Shown here: positions 1 to 64,000 of the stretch, piece by piece | Numbering within the stretch: the stretch's first letter is position 1 | How the letters are laid out: the number at the start of each line of letters is the position of its first letter | Position numbers and translations under genes: made by a program | Notes under the pieces: model-generated | Told to the model about the DNA's origin: nothing | Databases searched by the model: none | The model's input: the letters and a program-made list of their open reading frames with translations, nothing else | From: Hericium rajendrae | Lineage: Eukaryota; Basidiomycota; Agaricomycetes; Russulales; Hericiaceae | NCBI GenBank assembly: GCA_033439255.1 | Contig: CM065888.1 | Coordinates: 248,001-312,000, forward strand | Direction of reading: 5' to 3' | DNA: 64,000 nucleotides

Positions 1-310
1 CGGTACACTTGATTGTTTGTACAAGCACTCGGCATTCTACAATTTCTTCGCAATAAAACAGCAATCTAGGATTCATCATCCCTCTCTTCCTCCTCTTCGG
101 ACTTCGTTGACTCGGGGGCCTCGGGCTCGGGCTCCGGTCGCAGCATCTGCAAAGAAAACGAGCAGCCCTTCAAAATGCAGAGCAATTGTGTCTGCCCACC
201 TGATGCAGCTTGAAGTGGTTCTTTTTATCCATCCTGACCTCGTTATTGAATGCCCTAGATATGCTCAAGCATATGAGCACCATGCGGGTACGCACAACCC
301 GCAAACGAAC

Positions 311-1341
311 TCACTCTCTCATATTCTCCCGCGTCTTTGCGTACTCAAGCCCGTCGCCCATCCCGCCAATGACGCCCATCGGCGTCTCCTTGATGCCCTT
401 GAAATCCCGCGGGTCGATCGGGATGACGGCCATCGAGCTGCGCTCCTGCCCATCGGGCCCGCGCCGCGCCGCAGTGAAGTAGATACCAACGTAGGCGACC
501 TTGGTACCTTGCACTTGCTGCGTGCGCACCTGCTCGACCAGCCGCTGCGACACGCCACGTACCTCGTCCAGTGGCGCCGCGCGGGCCTTCATCACCGTGA
601 ACGTCATCATCTCCGGCGGACGCTGGGTCCCGGGCGCGGGCGCGTCGCCGCGCATGAGCGCGCGCAGCTGCGCGATGAGGTCGACGGGCGTCATGTCAAC
701 GGTGAGGTGCAGCACGCTCTCTGTGACGTGCTCTGGGTGCTCATGCAGCTCGAGCGCGAGCACGGCGCAGGAGTGGAGATATGTCATCAGGAAGTCAATT
801 GTCACGACACGCTCGGCCATGCGCAGCGCGACGGCGCCGTTGTCCGGGGCGATGCAGTGCGGCTTGTGTGTTTTCCTAGTGGGCGGGGTCAGCAGTGCAT
901 GATGTCCTACAGATGGACGGAGCGCACCAGTGTTTTCGCTGACACTGCGAAACACGGAGAAGGTCAGCAGGCTGTCGCATGGCTATGGATAATTCCTACC
1001 TCTTTATCGCAATAGCTCACAGACTTGCACTATCAAGGAAAACGCGATAGGTCTGGCAACCCACCATAAACAATATTTTCGACGACAACACGTACCTGAG
1101 CACACTTTTTCGCGTCTCCGCGCGGCATCTCCTTATCGCAGGCCGCACAGAGTGCCGTGAAGGCAAGCGGGGCCGCTCTGCTGCGCGCCTTGGCTTCCTT
1201 GCGGAATGCCGCCGTCGCCGTCGCGTACTCCTCGTCCAGGCCTGGGTCGATGAAGCTCATCATCGGGATAGTGTCCCCGTCTGGGCGCGGGCGCGAGATG
1301 ATCGCCACGCCGTCTTCGGGGTAGTGAGAAATCGTAGACAT
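311..1341 (-). CDS. MYND-type zinc-finger protein (splicing partly unresolved)
   Basis: I read the ATG at 1341 as the start (MSTISHYPEDG...). The first exon ends with a Cys motif, CAAC followed by 11 residues and KKCAQ. A GT donor lies near 1098, and the next acceptor (near 940) continues with CQRKHWCAP, so the zinc ligands follow the C-x2-C-x11-C-x2-C-x5-C order of a MYND finger. The HKPHC box in the following exon supplies the last ligands. A conserved-looking C-terminal domain of about 190 residues follows (VVTIDFLMTYLHSCAVLAL to GDGLEYAKTRENMRE), of the type found in many uncharacterised basidiomycete MYND proteins. The Cys pair between the second and third exons could not be joined cleanly. 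An acidic tail (EPEPEAPESTKSEEEEE) encoded at 66-146 follows a good acceptor but is one base out of phase with the obvious GTGAGT donor, so it is left out. Likely an intracellular protein-protein adaptor; specific function unknown. Confidence 0.55.
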
Positions 1342-1377
1342 GATGGGTATTCGTGGGCTATAAGTTGGAGGGTCCAA

Positions 1378-1983
1378 GAGGAGGCGACGCGACGCGTCTT
1401 GTAATAAATTTCGCTGTCACGGTCGCCACAGGCGCGTTTCGGCATCTACCGGGTGCGACGCGAGAGGACGCGTGCGACGTAAGAATCGTGGTGGATTCTA
1501 CTCCCCTGCCTAACCACCCCGAGGTTTAAAAAAACTTGATGCTTAGGATTGAAATATGGAGCCATAGGCCGTCGCCTGGTCATCAAAATCGTCGTCGATG
1601 TTCTATCACAGTGGCCAACTTCAAGCGCCGCTCGACTCGCGCGATCGGAGGCAGTCGCGTCTCGGCTTCCGCCGATCATCCCAGCTCCCTTGCAAGCTGC
1701 CACTGCGGCCAGAAGTCGACGCTGCCAGTGCTCCCGAATACCTTTTGCTGCAAATTTTGGAACCGCACGCTCGTTGGTCGCGTGTATTGCCTAGGAGCTA
1801 CATCTCAGCTTCGAAATTCGCAGCAGCGAATTGCCGGCGCGTTTTGCTGTGCTTGGTGACGACATCGAGTTCATAGCTGGCTAGCCCGGTAAGTGATGCG
1901 TCTGTCCACTCCCATAAATATACGGCCACCTTACAATCTGTATTGGAGGACGCGCGTTTAGCATCGCTCTGTAGGCTTCCTGT
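1378..1983. other. intergenic, no gene recognised
   Basis: Divergent upstream region between the MYND gene and the F-box gene. Short open frames exist on both strands, but none has splice signals or protein similarity that I recognise. Confidence 0.4.
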
Positions 1984-3569
1984 ATGAGCGGCTCAATGGC
2001 AAATCAACCTCTTCTTATGTTTGGAGGTGCCAGTCAGACGAGGATCCCATCAGTCTCACCCATATCCCAGCTCCCCACTGAACTAGTCATACGGATATTC
2101 TCCTCCTTGATCGATCAGGAGCCCGCGGACGATGGGTCGCTCAGACATCCGAATGCGGAGTGGATGGTCTCCTGCGCGTGTGCAAGCTTTGGCGCGCCAT
2201 CGCAGAAAACAGCGCGCAGCTCTGGTTTCGTATATCCTCTCCGGACCCCAGCTTCGTAGCTGCCTCTCTCTCCCGATCTAAGGCTCATCCTCTCGATATC
2301 AAGCTGCACGGCGATTATACAAGCATCCCTTTCGAAACGTGGGAACTACGATGGTGGGCCATATTGTGCCACGTCCACCGCATCCGTCTTCTGGACATGG
2401 AATTCGCAGATGGCGATCAATTTCTTCTGGTCATGGAAGAGATTGTCCGCATAGGCGGTATGCCTATACTCGATACTCTGATCTTGGGATCTGTCGAAGC
2501 TCATGATTCAGGACGACTGGTCAATTCAGCATCATTTGAACGTTGCATGCCCAGCTTGCGCATTTTGCGCGTGACAGATGGTGTTGCTGGGATTCACTTT
2601 TCATCCCGCACATTCTGCAACTTAACCGCCCTCGAGATGCACAATGCAGAGTGGTGGATAGAGGAGGACATGTCGACATTCGTCTCCTGTATGAAAGAAT
2701 GGAATCGGCTTGAAGAGCTCGTCCTCGTTGACTCCTTGCCTGGCGCCGATGTCAGTAGTTATCCCCTACCGAACCCGCAATTCACCATTTCCCTCCCTCA
2801 TCTTCGTTACATTCAGTTAGAGGATCCCATCGTCTATCCCGACTACTTCCTTAGACATTTCGAGCTCTTGCCAACGACTTTCGTCCACCTCGCATGCGCT
2901 GTGTGGGATACGCCAGGCAGCGAATACGAGTCTTTGACGGCGATTATCCGGAGCCTCGTCTCGTCTATCTCAACGGGTGTCCTCAAGTCTATCCGCGCTT
3001 TGTACCTCCATGACGACAATCATCTGATCGTCCGTAGCTCTGTTGTCGCCCATCTTGGGGGGAAGGACCACCTGCACGGGTACGCTGGAAGACTGAGCCT
3101 TGTTCTTGATAATCTAAGAGAGAAACCGTCAGCTTGCGATTTCCTCGGCGTTGCCCCAGACAACAATACCTTCTCTGGTGTGGAAGTCTTGCATATTAGC
3201 ACCAGAAATGCACCCATCAGATCGGAATGGAGGGCTTCCTTGCGAATGGTGGAGAACGTCAAGCAGGCTTTGTTAACTGGTGAAAGCGAGATGCTGAATG
3301 GGTTTATAGATGCCCTCGGAGAGGTTCGTGGATCTGATAGGCGTCCTGGAACTGGAGGATTCTGCTTGCCGAGGCTGGAACAGCTCACTGTGGCGTATGA
3401 CGACAGTTCCATGGGCGACATCCTGCTGTGCGCACTAACGGCGCGTCGTGATCACGGCATTCCGCTTCGCAAACTGGTACTGCAACTGAACGCAGATGGA
3501 CCTGGGATTTGTGAGGTCGAGGAATCCCTCCGGTCAGTAGTATCGGAAGTCGTCATAGACATGATGTGA
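1984..3569 (+). pseudogene. F-box protein, single-base frameshift inside the F-box
   Basis: The first 60 residues from the ATG at 1984 contain the first half of an F-box (ISQLPTELVIRIFSSLID). The second half (LLRVCKLWRAIAENSAQLW) is present but in another frame, starting around 2165. No GT-AG pair of credible length can bridge the change, and one missing base near 2164 would make the whole F-box continuous. Downstream, about 450 residues stay open with an LRR-like, F-box-family C-terminal region ending VVSEVVIDMM and a stop at 3569. F-box proteins recruit substrates to SCF ubiquitin ligases through Skp1; basidiomycetes carry large, fast-evolving sets. A fragment with the same C-terminus lies at 7873-8094. 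Either a recent pseudogene or a sequencing error; the length of the open frame argues that any lesion is young. Confidence 0.65.
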
Positions 3570-4956
3570 TGGTGCTCGTCCGACAAGGATGATCGATGAT
3601 TCCTGAGTGTCGTGAGTGCCTCATGTTCAATCACTCGTATCATCTCGTTGACCATCCTATTGTAGATGAGCTTACGATGCTCGTAGTACGCGGAAGCACG
3701 ATACAGGCCGAGTTATCGATGCTCCTCCGACTTCACGAAACGAGGGGATAGATCTGGTCTATCTTTCCATAAAGTCGGACACTGGAAATTTCTGTGTGCG
3801 CACATACTTTTCATGTAAGCCTCTGGCCCGCCTCGAAAGCACGCGCTATTGCTTGATAACGCGCGAATCCAGTTCTGAAACCCGCGGCTCCACGGTCCCG
3901 TAGCCATTTTGTCCTGCGGGACAGCAAGCACGATACACACGCGTTGCGATGAGCACCAGTGATCGTGCCCGAATGAAATGCATGGGTGAGCGGAGTTAGA
4001 AGAAGCGCTGCAATACAGGGCATTGGGCCAATGGGAGCACTCACGAGGCAGAAGGGAGCCCAAACGGAACACGCGATGCGGACGCCACTAATGAGACAGC
4101 AGCGTCGTGGCGTATTCTGTGCCTCGAAGAATACGGACTGGAAAGACGAACAGGGCAAACGCCGTAAGTGGATAAGACGATCATGTATTCGCTGTGAACA
4201 AGCCGAGGGCGCAGAGTTGATCGAAGCGGGGGACGATGGTGACACAGAAAATACTGTAGCATTAAAGGACTGTGTAAGAATGAACAAGAAAAACGAAGCG
4301 CGAAAAGCTGGAATTGAACCCCCCAGTCACGAACGGACTGGGCCATACAGAGTGCATGTTGCAACAAGATGTAACACTGAATACTGTATTTGGACGCCAT
4401 GGAGTCAATACGAGGAAGCAGTAAGGCGACGGCGAAAATACCGGAAGTCATATCGATTGGATGCCCAATGCCAAGCCGTCGACCGCGAAACACCTAATAT
4501 GGCGAGAACCTGCGACGTGGTTTGTACCTCACTTGAGGGCCAATACCCCCCACGGAAGGCAAGTCGCTGATCTCCTTAGGTCGGCGCTGGCCACGACGCG
4601 AGACCGTGGGGTACGTGCAGGAAATGCCGCGTTTGGCACACTGGCTGCAATGATGATGGAGCGATAAGGTGGTCAGTATGAGTAAAACGCGACGGGTTGA
4701 TTAAAAAAAGCGCGAACGGGAGGAGAGAGAAGTCAGCCCCTCTGATGGGAGTGATAAGTGCGAAAGGGGTAGCAGGAAGACGAGGCGGAGGGTATAAAAC
4801 CTGCAGAGCTACAGGCTTCGTCACTGCAGTGAGCAGGACGTGTCCCCCCTCGACTTCAAACACTCTGCACATCGTAGCCAGACCACTCTGTCGCGCTTTC
4901 TCGTCTCTCCTCTCTCCCCGCGCTTTGGTCACCAACACCGATGCAAATGTAAGTAC
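3570..4956. other. intergenic, no gene recognised
   Basis: Short overlapping open frames on both strands lack recognisable similarity. Around 4305-4360 the minus strand carries sequences resembling RNA polymerase III A and B boxes (GGCCCAGTCCG and GGTTCAATTCC), but they are too close together and no cloverleaf can be drawn. Confidence 0.35.
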
Positions 4957-7238
4957 TCACTTGCACGTCCTGTCCACTCTGTCAGGCGGGGGATGCCCGC
5001 ACGCGATCTTGCGGCCACGGCAAAAGAAACAGGCGAGGAATTGCGGTTTCTTGGGCGCAGGCGGCGCCTTGACCTTCCTCTTCTTCTTCACGACGCCGCC
5101 AGTTGGCGGCTTGCGGGGCCGGCCGACCCCGCGCGACGCGTTGTTGATAATGCTGGATACGATGGGGACGTCACTGGACGCGTCGGAGATGTCGCCAGAT
5201 GCGTTGTGGGCAGCGTAGTGGGCGGTGCTCGACGCAGTTTGGGTGCTGGCAGCTCCTGACCTGCCACCGGCATCCCTTGATATAGTGAGGGCACCATTCG
5301 ATATAGTGAGAGGGATGCTGGACGCGCTCTGGACGACGCTCGAGCTGCCGCAGCTGTAGGCGGATGCGTTGCACTGAGCCCCGGCGCCGCGTATGGTATT
5401 GTTTTGCTGCACCACCTGATAGGTGGGTTCCAGCTTGCCAATACCGGTACACGCGGCCCCGATGACGCTCAGTGGCGCGGAGGCATGCAGTGCGAGTTCA
5501 GGAGCATCGTTGCCGAACGATGCGCCCAACGCCCGCATCGGAGGCGACTGGCGCACGGCGTCCGCGTATGTCATGCCCTGGATGAACGGCGTGGTAGAGG
5601 CGGCGTGGAGAGGGCGCGGGGCCCAGAGTGTCATGCCGTGTGGCTCGTCGGGATTATAATCGACCATCTGGGACATAGCGGCGCCCTGTCCCTGCACGTT
5701 CACGAATCAGCATAGCTCGCGGACGTCTGCGCCGAAGGCGGGCGCACTAGAAAACACTTACCTCATTCGTACCAGGCGCGGCGAACGCGTCCGTCTGGCA
5801 CAAGCGGTAAGTTTCTGTGCCGCTTTTGTCTTCAGCTTGGACGGGCACGCTCTGGCTGGGCGCAGACGGGCGGTCGATGGCTGGTATGAACGGGTACGGG
5901 TCGACGATGGACGCGCCTGCATTAGCATAGTGGTAGTCGGACGAGATGGGGTACGGCAGGGCTTGGAGAGGCGGGTAAGGCGGCCAATCCCACTGGACTT
6001 GAAGAGACGCGTCAGGGTGGACGGGCTGCAGCTCGAGACAGGTCATGTCAGCGATTATACAACACCATTTGTGAGAGACGTTGAACATACCTGCGCCTGA
6101 CTGCCGTACCCTGCACCAAATGGCAGCTGAAGATATTGGTCGTGTCCGGCGTCGAGATAGTTGGGAGCACCGACGAACTGACGTTCGGTGTCTGCCACGA
6201 GCGCCGAGTAATACGTATCTAACGGAATTCCTTGCTCCATGCTGAACGGGCTGTCGCTGCGGGTTGTCGACAAAGCAAGCAGGGATGCATACTGCAGATT
6301 TATACCGCCACTAATGACGGCGTTGAGGATCTGCGCCTCTAGAAAGATGGAGTTGCCCGGACCATGCCCCTGCCATGAACCAATTTGAAAAGCTTAAGAT
6401 TATATGCAATTCAATGGTTCGCAAGGCGAGTGGATCGTGACATGTTGACAGGCAAGCCGCAAATCGTGTGTCCTGGTGATATCTCTGAGTTAATATGTCA
6501 GCGTGTGTACACGTCCCCGTATGTTGAGTTTAGCGCCGACGCATGTGTCGATGTGGTCCACGACCACTGCGACTCATGGACTCGTCAGGTCTCATTCAAG
6601 CAGAGAGGCAGCAGCCACACGAACCTGCTTCTGTACCCGTATACTTTCGCCCCAAAAAGCTCTCGCCGTCAAAAAAAGGTTATTGAAGGTCGCCCGGTAC
6701 TGAAAAGGACCGTACACTTTGGCGAGGGCCTGGACGACGACAAGTGTTGGCACTTGAGTTATGAAACATGATGTCTTCTTGTTCGGGTACGCGAATGCGG
6801 GGCAATTGAGTTCTTTGCCGGCTCGGCGCTCCGAGGGCGGGTTCCATGCGGCAATACTGCGAAGATGATCCTGTTCTTGTGTGTAGATCGCGCTGCTATC
6901 ATGATTTTGGAAGCTCTGGACCGCTTGGCCCTCAGTTGAGTCATTTCTTGATGTATTTTCGGCCCAAGACATTGAGCAGGCGGGTTGAAAGCTATGCATA
7001 TGTGCGCTATATCGAGAGCGGCTGCTGGCATCAGGTGTGAGAATTGACGAGACATACACCCTTCCAAAAGACACGTCGAGAAGAGAAATTCAACCATACA
7101 AGTCACACACATCGAGCGCGACCTGTTACATCGGTGGAATTCAGCCAGAAGTGCGACACATTGAAGGTGGAAGGTGCACTTACCACTGTCGATGCCGGCA
7201 GCGACACCAAAGCCCCCTTGTTTACCTCTGCCGATCAT
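4957..7238 (-). CDS. Zn2Cys6-type transcription factor with zinc cluster near the C-terminus
   Basis: At least five exons. Exon 1 starts at the ATG at 7238 and ends at a GTAAGTGC donor. Exon 2 (about 7030 to 6780) is Ser/Gln-rich. Exon 3 (about 6373 to 6092) includes NSIFLEAQILNAVISGG. Exon 4 (about 6030 to 5760) is Pro/Tyr-rich. Exon 5 (about 5697 to 4963) carries a long low-complexity region, a basic stretch (GRPRKPP...KKKRKVKAPP, NLS- and AT-hook-like) and the zinc cluster start CFFCRGRKIACGHPPPDRV followed by DRTC. A GTGAGT donor sits directly after that fourth cysteine. I could not place the exon with cysteines 5 and 6 confidently; a possible CAEC...C sequence lies near 4850. Fungal-specific Zn2Cys6 proteins bind CGG-containing DNA as dimers. 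The cluster is C-terminal instead of the usual N-terminal position, a layout seen in some basidiomycete regulators. Target genes are unknown. Confidence 0.7.
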
Positions 7239-7568
7239 GACTTGTCATAAATATGCTACGTACAGACCTGACCCGTGCACCAGGCTATTTGGCTGATGGG
7301 TTTGCTGCAGCGCGTGCTGCAAGCGTACACATCACCAGCTGCTTGTGTGTTATAGTCAATCCGAGGACGACGTCGATCTCGTATGAGACGAATGAGTGAT
7401 ACGACAGCGAAGCCCGCTGTATCCGTGCAGCTTGCGTACAAAGAATCAGCTTCAAGAGGAAGGAAAGACGTGGCAGAACCGCAGTGTATGATTGAGAGAC
7501 GACTACAAACCATACGCGAACGCTTGTTTTCCACTGATAATCTTGCTTGCAACAAGGTCATGCAACGC

Positions 7569-7823
7569 TCAGTAATCTGCAGCAACACCAAGTCCTACCA
7601 ATGCAACCCGCCCTCCCGCTACTCCTTCCGGAACACGGCCGTACAGGACATGAAGGACCGTACCATTCGGACCGCCGTCCACATAGAAATACGTCTTATC
7701 CGACAGCCTTGATAACAAGTCTTTCAGTTCGTCCGACTCTACGCGCGAGAGCATCGGTTTAAATGTACAAGGCAGGCCCGTTGACGGATCTAATTCCACA
7801 CGATGTATCTTCGCCCGAGCAAT
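7569..7823 (-). CDS. possible coding exon, unknown protein
   Basis: About 80 codons (AKIHRVELDPSTGLPCTFKP ... VALVGLGVAADY) with balanced composition and a plausible acceptor upstream look more like coding sequence than chance. There is no ATG in frame, so it would be the last exon of a spliced gene or a gene fragment. No family is recognised. Confidence 0.22.
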   Translation of the reverse strand: MARAKIHRVELDPSTGLPCTFKPMLSRVESDELKDLLSRLSDKTYFYVDGGPNGTVLHVLYGRVPEGVAGGRVALVGLGVAADY

Positions 7824-7872
7824 TCAGCACACATCGGAGGACATTGCAGAAACACATACAGTCCGCCCACTG

Positions 7873-8094
7873 CCCAGCCACTCCTTCATGGAGTAACTCT
7901 CTGTGAAATTCGCTGAAGGGGACGACATCGAGAGCGACACTCTTCTGGATATGCTCACGACGCGCCGCGATCACGGTGTCCCGCTCCGCAAGCTTAGACT
8001 GGTGGCAGAATGCAACGGCGAAAATTTCATGATCGACGACATTGCTGAGTCGGTCAGATCCGTAGTAGAGGAGGTTATCGTGGTATCATCTTGA
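7873..8094 (+). pseudogene. F-box protein C-terminal remnant
   Basis: About 60 codons ending at the stop at 8094 (LLDMLTTRRDHGVPLRKLRL ... SVRSVVEEVIVVSS) align without gaps to the last residues of the F-box gene at 1984-3569 (LLCALTARRDHGIPLRKLVL ... SLRSVVSEVVIDMM). Only the C-terminal end is present; no F-box or start codon is found upstream. This is the tail of a former paralogue, most likely left by a local duplication followed by deletion. Confidence 0.7.
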
Positions 8095-8669
8095 AAAGGG
8101 GTTCACTTCGCGGTGGTTGAACATAGTGAGTACTTGCTCTTGGGCGTAGGCTTGCACGTCATCTTGACCACGGCCATTTCGTCATACCTGCAGAAGGTCT
8201 ACATCGATATGCAATGCCTACCATAAGTCTGGGCCATTCTCTTCTGCGACATGAGCCCTTGGCCTGGTCCAGTATGTCGTGTCTAAGCGCTTGAAGCTTG
8301 AATGTTACCTAAGTTCGGAGTTGCTACTTCTCCTGTTGGACGTCAATGAGCGCTGAGCGCTATGCTGAATGTCGACATATCGTTGTTCTGGCTATAGCAG
8401 ATTAGCTGTTGTCGACTGATAGACCCACATTCCATGCCATTTTTCTGCAGAGTCGTGCGATTTGGATTGAATTGTGTGCGGTGATGCATAAGAGGAGATC
8501 ACTGAATAAGGCAATCTTGGATGTCAGACTCGCGCATCGCGGGGCCGCGAGTGTTTGTGCTCAACCCACCGCGTGCTGCACACGCACCCCCCACGGTCCC
8601 TCCCCAATGTTGCCCTCAACCGCGAGACACTAGACCTCGACGCCGACGAGCACGACGCCCAGCGCTGCC
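8095..8669. other. upstream region of ATG13
   Basis: No gene is recognised between the F-box remnant and the ATG13 start codon; this should hold the ATG13 promoter and 5' UTR. No obvious TATA box. Confidence 0.35.
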
Positions 8670-11303
8670 ATGTCCAATGACATCCAGAAGGCAGACCAGA
8701 TAGCCCATAGGGCTTACACCAAGCTCGCCCTCCTGGTTCACCACGCCCGAGCCACACCCTCTACGAGCTCACAGTCGGTCAAGTGGGAGAAATGGGTGCG
8801 TCTGTCATCATTTCTCTTCTGGTACCACCTGACTTGGTTGTGCAGTTCAACCTCGAAACGCCTGATACCGACGTCTACAAGGAGCACCTGCGCCCCTACC
8901 GTACCGTCTCCGCCGCACCACCGCCGTCCTTCGAGATACAGGTTCTACTCGCAGTGCCGGCCGTCACTCCCAACCAGGTTCTTGTATATCGAGAGCAGCC
9001 CAATGCTCCTCGCACACGCATCGATCCTGTTCCCCGCTTCATCCTTCTCGAGTCTTGGTCTCTCGCCTTCGTACCTCGCAATTCGCCCCCAGATCCCGAG
9101 TCCGATCCAGTGCCTTCCACAATCTACAAGCATGGAATTGGCTTATTCAGGAGTGTTTTTACATTGCTACATGTTCTCCCCGCCTACAAGCTCTCGAAAC
9201 GTCTTCACAGGCGTAACGGCGCTTTCGGTATCGTTGTTCGTATAGCAGGTAGCGAGCCGGACGATGGCATCCTACGCTTCGGTACGTCTTTATTTGATTT
9301 CTCATCTATGAACGAGCTTTGTCTCCCCACTCTACATCACGGGTATTTCATCGCGCTACGTTCATTCCACCTTGTGGAACGTTGCTTATCATCTCTCACT
9401 GCTATCGTGTGACCATCTCACATCTGACCTCCCACCCTACAGGCTCACCGCCGTCTTCATCGCAAGCACCCCTCCCTACAACATCTCGCACGCTACCACC
9501 ACTACCGCACCCTTCCGGCGCGCTGACCCTCACGCTCACTCACCTTACCTCCCCGAGCCACTTCGTCGTTGACGACCTCGAATCCGTCCTTTCCTCGCGC
9601 TTCTTCTCTGATGAGCCTCCCAGACAACCACTGCCACCAGACGGCCCCGAGGACGATGGCAGCGGTGAGGAAGTGCCGTTCACGCCCACGCTTGTCAAGA
9701 ACCAGGCGCGCGAGTCGCTCCCTGGCAGATCATCGACCTCGGCATCTCCTAGGCAGGCCGGTTCCCTGCCACAAGGACTTCCACGGATGCGGACACCGTC
9801 GATCCCGAGCCACCCCAGTCGAAGCCCCGGCACGCTCCCGCTCCCCCTGACGATGACAAGCCGCCAGCACTCCGCTTCCGATTCTGCGTCGTCCCATTCC
9901 CATTCGCATACGCGTTCGCGGGACGAGGCTGTCGGAGGTGGGTTCGGACTTCCGGGTGGCGTGAGCGCGGCGGCAAGGGTAAGGAAGGAGAGTACCGGCT
10001 CATTGCGAGGCGGAGTGCGTCACTATTATCTTGTCCTTCAATGCATGCTTATCTCGAATCAGGATCTCCCTTCCGTGCCGGCACCAGCGCTTTCTTCGTC
10101 TCCCTCGGGCGGAGCGGGGCCGCTGCCTATACGCCGGCCCCAAATCGTCCATCCGTTCAAGTCCTCCACGCTCTCTGCCTCAAGCTCGCCCTCACCATCA
10201 GTCCACTCGCCGTCTGTTTCGCTCCGACAGACCTCGCCGCTCGCGCTCGGGCCGCGACCCTCTCTGCCTCCAGGCAGATTACCACCCTCGCCGACTGTAA
10301 GTGCCGGGGCTGGTGTGGGCGTAGGGAGCCTGGGCAGCAGAATGTCGTCCTCGCCGGCGACGGGCGTGAGCGTTCCGGACGGCGGCGGCGTTGGGCGTGC
10401 CAGCATGAAGCGGTACTCGAGCAGCTTCACCCATCGGTACAAGGACTCGACCGGCGGCGGAAGCGACGTCAGTCCTAGTGGATCGGCGCAAGCTGGAACG
10501 GCCGAATCACAGAAGAGTGCGGTGAGTAGTTTCTCCTTTATTCGAACCGTGATCGCTGACCTCCCATTCCGTCATCTCTGCAGGGCACGTCATTCCCTGG
10601 GCTGGGCCATGCCGCAGACGAAGAGGATCTCTCCGCCTTCATGCAGGACGCGAGCCAGCCGAAGCCGCTCAGCCGCCACCTCCGCACGCAGAGCGACACA
10701 TTCAACGCGCAGCCGCGCGCTGCCGGCCAGCCCCACGACCGGGACCGGGACGCGCACGGCTCGCCCGCGTCGTCGTCGTCGCGCGGGAGCGCGCCGTACT
10801 CGCTCGCGCGCCGCACGGGCGCGACGCCCGAGTCCGGCGCCGGCGAGCGCGGCGGGCAGCTGCTGACGAGCGAGGCCGCGGTCGACGCGGAGCTGCTGCG
10901 CATGAACGCCGCGTTTTCTGCGACGCTCGGCCTGCTCGGGGACAGCGCGCGGCGGCGCGAGCGCACGCAGTCTAGTCCCAGTCCCAGTCCGGGCGCGGGC
11001 GCGAGGCCGCGGGTGTACCGCGAGTCCAGCCTTGGGCGTGCGAGCGAGGTGGGCTCGCCGCATCGGCGCGCGGAGCGGATCAGCGAGGTGACGGAGGGCG
11101 CGGAGAGCGGGCCGGGGAGCACGGGGAATAACAGTCTGCGGTCGGCGAGGGAAGGTGGGGAGGGCTCGGGCTCGGGCTCGGGCATGGGGCTGGGGCTGGT
11201 GTTGCGTCCGCGGCCGGGGTCGAGGGCGGACAGTATCGCGTCGGAGGAGGTCATTGGGAAGCTCGAGCTGGACGATGACCGGAGACGGAGCGACGGCCGC
11301 TGA
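8670..11303 (+). CDS. ATG13: autophagy-related protein 13
   Basis: Exon 1 is 8670-8795 (MSNDIQKADQIAHRAYTKLA..., ending VKWEKW), exon 2 is 8846-9281, exon 3 starts at 9443, and two more introns lie near 10015-10063 (GTGCGT...CAG) and 10519-10583 (GTGAGT...CAG); the stop is at 11303. The N-terminal 190 residues are the ATG13 HORMA domain: FNLETPDTDVYKEHLRPYR, FEIQVLLAVP, RIDPVPRFILLESWSLAF, STIYKHGIGLFRSVFTLLHV, GIVVRIAG. The remaining 550 or so residues are a disordered Ser/Pro/Arg-rich tail, as expected for the Atg1/Atg17-binding, TORC1-phosphorylated part. A DEEDLSAFM segment and the C-terminal ASEEVIGKLELDDD end are typical of basidiomycete homologues. ATG13 is the regulatory subunit of the Atg1 kinase complex that starts phagophore formation. 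The reading frame looks intact. Confidence 0.93.
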
Positions 11304-11671
11304 TTGCGTGGCTTGGCTTCTGGTGCGGGTGCAAGCCGTTATGACCGTCGCATATCTTCATGGCTCCTTCATGCCCCTCACCCTCGACGTCATGCGCTGT
11401 ACTATGGATGTATATTATTGACCTACCGCAACGGATCGGACGTTCCCTGCACACTTCTTGTCTCCCATTTCTCCATTACCTACTACACTCATGACTATCG
11501 CCGTGATGCTGTAGCGCATGTCTGCTGTCACTGCATGTCTTATTATCTTTCCATGGCCGCGAGGCCCACATGTCTTACTAATATCTATGCAATCATATTG
11601 GAGTCAGTAGGCCTTAGCTTGTACCATATCCAGTGTTCTTGATGCTATTAGCGTTAGAAGAAGCCAGCGCG
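11304..11671. other. convergent 3' region
   Basis: Tail-to-tail intergenic space between ATG13 and the dehydrogenase gene. No gene recognised. Confidence 0.4.
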
Positions 11672-12668
11672 TCAAGCATCCTTGTCTGTACTGTGCGCTA
11701 GCGCGGCCCACTTATCCGCATCCTGGATCGTGCGCTTCGCCTGCACCACGACGTCCCGCAGCGCATCACTGCCCAGCTGCACCCTCAGCGGCGGCTCCTT
11801 CTCCCCCGCAATCTGCACGATGGCCCGCGCCGCCTTGTGCATGTCCCCGATCTTCTGAGTCCCGAGCCACGCCTCGCGCAGCGCGGCGCCGGGGCTGTCT
11901 GCGAGATACGCAGGGTGCGGCGGGATCTCGACGCGCGAGCCGCGCCAGGACGTCTCGAAGCCGCCGGGCTCGATGATCACGCCCTTGATGTTGAACTCTG
12001 GCGGCATCTCGCGCGCGAAGGACTCGGTGAACCCTTCCAGCGCTGCGCGGCGTCAGCGATATGGGAGCGGATACTGGGAGGGGGTGCGCACCGAATTTGC
12101 CGGCGTTATAGTAGCTGAAGATGGGGATGCCGATGTAGCCGCCGACGCCTGTGATGTTGAGGACGCGGCCGCCGTGGCCTGGGGGGTTGACCTCTCGGAA
12201 GACCCGAGCAGCCTTTGCGGTCTTCAGTTCTGTAATCTTTGTGAGGAGTGAGCTACGTACCTCCTTCGTCACGTATACGGCACCCCAGAATAGCACGTCC
12301 ACTATATTTCAGCCGTCCTCGTATGGGGTAGCCTCAATTTCGCCGCTGAGGATGTACCCGGCGTTGTTCACCACGACGTCGAGACGATGGATATACCGCT
12401 CCGTCTTCTTGAATGCGTCTGCGACCGCATCTGGGTCCGTAACGTCGAGCTGAAGGACGAAGAGCTGTTCCACTGGATACTTGGTCTGGAGATCAGAGAG
12501 CGCCTGAGGGTTTCTCAGAGTCGCGACGGCACGTTCGCCTGCTGCTAGCACGGCGAGCAAAAGAGCGTTCCCGATACCTGAGGAAGTCCCAGTAACTAGC
12601 GGAAAGGAGATGATGCGATTAATACGAATGAAGGGGAGATTGGCGGTTGGGATGAGAAATAAAACCAA
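11672..12668 (-). pseudogene. short-chain dehydrogenase/reductase with in-frame TGA
   Basis: Classical SDR: cofactor motif VTGTSSGIGNALLLAVLAAG, DVTD, NNAGYILSGEIEATP, then VLFWGAVYVTKE, RVLNITGVGGYIGIPIF, YNAGK and LEGFTESFAREMPPEFNIKG-VIIEPGGFETSW, with introns near 12208-12255 (GTACGT...AAG) and 12040-12093 (GTGCGC...CAG). A TGA at 12309-12311 interrupts the frame between YEDG and NIVDVLFWG. Both sides are in the same frame and no intron can remove it, so a single base change (for example CGA or TGG to TGA) explains it. At the usual catalytic Ser position, 13 residues before the catalytic Tyr, the sequence has Gly preceded by Thr (NITG instead of the usual ISS). The 5' exon with the start codon was not found; a CTAG acceptor precedes VTGTSS. 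Probably a recent pseudogene of an NAD(P)-dependent oxidoreductase. Confidence 0.75.
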
Positions 12669-15079
12669 ACGCGAGATTTAAAGAAGTCAACCATATCTCG
12701 CCAACAGGTGAGAAATGCAAGAGTCTGTCAATATATGGCTCTGGAGAGACGTGAGTTTGCGCGCCGCCTGGCAATATAAACGCTCTGTGATGGTTTACAG
12801 AGACTTTATGCCAGTCTGGCTGAGCCTGGACACATACTGGCGGATGGTGTACATCTGTCTCAGTCAGCCATCCGAGTGCTAGGACTGCATCTTCGAATGA
12901 TACATCCACATTGCTTGGATGACTGATCAGAGTCGATAGAACGCTCGTTACTCAGCATCTGAGCAAGAGCGACCGTCAACTCGGAATGCAAGCAAGATCG
13001 GGGCGATTCGGGGCAACCGTGTTCGGTGTCAATGCCTTCGAAATACTGTACTTCCTCGTATGTCACTGCATAGGTGACACCTGCGAGAATTAGAACGACA
13101 ACGTGGCCCACAGTATTTGGTTTGGACTCACCTGCGACTTCGTGAAATAAGATTGAAGAGGATGTGAACATTTGAATGCCGGAAATGATGCGATGCTCAT
13201 ATGTCCATTTCCCTAAATTACTGACTTTGCCAGGTCACGTTGTCGAAGGTCAATTTCACCTGGCGCCGCCTTTGTCATTTACTTCAAGATTCGACCAATC
13301 GCAAAGGATGATTTCCCCACACTAGCCCATCTGCTTCATTGATGTAAAGGTCCAACCAATCGACAATGATGATTTCCCCACACTGCCCATTTGCTTCATT
13401 GATCAGTCTCTTCACTCGACGATGTGACCACAGTGCGCAACCGATGCTTGCAGCTGACGCCATACTACACTAGCAGCAGCTTGGAGTCGGGCAGCAGCAT
13501 AGTTCGCCTCTGGCAAGCAACGGGTTCTCAACCGTGACGCCTGTCGACCATGCAGCAATCGGCCATCGATTCGTGATTTGGAGTTCTTTCAGTATGGACA
13601 CTCACATCTCTTATCACGGTTCTCCAGCGCAAGCTCGCGGATCTCAAGGAGCCGCGCTGACAAGCGCAGCGAAGCCGGTGAGAGCGAGGAGAAACCGAGG
13701 AGAAGAGAGGACAGACGGATATGCATCTGACAGGAGTATTAGTCGATGGATTGGTTTGTGAGTATAGGCCCGGTTATCATTCCTTGCTCATTCATGCCCA
13801 TTAAATACGCTTCAGACAACAGAATGTTAACAGTTTTTCTTAGAACTAACGGTCGAGCCTCTCATTTGGACACTACCATGCTCATACCATATTAACAGTG
13901 CGTGATACCGGTCCTATCATGCACGAGCTGGTGAAGTGCCTTTCTCTTGCTCGTCGACCCTGAGGACACTTGCAATCGATGCGATGGTGTGCAGTCTTCG
14001 AGAAGAATGACGGTAGGATTTGATGGCCAACGTGCGAGGTTTGTGCTTATCTCTCCATGAGCGAGTCTACGTTAAAGTGCCGACTACTCTTTGCTCGTGG
14101 ACGGCATCGTTCATCTCCATTTGCACAGGTACAAAGTACAGAACGCGATGTCCCGGCTCTTTGCCTGCGTGCAACGGCTACAACATGCTGTTCGTGCCAA
14201 TTCTCGTCTCGACTACTCACACATGCCGTATCTTGCAGAACCTGGATCGCCAGCTCCTTGGATCTGTCATTGATCTCGTCTTTCTGTCCCGCTTTCTGGA
14301 AGTCACACATTCGGCTTGTTTGCCCCCGTCTCTGAGAGGTCTTCCCGACTGCTCCCGCATCTCCGTCCCGGGATATACTGCTCAGTCCATCTCTTATCAA
14401 ACCTCATTGCGCGTGCTCCCGAATCTACGTGTAGATACAGATGAACATCTTGAAGAAGGTATGTCCCTGCAGGCCCATGTCACATTTTCAGATCGTTTTC
14501 TCTCAAGCTCTTTCTTGGGCAGAAGACGTTTACTTATGCCCCGGCGCGTCTACAGCGGTTGATCTTGCGAAGCTACCGACATCTCTCCCTCGCGAGTGAT
14601 CCGGTGATTGATAGGTACAGTCTAGAATAACTCTTGTGTCGGCGGCATCTGGCATTATACGAGTAGCATTCTGAAGCTCCAGCTCAAGGCCATTCGCGTC
14701 GTCTGATTAATTGATTCGTGGATGGGTAGCCATTTATTCTCAGGTTGAACGCCAATTTCTTCTCGCTTCCTCTGACTGTCACGAGTCAACGTGGTCGGTC
14801 TCCGAGACATACAGTACGTTAATATTATCGCTATCCGTACGAATGGACCGCGCCTGCTCGAGGCACGATATCGTCTTTGCTGTCTTTGCGGTCCCTTTTC
14901 TGGCTTCGTGACCATTACTCAACCACGCTGCCATCGTGACAGATAGAAATGCATCATAGTCGCACTATAACCATTTCCACCTTTAATCTGCAGTGCACCG
15001 GAACGGAGCCTGGTCTCAACGTTTCAGCAAGGATGGGGTTTGTCAGCGATAAACGGACACTGGGTATCGTCGTCGGCTA
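12669..15079. other. 2.4-kb stretch without recognised gene
   Basis: Contains a two-copy tandem repeat at 13289-13403. A 180-codon open frame at 14020-14562 (+) shows no domain, no splice context and ordinary non-coding composition, so it is not called. The first exon of the dehydrogenase may lie near 12700-12900. Confidence 0.35.
13289..13403. repeat. tandem repeat, two ~59-nt units
   Basis: Two adjacent units share CCAATCG, GATGATTTCCCCACACT, GCCCAT and TGCTTCATTGAT, with a few substitutions and a two-base difference. Looks like a simple local duplication in non-coding DNA. Confidence 0.8.
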
Positions 15080-17280
15080 CTAGGAGATACTGGCCAGTAG
15101 CTCCCGTGCAGCAACAGCCTCGCTCTCAATCTCAGCTTCCCGCCCTGCGCGAGCCGTAATATTACATTCGAAAGGCTCAGGCTGCATCTATAGCGACTGC
15201 GCATCAGCACATCAGCAATGCTAGAGCACACTGAACCTTACCGTGAGTCCAGTCGTATAATTGTCGATGTCAATTATAGCACCCTCTTTCGGTTTGATAT
15301 CAAACCAGTAGCATAGATTGGACACGGCAAGAAATAGCGATTGCATAGCCAAGTATTTGCCTGGACAAACGCTGTGTAGCGACACCCGATGCATCAGTTG
15401 TCACCCGGGATTGGATGATCGCGGCTTCGTTACCGTCTGCCGAATCCGAATCCTGGATTGTCTTGGAATAGGTCACCAACGCCCTTTGGCCTGTCGATCC
15501 AGCGTCGCGGCTCGAAGGTTTCTGCGTCGTATTTCTGTCCGTACATCTCTTGACTGGAAATAGAAGGTGATGATGGTCAGAGTACGATGACTGGCTCGAA
15601 GACCATCATGCTCACCTCAGTCCCATAGCATAGTGACTCGGTATCAACAGTGCGCCAGCCGGGATGCGCACACCATTGTAATAATCATCTTCACTTGTCG
15701 TCGCCAAATGCGGGAGTCCTGTGTACCTAGCGAGGTTAAATGCGTTCAGTCGATAATAGAGGACGAGTTCACCATTAGGAACCGCCGGTCTCCAACGCAT
15801 GACTTCCTTACACATTGCTCTCACGTACAGCAGTCGATCTATGTCCTCCATTGTCGGTGGACCTTGGCAGAACTTGTCGACTTCGGCCTGTGCCTCGATG
15901 AAGGTATGCGGGTGCGATACGACCGCCAGAACAAAAGAAGCCAATGTCGTTGCCGTCGTATCCGCACCGGCTTCGACCCTGCGAAGGAAGTTATTACTGC
16001 TTGACAGTTCATCTGATAATGCAATGCTAGACGCTAGACGTACGTATTCCCAGCTAGAAATGCTACATCGAGCTCATCCATCCGGAATCTTGCCCTATTG
16101 TTCCACAGCTGTGCAGTAAAGGTATGTTCAGATTGTGACTGCCCATGAGCGACCTTCTCATAGGCTTGGCGTGCATGGCCGACGTATACATCTCGAGTCA
16201 AGTCACGTTGGCGAATAGCGGTAGCCCTCCAGGGTGACAAAAAGTTTGGTAGATGGTCAAGCCATGGAAAAGAATCGACCAGATATGCGCCGGCCATCGT
16301 AGATTCGCCAAACATCTCCAAAACTGTCCAATATCTTGTCAGGCACGTACTGAAGTGTTCAACGGGCAAACGGACCTCGCTCGAAGTCATGGGTCTGGAA
16401 TTTGATCAGCATATCTGTGAGAGCAGAGTTCTACGTTCATTTACCGCTTTTTCGAGGGCGACATCCGAGTCAATACCATAGCAAACTACCAAGCGGAGAT
16501 CTCAGCCTGCCATGCGGAAACATATGAGAGAAACCCCCTTACTTCTCAAGACGATATTGGACGAAAACCTTGTGAAGTTCTGCATGAACGATGCCGGGCT
16601 CTGAAGCATGTTGCGCATGAGCAACTTGGTTTCCGCGGACTGTATCGGGATAAAAGACATCGCTTTCTGTGCCCTCAGGTAATGGTGGATGGCCGAGCGT
16701 TGGTTCCGCCATGCATCGCCGTACGGGAGGAGTAAGATACGTTTGCTCATTGAGGCATAACTAGGCCAGACTGCGGTGAGTGCAAGGTTCGATTCGGTGA
16801 GAGCTCGCTGACTTACTCTCCAGACACGACAAGACGAGGACGGGACGAGTAAGTCGCGGACCGCTTCTCAAGCTAACGATCGATACAATCAGTCTCTAAG
16901 TTTACGGACTACCGACAGTGGCTGTGTCTTACTATGTCGATCGCAGCTTTATACTCGTTCACAATAACGACATCTTGGCCAGCCAGATTCAGATAGGTCA
17001 ATGGCGCTTTGAATTCTTGCGCGAGCTTATGGAAGAAGACCCAAGAACGAAGTTTTGGTCTGAAGACGCAATATAAGCCATCCGAACCCAGACTAACAAA
17101 GAACGAGACGTACATTAGGTGCAAATGCCCAATCAAAGGGAGCCCAACTGGGCTCGGGGGCAGATTCACGCCTCTCCTCTTCGAACGCGCCCGCAGTCCT
17201 ATCAGAAGCAGTGTGAGAGCGAAAAAGAGGCACACTCCTATCCAGCCTTGAAAAATACGGGCTCCCCATAGCAAGAGCAT
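15080..17280 (-). CDS. cytochrome P450 monooxygenase, apparently intact
   Basis: Start at 17280 (MLLLWGARIFQGW...) gives an N-terminal membrane anchor (VCLFFALTLLLIGL) and the proline hinge LPPSPVGLPLIGHL. About ten short exons follow: LAQEFKAPLTYLNLAGQDVV; LEKRSATYSSRPRLVVSGE; YGDAWRNQRSAIHHYL (C-helix WRNQR); the central exon with VDSFPWLDHLPNFLSPW; I-helix AGADTTATTLASFVLAV; K-helix CKEVMRWRPAVPNG (ExxR); DDYYNGVRIPAGALLIPSHY; then FEPRRWIDRPKGVGDLFQDN with PGFGFGRR, and across an intron VCPGKYLAM, which completes the haem-binding FxxGxRxCxG motif. The last exon is PEPFECNITARAGREAEIES with the stop at 15080-15082. All signature residues are present. Resembles the CYP64/O-methylsterigmatocystin-oxidoreductase-like group (CYP5144/CYP5150 style) abundant in wood-decay fungi; substrate unknown. 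Its decayed paralogue lies just upstream. Confidence 0.9.
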
Positions 17281-18199
17281 GACGAAGGAGAGACAAGGAT
17301 GAAAGCCCCAACAGCACCACAAGGACCGCCTTATGACCGACGAAGTTCTCAGCAAACTGAATACTGAAAACGCAGATTAGATAGAAGATACAAGCACATG
17401 GCAGGTGATCCAACATATAGGATTCGTACCCTTTATTCCCTAGCGCGCGATGCTCCATCGACGACTTGCTTTCCTTCGATGGTCGAAGGCGTCGAAGCCA
17501 ATTAGTGCGTCCCGTGTGAGCTTGACTCTCATCTTAAATGCTGTGCTTCAAGTGCTAAATTGGTTAAACTCCTTGTCCTCCACACGCCTGTCTTCGTCCT
17601 GCAGATGCTTGTTCGACTGCGACTTCGTATATTGCTGCCACTGCGATTCGTTGATCAGAACATACCGTAACATGTCAGTCATGACAGGTCGCATCGTTGG
17701 TTACGCGTCGTGACTGAATGAAGAGAACACGGGGTCAGACAGCTCTGGATTGGCGGAAGAAGTAACAATTGCATTCCGAACTGCTAACGGTGTTGACCAG
17801 TACTGTACTTCGAGAGCCGAACTTGGAGAACGTCGAAAACTTGTCCAACTCCAAGGAGAGTTCCACGGCAAACTCATCCTTCGGCATTTTCCTATACACT
17901 GTTCTCACGGTCTTCACCGTGTCAATGAATCCGATCTTCACCTTGACGTGTCGTCAACCTTCATCGACTGTGATCTCTCCTCTTTTTCGCAGCTACATGG
18001 CTATTTGTAAAACATATGAAACATGGTTGTAGTCAAGGAACCAACACGGGTAGCCCCACGTACCAGAATTCTCGTCGGTTCAGGCCCTACTATGGTATGT
18101 ATCGGTTCATGCAACATAATCTTCTCTCGACAGGCATGCTCAGAAACTCCGTACCCCTGCCTTCGGCGACCTCAAAAACATGTTCGTATGTCTGGAGTG
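17281..18199. other. P450 upstream region, no clear gene
   Basis: A minus-strand open frame at 17735-17941 (GFIDTVKTVRTVYRKMPKDE ... ELDKFSTFSKFG) has a protein-like composition but no start context or family; it is not called as a gene. Confidence 0.3.
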
Positions 18200-19620
18200 T
18201 CTTCATCTGTTTCTCCATCTCTAGGTTATGCCCTGCTTGCGGCGCAATGATGCCTACGATGGGCTCCGGCTGCGACTGAACAAAGTTCACTCGATATTCT
18301 TCTCAGCACTTACTAAAGCCTACAAGGCTAAACCAGGAACATAGGTTCCTGATAAACATAGTCTGTATGGATATGCTGCCTCAGCTCGTAGATTGGCAGA
18401 TGCTGACCTTTTTTGCAAGATCAAATACAGGATCTCTCTGAAGACGGCTTCCGCGCGATTCAAACAACGTCGGGACTCAAAAACATCACTATCGTACTTT
18501 TAGCCGGACGTCTCTTGACGACTGTCATGAGGACGAGGTAAACACCTAGAAGAGTACAAGAGTACAAAAAGTCTCACTTCAACTCCATGCCGTACTGATC
18601 CAGTATCAGCAGCGCTCCAGCCGGGATGTGCACCCAATTATAACAATCACGCTCCGTGGTCGTAGCCAAATGTGGCACACCTAACACGATCTCCGTCGGT
18701 CAGTCCTGATCCTATCTCCCAGATCACTTGAGTTGACGCTGAGGAACCACGGCATCACCTTCTTAATAGTGGCCTGCACATATGGCGTTGTCTCTATCCT
18801 CCATCCTCGGAGGTCGGTCGCCACGGACTCGATCGATCCTTGCCTCGCCTCGAACTTGCACCAATGCATCGTTGATACAACCGTTTAAGTTTCTCATAAC
18901 GTGCATGTACCCCGCAAGTACCTCGATATCCAGCTCATCCATCGGCGACTTCCGCTGGTCGCTCCAGAAGCTAGCGCCGAATACACCCTCGATCTGCAGC
19001 TTCCCTTAATTTCGCTGTACGCTCGCGGATGGCGTAAGCTCGCCATATGCATTTTGTGCGATCCTGCGCTGGTGGTGCTCAGCTTTCATCCGGGGATCGA
19101 GGAAGTTTGGCAGACGGTCGAGCGAGGGAAAGGGGTCGACTGGGTACAGCCCCGGAACCGCGGAGGCCTTGAACATCTCCATCACAAACCTGTTACTGAT
19201 TGAGGCGGATATCTTTATGGAAGAGGTTGGTCTCTCACCTTTGATGACATATAATGATTCACGAGTAGTTAATGCATGTTCAAAAAGATAACTGACCTAG
19301 ACATATCGTCTGCCGCGTCTCTACTTCCGGATTCGACCTATAGCAGACTATGACCCTCAGGTTAGCCTCCATATCGAGACTAGCAAATACAAACTGACCG
19401 TACTTGTCATCAGCATGCTTTCCGAGAAATGGACAATGTGTTCCTGGAAGACCTTTAGACTTTCGCCGACGCGTGCATAAGCTTCTTGACCTCCACGCAC
19501 TGTATCGGAACTAGGACGCACGAATAATACCAACACTATTTTCGCTCCGGAAGCACCTGCAGCATAGTGTCCATCAAGCTTCCGACGAGAGCGGCTTTGG
19601 TTAGGCGCATGTCTTCAGTC
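18200..19620 (-). pseudogene. cytochrome P450 pseudogene, paralogue of the adjacent intact gene
   Basis: Fragments in changing frames match the intact P450 at 15080-17280 in the same order: SAVPGLYPVDPFPSLDRLPN with FLDPRMK (about 19160-19040) to VDSFPWLDHLPNFLSPW; ASFWSDQRKSPMDELDIEVL-AGYMH (about 18990-18900) to TAQLWNNRARFRMDELDVAFLAGNT; YVQATIKKVM (about 18770, frameshifted) to YVRAMCKEVM; GVPHLATTTERDCYNWVHIPAG-ALLI (about 18670-18600) to the matching exon; and QPEPIVGIIAPQAGHNLEME (about 18265) to the last exon. The haem exons FGFGRR/VCPG were not found between the last two, so the gene lacks its active centre. A tandem duplicate that has decayed. Confidence 0.8.
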
Positions 19621-19647
19621 GTAGCCTAGGACCCGCCCTTGCTGTTC

Positions 19648-19690
19648 TTCAACGTCTCTTCGACATCTTCAACGTCTCTTCGATATCTTC
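19648..19690. repeat. 20-nt tandem repeat
   Basis: Two copies of TTCAACGTCTCTTCGACATC in a row, the second with one change and partial extension. Confidence 0.7.
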
Positions 19691-21356
19691 AGCGTTCCCT
19701 GATCTCTTGATCCTCAGGGCAACCCACCGCCGGAGAACAGACTCACTGCTCCATTGGACGCGGCAATATAGATCACGCCCGCGCTCTGAGGAGGAAGACT
19801 ATGATAGTTATTGACTGTTGTTGGTTGACCCGGCTGCTCGGCGCCATGTTAGTTCCTTCGACGGAGGCAATTTGAGGTCGTCTCCTCGCTTTCAGACTGC
19901 TCTTGTTAGACTTGACCTGGCAGACCCCAAAGTCGGACCCGGTCAGACCGTCTGTGACCGTTGTTGACTTATCCGAGTCGAAGGTCAACGATCCAGGTCT
20001 GACGAAGTCAGGATCACTGACCGCGTCAAGGGTCAAGTTGTTCGAGATCAACCATTTAACGCTGGTAAATGCTACTTCTATCGTTTCAGTCTATGCAGAT
20101 AACCACTCGAATCATCAAGTACACACTCCTACATCGCGTCTGAAGCCGATGAAGGTCAAAAGATCTGCTCTACGCTGCTCGTCACCATGGCCACACTGAC
20201 AGCATGGTTTCCAACTCTGTTCATGAAGATTGACATGGTATGATACGGACCCGACCAGGGCCCTCCACGATACGCATATAGACTATCCGAGCCTGTATGC
20301 GCGCGCGAGTGGTCAGCACACCACGGTCGCAACGCCCTCAAGCATCACCGCGCCCCTTATGAATCTTTGCGATACACTCCATCTTATCACGTCCATATTT
20401 ACACCCTTCCTATATATAATCCAGGAATCATTGAACAATCTGAAGCTGATCCACTGATGCGGAGCCATGCTCATCAGCACGGACGAATTCTACTCGATTC
20501 AACGTATCAATCTCGTCCGCCCAATCCTCCGCGTTCGCCGACCCCCGCCAGTCTTACCCGCCTCGCCTGCCTCGTCATGATTCCCTTTCCCCCGATGACA
20601 CCACACCATTTCGCGACCCCGCACTCGTTCCATATCCTCCGTGCTCGACTCTCGGTTTTCGGTTCTCGGTCCTCGAACTCCAAAGTGATCCACACTCGTA
20701 CTCCAGACTTCTTGCTATCCATGTGTCATCTCCGGGCTTCGCGGGCTCCCCGCACGGACCTGATCGTCGTCTACTCGTACTCATTCCACAAATAAACATG
20801 CTCCACTGACAACCCGTTTGAAGGCCCAGACCTGCGCGTCAGGTATATCGGACATGAGTATCTCCCGAAGGCCGATAACTATCTCTGACTCAGTATGCGG
20901 AGCCTTTGCATTCCTTCGTTACGTGGATCCTTGTCTCGATCTCCGAGTCCGGCGCCAGAGTGTAAAGTACTTTCATATCACCTACGCAGAAAAACCGGAA
21001 CTACATGGCACGACGTACAACATGCAGCTCGCATACCGCTCCTCGCCGAAAGAACACATAAAGTAAAGAAAGCGAGGCGAGGAGCTATTACCGTATGTAT
21101 GCACCGCCCGACACACAATACCCGCCAAGGCCAAGTCCGAACCGGACGATAGGTTGCATGGAATGGAGCGACGTAAGATTCGTGCTACGGAGGGTACGAG
21201 AAGTCAAAGCAAAGAATGGGCTAAGAGCGACCGAAGAGACCACAGGGATACCGAAAAATGAAAGAGAAGTAGAGATAAAGTTCATGCGTTTTGCGTCGAC
21301 ATGAGCGACAGGGTATTGGTGTTTCATCCGGCGCGGTCTAAGGGGAGGGATAGTGT
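19691..21356. other. 1.7-kb stretch without recognised gene
   Basis: Includes a pyrimidine-rich area (20500-20760) and several short open frames without similarity. A part at 19900-20040 repeats GTCAGAC/GGTCAA-type motifs but forms no clear element. Confidence 0.3.
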
Positions 21357-22503
21357 CTATAAGACGTCCGCGATAACCTTCGCAACAACATCGAGGTCGA
21401 GCAGATCGCCGGGAGGGGCGTGCCCCTCGCCTCCGCGGCGGACGTGGCGCTTGGTAGCCTGTTCAACGAGCGCAGGAGCAGGAGCGGAGGGCTCGCATCC
21501 GTCGTTGTTCTCGTTGACGGCGAAACCGGTCTTGCACTTCAGCACCTTGCAGGCGCCGCTAGTGCATTGTACGCTGCTAACATCGGGGATGGAGGTGCAG
21601 TCGACGCCCCTCGGCTGCAGAGCAGCAGACTCGAAGGGATTAGGCACAGCGCAACCGCCGCCTTGAAAAGTACGTGTCAACGTGACGAGCGACGCGTCAT
21701 GCGACGAAGGGCAAACATACAGCTCTCCAGGTTCTTTTCGATGTTGATGCACTCCCAGCGAGGCTTCGCGTCCGTGCCGCACACGCTCTCACCAGCCTTG
21801 CAGGTCGCGCGGGCTTCCTCGAGCGTCGTGGGGCCTCCGCGCGCCGACAGCAGCATCCTGAGATCGCGCTTAGAGCGAGGCACGGAAGAACTTCCGCAGC
21901 CCTAGGTACAAACGAGATCAACGGCGCGCCGAAGCCAGTGTAAAAAGGAGATGCGAACCTTGGGGAAGAGACCACACTTGCCGTTACACTCGGAGTAGGG
22001 CGGCGCGCAGACGCACTGGTCGCCCTCCCTCGTGAGCGGGGCGGGACACTGGAAGCCACACGGGTCGTTCGTCTGGCAGATGGGCGTCGCGCCGGGCGGG
22101 TACGTGCAGTGCTTCGACCCCGGACCCGTGTTGATCTGGCACACGACGCGTCAGAACTCAACAATCCGCCAGAGGAGAAGAATAAACTCACCAGCAGATT
22201 GAGCAGCGCATTGACATCTGCGAGGCCGAGAAGGTTGACGAGCGCCTGGAGGTGCACGTCGGCGGTGATGGAGAGCGGGAGCGCGGAGAGGCAGAGACAG
22301 ATGTCGAGCCCCGCGATGGCGCCGAGGTCGATGCCGAGCGGGAGCAGGTTGACGATGGCGTTGAGATCGATGGCGGCGCAGACATCGAGAAGCGCGCGGG
22401 GCTCGTGGTGCTGCACGAGGGCGCGGCCGGCAGCGGGGAGGGCGACCGACGAGAGAACGGAGGCGGAGGCGAGCGCCTTGACGAAAGTGGGGATGAAACG
22501 CAT
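21357..22503 (-). CDS. PriA-like secreted cysteine-rich protein
   Basis: Start at 22503 (MRFIPTFVKALASASVLSSV...) gives a signal peptide with an ALA-like cleavage region. Exon 1 then has a hydrophobic helix-rich section with DVCAAIDLNAIVNLLPLGID and CLCLSALPL. Introns follow near 22140-22194 (GTGAGT...CAG), 21904-21960 (GTTCGC...TAG) and 21664-21721 (GTATGT...AAG). Exons 2-4 are cysteine-rich: HCTYPPGATPICQTNDPCGF, CPAPLTREGDQCVCAPPYSE-CNGKC, WECINIEKNLESC, and DCTSIPDVSSVQC-TSGACKVLKCKTGF, followed by a short basic tail and a stop at 21357. The C-terminal GAC-V--C--GF repeat is typical of PriA, first known from Lentinula edodes primordia, and of related basidiomycete secreted proteins. Probably a cell-wall or extracellular protein, possibly expressed during fruiting. 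Frame intact. Confidence 0.75.
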
Positions 22504-22618
22504 GGCGGGCTGTACGGCGGGGGGCGGTGCAGAAAAGAGCGACTGCGCTGGGTGAGCGGTTGAAGGTCCGAAGGAAGGAGCGGGACGAGGGAACGAGAGA
22601 GACGGAGGGCGGGCCAGG

Positions 22619-22626
22619 TTTATATA
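22619..22626 (-). promoter_or_regulatory. TATA box of the PriA-like gene
   Basis: The minus strand reads CTATATAAA about 115 nt upstream of the start codon at 22503, a normal distance for a strong, regulated fungal promoter. Confidence 0.6.
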
Positions 22627-22629
22627 GCT

Positions 22630-25600
22630 GCCCGCATATGAGCACAGCCTGAAGGGGAAGGACCATGTATAGATTCGGACAGATGGATGTCGAGTTGGTT
22701 CATACCATGTCACCCGCGGTCCCGACCCTGACAGATCTCTGCGCCGGCCCTGCAGTCTCATCGGCATGTCAGATCCATGCACGTACGCACGCCGCGCCCC
22801 AACGTAACGGGCGAACTGAAATTTTTATTATTTCACCCTTCTATGAGGCAGAACTCCGCCGTATGTGCGATGGGCCAGCGTGATATGATGGCAACGAACA
22901 ACATACCGTCAAAAAAGAAGGGTCTCGTGGTCTCAAATGAAACCCAGTAGTGGAGGGAGAGCGGGCTAGCCAGCCACATGGAGGTGATAAATGGGTTCGA
23001 GAACATAGAGGCGCCCACCGTGTAATGTCCGAGACGCCACATACGCTTGTTTAGTCTTGAAGACAGCTCCGGTGTCTCGAACTAAACACTCAGAAGCTTG
23101 CGCGGCACAACGTTGCGGCACTTCCGCACCCTGTGAAGAATGTCGACTGTGCGTCGAGGTGAATGGAGCAGGGAAAGGCCCGAGGATCACTGACAGTTCC
23201 GTGTTCCATTCAACTCGAGGATCAGTCCAGTTCCATGATGACGAGAGAAGGAAGATGGTGGCGTCTGTGAAGCCTGTATATGTAAAAACAGTGAGTAATT
23301 TATTTGGAATTCGGCGTTTTTCTCCGTTCATTTAGAAAGGATCGCACGTCGTATACCGTATCTTCATGACAGATACATGTAGAGGGAGCACATCGTCGGC
23401 AACGGCACAGTTCGTGAGAGCCTGCAGACATGGAAGTTGGACCAAGCCCGCGTCAGACTCTTCTCTGCGATGACAAAGCCGCGAGAACGTTCAGGCGTGG
23501 GGAGTCCAGCGGATCAGGGACACTGAAGAGGATAACATCCTAGCTACAGTAAGTTAAGACCGTGATAATGCTCTTGGCGCACAAGCTCTCAGACAGAACT
23601 GACTCCAGCAGCCGGTGACGTTTCTTCTGTGCTAGCCCGTTAGAAGAGGTTAAGAAGTAAGCGACAGCACTGCCTGACAGCTAGGGACCCGATAAATTCA
23701 TGTAGGCACAGCACAGCTCCTCGCGCATCCTAGGACATGACATGCGGAGCGGAATCTTGACATCTACAACGACAGCGGAGATAAGAACGCTTGCAAGGGC
23801 GCGCAGTGGATGCTTTTCCTCGACATCCATTGAGCTCTTCCCCGCATGACAGAGCGTCCGTATTGAAGGTGGTCAACAACAAAGAGCTCCGCATAAGTAG
23901 ATGAGAACGACGCACGCACCAAAAGACGATCAATTAGAAGAATACATCACTTATATGCAAGATCGGTAGAACAGCGATGCGAGTAGAAGATGGTAAACAA
24001 GAGTACTAGTGCAGCCATGTCGGTGAGATGAGCTGACGTCGCGCAGGCACACAGTTGTCGCGGATCATTCGCGATCAACGATCAGGCAGAATCTTGACAT
24101 AGTGAACAACAATTCAGAAAGGAACACCCGAATAAGAAAGCTAAACCGAGCTACGCACGAAGAAGACGCGGGTTCAAAGGTGCGGGGATTCCGCTTCTTC
24201 CGAGGACGAGTAGGTCGCGATGCCTATGCAGGATGCAATGTCGTCAGGCATACCCTAACTCTTGCGGATTCTCGAGCTCTGCAAACACTTGCGATATGTT
24301 TCAGCGTACCAGACGACTGGCACAAGCAAACCCCGATAAGCTTCGAAACAACTACCACCATCGGAAGATAGGGTACTCACCTCTCTTCTCTGCTTCTAAA
24401 CAAGAACAGGAAAGCCTAGTCACGAACGAGCATTCGGAATGCCCACTGGGATGACAATTGCGCGAACCAAGAACCTCGGACTACCAGAAACGCAACTCGC
24501 GAATCGGGAACAGAATCCTAGCATCGACCAAAAGCCCGATGAGAACACCTAAACAAGCGAATCTTGTTGAGATTCGTACAGGAAAGACGATCACGGCAAG
24601 GCTTAGTATAGGCAATGCCTACCCAGAGGCAAGCAGCGCGAGTCGACGTCGTAGACCATGCGCAGGCCATCCCTGATCCGCGGCTCAATACTGTCATCGT
24701 CAACAAAATTCAGATGAGGATGCGTGGATATATAAGCTCGAAGGAAAGACGCACTAAGAAGCGATCAACGAGACGTGCAAGGCTTCAACACAGTGCCACT
24801 TCCTATAGCATGAGCATCGCGAAGAGCAGACAGATTGTCCTAATTGCTACAAGCTAGCACAGAGCCCCCAAGTGTGAGAATTCCAGGAAGACAGCGAGAC
24901 GAGAACCAGACATCGCAGCTCCCACACGAGACGTCGACTCGAGCATCCATAGATAAGCCTCGAACGAGCGCACGATAAGAAGCATGGCACAATGTCTTGA
25001 AGTTGCGTTCCAAACTTGCAGAGATCATCTCTCCGACAGCAGCGGCGACGCCCGCAGGGAAGAAAGCTCGACCCTGTCCATGACACCAACGCGCACCACC
25101 ACCCTACCACACCTGGCACGATCCGAACGTCCTATCGAGCCAGCGCGAAAGCCAGGACCGAAGCACCCGCAATCCTGACGGCAGACGGACGCAGCAAAGA
25201 GCAGAAGCCAGAAAGCCGAAGCGACGTCGGAAGCCCAAAGCCCGGCGGCCCCGACGCGACGCGGTCACATGATGCCGCCACTGCCCAGGTGACGCGCGCC
25301 ACTGATCTGAGACCTCCCGCCAACGGCCGCCCGTCGGAGGGTCCGTGCGCACGAGTTCGCAGCGCCTAACAGGGCAGAGGGCCACTGGTCTCGATTGGAG
25401 AACTGTTCTGCTCATATATGTACTTTATCATAGATGTAGACGCGAATCTGACTAGGGTTAGGTACGAAAAGGTGTGCATAGATGGGACGAGAGGACGAGG
25501 GTGCGCGTTGGTTTGACGGGATGGTGAAAAGAAAGAAAGAAGAGTAGAGAAAATGGTAAACAAGAGATGGCATTATAGTTATAAAGGCCAGCTGAAGACA

Positions 25601-25939
25601 AGGCAATATACAAAGTCATTCAGAAACCAATAAGAGGCGCGAAAACAAGGCAAACAGCGGAACGTGCGATAACGGCGACGGCGATGGCAGCGATGGCTAC
25701 GGCGACACAATCAAATCAAGAACACGGATACATGTAAAGTATACAGCACGGCGTCCAGGGATATAAAGGGCGTGATGACTACACGATACGATGTGGGCAC
25801 AGTGCTGGGTCCCGAGATAGACATGAACGGAGCGATAAGGGAGAGTGGGAGGCGGAGTCGATGTATCCCATATTGTACACAAAGCGGCTTTGATTCGAAT
25901 AACAATATGGGTTGCTGTATGCAGGACATGAGCTACAGG
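22630..25939. other. 3.3-kb stretch without recognised gene
   Basis: Mixed short open frames on both strands. The part from 23990 to 25370 is purine-rich on the plus strand with an Arg/Ser/Pro-rich open frame at 25016-25369, which could be the remains of an old retroelement gag region, but I find no zinc knuckle, protease, RT or integrase motif. Confidence 0.3.
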
Positions 25940-26749
25940 TCAAGCCTGTTTGCAATTGAGCGCTGCGTCAGAAGATCCGCGATAAGGGCAGAAGTCGATA
26001 ATGATTGCACGTACCGCAGCGGGCACGGCTTCTGCTGCGGCCGCTTCAGCCTCTGGCTCCTCAGCGATGGTTTCAGGCGCAATCGAAGCTGCCGCCGCCT
26101 CGGTTTTCTCGGCCTCAGCCTGATCAGTGCATGGTCAGTCGCTAGGACACGAGGCAAAGACGATAAGGACGGGCAATGTCTCACCTTCGAAGCGGGCTTT
26201 CTGGACCCTGCGCGCGACGCAGGCTTGCTTGTCTTCGATGCGGGCTTGGCAGATCCAGCGCGCGAAGCGGGTTTAGAGGCAGCTTTGGAAGGGGGCTTGG
26301 ATGCTGCCTTGGACGGCGGCTTTGAAGCCTTCGAGGCAGGCTTGGAGGCCGGCTTCGCCTTGGAGTCAGGCTTTCCCTGCAATTAATCCATCATGAGCGA
26401 CGATCAGACATAGCATACACAAAACAGCGACCTTCTTAGCAGGCGGTGCGGCCTCCTCCTCAACGACGCCATTGGCCTCAGCGGGTTCGGCCGCCTCCGC
26501 CGCCGGTTCCTTATCCTCAGCATCCTTCTCCGCCGCCGTCCGCTTCTTGCCCCGCCCAGACTTGGGCTTCTGAGCTTCAGCAGGCTTTTCCTCTTCGTCG
26601 CCGGCCTCGGCCGCAGGCTCCTTAGCTTTCTTCGCGCGGGGCTTCGCGGCGGGCTTCTTCGCGGGCGGGGCCTCGGCCTTGGGCTGGTCCTTGATACGCG
26701 AAGAACGGCGCGGGGCAGCGGAAGTTTCGGTAGCGGCTTTGCGCGGCAT
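25940..26749 (-). CDS. lysine/alanine-rich, histone H1-like AT-hook protein
   Basis: Four exons, all phase 0: 26432-26749, 26185-26376, 26015-26119 and a two-codon last exon at 25940-25945 (Ala-stop), giving about 206 residues. Exon 1 starts MPRKAATETSAAPRRSSRIK, is Lys/Ala/Pro/Glu-rich and has an AT-hook-like KSGRGKKR. Exon 2 is made of repeated KPxSKAxS / KPASRAG units, like the tail of a linker histone. Exon 3 is an acidic Glu/Ala segment (ETIAEEPEAEAAAAEAVPAA). There is no globular winged-helix domain. Composition predicts a nuclear, DNA- or chromatin-binding protein. Known H1 proteins have a GH1 domain, so this is better called H1-tail-like than H1. Confidence 0.72.
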
Positions 26750-29700
26750 GCTGGATACTAGTCGGGGAATGGGAAGGGGATGGAGGCAAGGAGCAAGAGG
26801 CAGTTTTGTGGAACCTTGTTTGCGCGGAAGCCTGAACCTTGTCTAGGATGATCAACAGACATAGTGCACGTGATCTACACGCGTAGCGCGTCGTGCTCAG
26901 GTGCCCTGGTGTGACTGTGGCGTGACGGACGGTAACGGGCGACATTGAGGATGTTTTTTTTTAGTTGAGGAATTCCTTGTCTTCTCGGAGATCCGTAACA
27001 GAGCGTGAAGAAGTTCATACTTAAGGCCTGAGGCCTTCACTTCCCCGAACGCAGGCGATGTGGTACGCACAATTTTGTCACAGTACCGTGAAGTCCTTAT
27101 GGACGCGTCGTTCCCCGCGCGTCTTTGATAGTAACGGATTGACGGTGGTAGGCACGTATCGCGGCCTGACTGCTGCATGGCGATATTAAAATGCGTATTA
27201 GGTCTGAATATGACTTGTAGCCGCAGATTTTGCGTTTGAGGCTTTCCACTTCAACGAAAAGGGTGACCTCTCTGAATGCGATGAAGGCAAGAGGACGGCT
27301 CGAAGGGTATGCAGCGGCATGAGCAACTGTGACATAACCTCCATGGAATTCAGAAGGAGGGCAGGGTCGAGATTGCCCAGCTCTGCAGAGGCTCTGCACA
27401 GCCTGGCAGACGCGCGCCTTGCCGCCCAAGATCTGGCATATCTATGCGGTCTTGATTTCGCCGCTGGATTGTCGATCCCAGCCAAAACAAATTCTGTCAA
27501 GCGCTATCCACCACATTTTTCCGTTCGCAAGGCTGGTGGATGAACTTCCAAACGATAAATAGTCAGCAGCCTGATTTCATCGATCCTCTTCTCTGCCGAT
27601 GAGCGCTTGCAAATATTGACAGGTTTGTTACAGCGTCTTCGGAGGCACACTCTGCAGAAGCTAATAACACGGTAGCCGCTCTGATTTTTTAAATGATATC
27701 AGGGTGTTGAGCCTCTGCTACGCATATCGAAGATTCGAAGTCAGCCTGGGACATACATAATCGCCATTTGTACCAAAAGTGCGAGAGGCTCGGCCAGGGG
27801 AGTCGGCCTTCGATAGCAGCGTGCAAATCCGCGAGCCCGACTATCCGTAACAGGGAAGTTCAAACATGTTGGCCAGCCTTTCGATCATCATCACTGTGCC
27901 GCCTCGTTCAAGGGCCACATGTTTCCTGGGTGCCGTCCCTTCTTGTTTCGAAGAGATTTGCAACCTGCTTACCGCACGCAGTAGATTGTACTGGGAGCTT
28001 GTTCTGTTTAGAGGAAAGATCTTACGGATCGTGCGGCGTTCTCACCTAATGGAGTTTCATGCGCTTGATCGAAACCACCACGCATACACCAAAATCGCCT
28101 TATCTGTGGCCCTAAAATCGCAGGACTAACATGGCTCGCTCATTTTATTTGAGCCATATAGAATATTCGCCGGTTTGGGAGACTTATATAGCTTTCCTGT
28201 CGTATGAGTTGTAAAATGATGTTAAAAAAAAATAGCAGCTGTACCATGGGCGACCGCAAGCCACGTATGCAAGGCCATGCGATGCGAATTGTGTCTGACT
28301 TATCGTGGGTTAGTGCGTGCGACTGGAGCACTGGAGCACTGGAGCATTGGACGGGAGCTGACGCCGATGACGCGAGCCCTCCAAGACTGTCCGACATCGG
28401 CAGAGTTATTGACAGCTGGGCCCCGGGGAAAAGTCTCGGACGCCCTATTCAGAAAACTCTCAAGCTCGATATATCGCCAATGACGCCAATGAGAAAGTCG
28501 GGTCTTCCCGCTCCGAATACGAAGGCTGAGGAATGGAGAGGGTCTGGCGCTGGTGGATCATCAAACACCGCCGAGGGGGGACTCATCCGGCGGAAATATT
28601 TATGGTTCCCGGATGGATTATCGTCTGAGATTTGGGATTCTAGGATGTCAGAGTTGGTCTAGATCAGTGCTGGTGTAGCTCGGACTTTGTGGGTAACACG
28701 CACACATGCTTCGAAGATTTGTTTATCGAGTGCGGTGATCGCGCCGGGAGACATAATAATGGCCTGACGGTAAAATTAGGAGTGTAAAGCCGGTGAAACA
28801 ATCATGAAGTACTGGAAAACGATGCCTGTGTGATTCTAGAGTCGCAATAGGGATCCCAAGAGACGCTCGAACGACTCTGGCGCCGAAAATAGTCCCAACG
28901 ATCATGTTGTCGAAGAGACAATGGAGTCAAACGGTTGTGGATTCAAAACCGAAGCGCCGACGCCCAAAGAAGTCGGCAGGACAACGGAGAGACGCGCATG
29001 AGTTGGCTTCATGTGAAGTACGATGGATTGCTGCCGTTGAATTGACGTATAGATTCGGGATCCGCCTGCTCGGCACATTACTGCGGCGGATGCCCTCCGG
29101 ACGCGCAGCGCAGACCATCAATGTAGTACAGATGAAACCCTCCAGAGGATAAGGACAGCCATATTGCAGCCATGTGTAGCTTAACACACGTGGGGAAGCA
29201 GAATAAACTGGGAAGACCGCCTGTGGCGGCTGGAAGAAGCCCCGAAGGCAACGCCGAAGACCGTAAAATCCGTGTTGCATGAAACGAGCACCGGAGGCAC
29301 ACAGCAAAAATCAAACATAACCAAGGACAGGCTTGACAGAGAGGCGCTCGGGTTGTGCTCGCATGTCAGAGAAGGACGGCACGGCTGAGTGGCGAGGTTC
29401 GACACTATGCATAGGAACATCCCGAGGAGCGAAGAATATGGCTCGCTCGTGCGATAGTAGGAAGCTGTACATAATTGAATGATCGTGAGTAGAGTCAGAA
29501 CAAATACTATGACGTTCGCGTCTCCGGTGCTTACCGTGCCGCAGACGAAATCGTACAATTAGTTCCAAGAAAATATTTGGATCTGAGGAGACCTCGATGG
29601 CTGCCTTTGAAGTCAAGGAGATATTCAAGGAGTAATACGGGAGCTTGAAAGGCCATCGAATCCTGAGCACTGTCAGGCACACACCTAATTCTATACTCGA

Positions 29701-30868
29701 AACTCACCGACCGATGACCGACACATGGGAAATCCTGTGTCGGCGACGCCACTGGCTGCTGCGAACACAACCACATGCTTTTTCTACAGGTGATTCATTT
29801 TGGTATAGCAGCAGTCTGGAAGCTTGCCTGCAGGTGAACCGGATACATCGCCTTCAGTACAGAAAAGGAAGGTACGCCAAAGAAGCCGCACCTGCACCGG
29901 ATGCTGGGAATCTCGCTGAGTCTCGTTCATCACGGTCATGGATGAAGAGCGTGATGACAGTGTATCTCGTCGGTCTCGCCGATGGTAACGTTCCGCTGTG
30001 AGAGTCGGAAGGTAGCAGTTTGACAGCGGCGCGCATCTATTTCCGCCGGCTGTCTAGTTGACAGATCGTTGAACTATCGATTGCATCCGTGAAGCTTTCC
30101 AGACGTAACTCCCTAAAGAAAGGCCATGATGGCAAGATGAGTCGTCCAATGACCAGGGTCCGTTAGGCGTACGTCGTTGTATAGCACCGGTCCTGCCGAA
30201 AGGATGAGTCGAATATCAGGGCAAATCCGCGATAAAGCTCGAACGAAGAAGGATGAAAGCTGTGTTCAGGTCGGGCACGTGGCCTGACTCCGTAGGCGCG
30301 CGACGTTCTTTCTTTCCAAACCAGACCAACCTTCACAGCAAAGCAATTATCTTCCGGCATTTTCTTCTGCTGCCCTGCACTACAACGCTGCGACTAAGAC
30401 AATTCTGCAGGCATGTATGTCTCATGGTTAACACCGGCTGATCACTGTCCAGCGAGGAGAGTCCACGGAGTGTGGGCATCTGTAACAGAATTAACCGTGA
30501 TGGCGACTTGCCCCGGACTGACAATACGGGACGTAGGACTTCCGAGTAGCAAATATACATCGCGCTTCGGAGCCAGAGAGCTATTTACTACCGGAAAGTT
30601 ACGACCGAGCGTCAATTGGGCAGCCTTCCTCTTTTGTCCCCCCGAGCACGCATGCTGTACAGCCTGGAATTTGGATCCTAGCCTTTCAACCGCGGAGTCA
30701 TTGTCGTTCTCGGCAGAGAGGACTACTCCCTGATCGCTCGGATTATTCTGCTCGTTTGATGCGGACGGAGTTCATGGTTGTGTCGTATCAGGACTGACTT
30801 GGCCACGCCAGATGAGATAATGCTACTTAAGGAGGGCTAGTTGTCATCTGGCTGGCAACGTCATCAGC
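26750..30868. other. 4.1-kb stretch without recognised gene
   Basis: The longest gene-free stretch outside the elements. Open frames at 28204-28662 (+), 29311-29682 (-) and 30413-30733 (+) lack motifs and splice context. A three-fold 8-nt repeat lies at 28322-28345. Could hold lncRNA or decayed transposons; nothing supports either directly. Confidence 0.3.
28322..28345. repeat. 8-nt microsatellite, three units
   Basis: ACTGGAGC repeated three times, followed by a diverged unit. Confidence 0.8.
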
Positions 30869-31679
30869 ATGGCTCCTCCTTGTATCACTCTCTACGACGT
30901 CCCTTCTGGCATGCCAGAGCCATGGGCCCCTAATATCTGGCGTATTCGGCGAGTGTGCTTGCATATATCGGAAAATGCTCTCTGACTCTGTTTGTGTTCA
31001 CAGATTCATCCTAAATTATAAGCGACTGCCATATCGCACTGTCTGGATCGACTTCAACAACGTCGAACAGACCCTCCGCTCCATCAACTCGCCCCCTGCA
31101 TCTGTGGGTCGGGATGGACGTCCTGTCTACACCTTGCCGGTCATATCGGACCCCCAGCGCGGCGGACACCCCGTAGTACTCGCCAACGCCAACACCATCG
31201 CCGAGTATCTGGAGGTCACATATCCCGCACGCCCAGTGTTTCCGGAGGGCTCGCGCGCGCTGGAAGTGATCTTCGTCCACTACCTGAACGACGTGGTCGT
31301 GAAGCCGCTCCTGCCCATCATGGTGCCGCTGAGCCACATGCGCCTCCCCGAGCGCACGCAGGCGCACTTCCGCGCCGGGTCGCAGGCTGGGATGCCTGGA
31401 TACCTTGCGCCCGGGCCCCAGCGGGAGCAGGCCTGGATGGCGGTCAAGGAGAAGTTCGACTTCCTGGCAACGCTGCTCGACAAGAACACCATACCGGATG
31501 GCGATGGCATCGTAGCGATGGGGCGCGAGCTCTCCTACGCCGATTTCGCCATGTGCTCGGTCCTCATCTGGGTCGAGCGGGTTGCGCCCCACGACGGGTG
31601 GGCACGGATGAGACAGTGGGCAGGGGGTCGGTGGGTGCGGCTGTACGAGCGATGCCGCGAGTACATGGACACACTGTGA
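30869..31679 (+). CDS. glutathione S-transferase, basidiomycete FuA/etherase-like
   Basis: ATG at 30869: MAPPCITLYDVPSGMPEPWA-PNIWRIR, then an intron at 30949-31003 that is only in frame if its donor is GC (GCGAGT) paired with CAG. The joined sequence W-R-I-R-F-I-L-N-Y-K gives the thioredoxin-like N-domain (RLPYRTVWIDFNNVEQTL, TLPVISDPQRGGHPVVLANA, IAEYLE). The C-terminal helical domain runs to ELSYADFAMCSVLIWVERV and the stop at 31677-31679, about 250 residues in total. The PWAPNIW active-site region and the YRTVWIDF motif place it with fungal GSTs related to bacterial beta-etherases (GSTFuA), expanded in wood-decay fungi and linked to detoxification of lignin- or wood-derived phenolics. Cytosolic. 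Reading frame intact. Confidence 0.85.
30949..31003 (+). other. GC-AG intron of the GST gene
   Basis: Using the nearby GT (30953) leads to a stop directly after the acceptor, whereas splitting at G|GCGAGT and CAG|ATTC keeps the conserved GST sequence open. GC donors with an otherwise strong consensus make up about 1% of fungal introns. Confidence 0.7.
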
Positions 31680-32145
31680 TTTCGCGTTTGATTGCTGCGG
31701 CTGATTGGGCGGGACCCTTCGACCGCTATCGCCTTCTTGCACCTACAGTATAACATACGGATCCCGACAATTGTAGCTGTCCTCGTAAAAGAGGAAGCGC
31801 CTCTTCTTAACGGCCCTGGACTGACCGTATTTATAGTGATCACTTGCCTTACTTATCCCCGTTCAGTGTTATTTATTTGTTACTATACCGCTCCTGCTAA
31901 ATAATGTTCATAATTTATCGGCGAGAACGTCGACATGTTTTCGCGATCCTTTTCACGCCTGAACATTTATCTCGATGAGGGAGCATCCACCACTGCGCAC
32001 CCCCTGGAGATAGCATGTAACATGCATCGTTTGAGAGCCTCGTCGTCAATCTACCCAAGACCGCAGTCGAAATGGAGGCTCGGGCGGCTGCACAGTGCCA
32101 GCCAAGCCCTGCCAAGCCCGATGTGGCCGGCCGGGCCGGATCTGA
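31680..32145. other. intergenic, possible 5' exon of the LRR gene
   Basis: An ATG at 32072 opens a plausible frame (MEARAAAQCQPSPAKPDVAG) that stops at 32147, one base out of phase with the LRR protein start at 32146. The true N-terminus of that gene may therefore lie here if one base is missing or an intron was missed. Confidence 0.3.
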
Positions 32146-35100
32146 ATGAGAGGGCCGGCGGTTGCCGAGGGTGCCGACGAGGAGGGTATCGAGGCTTGTG
32201 CCAGTGCTGAGAGCGTCGCGTCCATGGCATCTCCAAGCCCTACGTCCTCCTATGCACCCTCATCTTCTGCAGTGACCATACCAACGCCAGGAAAATCAAT
32301 ATTGAAACGACCCCCACCGCAGCAGCAGTCGTTTCTTTCCCGGATCTCCAAGTTTCTTCCGACCCAAGCGTCATCACCAGCCACTGCAGAGGATGAGAGC
32401 AGAGCGCTGAAGAGAGCGCATTTTATTCTGCCAGAAATCGCGACAGTTTATCCGTTCTCGTCAGCGAATCCCCCATCGACGCCCGCGCTTAAAGAGGAGA
32501 AGAAGTCAATTGAGCAGCGGGAGGCAGAGAGGAGACGGAAGATCGTACGAGGCAACTCATCAGGGCCAGAAGACATCGAAGAGTGGTGGACGCTAGAGAA
32601 AGTCGAGTCTTTCTACCGGGAGTGTTGTGCTAGCAGAGACGATACCCCTCGGCCAGAGATATCTGCAGCTTTGAAGGTGCGCCGAACCGTCTGATCACAG
32701 ACATGGATCATTGATCTTCCTGAACCGCGCATTTCTCTACCCTATACTATGGCTGCTCTTCTTCAAAATTTTACCATGACACCAGAGTGCTTCGTCTACA
32801 AATCCTCGCACCATCGATTTCTCTGGAGTGCAACTGACGCCGCTGACCGCTGCCACCCTTGCTGATGTTTTTACCATTGAGTGGGGTCTTCGCAGGCTGA
32901 CGTTTCGAGAATGCGAACTGGACGAACGAGTGAATAAGCTGTCTACTTTGCTTCTAATTCTCCGATTCTGAACGACCGCAGATACTAAAACCCATACTTC
33001 ACGCGCTCCTTATCCCTGGATCCCTCACGTTCCTTTCCGTCGCATCCAATCGTCGTCTCAAAACAGCTGCATTTCGACTCGTTGGAGCTTTTGTAGCGCA
33101 AGTAAGTCATTCTGTTACAAGGGCGTTGATCAGCTTCTTATGTACAACAGGCCAAGAATTTGCAATTTCTTGACTTGTCGCAAAATGTTTTGGACAAGAA
33201 GTCCATCGAGTACATTGCCGTGGCTCTGGCACAACCGCCAGAGCAGGGACTCGCGTCGCTTAAACTCGACGACTGTTCGTTGAAAGCGCAGTCCCTCGAT
33301 GCCCTTGGTAAGCCGCTCGCTGTGCCCCCCAGTCCACCAATTTCTAACCGATGTTTACAGCCCATGCAGTACGCGTGTCATCCCTGCGCAACATCTCCCT
33401 CCGACATAATCGAATCAACGCGACTGGAGCCGTTGCTATTGCTCTGATGATTAGAGACTACCCGGACGTAATTCCCGGTGGAACCCCAACCTCTTCCGCA
33501 CCATCGACACCGCCCATGTCCCCTCCTCCTGGCGCCTCCCCTCTTCCTTACATACAATCCCTTTCAGCCGCCGCCTCGCCCGTGTCACCTGTGGCAACAA
33601 ATCCGCGCTTAGGTCCACTCGCCCCGCCGCCTCGACACCCCACCACTGCTCCCCAGACAACCTATACCCCCTACATCCCCCGCTCGAAACGCACGGCTGC
33701 CGCTGCGAGCGTCAACGCTACTGCGAATCCGCTGTCTCCTTCAGGCCAACAAATACCAGTGATCACGTCCTCGGCGCAGGGCGGCATCACGATGCGGCAT
33801 CCTGTGCCCGCTGCAGCACCGTCGGGTGCGCACGCTTCCGGCGGATTCCAAGACCATGGGCCAAGCGCTGCGCTCTTGGATAAGGTTCGGGCGCTGGACT
33901 CGCTGCCGCGGGTGGGTGCCCTGAGGACGCTGGATCTGCGAGGCAATGATATCCGTGTAGGTTTCTTGCAATATCGGCAGTTTGTGTTGAATTAAAGCGC
34001 CGTTTTACAGGGAGGGATCACATATATTGCGCAAGTGCTCAAGCGAAATCGAACGCTCAAGGTACTAAATTTGAGCGAGAATAAGCTCGACATGCATGCG
34101 CTTGTTGCCATCGCTGAGGCTTTGGTAAGTCTACTTTCTTACATTTCAAGACGCGCGACTTATGCTCTCGCAGAAATATAACTCTTGCCTTGAAACTCTA
34201 GACCTGAGCAAGAATCCTTGCTGTGGTCCCGGTTTCGATGGTGTACGTGCCTTTCATTATATAAATATCCGATTCTCATTCTATTTACGTCATATCAGGT
34301 TCAATCTCTGCGAACAGCGTTCACACTCAATACCGCGCTCAAACGCCTATTTTTGTCTTCTACTAACATGACGTCGGCCGGGGCAATCGCGCTTGCCGAA
34401 TTTCTTCCGGAGTCTACTTCGCTTCTGCATCTCGATCTGACCATGAATAAACTTGATCTCGCGGGCGTCATGGCCCTAAGCTCCGGGCTGAAGGCGAACC
34501 ACGTCATGCGCTGTCTAGATCTGGACATCCCTCCTGGCAACGAGGAGATGGCCAAGTATGTATCCCAGCTCGCCCGAACCCATACCAATCCGCTGACGAG
34601 TCTCATATAGGATGTGTCGCGACATTCTGAACACGTGCGTGCGCAACACGGAAGAGGCAGAGGTGGCCGCGAACGGTGCGAACGGGCGCGGGCAGGGCAA
34701 GGGCGTGTGGGGCATGCTCGAGGAGAGCGAGCTCGCGCGGTCCATCCGCAAGGACGACGCGAAGAAGGTCGAGTCCCGCAGTCCCCCCTCCCCCACCCGC
34801 ACGCGTGTTCTCACAGGCCCAGCACCACAGACCGAGAGCGACCTGCTCGCGCAGGCGCGGGCGCTGCGCGGCGAGTGCGAGGCGTTCCTCGCGCGGGCGC
34901 TGAGCTTTGCGGAGTCAGACCCGGACCTCGTGAAGCGCGCGCGGGCGCTGCTGCCGCCGCTCGCGGAGGCGGTACACGCTGCTAGCGAGCCGGAGCGGCT
35001 GCATGATCTGTTGGAGCTCAATGACTACCTGAGGACTGTGGTGGCGCAGGCGACGACGCGGCCGCAGATCAAACTGCAGGGGCTCGGGCTCGATCTTGTC

Positions 35101-35974
35101 AACATTGCGTCGGGCAGCAGCAGCGCGGTTACTACACCCGATGGTGAGGGCGGGATTGTGAACGGGCGGGCGAATGGGCATGCGGCGCTAGCGGCGGATG
35201 GGAAGGAGGAGGCGGGTAGTGCAGTCGAGGAAGTCGAGGAAGTCGAGGAAGAGGAGGTATCTACTCCCAGGATAGATAAGGGCAAGGGAAGGGCGGCGCC
35301 TGAGCCGGAAGTGCCGGAGAGGGTGCTTAGTCCTCACTTCGTTCTCGAGTCGGATGAAGAAGGGGAGCATGCGCCGGAGGTCGCTGACGAGCGGTCGCCC
35401 ACGGACCGGTAAGCTGACGCAGGGTTCTCCGTGCTTATTGATGCTTATGGCTCTGTGTGAAGGTCTCGTCGCTGGGTCGCAGAGGAGGGAGAAGTCTTCC
35501 GCAAGGGAACGAAGCTGCTGACCCCCGAAGAGATGGAAGGGGAATATGCGGGCGAAGACTTACGGATAGAGGTAGGGAAGTCCCAGCGTGCTTCTTCATG
35601 GTGCTGACGATGTTTCATCCATCCAGCTTCTCGAAGCAATGGTCGAGCGCCCGCCTCCACGCGCGATTCTGGACGACTTTGGTATGGAGCAGCCGTCCGC
35701 TGAGCGGACGGAGCCTGTGACCAGCCCGAAACCCGACGAACAGACGAAGCCGCCACCACGGCCATACATTAGGAGGACATCGTCGGCGTCGATCATGTCG
35801 CCCACTGTGAAGGCGGCGAGCCCTGTGCTCACCCTGCCGCCGACAAAAGACGACGGAGCCCCGTTAAGCCCGAATTCCGTGGTTAGCCCTACCTCTCCGA
35901 GTCCAGTGTCGTCTGGGCCGAAGGCCTACATTTCCCGGCGGAAGTCCTCGAACGGCTCGCTTGACACCCGTTAG
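32146..35974 (+). CDS. leucine-rich repeat protein, PPP1R37-like PP1 regulator
   Basis: About eleven exons. Exon 1 (32146 to about 32680) has GKSILKRPPP, a SILK-type PP1 docking motif, and 60 residues later KRAHFILPE at the place of the RVxF motif (Ala at the Val position), then an EAERRRKIVRG basic helix. LRRs of RNase-inhibitor type follow: NLQFLDLSQNVLDKKSIEYI, SLRNISLRHNRINATGAVAI, ALRTLDLRGNDIR-GG, LKVLNLSENKLDMHALVAI, LETLDLSKNPCCGPGFDG, LKRLFLSSTNMTSAGAIALA, LLHLDLTMNKLDLAGVMALS. A 200-residue Pro/Ser insert splits the repeats in the third LRR exon. The tail has EEVEEVEEEEV, an acidic helix, KLLTPEEMEGEYAGEDLRIE, and ends SNGSLDTR at 35974. SILK/RVxF followed by these LRRs matches animal PPP1R37, which inhibits protein phosphatase 1. 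Role in fungi not established. Start codon uncertain. Confidence 0.85.
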
Positions 35975-36917
35975 GTCTGTTTCGCAACTGCGCGATGAAT
36001 ATATTATTGATTACAGTATGTGTTGTCTCCCATTGGTGCTGCCTTGAATCAAGTACTCACAGCGTGTGCAGTTCTTCGTGTCCGATACCCCTCTACATCT
36101 TCTTTATCTCTGCGCACAGTCTAGCCTTAGAACTCCTGCATATGGACCCTTCACGGCCACACGAACACAATCTGTCTCCCTATTGGTAGGAGAATCTTTT
36201 GAAACCAATCTTCGCACATACGCATAGTCGCCTCCCAACCTCGCGTCTAGTCCTTCGTTATCTATGTCTTTCTTCTGATTACAAACATGTATTCCCGTCG
36301 TAGTGCACATAATACCATACCGTTGTGTAGTGTCTGGGAACATGCTCTGTCGGGGACCTGCTGAGATGATCCGAGGTCGTGTTGACGCCGTGTGCATATC
36401 AAGCGTAATCGCAACTGACTGCGGCGCTTGCGTACTTGGTCTTGGTCCTGACTTTACCCGGCTTTCCGTATAGACATCGGGTTCGTGTGTGCACTACTTA
36501 CATCTCCGGATTCCTTGCCATGCGCCATGCTACCCGCGCGGAATCGCGGACTTATTCAGAGGCAAACGGGTGTTTCTGAGACGCCTGACCTCGTAATCTG
36601 ACTGTTCAGGCCTTCAGGTCACGGCTTTGGTTGGTGAGATCGATGGTCAGCAAGGGGCTGCGATGCGTATATGGAATAGGCTGGCTCCGCCTTCCGCTGG
36701 CGACATAACATGGGGCTGGGAACGCGGAGCACGCCATCCGCTGCTTGTCCGCTGCATACCCGAGACTACTACAAATTCAGTCCAACACGCACCGTTATCG
36801 TGATTTCTGCGACACACGGTCACCACCCTGTCTCTCACCATTCTCAGACTACTTAAGGCGCCAGCACGCCCTCGGACCTTCCAAGTCTACGAACCACGTC
36901 GTATTAGCCTCCGCACC
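35975..36917. other. intergenic, no gene recognised
   Basis: 3' flank of the LRR gene and promoter of the peroxiredoxin gene. Pyrimidine-rich tracts (36830-36900) precede the peroxiredoxin start codon, typical of fungal core promoters. Confidence 0.4.
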
Positions 36918-37568
36918 ATGTCATTGAGCCCCATCAAAATCGGCGACACTCTCCCGTCCTTCATCGTCAAGAACGAGAAGGGCGAGGAGGTCGACGTCAA
37001 GGAGATCACTGCCGAGAAGGGCGCGATCTTCTTCACCATTCCCAAGGTCGACACCGGTGAGTACCCATCACCACTCCGCAGGCGTGGCCCTCACACGCGC
37101 GTACAGGCGGATGCACGACCCAGGCATGCGGGTTCCGTGATATCTACCCTGATTTCTCGGGCGAGAACTTCGAGGTGTACTGTCTGAGCGCAGACCAGCC
37201 CTCCGCGGCGCTGAAGTGGCAGCTTGCCGTGCGTTCTTATTTCACCGCAGTCTGCTTTGCGCGCTGACGCAGCGTGCCCGAGCAGAGGGAGTTCCCCTAC
37301 CCGCTTCTGTCCGATCCCGACCGCACTCTCATCGAGGCGCTTGGCGCGAAGGGCGACACGGGCAAGACGACGCGTGGTCACTTCATCTTTGCGCCGGGCG
37401 GGAAGCTCGTGGAGGTGCAACTGCCTGTAACGCCGAAGGACAGGTACGTCTTACGCTGAATATACTCTATATTTTGAGCTGGCACCCTAACAGCTGGGTT
37501 TGTGCAGCCCCACATTGGCTCTCGCGTTCGTGCAGAAATTCAACAGCGAGCAAAAGTCGGCTTTGTGA
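36918..37568 (+). CDS. atypical 2-Cys peroxiredoxin, PrxQ/BCP (Dot5-like)
   Basis: Four exons: MSLSPIKIGDTLPSFIVKNE with KGEEVDVKEITAEKGAIFFT and PKVDTG; intron with GTGAGT donor at about 37056; GCTTQACGFRDIYPDFSGEN to SAALKWQLA; intron ending at the CAG near 37288; REFPYPLLSDPDRTLIEALG to FAPGGKLVEVQLPVTPKD; last exon SPTLALAFVQKFNSEQKSAL, stop 37566-37568. About 165 residues, normal for the family. The peroxidatic cysteine sits in PKVDTGGC (Pxxx-T-xx-C), and the resolving cysteine is five residues later (CTTQAC), the PrxQ arrangement. Reduces H2O2 and organic hydroperoxides using thioredoxin; the yeast homologue Dot5 is nuclear. Only 35 nt separate the stop codon from the DIRS insertion, so its 3' UTR is very likely altered. 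Confidence 0.87.
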
Positions 37569-37601
37569 TTAAGGTTATGGTAGAATACAGAAAGTGTTTA
37601 T

Positions 37602-37892
37602 TCGCGGTTAAAAGAATATTTTAACCTAGACTAATAGTCCGAGCGCCCGGATTGCTTAAGCTCGCCCCCGTCCATCCGCGCCGTCGCTTTCCACGGGGGT
37701 CCGTGCCCCGAGCGAGCCTTGTGCGCCGGTACGACTTTTTTGTGTCCGTGGGTCCGTGCGCCAACATACTTTTGCCTCCGTATCAGTCAGCCTGGGGGTA
37801 TATAAGGCGCGTGCCCTCAGTCGACAGAAGTCCTTACCTTCTGTTCTCGACTCTTGTGCACCTCTAGCACAAACTCGAGTTTCCTCAAAGCA
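37602..37892 (+). repeat. DIRS split direct repeat A1
   Basis: Matches 51238-51529 over about 290 nt with about four transitions (C to T or G to A). Contains a TATATAA box and functions as the presumed element promoter. Confidence 0.93.
37799..37805 (+). promoter_or_regulatory. TATA box in A1
   Basis: TATATAA followed by GGCGCG, about 155 nt before the gag ATG at 37954. The same box recurs in A2 at 51435-51441. Confidence 0.6.
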
Positions 37893-37953
37893 TTAATTTG
37901 AAATCTACGATTTCCGTCGAGTCCGATAAACTCTCCAGAAGGAACCCTTTCCA

Positions 37954-38258
37954 ATGTCAACACATGAGTTATCCGAACCACCACGATCGCCGCCTGCGTC
38001 GAATGGGGCGAATCCTCCACCCGCGGGAACACAGCAAACGCCAGTGCAAACATCCGACACCACTATCGAAACTCCCGCGAGCAGCCAGCCAGGTGGCGAA
38101 TCACCGCCGTTCGGAAGTCTGGTCGTCCAAAAGTGTCTCCTCTCCGCACAACGCTTTCGTGGAGGGGAGTATTCGCGCGAGGAGGCCATGTATCGGATCT
38201 TCGATACCCTCGGCCGAGCCAATCAACCTCAAGATGTAGAACTGAAGACGCACCAGTC
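37954..38258 (+). pseudogene. DIRS gag, N-terminal part (interrupted)
   Basis: ATG at 37954: MSTHELSEPPRSPPASNGAN..., Pro/Thr-rich, then FGSLVVQKCLLSAQRFRGGE and EEAMYRIFDTLGRANQ. About 101 codons are in frame before the inverted repeat of the inner element begins. Basidiomycete DIRS gag proteins have this layout. The frame continues a little into the inserted DNA and ends at 38355. The rest of gag is at 47132-48154. Confidence 0.75.
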
Positions 38259-38281
38259 GACGGTCCCTTCCCGAACCCTAC
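38259..38281 (+). repeat. left terminal inverted repeat of inner element
   Basis: Begins GACGGTCCCTTCCCG and ends AACCCTAC; pairs with 47109-47131 at 20 of 23 positions. Confidence 0.75.
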
Positions 38282-39303
38282 CGGAGGGGCAGGCCCTCCC
38301 CCGTCCCGGACCTCGAGAACCCCACGGCGCGTGCCGAACCCGATCTCGGACGTGAGACCGACGCGTCGCGCTGACGCGCTGACGCGCCGGCGCGAGGCTG
38401 GAGCGTGTCGCGGTCGGGGAGGTCGCGTCGGGGAGAGCGTGTGTCGGGGAAGCGCGTCGGGGACCGCGCCGAGCGCGCCGAGGCTGGTGGCGCAGGGCGG
38501 GAAGGAACGGCGGGTCAGAGCGGCGCGTAGATAGGCAGTTACTGGGGGGAAGGAGCGGTCGAAATTGAGTGTAAATCGGCGCCGTCGTGCGCACCGTTCG
38601 AAGGCCCATGAGAGCACTTCCAGCGAGAGCTGTGGGGGGAAGGAGGGGACGCAAGCCTCCACGCAAGGACAGGAGGAGGGGACGGACCTGCCAGCGAAGC
38701 GAACAGGCCCGGGGACCTCGGCTGAGGCCACGAAGGGCCACAAGGCGCCAGGGACGGCGCCTGCATCGAGCGCCCATGACGAGACTGTCGTTCTCCCACC
38801 GAGACTGTCGTTCGTCCGGCAGGTAGGGGGTTTCCTCCCCCCTCCTCTGACGCGCTGTCTGCCAGCAAGGCCGAGCGCGAACGTCGCGCTAGCGCGACGA
38901 ACGACAGTCTCAATGGCAGTCCCTCGCCTCCGGGCGAGGATGACCAATCTTCCTGCCAGCCCAAGGTCGTCTGTGTCCGTGTCCGCCTCTTCCTCTCACC
39001 ACCATCTCTGGCTGCTGTAGCTGTCAGCCTGCCATTCCCTCCATTGCCCATTGCCGCGCGTCCCCGTACGTTGACACTTTCCGTGCCCTCTCGGTCTCCA
39101 GGTTCCCTGATCGCGGATAGCAGCCCCGACGCGGCTGCCAGCCTTTTCTCCCCGTGGTTCCCTCCTGCGACAACGCCCAAGCGTGACCCCGACGCGTGAA
39201 GTTCGTGCGCTGTCGTCTTTAAATCGAAGCGGCCGAGCGCGAGTGCGCCCATCTGCCATCCGTCACCTTCCCTCATCGGCCAAACACGCACACTGCAAGC
39301 AGA
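38282..39303. other. GC-rich left arm of the inner element
   Basis: No gene called; the long open frames here on both strands follow from high GC content and few stop codons. It holds four closely spaced TCGGGGA motifs (about 38415-38465), a direct repeat GAGACTGTCGTTC at 38781 and 38801, and a perfect 16-nt inverted repeat (38801-38816 with 38896-38911). Such subterminal arrays are common recombinase or transposase binding regions. Confidence 0.5.
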
Positions 39304-41141
39304 ATGGCTGCGCGTGGCCTTTGGTCGGTGAGTACATGGCCCTTCATGCCGTTCTGCGGCAGATGCTGACGTCTGCGTCTGCCGGGGCTCGTCACCAGAT
39401 CCTTGAACGATCTGTTGCGCACTCCACGCTGTCCAAGCTCGCAAATGACAAATATCCTGTCGACAAGACGGGCGGCCGCCCCACATTTGCGCTTGGCGTG
39501 AATGCCAGGTGAGTTGAAGGAATCCATGCCAGGCTACTCGCAGCCGATGCATGCCAGGCTGACGCTGCATGCGTGGTCACCGAACTTACCAGCGGCTGGG
39601 TACATCAATGCCAGCTGCAGTACCAGCCGGTGATCACCCACGCAGCCCAAGGGCCTGAGCTCGCCACGGCCTTCGCGTGCCTGGCGGGCCTCCTGGCCGC
39701 GCCCGTCGTCCCGATTTTTGTCTTCGACGGCCTCGCGATCCGTGACCAGAGGCAGCACAAGATGGCCACGCGGCGCACGCGCCCGCTCGAGCATGGCTTG
39801 CGCCAGCTCATCGTGGCCTTCGGCTTCGCCTGGTACACGGTGCGTTGGCCGCTCAACCGAGTGCGTGTGCACTGCGCTCACTGACAGCTCGACATCTCAG
39901 GCTCCCGGCGATGCGGAGGCTGAGCTCGGTCGGCTCAATGCCAACGGGCTCGTTGACGCGGTACTGAGCGACGATGCACGTGCCGCGCTTTTCGGTGCAC
40001 ATACGATCGTGACCAGGTCGGTGTCCCATCCCCTGTCGCTGATCGGCGGAACATACTGACCGTCGGGCACGGGTGGTTTCTTTTTTTTTTTTTTTATCTT
40101 TTCCTATAACTGCTTCTCGACATGGCCCTCAGCCAGAGATCTGAGCATTGCAGCAGCGACATTGTCGTGTGCTCTGTGCCGCCCATGTCGGAGGATAGTC
40201 GCTCGTCGCTCACGCGCGGGGGGCTCATCCTGTACAGGCTCCTGCAAGCAGCCGATCTCACGCAGGTGGGTGCCCGAAGTTCACCCTGCTCATGTTGATG
40301 CTGACGCCACCCCACACGAACATGGAAAACAGGCGCACACGCGGAAGTTCAGCGAGCCACTGGCACGGGTGCTCGCAAGCACGGAACTCGGTGATGACCT
40401 CCTCAAGGCGGCGGGGTCTGGCAATGTCCGCCAGCAACAGCAGGCTCTTGCGGCCTGGCGTGGCGCCCTCTGCGACATGCTCCGCACCAACTCGGGAGGG
40501 CTTCTCAAGAAGCCCTACCCCGCCCTGGCGGACTCTGTCCCAGCGGTGTTCCCGACGCTAGGCGAGGTCAAGCGGTACACGGCACCCCTCACGTCGTGGT
40601 CTGCAGGGTCAACCCCTCCGCATCACACTGCCATCTGTCTTCGGCACCCGAACATGGAGATGCTCGTGCTTCGCTGCGAGCAGCATTTCGGCTGGGAGAC
40701 CAGCAAAGAGATTGATGGCCACTTCTGGCCCTTGGTCTGGCCAGGGGTCTTCCTTCGTGAGCTTCAGATGCACGTAAGTCGCCTCCATTTTATTGTGCGC
40801 CAGACATGCACTTATTGCGCTCTCTGCGCTTTCCCACAGGATCACCTTCAGTCTCCCGCACCGGCTGCGGCCATCGCAGTGTCTGCGGAAAGAGCGGGCG
40901 GGGGCGACAGCGCTGCCCGCATGCTCCGCGTTCAATACGATCCCAGTGGATATGCAATGTCAGTACATCGGTCTTGGAGCACCTCTGGCCTGTGACTGCT
41001 GCATCTGTGATCCCGATGCTCGGGGATGATCTCGCCGTTGATGACGAAGGTGGGCTGCTGTCGGTCAAATCGATATGGGTGCCGGCGGCACTGCTCGAGC
41101 GAACGTGTCCCGCGCTCGTGGAAGCCTTCCAGCAGCTGTAG
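39304..41141 (+). CDS. XPG/FEN1-family nuclease-like protein of the inner element
   Basis: Start at 39304 (MAARGLWS, the XPG N-terminal GLW motif), intron from 39328, then ILERSVAHSTLSKLA... and FALGVNA, where the family has the catalytic G-I/V-D-A; here Asp is Asn. A very short GT-AG gap (24 nt) or a frameshift follows, then QADAACVVTELTSGW, PVVPIFVFDG, and after an intron the XPG-I motif APGDAEAELGRLNANGLVDA-VLSDDARAALFGA. Further exons: LTRGGLILYRLLQAADLTQ, RKFSEPLARVLASTELGDDL-LKAA, HPNMEMLVLRCEQHFGW, FWPLVWPGVFLRELQ, and SIWVPAALLERTCPALVEAF with the stop at 41139-41141. XPG-I keeps D-A-E-A-E and SDD but loses the following Asp (DDAR for DDVD). The protein is a PIN-fold nuclease relative whose activity is uncertain. 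A 17-T tract lies in the intron at 40080. Confidence 0.78.
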
Positions 41142-41371
41142 CTTCGCACCTTACCTACCATTATTTCTCTTTCTTGTGTATCCCTACAATGTAGCTCCCT
41201 CCCCCTTCTGTCTGTAGCTGTATTTCTCAGGTCTCCTCCCTCTCTGTAGCTCGCAATCTATGGACAATCTTTATAAGATGTACACTGGCAAATGGGGGCC
41301 TCTCGAGGAAGGTACATGAGAACAGTAGGAGTAGATAGCACAGGATAAGTATGAAAATGTGCTACTGGCCA

Positions 41372-43157
41372 TCAAGCACAGAGGCACTTGCGGCCACAAC
41401 CCGAGCAGAAATCCCCTGTTTGCTTGTTTGGGTTGAAAAAATCTTCCCGTTCGACAGTCTCATCTGTCCAAGAGAGGAGGTACTTGAATATTGTGCCCGT
41501 GTCCTGGTTCTCTGACCAGCCACCCCAGCTGCAGATCTTACGGATGGGCCATCGCAAGGAGGTGGCGAGGTACTGACAGCCGCCGCGACGGAAGGAGTGT
41601 GTGCCATACAACCGCGGGTCGATGCTGATGTCAGTCATGTTGTTGCGGAAGCATTCGAGAAATGATTCGGGGGACTGTCGTGCAGGGTCAGCACTCGAGC
41701 TTCGACCTGAATCATGGGGTTAATGATGTGCTCACCATTCCTTGGTCCGGTACGTGACTGAAGCGGCCCGACTTCACTTTCTTGCGGAAGACGAAGCCAC
41801 GCAAGGGGCCATTGCGGTTGCACTCGATCCAATCGCAGACGGCCGTGACAGGATCTAGCCATGGCCGTTCCTTGTCCGCGTAGAGCACGAACGGCGCGAT
41901 GCCTGACAAGCAAACCATGAGTTCCCAATGACACCATCAAGAAGAATTGTGAATGCACGCACCGCCAGTCTGATGAGTCTTTCGAAACAGGATGGTGATG
42001 TGAAGGCGCTGCGGGCACGACGGCGTAGCGCGCTCGACCTTGAGCCAGTGCCATTCAATGTGGAGGGCCTCGTCGAAGCGCAAGAGGCACAAAAATGCGA
42101 TTGCGTATAGGGCGTTCAGCATGATGCGCACATCGCGCGATGCCCACTCCTCTGGGTGCTCGGCCTTGCGCTTCCTCGACTGGGGTGCATACGTGTCCTC
42201 TCGAAAGTTGATGTTGTACTCATACAGCATGCGAATTGTGTCCTCAGAGATCGCGCGTGCGCTCTGGACGACCTCACCTGCTCGAGTCTATGTGGGAGGC
42301 ATCAGACTAGTCAGCTTCTTGGCTGCGAGATCACAGGAAGCACATGGCATGCTCACCTTCCGACGACGCAAGCTGATCATATACTGCGAGACCTCAAATG
42401 ACAGCGATGGGTTGCCGAAGTAGCGGCCGGGGCTCAGCGGGTTCTCCACCCATGCCTGGACGCCCTTGCGCAGCTCACGGCCGAACTTGTGGCTGATTGC
42501 CGCACGCATTTTCTGAGCATAGCCGTACGATTTGCGTGACTCGGTCAAGGGCTTCGGCTTGTTGGTGTACATATCAAGCTCATCGCACCTGTCAAAATGG
42601 AAACCAGGATGTCATCAGCCAATCACAGGAAAGTTCGCCGCAGTCACAGAGACTGACTTCTGCATGATCCATAGTGCGATGTATGTGGCAAGATTTCCCG
42701 GAAGGTCAGCGCCGTTCACCAACACTTCCAGCTCATCGGTGCTCCCGACGAACTCGGACTCGATGCAGAAGGCAGTGAACTGCTTCCAGAGCCTGCGAGC
42801 ATGAAGCGGTCAGTGCTGATCCCAGAGCTGGATGGTTGGAGCACCTGCATGTACTCACCTTTGGTACTCATATAGGGTGTGCGAAACTACAGCCTGCTCG
42901 CTCGCCTTGCGTAGCGTGTCCTCGAGCATGTCCTGGGCCAGCCTCGCCCTCTTTGCTGTGTTTGGAGGGCTAGGCGGGGTGTTGTCATCGTTGTCTGCCA
43001 TCCTGATCAGGTCGACATTCTCCTCGAGGCTCTCCATCTCCTCGACCACCTCCTCGACCTCATACTCGTCCGTCGTCACAGAGGCTTGTGCAAGGCTGGC
43101 AGCAAGGGCCTGTGGGTCGCTCTGTCGCTGCATGCCCCGTGGCTCTGATGGAGACAT
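41372..43157 (-). CDS. Crypton-like tyrosine recombinase with C-terminal Cys knuckle
   Basis: About six exons. N-terminal acidic region (EVEEVVEEMESLEENVDLIR), SAM-like core-binding exons (LWKQFTAFCIESEF, NKPKPLTESRKSYGYAQKMR, FEVSQYMISLRRRK) and catalytic domain: FLCLLRFDEALHIEW (Arg I), LFRKTHQTGG (Lys/His region), APFVLYADKERPWLDPV, FVFRKKVKSGRF, THSFRRGGCQYLATSLRWPI (HxxR), WGGWSENQDTGTIFKYLLSW (Trp and the Tyr nucleophile). The complete R-K-H-R-W-Y set is present. It ends FCSGCGRKCLCA, a C-x2-C-x3-C-x-C knuckle. The start at 43157 (MSPSEPRGMQRQ) is the first good ATG; an upstream ATG at 43280 is possible. Presumed integrase/excisionase of the inner element. Convergent with the nuclease gene, divergent from the SAP gene. 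Confidence 0.85.
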
Positions 43158-43403
43158 GAAGCGGCTGGTAGGGCAGGTGGGTTGGTGACAGGATGGAAGA
43201 GCACTCGGATGCGTCGCATCAGGAAACGGGTTGCGATCCAGCCAGTGAGTGCAGCCGGAATCGAAACGGCGCCGTTCCACTTTGTGAAATGAATTGAGCG
43301 GGGCCTTTCACTCGACGTGCCGTCCAGCCCGAGCTCCAACGTACCACAGTCACATCTTGAACCGTGCTGGATAGCAATTTCCAGCACTGTCCTTCACCGA
43401 GGC
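43158..43403. promoter_or_regulatory. shared promoter region between recombinase and SAP gene
   Basis: 246 nt between two divergent start codons; both genes must be driven from here, which would couple recombinase and SAP-protein expression. No clear TATA. Confidence 0.45.
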
Positions 43404-45358
43404 ATGATGGACCCTCCAGCAGCAGAAACCATTGAGCTGCCTGTCATCGGGCAGACGCTGCAGGGCGACGGTGAATTCGAGACGGAATTCCTGGTCATGT
43501 GAGTTCCACTAGGACCAAAGTCCATGCACGGGCAGGGTACTGACCTCACCCCTGTTCCTGCTAGACAGCCGAGACCGACGAAGGCGAAGATGAAGCATTA
43601 CCTGGTGGCATATGACCTCAAGCGGTCGGGGACAGCGGAGGAGATGCTGCAGGCACTGAAGGCCTATGCATCTGATAGAAGCCGGTGGATCAGGCAAGCC
43701 CTCTCCCGTGGCATGGCTCAGCCCTCTTACCTGCACTGACCATTGCTCCCTCATCTCAGTCAGTTCCAGGCCGCACACACACGGGTGCATGGCTCGACGA
43801 CCGGTACACGTGCCGGCCGTTCCTCTGCAAAGCGACGCAAGGCCGCGTTTGGAGGAGATGACGACGAGGCAGTCCAGTATCCAAGCAAGAAGGTCGCCAT
43901 CAGCCTCCCAGACCACCGGACACCAGAGGATATCGACGAGATGAGAACGATCGTGCGTCGCAACATCCTTTTTTTCCATGTCCTTCTTGCCCCACACTAA
44001 CACCTGGCACAGGCGCAGGAAGTCGTCACTGCTGCACGCATTCAACGCACTCATGTGCAGCCCACGGCACAGGGACTGCACCCCACGGCGATGACACTCA
44101 CAGCCGATGGCGATGGCGAGACTGCTGCCACTGAAGATGCTGCAGGTGAGGCCATTGCGGAGAGGACGGCACATGCTGAGGTATGTATGCATCCTCGACT
44201 GCCTTGTGACTTGCCGTCTCCATCTGACTCGGCCCCGGGCTGATTGTGATGTCCCTAGCTTGGCCGCCAACGGCGTGAGCTCAAGCAGCTGCGACGCACC
44301 ATGGAGCTTGGCATGAATGGTATGCACCAGCTGCTGCTGCTCAACCTGACAGCCGCAAACAATTCTCATCCCTATCGGAGCCCCTCTGCTGAGGTGCTGC
44401 AGCCGTCCCCTCACATGCTGCCAACACCACTGCCCGAGTGTACAAGGACAACGAGCAGTGCCTTCCCCTCCCCTGCGACATCGATCGGCCCTCAGCAGCC
44501 ACACAGCAGCGACGGCGGCAGCACCAATCGCAGCGTGGGTACAGCACCTTGTGCAGCTGCACCGTCACATGCTGTTGCTGCCTCCCGCTTCCAGAAGCCC
44601 TCGCAAGGGCAGTTGTTCTGTCTGCGCCTTGATGACGGCGATCCGGGATCAGTCGTCTCGTACTCGGCATCGGACTTACGAGACTGCAAGGGGCTGCCCA
44701 GCATCTCATTTGCCAGCGACGTCACACAGCTTTTTCGTGACTGGTACGACTCTGACCTTGTCAAGCTTGGTTCACCGCAGCGGGGCATCCCCATCCGGCT
44801 GTGGGACACGCTCTTCAAGAAGAGGACAGGGCTCATGGATTCCAAGGCCTGGGACAGCTTCCGGTCCCAATGGCATGGCTGGAAGGTCAGTACGGCACCT
44901 TGACACGCCTGTCCTGCCCGATTGCCGATACTTACCGTGCTCGTTGACAGTACATCATCGAGAAGTACGAGGCACTCGGGCGCAATGAGGCAGCATTCTG
45001 GCTGCGATTCACGTCTGAGAAAGGCACTCAAATGGGCTACCAGCAAATCCTCGACGCACTCAAGCACGAGCGCATGAAAGCTCGAAGCGATCTCTCTGTG
45101 TACGCGGAGCAGGCAAAGCGGTTCTTCGATGGCGACCTCTGGCGTGCAGGTGATACCTTCGTATACAAGAAGTCAGGCAAGACCTCCGTATGCTCGAAGC
45201 CCGATGTGATTGCCACTCGCTGGCTGAAGCTGCTCGAGGACGACCCCGCCATGCGCGTGCGCTGGGAGGAGTCGCTTTCCGCGGCGCCATCAGGATCGGG
45301 CATAGACTGCCCAACGGGAGCAGTCTCTCAAGAGGGCATGGCCACCTCCCCATCATAG
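43404..45358 (+). CDS. SAP-domain DNA-binding protein of the inner element
   Basis: Start at 43404 (MMDPPAAETIELPVIGQTLQ). Exon 2 has a SAP-type helix-extended-helix: KMKHYLVAYDLKRSGTAEEM with LQALKAYASDRSRW. The next intron appears to use a GC donor (ATCAG|GCAAGC) and ends in CTCAG. Later exons give a basic region (SSAKRRKAAFGGDDDE), a helical segment (LGRQRRELKQLRRTMELGMN), a Ser/Thr/Pro linker, and a conserved C-terminal domain: LFRDWYDSDLVKLG, IPIRLWDTLFKKRTGLMDSK, WDSFRSQWHGWKYIIEKYEA, FWLRFTSEKGTQMGYQQILD; stop 45356-45358. SAP domains bind AT-rich DNA. The W-rich C-terminal part recalls the GCR1_C-type DNA-binding region that Cryptons fuse to their recombinase, here apparently on a separate polypeptide (inference). 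Confidence 0.72.
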
Positions 45359-47108
45359 CTAGTTGAACCTCTTGTTTTGCTTCCTGTGCCATATCATTAT
45401 TCGCTATTCACGTGTCATATTCTTATTCATCGTTCTGCTCTCGTCCTGCTATTACTCGCTCCGCTATCTCGTTGCCCTTTGCCATTGCATCTCCCTACTA
45501 CCATACGAATGTTCGGTACCCTTGTATAAAGACAGATGCTATATCTAATTACAGAACAAGCAGAGCTACTCTCGAGCTATGGCCATATTTCATAGCAGGA
45601 ACCGCAGGCACTGCATTTGTCTCCTTATTGGGTGAACACGGCTGCATGTCTGCTACAAGGCCTGTGAACAAAATGAATTCTAGAGTTCTGAGTTTCCCAT
45701 AGAATCAAAAGATTATTTCTGTATACGAGTCAATGGTATCTACGGAGTACAGCAAAATCAACTTCATTTCACTTTTCGGAGAACTGAGTGCCTTGCTGTG
45801 GTACCACTCACTCCGTCGCGCATTGACTTAGCACATGCGGAGACTTGGCCTACACCTTTCGAAAAAAATTGGCCGATACATATTTTCAAGCCTCAGATTA
45901 CCGTTTTAAGGGCCTGGAATTCTCGATATGATGCTAGTTTTGCTTAGGATTAGACAGGCAAAAAGATGTCGAAGGAGCGCAGACCCTGCAGCACGGTTTT
46001 CTCACACTTGAAGCTTGATGCGAGTGCGCGCTGCAGCGGCCGGACAGCACCGTTACCGACTACTCCATCATTCATCTGATTCTGGTACTATCTGCAGACA
46101 TTCTCACTGGGCCTGAACACCCAACTGCCTGATGATATTGCAAACTACATAACTACGTACTACCTGTATGTGTCTAGCTACTAGGAAACCAGCTCTTTAG
46201 CCCCCATCGTATGTACACCGCTACGGCTCTGCATCATCTATCACGACCCTCTGCGGTACAGCTCCGTGCAGATCCCACCCCTCTGCGAGCCATGAAGCGC
46301 CACGCTCGAGCCTCCTCGAGAGCTCTGCTACTGAGGCAGGCTGGATGGATATTGTCGGGTCGCGTGGGGTGGTGATGCATGGTACCATCGCGAGAGATGA
46401 GGCAGAGTGCCGCTGCGGCACCACGCGGTCACGTTGGGTCCGGCGCAGTCGGTCGGATGCACGGGCGAGCAAGGAAGACAGTGGGCGGTGCGTCAGCAGA
46501 CGATGGGGAATGGCGAGAGTCAGCAGGCAAGCACGAGGGCGACGCATGACGGGGCGCTCGCCTGGCCTGGTTCTGGCTCTGCGCACGTTGCGGACAAGGC
46601 AAGGCGGGCATCCGCGAGCCCTGCGTCGTCGCGGAAATGCGACCATCGCGAGGTCGGTTCGCGGTGGGGCGGCGATGCGCAATATGCGCGATACCATCGG
46701 TCGGGTCCGCGGCACTCGATCGGGTGGTGCCACGGGGCGACGGGGCGTTAGCAGGCGTGCGGACGGACGAGCATCACCACGAGCACTCACCTGGTTCTCG
46801 TCTTGTCCTGCGCCTGCTTTTCTCGTTCTGCGCGTCGCGGACAAAGGGCGACCGTCGCGAGGCCGTGCTCTCGCCGGAGCGCAGCGCCCAATTCGGCACT
46901 TTGGGTCAAAAACGCGTGCGGGCCGCGGCCAAAACGGCGAGCGTGGCGGCGACGGGGCAGATGCGACGGATGGGGCAGCGCGAGCGGGAGGAGAGGGCGG
47001 AAGGGCGGAGGCAGACAACGTCAGACTGAGCCACGCGCGGACGGGCGTCTGTGGGGTCCTGCGCGCGGCTGACACATGCTGACTCAGCAGAGACCATCGT
47101 CCGCGCGC
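45359..47108. other. right arm of the inner element, gene-free
   Basis: 45359-46200 is AT-richer 3' flank of the SAP gene. 46240-47100 is very GC-rich, so long frames occur on both strands (46221-47075 and 46345-47082) without domains. A motif close to CGCGAGG/GGTTCGCGG is repeated with variants around 46640 and 46855. Confidence 0.4.
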
Positions 47109-47131
47109 GTAGGGACCGGGTAGGGACCGTC
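47109..47131 (+). repeat. right terminal inverted repeat of inner element
   Basis: Contains two copies of GTAGGGACCG in a row and ends GGGACCGTC; complementary to the left end at 20 of 23 positions. Confidence 0.75.
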
Positions 47132-48154
47132 AATCCGCCCCTAGAAGTCGTCTTCCAAGCCGCTAGGTTGTATATCGACATGCTCGACAAGATCGTCGCC
47201 GAGCAACGCTCTGCCGAACAACGCGGAAGAGCGACAATTGGCGACACTAGTGTCGTCCAGCCAATCCTGGACGACGACCCGCGGGCAGAGATTGCAAGCG
47301 TCTCATCGCCAGTCCGGAGTAAGCGCCGTCGTACCGAGCTCGAGAGCGATAGCGACGACGACGACGGCGATCGAGGCGGGAAGTGCCCGCTGGATCTCTC
47401 GGCCCTGCCTTGGATGCAGGATGTCCAGCCAATTTCATTGCCCCCATCACTCGCCGACACCAGGAAGCTTCTCCTGCTGTTCGCAGAAGAACCCAAGCGA
47501 TGGAAAACCTTCTTCATCAATGAGCCAAACTGCCCTCAGTTTCCCGACACTGAATGGAGCAACATTTTGCTCGGAAGACCGGTCAACCTCGACTCGGTTC
47601 TCGCATCTCTGTTCTGCATCACCCTCGAACACAAGCATAAGGAACGACTTGGACGGGTCAGTTTTGCGCTCGACGACGTCGCACCATCAAAAGTCGTTCG
47701 ATCGCAAGGCGACTGGCTTTCGGCCTGGAGAGCTGCCTCAGACGCCATCAGCTTCGTCTTCCGTCACCGACGAGATGAGCTTGCGCTGTACGGCAGTCAC
47801 ATCTCCTCGTTGTTTACATCGGTCCTGGAAGCCAACCACGCTCGAGTCCTCTGCTATGACAAAGCAGTGCGCTTACGGGTCTCCGGTCGACGAGACTTGC
47901 TCCTCACCGATCTCAGCCAATTCTCCGATCTCCACACCCTTTGGCTGTCTCCCCTCGGGGCCGGACCAAGCGCTGGTCCCTCGCGCTCTGGCGGATCTCG
48001 CCCTGCTGCAAAATCTGCCGGTAGTAAAAAGGAACCCTGCCGGCGCTGGAACGACGGCAAATGCCCGTTCAATGCACTCACTTGCAACTGGGGTCACGTC
48101 TGCCTCAAATGCTCAGGACAACACACTGCCAATGCCTGCCCGCAGCGCAGCTGA
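47132..48154 (+). pseudogene. DIRS gag, C-terminal part with zinc finger
   Basis: Continues gag after the insertion: NPPLEVVFQAARLYIDMLDK, an acidic linker (ESDSDDDDGDRGGK), a helical capsid-like region, and a C-terminal Cys/His cluster CRRWNDGKCPFNALTCNWGH followed by CLKCSGQHTANACP. The open frame runs from inside the inner element (an ATG at 47051) to the stop at 48154, so a truncated Gag could still be made from a promoter in the right arm. The last 23 nt overlap the RT start. Confidence 0.78.
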
Positions 48155-49991
48155 GGAAGAATATCTTGTATCCCCGCGACACCGTCTTGGACTCGTTTGG
48201 ACCCTCGATGATCCGTACACATATACGCCAGCTGCGGATTGGTCATTAACGGCTCCGCCTCTTCCTTCTCCTCCCGAAAACGAGGAGAACAATTTCGTCC
48301 TCCATTGTACTATTTCTGAGCATCCCTCGCTCTTTAAAAATCCATGTAAAATCAACTGCGATGCATATGAAGAATTTTTACAATTCCATCCCAATGTGGC
48401 CTTCGTCGAATCTGTCTGTCGTGGTCTGCGCGGGGGCTTCTGGCCTTCGGCTATCACTGACAGACCAGGTTATCCGATCACTTGGGATAACTCCCGTCGT
48501 GAGTTATCATCCGATGCCCATCGAGCATTCGTCGAGGAACAATGTCAAAAAGAAATTGATGTCGGCTGTTTCTCTCCAGCATGGGAGGCCGACGAACTTT
48601 ATCCGGGCATGTACAGCATGCCCATCGGCGTCATACCAAAGCCAAATTCCGACAAACTGCGCCTCATCACAGACCACAGCGCCGGCAAGTACTCGCTTAA
48701 TTCAATGATTCCAAAGCCGAGTTTTGATGAAAAAGTACAACTCGACAATGTCCAAGACCTCAGGCGTGTCCTCCTTCGTGTCCGTCATGAGCACCCCGGA
48801 CGAAAAATTGTTCTATTCAAATCCGATGTCAAAGAAGCTTATCGCCAGATGCCTATGCATCCCTGGTGGCAAGCACGCCAAGTCGTCTCCATCAACAATC
48901 GCCGAATGGTAGACCGTGCGAACGTTTTCGGCGGTTGTCACTCAGGCAACATTTGGTGTGCTTTCATGAGCCTCGTGCTCTGGATCGGCGTTTATGTCTG
49001 GTTCATCTCCGACCTTCTGGCCTATTCGGACGACACTTTCTCTTGGGAATTTGCTGATGCGACCACCTGGTACGCTCCGTATGGCCGCATGTTCCCCACT
49101 AAACAAGCTCGCCTACTCCTGCTTTGGGACATTTTGCACATCCCGCACAGCCTCGAGAAGCAAACTCACGGATCGCTTCTTTCCATTATCGGTTTTGAAG
49201 TCGATGCCGACCTCCTGCAAATCACGCTATCCCCCGAGTGGCGTGCTGCCCTGGTCGCTGCCATCCGTGACTTCATTACGGGATCGTCTTCGTGCCATCG
49301 TCGCCCCCTACGTCAATTTCAAGCTCTAGCCGGCTACGTTCAATGGTCGTTAAACGTTTTCCCGCTCTTACGGCCCGGTCTTTCACGGTTGTATGCCAAG
49401 ATTCGTGGTAAAACCAACCCCAGTGCACCAGTCGAAGTTACGGTCGCTTTATGCGCTGAGTTAGCATGGCTCGCCAACCATATCGAGCGTGCTTCGGGAG
49501 TGTTTCTGTTCGATTCGCTCGCCTGGCGTCCTGAGGACGCCGACCTCATTCTTCTCACCGACGCTTCGTTTGAGGGTCTCGCATTCTGGTCACCGTCACA
49601 TTCCCTCGGTTTCCACTGCCGCCTACCCAACATCGCTGCCACCATTTTCTTCTGGGAAACATTAGCTGTCGTCTGCGCTATTGATTGGGCCTCTCGCTTG
49701 CAACCCACTCGTCCCCGTCGACTCCTCATTCGTTGCGACAATACGAACACCGTTGCTCTCTTCAACTCCCTCCATGCACAGCCTCAATACAACAGCCTCC
49801 TTCTCTATGCCGTCGACCGCCTCATTGACAGCAAGATCGATCTACGTGTTGTTCACCTCACTGGTTCCACAAACGGTGTCGCTGATGCTCTTTCCCGTTT
49901 CCACGCTGATCGTGCCACCACGCTCCACCCTGGACTCAACACTTTTGATTTCATACCCCCTCGGGATGCGCTGGGGGTACCCAAATTATGA
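48132..49991 (+). CDS. DIRS reverse transcriptase-RNase H
   Basis: ATG at 48132 inside the 3' end of gag (overlap 23 nt, different frame) gives about 619 residues. RT motifs: GVIPKPNSDKLRLITDHSAG, VLFKSDVKEAYRQMPMHPWW, VFGGCHSGNIWCAFM, the active-site LLAYSDDTFSW (YxDD), and LSIIGFEVD. RNase H: LILLTDASFEGLAFW (first Asp), FFWETLAVVCAIDWA (Glu), LLIRCDNTNTVALFN (Asp), and GSTNGVADALSRFH (last Asp). DIRS RTs make cDNA that is circularised through the split repeats. Frame fully open; the stop is TGA at 49989-49991. Confidence 0.92.
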   Translation: MPARSAAEEEYLVSPRHRLGLVWTLDDPYTYTPAADWSLTAPPLPSPPENEENNFVLHCTISEHPSLFKNPCKINCDAYEEFLQFHPNVAFVESVCRGLRGGFWPSAITDRPGYPITWDNSRRELSSDAHRAFVEEQCQKEIDVGCFSPAWEADELYPGMYSMPIGVIPKPNSDKLRLITDHSAGKYSLNSMIPKPSFDEKVQLDNVQDLRRVLLRVRHEHPGRKIVLFKSDVKEAYRQMPMHPWWQARQVVSINNRRMVDRANVFGGCHSGNIWCAFMSLVLWIGVYVWFISDLLAYSDDTFSWEFADATTWYAPYGRMFPTKQARLLLLWDILHIPHSLEKQTHGSLLSIIGFEVDADLLQITLSPEWRAALVAAIRDFITGSSSCHRRPLRQFQALAGYVQWSLNVFPLLRPGLSRLYAKIRGKTNPSAPVEVTVALCAELAWLANHIERASGVFLFDSLAWRPEDADLILLTDASFEGLAFWSPSHSLGFHCRLPNIAATIFFWETLAVVCAIDWASRLQPTRPRRLLIRCDNTNTVALFNSLHAQPQYNSLLLYAVDRLIDSKIDLRVVHLTGSTNGVADALSRFHADRATTLHPGLNTFDFIPPRDALGVPKL

Positions 49992-50021
49992 ATTTCCCCC
50001 CCCCGCTCAGCTAGGCAACCT

Positions 50022-50981
50022 GTGCGCGAAGCCTGGCCACACGAGTGGCTACTGCGCGAGCGCGCCATCGCGCTCGGCTTTGCGCTTCGCAACTCCTCCC
50101 TTCTTTCTTATTCTTCTGCTCTACAGTCCTATCTCAACTTCTGCCGTACCCACAACATGCCCATTGAACCCTCCGAGGACACTCTTTCCTTCTATCTTGT
50201 CTACACCTCCCATTACATCCACCCCAGCTCTGTCTCAAATTACCTTTCTGGGATTTGTAATCAATTAGAGCCCTTTTTCCCCAACGTGTGTGCCATTCGT
50301 CACTCGCAACTCGTTTCCCGCACGATGCGTGGATGTCGCAAACTTCACTCCTCAGCCCCTACATGCAAGAGCCCGTTGTCACGTACCCAACTCACCGAAG
50401 TCTTGCTTCGCTACGCCAACAGCTCCTCCCTTGATGACCTCCTTTTCGCTGCACTCCTTGCCACCGGTTTTCATGGTCTACTTCGCCTTGGTGAATTAGT
50501 CTGGCCTGACCCACTTGTCCTCCGTGACTGGCAACGCGTTACCACACGACATTCACTTCAATGGATGCCCAACGGCTTTTGCTTCCTCCTTCCTACCTCG
50601 AAAACTGATCGTACTTATCAAGGGCACGACATCCTCATTGCTGGTGTTCCATCTGCCTGTGATCCCGTACGCCCTTTTCGTCGCTACCTTACCGAACGCG
50701 ATCGCCTCTTCCCCTTCCACCCCAACCTTTGGTCACGGGCCTCGGGCGACGTTCCCACCTGCTCTTGGTTCATGCGGCGCTTGCGTGCCCATTTTCCGTC
50801 TGACATCAGCGGTCACTCCTTGCGTGCTGGCGGCACTACTGCCCTGGCCGAGGATGGTATCCCTCTTGACTACATCCAATTCCTCGGTCGCTGGACCTCC
50901 GATACATTTCAGATCTATATTCGGAAAAATCCCGTCATTCTATGCTCCCTTCTTTTTCAGACCAGCAATCCCACTTCCTAG
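50022..50981 (+). CDS. DIRS tyrosine recombinase
   Basis: Core-binding part YSSALQSYLNFCRTHNMPIE, SVSNYLSGICNQLEPFF; catalytic part FHGLLRLGELVWPDPL (Arg I), FLLPTSKTDRTYQGHDILIA (Lys), SGHSLRAGGTTALAEDGI (HxxR), IQFLGRWTSDTFQIYIRKNP (Trp and Tyr nucleophile). All catalytic residues are present. The frame is open from just after the TGA that ends the RT and is in the same frame as RT, but it has no ATG until Met 46. An ATG overlapping the RT stop (ATGA at 49988) would open this frame only if the nine-C run at 49996-50004 were eight. Integrates the circular cDNA by site-specific recombination. Confidence 0.88.
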   Translation: MREAWPHEWLLRERAIALGFALRNSSLLSYSSALQSYLNFCRTHNMPIEPSEDTLSFYLVYTSHYIHPSSVSNYLSGICNQLEPFFPNVCAIRHSQLVSRTMRGCRKLHSSAPTCKSPLSRTQLTEVLLRYANSSSLDDLLFAALLATGFHGLLRLGELVWPDPLVLRDWQRVTTRHSLQWMPNGFCFLLPTSKTDRTYQGHDILIAGVPSACDPVRPFRRYLTERDRLFPFHPNLWSRASGDVPTCSWFMRRLRAHFPSDISGHSLRAGGTTALAEDGIPLDYIQFLGRWTSDTFQIYIRKNPVILCSLLFQTSNPTS

Positions 50982-51085
50982 CTCTTTTTTTTCGGCTCCC
51001 CTACTATTATCTCTATCTTCCAGTCACTCCTACCTCCTTCTCCAGCCATGCTTCGCCTTCTCTCTTTTCTTCCACTCATAGCCAT

Positions 51086-51239
51086 AGGGATTGTCTCAGT
51101 CTGGCATGATAATACATTTGCCTTCTTTCGGGCCGCCCGTTTCGCGCGTGCGCGAGGGCGGTCGCGACATCCCTATCCGGCTTTGTGTGTCCGCCTCCTC
51201 TTAGAGCTTCGTCTGCGTCGACGCGTAAGATGATTAGTC
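51086..51239 (+). repeat. DIRS split direct repeat B1
   Basis: Starts AGGGATTGTCTCAGTCTGG and ends GATGATTAGTC; matches 51609-51762 with about eight transitions and no gaps. Confidence 0.93.
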
Positions 51240-51529
51240 GCAGTTAAAAGAATATTTTAACCTAGACTAATAGTCCGAGCGCCCGGATTGCTTAAGCTCG
51301 CCCCCGTCCATCCGCGCCGTCGCTTTCCATGGGGGTCCATGCCCCGAGCGAGCCTTGTGCACCGGTACGACTTTTTTGTGTCCGTGGGTCCGTGCGCCAA
51401 CATACTTTTGCCTCCGTATCAGTCAGCCTGGGGGTATATAAGGCGCGTGCCCTCAGTCGACAGAAGTCCTTACCTTCTGTTCTCGACTCTTGTGCACCTC
51501 TAGCACAAACTCGAGTTTCCTCAAAGCAC
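51238..51529 (+). repeat. DIRS split direct repeat A2
   Basis: Second copy of A1, joined directly to B1. Confidence 0.93.
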
Positions 51530-51608
51530 CCTCCCTTCCCTCCCTTTTCTTTATGTCTTGCTTTCATCATGTAATTTAGCTTATTTACTTCCTCATGTAT
51601 CTTCTATG

Positions 51609-51762
51609 AGGGATTGTCTCAGTCTGGCACGATAATACATTCGCCTTCTTTCGGGCTGCCCGTTTCGCACGTGCGCGAGGGCGGTCGCGACATCCCTATC
51701 CGGCTTTGTGTGTCTGCCTCCTCTTAGAGCTTCGTCTGCGTCGACGCGTAAGACGATTAGTC
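51609..51762 (+). repeat. DIRS split direct repeat B2
   Basis: Second copy of B1 and right end of the element; 79 nt of pyrimidine-rich spacer separate it from A2. Confidence 0.93.
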
Positions 51763-52961
51763 CTGGCCTCGTAGAGCCAGGTCTCCCCTCAGCATTCGTT
51801 TTGGGTCACGTCACGCCATCATGAATTACGTAAGATCACATGTACGTCATACCGTCAACTGCTCTCATACTCTGGACGTACGGTACAACTCGTCTTACTT
51901 CCATCGACATGTCTTCGAAGCGACCCTATGATTGGACGTTTGGTGTGGATGACTCGCGTCGGCAGCGGCGATACTTGAATGATGAATTTGTCAACTCATA
52001 TTCAGCCGAAGGGCGGGCATCTTCATCGTGTTTCCTCTGGAGGGTCAGCGCAATCGTACGGTGACTGACACGCTTCCTTTGCCGGTGAGTTGTGTCTACT
52101 GTGGAGGAGCATCCCGATTCCGGTGAGTGCTGATTTTTGAAGAGGTGTTGTTTCCTCGGGACAATTACGGGTCTAAATGCACAGTGCCTATCCATCCCGC
52201 AGCCGACCTATGAGAGCGAGACTACATTGTCCTGGAAGCTTCAATTGTGCACCTGAATAATGGCTGCCACACCCGTGACAAAAATGATGCATGGTTTGAT
52301 CTGAAACACATATGCCTCCTTGCCTGTGCAACTGAGCCTTCCTTCCGCATCCCCAATCCCACAGCCTACGAACCCAAATTTCCCTATAGCTTAAAATACA
52401 GTATTGTAATAGTATGGAAACCTAAGCCACATACCATGAAGATAACCAAAATCTTCCGTAACAGAAAACCAACCCAAATTAAATTGTCCGCTACGAGACC
52501 AGGCGATGCCCGAAGGGCCGTGGAATCATGTTGTATGTATCGTTAATTCCGAAGGCCAGAGTTTGTCCAACAGTTAAAGCCAGTTATATCATGACTTCGC
52601 ACAGTTGGACCTATCTCGCGGAGGCAAGATTTTATGCGCTGAACTATGCACGACTGATTTTCAGCGTGAAGTATGTATGGCCGGTTACTGGCTTTGAACC
52701 AGGAACGTTTCGAGCAAGCGATGGAATGGCGATGGCTTTCCATCGCGCGAGTGATTCTGACACGAAGAGGAGAGTGTAGGGCGCGTTCTGCTTATCTTTT
52801 GCTTACTGTTCGGAAACAATAAATAATGTACCGCTGAGCAGTTTCACTGCAGTCTAGGAGTAGAATACGGTTGTCACTGACAGCGGCAAAATTCAGAAAT
52901 TTCGGAAATGACAACATGTCTCCTGGCCAGGATGTTAGAGATCTCAAAATGAGATCTATAG
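51763..52961. other. intergenic, no gene recognised
   Basis: Short open frames only. At 52670-52740 the minus strand has a tRNA-like T-arm (CTGGTTCAAAGCCAG), but no anticodon or acceptor stem can be built. Confidence 0.35.
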
Positions 52962-53676
52962 CTAAACATAGCTTAGTGTTCATGGGACACGAAGGGTTGC
53001 CGGGGGCGCTGACTAACAACATGTCCCGGGACATGTTACGGCACGTGATGCCGCGGCGGGTCGGGGAGGCGTCGGACGCTCGCGACGGCGACCGAGGTGG
53101 CGGGCACACGTCGGGGACGGCGAGGACGACCGAGGGACCCGCGCACCGAGGCGACGGGGCGGGAAATGAATTTTGATGGATTTTAGCGCCGCGGGGGACG
53201 CCGGAATCGACTGCCCAATGTGGCTGCGTGTCCCAAGGGCACGAGAAATCGAGTTTTTCATGGGACACGATCCCCTGCCAGCGGAAGGCGCCGGGCCAGC
53301 CAAAATAGCATGTCCCATGGATGCCTAAAGTCCTGTTTTTTCTCTGGGACACGCTCGGCAGCGTGCCGAGCAGGGTTCTCGACGTGATGCGGGCAGGAAC
53401 TTAGGTAAAAGGGCCAGATTCGGCAAAAATGGCGACTCGGACGCGTTTTCGCGCCCTCCCCTTTGCGTGAAAAATCTCATTTTTCGCCCGCACGTAGCTA
53501 CCTATCGGGTCCATGTCCCTGCCAAAAATCGCGGTGGAAGAGGGAGTATCGAGCGACTTGCGCCGTGGACGACGTCCGGAGGCGGTCGCCGGGCATCTCG
53601 GGCGAGGGTCGGACTAGGGTTAGGACCCTGACTAAGCTGACTCACACCGTGTCCCAGCGCGAACTAAACATAGCTT
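52962..53676. mobile_element. candidate non-autonomous element with TGGGACACG motifs
   Basis: The 13-nt sequence CTAAACATAGCTT occurs at both ends (52962-52974 and 53664-53676), like a target duplication. Just inside, the left end has CATGGGACACG and the right end CCGTGTCCCA, an inverted pair. At least five more copies of TGGGACA or TGTCCC lie inside (about 53021, 53229, 53261, 53309, 53343, 53513), plus a 20-bp perfect palindrome. Dense motif repeats near the ends are typical of non-autonomous DNA transposons. No coding capacity. Boundaries are a proposal. Confidence 0.45.
53018..53037. repeat. 20-bp perfect palindrome
   Basis: AACATGTCCCGGGACATGTT equals its own reverse complement. A decayed version (AACATGTCTCCTGGCC...GATGTT) lies at 52913-52936. 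Confidence 0.95.
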
Positions 53677-53802
53677 CGCTGCGCGTCGACCATCCTTGAA
53701 GCTTCAATCCTCTACCTCCCCCACGACGTCGGCACATATGTTAACTTGAGACTATAAACAGATTCATTTGCCTTCGTCCTTAGATAACCAGCGAAGAAAT
53801 CC

Positions 53803-55791
53803 CATGGCAATCCTTTCGCCACCTCGACGTGGTGGATCTCATCTTTCGCCCTCCCCTCATCCCAAATCCACCATTACTGTCGAAGAATGGGATGCAAAAA
53901 CACCACTGCATGAAATTGAAATCCGAAGCATAGCGACTGCTAAGGCAGCATGCAAAAAGCCGACCCGGCCCTTCAAGGTACGCGCCTCCCTCTCCCTCGC
54001 CGTCCTACTCCTGACTCCGCAATTGAAGTACCCCGCAGAAGAAGCCAGGTCCTCGCACCCTGCCACGCCTATCGCCCGCGGCAAACTGCAGCAGCCCGGC
54101 TCACGCCCGTCGACGCCCAGTATCCCGTCGTCGGTCGGCGCCGCGCATGCGCTACACCCCAAGCAGCCCGTACAGACGCCACAGCAGTTCTATGACTGGT
54201 TCGCCCTCGTCGATCGCTCCGTCACGCACAGCCAGGAGGCGCACTTCCGCGAGCATCTGCTCGGCGTGTCGGAGTACCTGGAGATGTGCGACCGCCTCGT
54301 CGAGCGGATCGAGGAGGTGGACGGGGAGGTGGCGAGCATGTTCGGGGGTGGCGGAGCGTGGAGGAGGGAGGGAAGAGTCTGCAGGATGCATGTCAACGGC
54401 TGCTAGAGGAGCGAGTATGTTTCCTCTATTGTTGTGCGAGTACTCGCTGCTTAACAAGACAAACTTATGGAACTGCAAGAAGCGATCGGCACCAGGCTTA
54501 ACTACTTCCAGGATGTAGAGCACGCAACCCGTATTTGAACCATCCAGGCGAGTCTCTCGTACTGCAAACCGACTTCTTATATATGGTCGAGCACGTCGGC
54601 GTCTGTATCGATTTCTTGAAGGACCATGTGAGCTTTCGGCTGGCTTCCGTAATTTCGTTTATTTACTTTGATCGTATAGCGACGTTATCGAAAAGCGGAG
54701 GTATACTTGTTACCATTCCAGCAGTGTATAACGTGAGTCATGCCTCTGATTCGCATGTACTGTGTTAGCTCGTTACACGCTCTTACACAAGACGTGTCAC
54801 GACGATTATCAGAGAAGATGCATCGTCTAACGGAGCCTTCTGTGTTCTGTGAAATAAGAATCATCTCCAGGATGTTTCTGCCACCGCTCAAATGCGTCTG
54901 TTGTATACGAGATTCACAACAGTCTCCACACAACTCGCGCCGCTCCTGGACGAACTTGAGCGTCGAGCCCGCGCACATCCAGAAGAGCTCGCCGCGTTAC
55001 TTTCAGAGTGCCACTCAGCATACTTCAGTGCCCGGGAAACTCTGCTTATCGGCCGTCTGACCGAAGAGATTCGAGGTCTGGACCCCACGCCCACGGAGCT
55101 CGCAGAACTTGCAAGTTAGTCCTTCGATGCAAGATGCTACTGCTAAGAGCAACAGCCCGTATGGAGTGACAGGTTCGTGGTGAATCGCTGCCTCGCAGAC
55201 ACTGATGTCAAGGATGTATGGACACTTTGTCGAGCGTGCTCTCTAGGACGACTGCACCTCTTCCCGGCTCAATTTTCGCTACGCTCGGTGTCTCCCGCTC
55301 TGACGACGCAATGGGAGACGCCAAACACGTCAGATCGGCATCCGTGTTTACCCAGCCGCACGCAGGGCATCGTCCTCGACCCGCGCGTGGCCTGCGAGGC
55401 TGTCATCGCATACTGCACCGAGCCCATCTGCGCCCCGCTCCGTACGTTTGTCGATCGCGTCACTGCGCACCATTCCTCGCCTTCCGCACCCGGGCGGCTC
55501 GCGTCGCAAGACTGGGCAGCGCAGCCTATTGCGGAAGAGCTCAACGACGACTTCGCACGCGCGTGCCAGCGCGACCTGCGCAGCACCGTGATGCGCATGC
55601 GCCTGTATCTTGAGGACCGGCGGACGGTCAACGTGCTTGTGGCGCATGTAAGGGAGCTGGTCGAGGAGGGATATGTTGACTTTAGGGATGTGGTGTGGAA
55701 TATGTATGCTGGGGTGCTGAGGGAACGCGTATTGTTGGATAAATCCTTGCAGACTCTATCGAAGAATGTATGCGATGGACTTTCTACGTGA
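53803..55791 (+). pseudogene. COG3: COG3, conserved oligomeric Golgi complex subunit 3, decayed
   Basis: Order and motifs match COG3 (Sec34): MAILSPPRRGG..., TITVEEWDAKTPLHEIEIRS, HPKQPVQTPQQFYDWFALVD, LVERIEEVDGEVASMF, GWRSVEEGGKSLQDACQRLL, LMELQEAIGTRLNYFQDVEH, LNHPGESLVLQTDFLYMVEH, AEVYLLPFQQCIT, MRLLYTRFTTVSTQLAPLLD, HPEELAALLSECHSAYFSAR, then the C-terminal LYLEDRRTVNVLVAHVRELV and YVDFRDVVWNMYAGVLRERV. COG3 tethers retrograde vesicles at the Golgi. Lesions: frameshift at the G-run 54344-54348, frameshift at the T-run 54534-54536, TGA at 54734-54736 where family members have Arg, a splice donor changed to AT after SRRLSEK (about 54822), absence of the RAGCSYLKQLC to LESLCDFLYDYL section, and further frame changes near 55330. 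A functional copy should exist elsewhere in the genome. Confidence 0.85.
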
Positions 55792-56078
55792 TATTCGAGC
55801 TTGCGAGTTGGTAGTTGGTACTGAAGTGAGGAAGTGTTAAATGACGACTGTTTCCCTCCCTATTTCATATGTGTAATTGTGCATTGGAATCCTTGCTTGA
55901 AGAGCAAGCACAGCGATGTATGAAGCCACCTGTACCTAAGCTGGTCCAAGTAGAGAACATATTAAGGTAGAGGGACAGGTGGGATCTTCGGGACTTTGAG
56001 ATCAAACTACGAGCACGAGTGGTAAATTGCAGAACGGAAAACATCGTCAACATCGAGTGGTGCAGTAGCCCAGGAATT

Positions 56079-56949
56079 CTAGCGGCGATCTGAGGCCCTG
56101 CCAGCAAACGGCGCAGAACTGTTAAAGGAGGGCAATCCGGGCGTGGGCTTGTGGGGAGCGACGACATCCGCAATCAGCTTTTTATGCCACACCTTGTCGC
56201 GATCCTGATACAACCTGGAAAACACTAGTTTCGAGCCGTCGGGGACCACATAACGCTCCTCGCCAGTGCCCCCGAGGTCCTTGACATTTCGAGCGCGTCG
56301 TGTTGCTTCCTCGACCGTGAGAAGATCGAACTTAGCACCGTCCACGTGGACTTCAATGGCGAGGTCGCTAGGCGGGCGGAGAACCCTGCGGTTCTCAAGA
56401 TTGACGAGGTCGAAGTAGTATCCCATTTCTCTCCCGGACCACCAGCGCAGCACCAGCCACGCTTGGCCAGGACCATAGTCGACGAAGGTATAGCGGATAG
56501 AGGGATCGCCGGCTACGGGATGAGCCTGCAAGAAACAGTAATCAGCCAACGGAAAAAGAATGAGAATGGCAAATGGCATATTATAAGAGAATTTGAACGC
56601 ACACCGTCCACGACGAGGTCAAAGTTATGGCGCACGTCGTGCGTGATCGTCCTCACAAGGTCTTCTCTTTCCGTCCTGGACATGTCGTTCTCAAAAAGAT
56701 CAGGGTCATTGAGAGCCTCTCGAAGAAACTCCTCGGGATCGACGCGAGTCTTCTCAGGCTCGCCAAAAGTCCAGTTGATGGGGACACCGTAGCGGCGAAC
56801 GTCCGCATAAGTTTGCTATTGGAGCCGCGAAGGTTTAGTAGTGATACGACGTCATCTCGAACGTGGAAGACACTGATACTCACGATAACGATTCCCTCCC
56901 TCTGTGGGACGGCAGGATGACCGACGAATGGTTCCAGTGTGCGAGACAT
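56079..56949 (-). CDS. unknown protein, family copy A
   Basis: Start at 56949 (MSRTLEPFVGHPAVPQREGI-VI), intron with GTGAGT donor to TCCAATAG, exon QTYADVRRYGVPINWTFGEP with EKTRVDPEEFLREALNDPDL, then after an intron near 56600-56530 a final exon RYTFVDYGPGQAWLVLRWWS-GREMGYYFDLVNLENRRVL, VTVEEATRRARNVKDLGGTG-EERYVVPDG and stop at 56079. The same two domains occur in copies B (58489-59795) and C (62156-63462), but A lacks their N-terminal SUMO-interaction-like and coiled-coil region. No known domain is recognised; WTFG and RWWSGRxMGYYFDLV are the conserved signatures. Probably a lineage-specific gene family. Confidence 0.65.
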
Positions 56950-57540
56950 AAATTTTGGAATGGAAATAGGGAAGTAGTCGGAGGCAAGTAACTCGTAGAC
57001 GAGCTGAAGCGGGAGAAAAAAGGAACTGAAGTTGAGAGTTTTAGCTGTCTCTATCAAGGGCTTATATACTGTAGGTCAGGCCTCAAAGCTCAAAGGGCCT
57101 CAGACCTGGGCCTGAGCAGAAAAGCTTCCATACTAGGATGCCTCGCCTTTCGAGGCGGGCGACTAAATTCGCATGTGAGTCAAAACGAGTTCAAAGCACG
57201 CATCATTTTGGGCCAAATCTGCAAGGGCCATGCTGCCGTTCCAGCCGTAAATAGACTGCTTTGTTCTACGCCTATTGTGTTTCAAAGCACAGAGCTCAAA
57301 GTGTCACCGCCTTGATGAGCTCGTACCAGCTGGCACCACCAATAAAAATGTCTACCACCGAGTATAAAGCCAGCCATGGACTGAGCGACTGGAATCATCG
57401 TCCTTCACCACGCAGCGCTTCTGACATCCTAGTCCTCGCCGATCACCACCTCTTGTGCACCATCAGTATGTCACTATCAAGCCGTTCTTTCTTACCATAC
57501 CTCGAATGTCTCTGATACATCGGTCCCACAGAGCTCGACC

Positions 57541-58160
57541 ATGGCTGTAGCCCTACCGCCAAGCTACGGATATGGCAAATTTCTAGGCTCCAACACCGCC
57601 CTCTTTCCTGGTCAGGCTATGACCGACATTTACATGTCAAATTATTTCGCTGCACCGCCCACGGCCAGCGGTCGTTACTATCGAGTCCACTCAGAGTGTA
57701 CCACGCTCGGTTCTACCTTTTTTTGTTTGGAGTATACAATGACGGGTGGTTCTGCAAACGCTGTCTGGAATTTTAGACCCTTCGTCATCGCTCGGATCGG
57801 CATATACAGTACGGGACACTGGTTGGCACCCGTGCGTCTTCCTTATCTGTCGTCCTTTTTATGAACAGCATGTAGACCGACATCCTCCAGGTTGACACAT
57901 ACAGACTTCCTCTCTCAGCAGCTGCTGTGAGCGGCGTAGTGACAGTTGGCTACCGCCTCCAGTGGTCGCACAACGCTACCTTGCGCCGCACCGGTACACG
58001 GCCGCGACCGCTTTTCCACTACCACGAACACCGCGATCGACCCGACAGAAATCACTTGGGCGACCTCGACCTCATGACAGATCCTCCCGGGCGCCATTAT
58101 TCCCTCACCGCTATCAAATACGGCATTCAGGCTCAGTTCTTCAGGCAGCACGTACGGTAA
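57541..58160 (+). CDS. small protein of unknown function
   Basis: Two exons, 57541-57831 and 57891-58160, joined by a GTGCGT...CCAG intron in phase 0; about 186 residues. It begins MAVALPPSYGYGKFLGSNTA, with YYRVHSECTTLGSTFFCLEY and TGGSANAVWNFRPFVIARIG, and ends ALTAIKYGIQAQFF-like (SLTAIKYGIQAQFFRQHVR). There is no signal peptide by eye; two cysteines lie close together. Sits between family copies A and B in opposite orientation. No family recognised. Confidence 0.5.
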
Positions 58161-58467
58161 AGGGACGGGCAGCAAAGGAATTACATGCGATGTGGAAGTA
58201 GTAACTTAGTACATAGGGTGATGTGTTAGCGTTTCCTGTTTTGTCTTTCTCAGATGTTTATGACCCTTGATGATTCTATGGTGGTGGCCCTGTACAAGTA
58301 AACAAGAGAGAACAGTGTGCGTAGAAAGACATCTATGCCGTTCGTTTCGTACCTGGCAAAGCCGCACAGCAACATGTGTTTTGGATAGCGACAGGAATCA
58401 AAACAGCCAATGTGGTTAAGTACATAAAAAAAAGAAAAAGAAAATACGAGAACTCAAATATCAACAT

Positions 58468-59829
58468 CGAAGGATAGATGGAGCAAATTCACCCTAGGAC
58501 GGCGGTGAGCAGGTCTAACCGTGGTGCCTGACCTGCACCTGCTGGAGGGTAAGGCGCGATAACCTCCGCAACAAGCTCCCGATGAGTCTGTCTCCCCCTT
58601 CCGGCCTTCCGAATCCTATAGAAAAACAACTGAGAGCCGTGTGGCGTCAAATAGCGCTCTTCGCCTGTGCCCCCGAGCTGAGCGAGGCGGCGCGCACGAC
58701 GAGTCCCTTCCTCAACGGTGACGAGTACAGTCTGCATCATCATAGTATGGACCTCAATGATGAGGTCTTTCGGGGGAAGGAGTACGGCGCGGGTATCGAG
58801 GTCGACAAGGTCGAAATAATAACCCATATCTCGACCGGACCACCAACGAAGTGTCAACCATGGCTGACCTGGCGGATTGTCGATGAATGTGTAACGCACA
58901 CTTGGGTCGTTTGGCTCAGGGTGCGCCTAACAGCGACAAGGGGAAGTTGAACTTCGGAACCAGGAAACGAGAGAAAGAAATAGAAACATACGCCATATAC
59001 GATGGGATCCGTATGATTGAGCGCCACGTCCTTGATGATCTCGGTCATCTCGTCGATGTCATCGCCGGGCTCGTCGTCGCGATCATCTAACATACACTGC
59101 ATCAATGCCTGAAGGTCGAGATGAGTCTGCTCTGGAAGACCGAATGTCCAGTCGTTGGGAACGCCGTGGCGGCGAGCATCTTCGGCAGTCACCTAGAAAA
59201 AACAAAATTAGAAAGCATATCGGAGAAAATACGGATAGGGACGGACGATCTTGAAAGATTTCCTCGCGGGAGCAGGACAGATGACTTTGCCACTAGCAGC
59301 GCGCCGGGTCCCGCTCGCTTTCAGAAGCTGCAGCTCATTTTTCGATTCGTCTGCTTCCTTTCGCGCCGCTGCCAGCTGAGCCTTCAACTCTCGAACTTGA
59401 TCACGCTCCTGAGCACAGAACCGAGTCAGATCGAAGGTCGAAGCAAGACACATGCAACATACGTGTTTGAGCTTCTTGGAATTCACGTCGATTGAAGATC
59501 CCTCTCCACTGGAGGCTTTCCTCTTCAACGTGCGTTCGGAATCCTTTAGCAGATCAATGATTATTCGACCCTTCCCCTTAGAGAGAGGCGAAGGTCTGCT
59601 ATCGATCTTGCGGGAGCGCGTTGGTCGAGGCAAGACATCTTCCTCGTCAGAAGATATTTCGATGATTTCGGCGTTCTTGCGTTCTCGAGTTCTAGAACCG
59701 CCAGTAATAGTTGAAGAAGAGGGGTCGAATAGAGTGTGAAGAGGCATTGCTGTGGTCGTTTGTGAGAGAGCAAGAGTCGAGTGAGATTCTGCCACTGAGA
59801 TTCAGAAGACAACGCTTGATCCCGTGACC
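58468..59829. repeat. duplicated segment, copy 1
   Basis: Matches 62135-63496 at a constant offset of 3667 without any insertion or deletion across 1,362 bp; similarity continues with gaps for about 100 nt beyond the right end. Confidence 0.92.
58489..59795 (-). CDS. unknown protein, family copy B, SIM and coiled coil
   Basis: Three main exons. Exon 1 (from the ATG at 59795) includes a short hydrophobic-acidic stretch EIIEISSDEED, the form of a SUMO-interaction motif, basic patches (TRSRK, LKRKASS, SKKLKH), a Cys pair (CCMC) and a coiled coil (QERDQVRELKAQLAAARKEA). After the GTCCGT...CTAG intron, exon 2 has VTAEDARRHGVPNDWTFGLP and an acidic helix; exon 3 has RYTFIDNPPGQPWLTLRWWS-GRDMGYYFDLVDLDTRAVL, LGGTGEERYLTPHGSQLFFY and stop at 58489. 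About 385 residues, reading frame intact. The N-terminal half suggests a nuclear protein. Conserved C-terminal domain shared with copy A. Confidence 0.72.
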
Positions 59830-60347
59830 CTATGTGAATTTCAAACGCCGCGCGTACAATTTGAATCACTGTACAATGTACAATCTGGTAATCTTGCACG
59901 CCTTCATATTGCCTCAGTCCTCTGAGCATGGCAGAACCCACCACAGGAGAATACAACACAGTGTACCAGACCACATTCAAGGTGTCTAAAGCCGCAGCAA
60001 CATATGCTATTTTCACGTTCTGCTCTCTGGGGACTTGGTTCTAGGATGTCAACCGACGCCGCTGGCCGCTTCACGCTCTGCTCGATTTTTCTATGGACCC
60101 ATGAAAAAAGTATAATTGGAGTGGGTACGACACTTAAGTATCCTCTGTTAGATAGCCGTCGAGGCGCTGAGTCGTCACGCGTTCTCGGCTGTTTCGTAGG
60201 CTTACCCTGGAATTCTTCATTATCTACAGGCCCACCAATGCTATCAAGAATTACTTCTGAGCTTAGATTTCCTGGTCCAAAGTCTGATTTTTCGTTAGAT
60301 GTTGTGTATCTGTATATCTATGGGATTTTTTTCGGACCTTGCTTACG

Positions 60348-61700
60348 CCCGAGATGGAGCGCATCGTGGACCCATCCGAACCCGGAGGACATCGCTGAAG
60401 CAGCCCAGCGCGCGGGTTTTGCGATGTCAGATGAAGAGATAGAAGATGACGATTTCGAGGCAGCGACGCCTGGCCTGGCCAGCTCGCCAGTTCGAGAGTC
60501 GCCCACGCATGAGGAAGAAGGTGTTGCAGCGCTGACGCCTGTCATACAATCTATCGCCTTTCGGATGCATCCTGAGCGGACGGGAAGTCTTGCGACGGTG
60601 AAGACGGTGAGGCTTGATCGCAGAGCACGTCTCGCCGAGAAACTTGCGGACATTTTCAATCTCAGTGGCATCAACGAGGTGATCTCTAGTAAGCGTTGAT
60701 ATTTACACCAATTTGGAACAAAGATCAATCGTATGACTTATTTAGAGATGCCGTGTTGGCTACCCGATCGATATGTAAGTATTCATGCACGTATCCATCA
60801 ACCTCTAACAATGAAACAAACCATTAGTGCTGCAAGGATACATGTATCTGACCAATTCGTATCTCTGCTTCTTTGCACACCTGCCTTCACGAGAGGTACG
60901 CTATTTCTTTTTCACCATGTAATCACCTTTACAACGATTGCAGGATCAAGTCCTCAACTCAGGATCCATGATATCCATGTATAAGAAGGCGCAGCGGACA
61001 AAGCGCTGGATCCGTCATTGGTTCATACTGAAGAACGGTGTTCTGTCGTGGTACCAGTCGTCTTCGGTGAGTGGAGTTAACAACTGACCATGGTCATACG
61101 TGAACTGTCTACCAAGGACCCATACTTCCCCCACGGCGTCGTGGACTTGCGATACGCGATCACGTGCGACGCGGCCAACGAGAAGGGCATTCGTCTGCGG
61201 ACCAACAACAAGACCATCCACTTATCGGCGGAGTCTCTGCCCAGTCGTGACGAATGGATAAAAGCAATCCGCAAAGTGATCTTTAAAGCGCAGAACATGG
61301 GTGACTGCGTAAAGATTGCCATGCCTTACTCCGCCATTGTTGACGTGGACCGATCACATGCAATGCATTTCAGCGAGACAGTTGAGGTGAAAGTGGTAGA
61401 TGGAGACGATCAGCTGTCGATCGATTCTTTGCCTATTTTCATGATCTCCCCGCCGCACTCGAGCAAATCCGCGACGCAGTCGCCGCGACACACAATTTTA
61501 TTTCCAGCCCAAATCACACGCAGGCCCTCCGCATAGATACCACCGTTCCGTACTCCGCTTCAGTCCCTCGGCTTGGGAGTTCTCGCTTGCCTTCGGTTCC
61601 CGAGTCCACTCCTTCCAAACTACCTACCTTCCGCCTGTCGAGTCTTCTTCGTCCTTTTTCCGATTCTTTGCCCGTTTGGTCGCTCGACCAGCGCTCCTGA
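60348..61700 (+). pseudogene. ATG26: ATG26 sterol glucosyltransferase, N-terminal GRAM-PH part only
   Basis: Exons encode NPEDIAEAAQRAGFAMSDEE, RLAEKLADIFNLSGINEVIS (GRAM start), MPCWLPDRY, LLQGYMYLTNSYLCFFAHLP-SRE, KKAQRTKRWIRHWFILKNGV-LSWYQSSS (PH), DPYFPHGVVDLRYAITCDAA, AIRKVIFKAQNMGDCVKIAM (second GRAM), joined by ordinary introns. At the T-run 61428-61430 one base is missing: the frame goes to a stop at 61536, while AYFHDLPAALEQIRDAV-AATHNFIS continues in another frame to about 61700. The UDP-glucosyltransferase half (some 700 residues) is absent; 61930 onward is a COG3 fragment. Known ATG26 binds phosphoinositide membranes with GRAM-PH and makes sterol glucosides; this copy cannot. Start codon not determined. 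Confidence 0.82.
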
Positions 61701-61929
61701 ACCACTCGAGGATCCGAGTGGGTGAACTCTCCTTGGCTCCTCGACGCTATCGGAGCCAGGCTGAAGGCAGCTGTTCTCTTACATTTCGCCACCAAAGGCC
61801 TCCCTCGGGTCATGCCCAGACGTTTACGCTCAAACAACCTGTCGTTCATCCAGTCTTTCACATTGCGCTTACTTGGCCAGTATTCGTGCGCCAATGACCA
61901 TTGTGCCATATCGCACACGATCGACATTC

Positions 61930-62125
61930 GCCGTGGCCTGCGAGGCCGTCATCGCATACTGTACTGCGCCGAGTCCATCTGCGCACCGGTCCATGCGTTC
62001 GTCGATCGCGTCACTGCACACCAGACCTCGCCTTCCGCGCCTGGGCCGCTCGCGTCGCAAGACCGGGCGGCGCAGCCTATTGCGGAAGAGTTCAACGACG
62101 ACTTCGAACGCGCGTGCCAGCGCGA
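61930..62125 (+). pseudogene. COG3 C-terminal fragment
   Basis: About 195 nt closely match 55383-55575 of the COG3 pseudogene (GTGGCCTGCGAGGC, CATCGCATACTG, GTCGATCGCGTCACTG, GCAGCCTATTGCGGAAGAG, ACGCGCGTGCCAGCGCGA). It ends within 10 nt of the start of duplicated segment copy 2, which marks a rearrangement breakpoint. Confidence 0.88.
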
Positions 62126-62134
62126 TATGCACAC

Positions 62135-63496
62135 CGAAGGATAGATGGAGCAAATTCACCCTAGGACGGCGGTGAGCAAGTCTAACCGTGGTGCCTGACC
62201 TGCACCTGCTGGAGGGTAAGGAGCGATAACCTCCGCAACAAGCTCCCGATGCGTCTGTCTCCCCCTTCCAGCCTTCCGAGTCCTATAGAAAGACAACTGA
62301 GAGCCGTGTGGCGTCAAATAGCGCTCTTCGCCTGTGCCCCCGAGCTGAGCGAGGCGGCGCACACGACGAGTCCCTTCCTCAACGGTGATGAGTACAGTCC
62401 TCATCATCATAGTCTCGACCTCAATGATGAGGTCTTTCGGGGGAAGGAGTACGGCGCGGGTATCGAGGTCGACAAGATCGAAATAATAGCCCATATCTCG
62501 ACCGGACCACCAACGAAGTGTCAACCATGGCTGACCTGGCGGATTGTCGACGAATGTGTAACGCACACTTGGGTCGTTTGGCTCAGGATGCGCCTAACAG
62601 TGACAAGGCAAAGTTGAACTTCGGAACCAGGAAACGAGAGAAAGAGATAGAAACATACGCCATATATGACGGGATCCGTATGATTGAGCGCCACGTCCTT
62701 GATGATCTCGGTCATCTCGTCGATGTCAGCGCCGATCACGTCGTCGCGATTATCCAACATACGCTGCATCAATGCCTGAAGGTCGAGATGGGTCTGCTCT
62801 GGAAGACCGAATGTCCAGTCACTGGGGACACCGTGGCGGCGAGCATCTTCGGCAGTTACCTAGAGAAAACAAAGTTAGAGAGCGTATCGGAGAAAATATA
62901 GATAGGCACGGACGATCTTGAAAGATTTCCTGGCGGGAGCAGGACAGATCACTTTGCCACTAGCAGCGCACCGGGTCCCGCTCGCTTTCAGAAGCTGCAG
63001 CTCATTCTTCGATTCGTCTGCTTCCTTTCGCGCCGCTGCCAGCTGAGCCTTCAACTCTCGAACTTGATCACGCTCCTGAGCACAGAACCGAGTCAGATCG
63101 AAGGTCGAAGCAAGACAGACGCAACATACGTGTTTGAGCTTCTTGGGATTCACGTCGATTGAAGATCCCTCTCCACTGGAGGCTTTCCTCTTCAACATGC
63201 GTTCGGAATCCTTCGACAGATCGACAACCATTCGACCCTTCCCCTTAGAGGGAGGCGGAGCACTGCTATCGACCTTGCGTGAGCGCGTTGGTCGAGGCAG
63301 GTCATCTTCCTCGTCGGAAGATATTTCGATGACTTCGGGGTTCTTGGGTTCTCGAGTTCTGAGACCGCCAGTAATAGTTGAAGAAGAGGGGTCGAATAGA
63401 GCGCGAAGAGGCATTGCTGTGGTCGTTTGTGAGAGAGCAAGAGTCGAGTGATATTCTGCCACTGAGATTCAGAAGACAACGCTTGATCCCGTGACC
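62135..63496. repeat. duplicated segment, copy 2
   Basis: Gap-free counterpart of 58468-59829. Carries family copy C. Confidence 0.92.
62156..63462 (-). CDS. unknown protein, family copy C, near-identical to B
   Basis: Same exon layout and length as copy B, with substitutions only: start MAEYHSTLALSQTTTAMPLR, EVIEISSDEEDDLPRP (SIM-like), coiled coil QERDQVRELKAQLAAARKEA, VTAEDARRHGVPSDWTFG region, RWWSGRDMGYYFDLVDLDTR, LGGTGEERYLTPHGSQLSFY, stop at 62156. In the acidic helix B has EPGDDIDEM and C has VIGADIDEM. All splice sites and the reading frame are kept, so both copies may be expressed. Upstream context differs after about 63570. Confidence 0.72.
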
Positions 63497-64000
63497 TTTT
63501 TGTTGAATTTCAAATGCGTACACTCTGGTAATCTTGCACACCCTTCAATTGCTTCGGTCCTCTGAACACGGCACTGGGCACTACCGTGCTCGAGAACCCA
63601 GGAAAAGCCTCCTTTTTCTTCCCGCTCCATTCGGTGTGGATGAGGCATACCATCGCGCTGGCACACATGTGCAATGGAGGCTACTGGTTGGCTACTGGTA
63701 TGCCCTGCGCGTTTCGAAGGAAACCCGTCCGAAGTAGGCCTGCGCTTGAGCAGAAACGTAGGAGTGTGAGTATGATGACATGCTTTGGGATCGTTCGCGG
63801 TGATAGACCACGAAGCATTTCTGTACAAATCCAAGAGAGATAAAGAAGTGAAACTAACAGACAAGACTCAGACTGGACAATATACAGTGAAGTCAGTCTC
63901 CGCAGCCAGGTCTAGAAGCACAGACAAGCTACTCCATTATAATTGAGTATCACATCGAGCGTCGTCGACTATGAGAAGATGCTAGCCAGTATTTCCTGTG
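63497..64000. other. right edge of the window, no gene recognised
   Basis: The first 75 nt or so continue to resemble 59830-59945 with gaps. Nothing is recognised beyond. Confidence 0.35.

Follow-up and report, generated by a model that had tools for sequence, protein, structure and literature searches.

How eukaryotic DNA transposons that use a tyrosine recombinase (YR) find their ends and complete strand exchange is poorly understood. An XPG-type nuclease gene is carried by some transposons of the Academ group (AcademX), which uses a DDE transposase. Academ lineages are described as encoding a helicase or a nuclease, with target duplications of 3-4 bp in AcademX (account in PMC10045372). 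Starships are presented as fungal elements driven by a YR (PMC12134995). According to the description in PMC3212892, CryptonF and CryptonS have a YR gene without a reverse transcriptase and are bounded by direct repeats, 4 or 6 bp long, at which recombination presumably takes place; these repeats are given as 6 bp in most fungal Cryptons and 5 or 6 bp in CryptonS, and some Cryptons carry an extra gene, a C48 peptidase. The available text of PMC3411680 and PMC10799480 holds no mention of Crypton and XPG, and we found no description of an element like the one reported here in PMC titles and abstract openings.

The element lies in a 64,000-nucleotide stretch of Hericium rajendrae DNA (the window) at positions 38238..47148 (8911 bp with one core copy counted in, no strand assigned), as delimited by empty-site comparison. 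It shares with Cryptons a YR gene, the lack of a reverse transcriptase, short direct repeats at its ends and an extra gene, a likeness set by features and descriptions, the YR tree being confined to the listed homologues. It differs from Cryptons in an added GEN1-like gene of the XPG family and seems to differ from them, as elements that normally lack terminal inverted repeats, in having inverted repeats, which here are sub-terminal. Unlike CryptonF, it has no detectable GCR1_C; instead a separate gene, divergent from the YR, encodes a partner whose W-rich domain fits no known family. Like Starships it is fungal and YR-driven, but its YR has no match in Pfam to DUF3435, the Starship captain family, and it is only 8.9 kb long with three genes. 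In contrast to Academ transposons, it has a YR and 6-bp repeats, and Pfam detected no DDE transposase among its three predicted proteins. It has a YR in common with DIRS/Ngaro elements, and the repeat that hosts it is itself DIRS-like by inspection, but no reverse transcriptase occurs among the element's three predicted proteins. We put at about two in three the joint reading that this is a Crypton-like DNA transposon with a YR, a W-rich DNA-binding partner and a GEN1 relative that binds junctions without cutting them.

The YR gene is on the minus strand (41372..43157; exons 42859-43157, 42658-42792, 42357-42588, 41963-42287, 41736-41902 and 41372-41674). Of 8000 candidates scored in a protein search with it, 326 matched at E <= 1e-5. 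The window protein and 17 of 120 listed homologues show the catalytic residues R-K-HxxR-W-Y almost throughout, exceptions being few. The Pfam match to PF00589 is sub-threshold (E 0.076), yet the catalytic residues are conserved across aligned relatives. Pfam found no DDE or DUF3435 family in the three predicted proteins or their pieces, a result that covers these proteins. The sequence-only reading had assigned the unit to a tyrosine recombinase instead of a DDE or DUF3435 enzyme, and the catalytic residues, the homologues and the Pfam results on the three proteins all agree with it. No relatives turned up in IMG/VR when it was scanned with alignments of the YR and of the W-rich protein.

Divergent from the YR gene, across a common 5' region of 246 bp (43158..43403, no strand assigned), is the partner gene (43404..45358, plus strand; exons 43404-43498, 43565-43693, 43760-43952, 44013-44180, 44259-44885 and 44951-45358). 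It had been labelled a SAP protein; the Pfam SAP match in the window protein is below the cut-off (E 0.024; 14.7 bits against 23.9) and is missing from the list for the equivalent stretch of a second full copy of the element elsewhere in the genome (copy 2, at G000:C1). The conserved part of the protein is instead a W-rich domain with no Pfam relatives, and a search of the protein collection that scored 8000 candidates gave no homologue of the protein itself at E <= 0.001. We rejected GCR1_C as its identity, as it is missing from the Pfam listings of the YR and the whole W-rich protein (E <= 5) and of the W-rich domain alone (E <= 10), and PDB searches were empty or gave a chance-level match. 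That a separate partner gene accompanies the recombinase was nevertheless correct: the divergent pair is present in both copies and in a third locus, L071.

L071, on a fungal-looking contig, carries a YR and, divergent from it, a homologue of the W-rich protein (E 9.4e-12 in a within-contig search; 26% identity across residues 325-495) between exact 14-bp inverted repeats. Its candidate 6-bp direct repeats are AGAATT; in 20000 flank shuffles a common 6-mer as near to AGAAGT was obtained 0.18% of the time, and any common 6-mer has a 16% chance there, three left inverted-repeat copies having been tried and the common 6-mer coming from the outermost only. Searching the genome with the W-rich domain of L071 was uninformative, as it missed even the window copy; its single match lay elsewhere (E 0.13). 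L071 has no match to the GEN1-like gene (best E 1.7). Because L071 carries the pair within inverted repeats without an XPG gene, the YR/W-rich pair looks, from these sequences, like the core of the element. Three other YR places in the genome (C2:1929k, C3:1708k and C6:3127k) have no GEN1-like matches nearby, and W-rich matches within their loci of about 3 kb reach E 0.38 at best, so the trio is less likely to be general. It had been proposed that the three genes form a three-part transposition machine. The trio does co-occur in the two copies in this genome, and a YR with a partner gene stands; outside this genome, however, only the YR/W-rich pair was found together, on the one L071 contig, and within it the three other YR places show neither partner. 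The proposal thus holds in part, and a nuclease step is probably not part of the process.

The third gene (39304..41141, plus strand; exons 39304-39327, 39399-39508, 39593-39839, 39901-40016, 40133-40265, 40333-40773 and 40840-41141) encodes a GEN1-like protein. Between the two copies, pN/pS is 0.26 for the YR gene, the best conserved of the three, 0.37 for the W-rich gene and 0.42 (bootstrap 0.35-0.50) for the GEN1-like gene, the highest, all from one pair of copies and conserved blocks only, with synonymous sites near saturation (pS 0.61-0.66). Relative to copy 2, the last GEN1-like exon of the window copy has a frame change near 40960, and the final ~60 residues of the window protein are either out of frame or spliced in an unrecognised way. 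This high ratio and the out-of-frame end, together with the missing gene at L071, would fit a captured passenger with no role in movement, leaving only the YR and the W-rich protein to matter. We consider this rather unlikely, as both copies, diverged to a dS of about 1.3, keep the frame largely open, and the ratio between them indicates purifying selection.

Whether the protein cuts is a separate matter. The sequence-only reading had called it an XPG-like nuclease for flap processing, and its family placement is sound: XPG_I scored above the gathering score in Pfam for both the draft window model and the copy-2 stretch, and the nearest solved structure in the PDB is a resolving enzyme, CtGEN1 (5cnq, E 1.2e-19; 5cnq and 6grb both about 1e-19; next XPG 2.4e-7), which places it with the GEN1 family of Holliday-junction enzymes. 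A search of the protein collection gave no homologue at E <= 0.001 among 8000 scored. Since this protein does find CtGEN1 in the PDB, that search and the one with the W-rich protein were insensitive. The nuclease role fared worse. Of the seven active-site acids (CtGEN1 numbering), D38 is replaced by N, E120 by D and D143 by R in both copies, the D38 position being placed via paralogues since the direct 5cnq alignment begins at residue 54; copy 2 additionally has E122 to D and D199 to H. Three other GEN1-like loci in the genome have D at both D38 and D143. An enzyme that still cuts flaps or junctions, and so processes the intermediates of transposition, would be in keeping with the family match and with the four of seven acids intact in the window copy (D79, E122, D141 and D199), but with these substitutions, and with the paralogues retaining both aspartates, we regard it as improbable. 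The element's protein belongs with CtGEN1 and human GEN1 by family match and several retained acids, and differs from them in that a mobile element encodes it and that each copy has lost two catalytic acids to replacement.

Human GEN1 D30N is reported to lose cleavage (PMC5039027), and the account in PMC4695337 describes acid-to-alanine mutants of CtGEN1 with near-normal binding and poor cutting, D38A by itself being only mildly impaired. Because of that mild effect, the case for inactivity leans mainly on D143 to R. With two acids replaced and purifying selection between the copies, the GEN1-like protein probably binds Holliday junctions without cutting them. The natural D-to-N change in the element is of the same position and kind as the D30N that crystallographers used to inactivate human GEN1.

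The element interrupts a host repeat, whose left part is an interrupted reading frame (37930..38231, plus strand) and whose right part (47149..50981, plus strand) contains two frames, one resembling an RT and one resembling a recombinase, the DIRS-like label resting on inspection. Pfam gave no family at E <= 0.01 for 47145-49988, and its match to PF00589 for 49992-50978 (E 0.0011) is below the cut-off; the best alignment of the element YR to the host-repeat recombinase has E 0.83. The repeat occurs uninterrupted at three other places in the genome. Excising exactly 8911 bp from the window gave 67, 69 and 65 identical positions per 100 with these three relatives (ungapped) and restored a reading frame of the same length, but shifting the excision length by 1-6 bp either way lowered identity to 46-56 per 100. 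This places a left core, AGATGT, on the target side at 38232..38237 and a right core, AGAAGT, at 47143..47148 (both plus strand), with one mismatch between them. The flanks in the window also share TAGAA as an exact 5-bp repeat, which was rejected as the core; it implies removal of 8905 bp, which yields only 52, 55 and 49 per 100. Rfam (gathering cut-off) and tRNA scans of the window gave no matches.

The 23-bp inverted repeats (38259..38281, plus strand; 47109..47131, minus strand), previously taken as terminal and as the bounds of the unit, are real: 20 of 23 positions match, a value never reached when the 300-bp ends were shuffled 300 times (maximum 19). They lie, however, 21 bp (left) and 11 bp (right) inward of the direct repeats, so the ends had been drawn 21 bp too far inward on the left and 17 bp on the right. 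As both the empty-site comparison and copy 2 put the element ends outside them, an outcome that the sequence-only reading had itself named as counting against it, these repeats are sub-terminal. The ends and direct-repeat anatomy fit Crypton-type recombination better than cut-and-paste. A DDE-type transposon that is bounded by terminal inverted repeats and duplicates 6 bp of its target could account for above-chance inverted repeats and 6-bp repeats at the ends, but the two do not abut, Pfam detected no DDE family in the three predicted proteins and the best conserved gene is the YR; we consider it very improbable.

Copy 2 has the same three genes in identical order and orientation. Its cores are exact AGAAGT on both sides at the same 21- and 11-bp offsets, although the inverted repeat has shrunk to ~8 bp (ACGGTCC, both ends); any common 6-mer in its flanks has a 21% chance, and as the C1 flanks are unique, empty-site comparison backs the ends of the window copy only. 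The genome holds at least two full copies. L025-L028 are one-ended remnants and L023 is an internal piece, which rules them out as short two-ended copies. The earlier gene models, three multi-exon genes in this order, were upheld with the recombinase start moved; their 16 introns are 60-116 nt long, 15 GT-AG and one GC-AG. As had been argued from its position inside another transposon, the unit is real and mobile: it interrupts a repeat exactly and recurs at G000:C1 with different flanks. Block duplication of host genes, or their assembly by rearrangement, would be in keeping with the low number of full copies (two, as a lower bound), but the copies end at homologous points with no common flanks, the window copy is an exact interruption and L071 has a similar anatomy, which makes this explanation highly improbable.

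In the Crypton-like reading, the YR would excise and insert the element by strand exchange inside the 6-bp core (AGAAGT type), with movement probably via a circle. The divergently transcribed W-rich protein would be a DNA-binding partner that recognises the end region, and circle formation would bring one inverted repeat to each side of the core, the two pointing in opposite directions as arm sites of a recombinase do. The GEN1 relative, with two catalytic acids missing, would bind the Holliday junction made by the YR and leave it uncut; it could steady the junction or fend off host resolvases. A more specific version, in which a catalytically dead resolvase binds the four-way intermediate of its own transposon's YR, shields it from host GEN1-type enzymes and steers it to completed movement, is speculative, and we hold it to be unlikely as a whole.

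This lineage offers defined cores, arm-like inverted repeats and a partner with an undescribed domain, and one branch adds a junction-binding candidate; the mechanism is therefore testable with purified parts. The findings also suggest that such elements may account for some of the numerous genes of mushroom-forming fungi that are annotated as 'DNA breaking-rejoining enzyme' and remain unassigned.

Splice-aware reading of the window recovered all three spliced genes that the sequence-only reading had proposed for the element, which we place at 38238-47148: a GEN1/XPG-like gene at 39304-41141 on the plus strand, a tyrosine recombinase gene at 41372-43157 on the minus strand and a third, tryptophan (W)-rich gene at 43404-45358 on the plus strand. 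The window corresponds to C11:248001-312000 of a 46.8-Mb genome in 19 contigs. We searched this genome at the DNA level and found at least 25 pieces matching the element, the window among them. One is a second, colinear full copy at C1:3904086-3913027 (copy 2; 8942 bp under the window's end rule); further pieces, each internal or with a single end, lie on C1, C2, C3, C9, C13, C16 and C18. Protein searches of the genome confined the third gene to the two full copies (9/9 matches), which also held 12 of the 16 recombinase matches and 10 of the 18 GEN1-like matches. The remaining recombinase matches fell in three further places (C2, C3 and C6), as did the remaining GEN1-like matches (C2, C14 and C18), and none of the former lay close to any of the latter. 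The stretch at 45622-46051, right of the W-rich gene, is AT-rich by eye, finds no match in copy 2 and has fragments elsewhere on C2, C3, C9 and C16; it is possibly a nested insertion.

The 23-bp inverted repeat at 38259-38281 and 47109-47131 is real (20 of 23 positions matching, reached in 0 of 300 shuffles), but its proposed role as the element's ends is rejected, as comparison of copies and of the empty site placed the ends outside it. Likeness extends past this repeat in the window copy, copy 2 and two left-end fragments (L026 and L028). The repeat that the element interrupts, which may be DIRS-like judging from inspection of its reading frames (a label that Pfam did not bear out), occurs in three other places in the genome, on C12, C6 and C10. 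Excising 38238-47148 gives CCTCA-AGATGT-CGTCTTCC, which preserves the frame and length of these relatives and matches them at 67, 69 and 65 of 100 ungapped positions; every shift of the excision by 1-6 bp lowered identity to 46-56 of 100. The right side of the window element reads AGAAGT. In copy 2, AGAAGT stands on both sides as the only 6-mer common to its 60-bp flanks; 21 bp separate it from the inverted repeat on the left and 11 bp on the right, as in the window. On the basis of the empty-site fit and these like offsets, we conclude that the element has sub-terminal inverted repeats enclosed by 6-bp direct repeats. The two sides of the window core differ by one base; the element may have exchanged its core with a similar target, or the core may have mutated later. 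Left-end remnants without right ends were seen on C1 (1990k), C13 (206k) and C18 (363k); the latter two keep the outermost element bases and read CGAAGT and AAGGT where the core would lie.

Of 8000 candidates scored in a protein collection, 326 matched the recombinase at E <= 1e-5. To judge by their names, the named relatives among the 120 matches listed appeared to be almost all Agaricomycete; there was at least one outlier, Physcia stellaris. When 17 of these 120 were aligned with the window protein, the motifs LLR, RKT, THSFRRGG and GGW and the tyrosine were conserved with few exceptions, as was a C-terminal cysteine motif. In Pfam this protein matched Phage_integrase only weakly (E 0.076) and did not match DUF3435. 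A tree built from the recombinases of the window, of copy 2 and of L071 (a contig described below) and from the 120 listed homologues places the element recombinase with Artomyces and Peniophora proteins (support 0.97) and then with Dentipellis and Stereum (0.95), all of them Russulales. From this placement, the host probably belongs to the same order. Like Cryptons, which according to PMC3212892 carry a tyrosine recombinase and short terminal direct repeats, the window element has both; Cryptons as described there lack inverted repeats save for a Mariner composite, and the window element has sub-terminal ones. The same paper gives CryptonF a GCR1_C domain and certain Crypton elements an added C48 peptidase, and XPG occurs nowhere in the main text of that paper. 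Because a search of its recombinase and W-rich proteins for GCR1_C was negative, we file the element as Crypton-like and not as CryptonF.

The closest solved structure to the GEN1-like protein is Chaetomium GEN1 (5cnq, E 1.2e-19), with XPG far behind (2.4e-7). In alignments using the CtGEN1 numbering of PMC4695337, the window protein carries D38N, E120D and D143R and keeps D79, E122, D141 and D199; copy 2 shares the three replacements and adds E122D and D199H. Position D38 was assigned through paralogues because direct alignment to 5cnq begins further on. The three other GEN1-like loci in the genome (C2:3205k, C18:169k and C14:875k), two of them closely alike, retain D at D38 and D143 and have intact acids at the aligned motifs; we read them as a host GEN1 and, possibly, other mobile copies. 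Human GEN1 D30N, the form that was crystallised, loses junction and flap cleavage (PMC5039027), and each CtGEN1 acid-to-alanine mutant binds almost normally and is impaired in cutting, D38A mildly so (PMC4695337). Comparison of the window copy with copy 2 gave a pN/pS of 0.42 (0.35-0.50) over 289 codons of the GEN1-like gene; the W-rich gene gave 0.37 (0.30-0.45) over 321 codons and the recombinase 0.26 (0.21-0.32) over 415. All these codons lie in reliably aligned blocks, which biases the values towards conserved parts. On these figures the GEN1-like gene has been retained, although its product, with the acids replaced, is probably unable to cut. Relative to copy 2, the window gene has a frame change near 40960. 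A Holliday junction is the intermediate of strand exchange by tyrosine recombinases, and the GEN1-like protein would bind it.

A separate third gene is present, as the sequence-only reading had it; the SAP match of its product was sub-threshold, and none was listed for copy 2. The conserved part of this protein, about 190 W-rich residues, has no Pfam relatives and no convincing PDB relatives. Recombinase arm sites are inverted repeats flanking the core in opposite orientation; in a circular form of the element the inverted repeats would, by analogy, flank the core in the same way. The strongest candidate to read these repeats is the W-rich protein. When prokaryote genome contigs were scanned with the recombinase alignment, a single locus came back, L071 (VBAU01000226.1). 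It is catalogued under a Bacteroidetes MAG; from its recombinase we infer that it is a fungal stray. In the tree, that recombinase and the Physcia stellaris protein form a group (support 0.94). Both contig ends lie about 100 bp outside the proposed 4.7-kb element (109-4782), the pattern that a multi-copy element would leave by breaking the assembly. The gapped palindrome CGTTnnnAACG occurs 15 times throughout this element, against 0.065 expected by shuffling; it is absent from the fetched window locus and from the top palindromes of the window and copy-2 elements, and could represent binding sites or dispersed palindromic repeats. Exact 14-bp inverted repeats (125-138 and 4757-4770) bound the L071 gene pair, with extra copies at 363 and 488. 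Of the left copies, only the outermost has beside it a 6-mer that recurs in the right flank: AGAATT, found at 103 and 4777. Shuffled flanks shared a 6-mer within one mismatch of AGAAGT in 0.175% of cases and any 6-mer in 15.7%. The L071 recombinase adjoins a divergent W-rich homologue (26%, E 9.4e-12), and no GEN1-like match was found on the contig (best E 1.7). Because L071 has this pair without a GEN1-like match, the recombinase and the W-rich protein look like the core, and this extends to a distant branch of the family, the one that L071 shares with Physcia stellaris.
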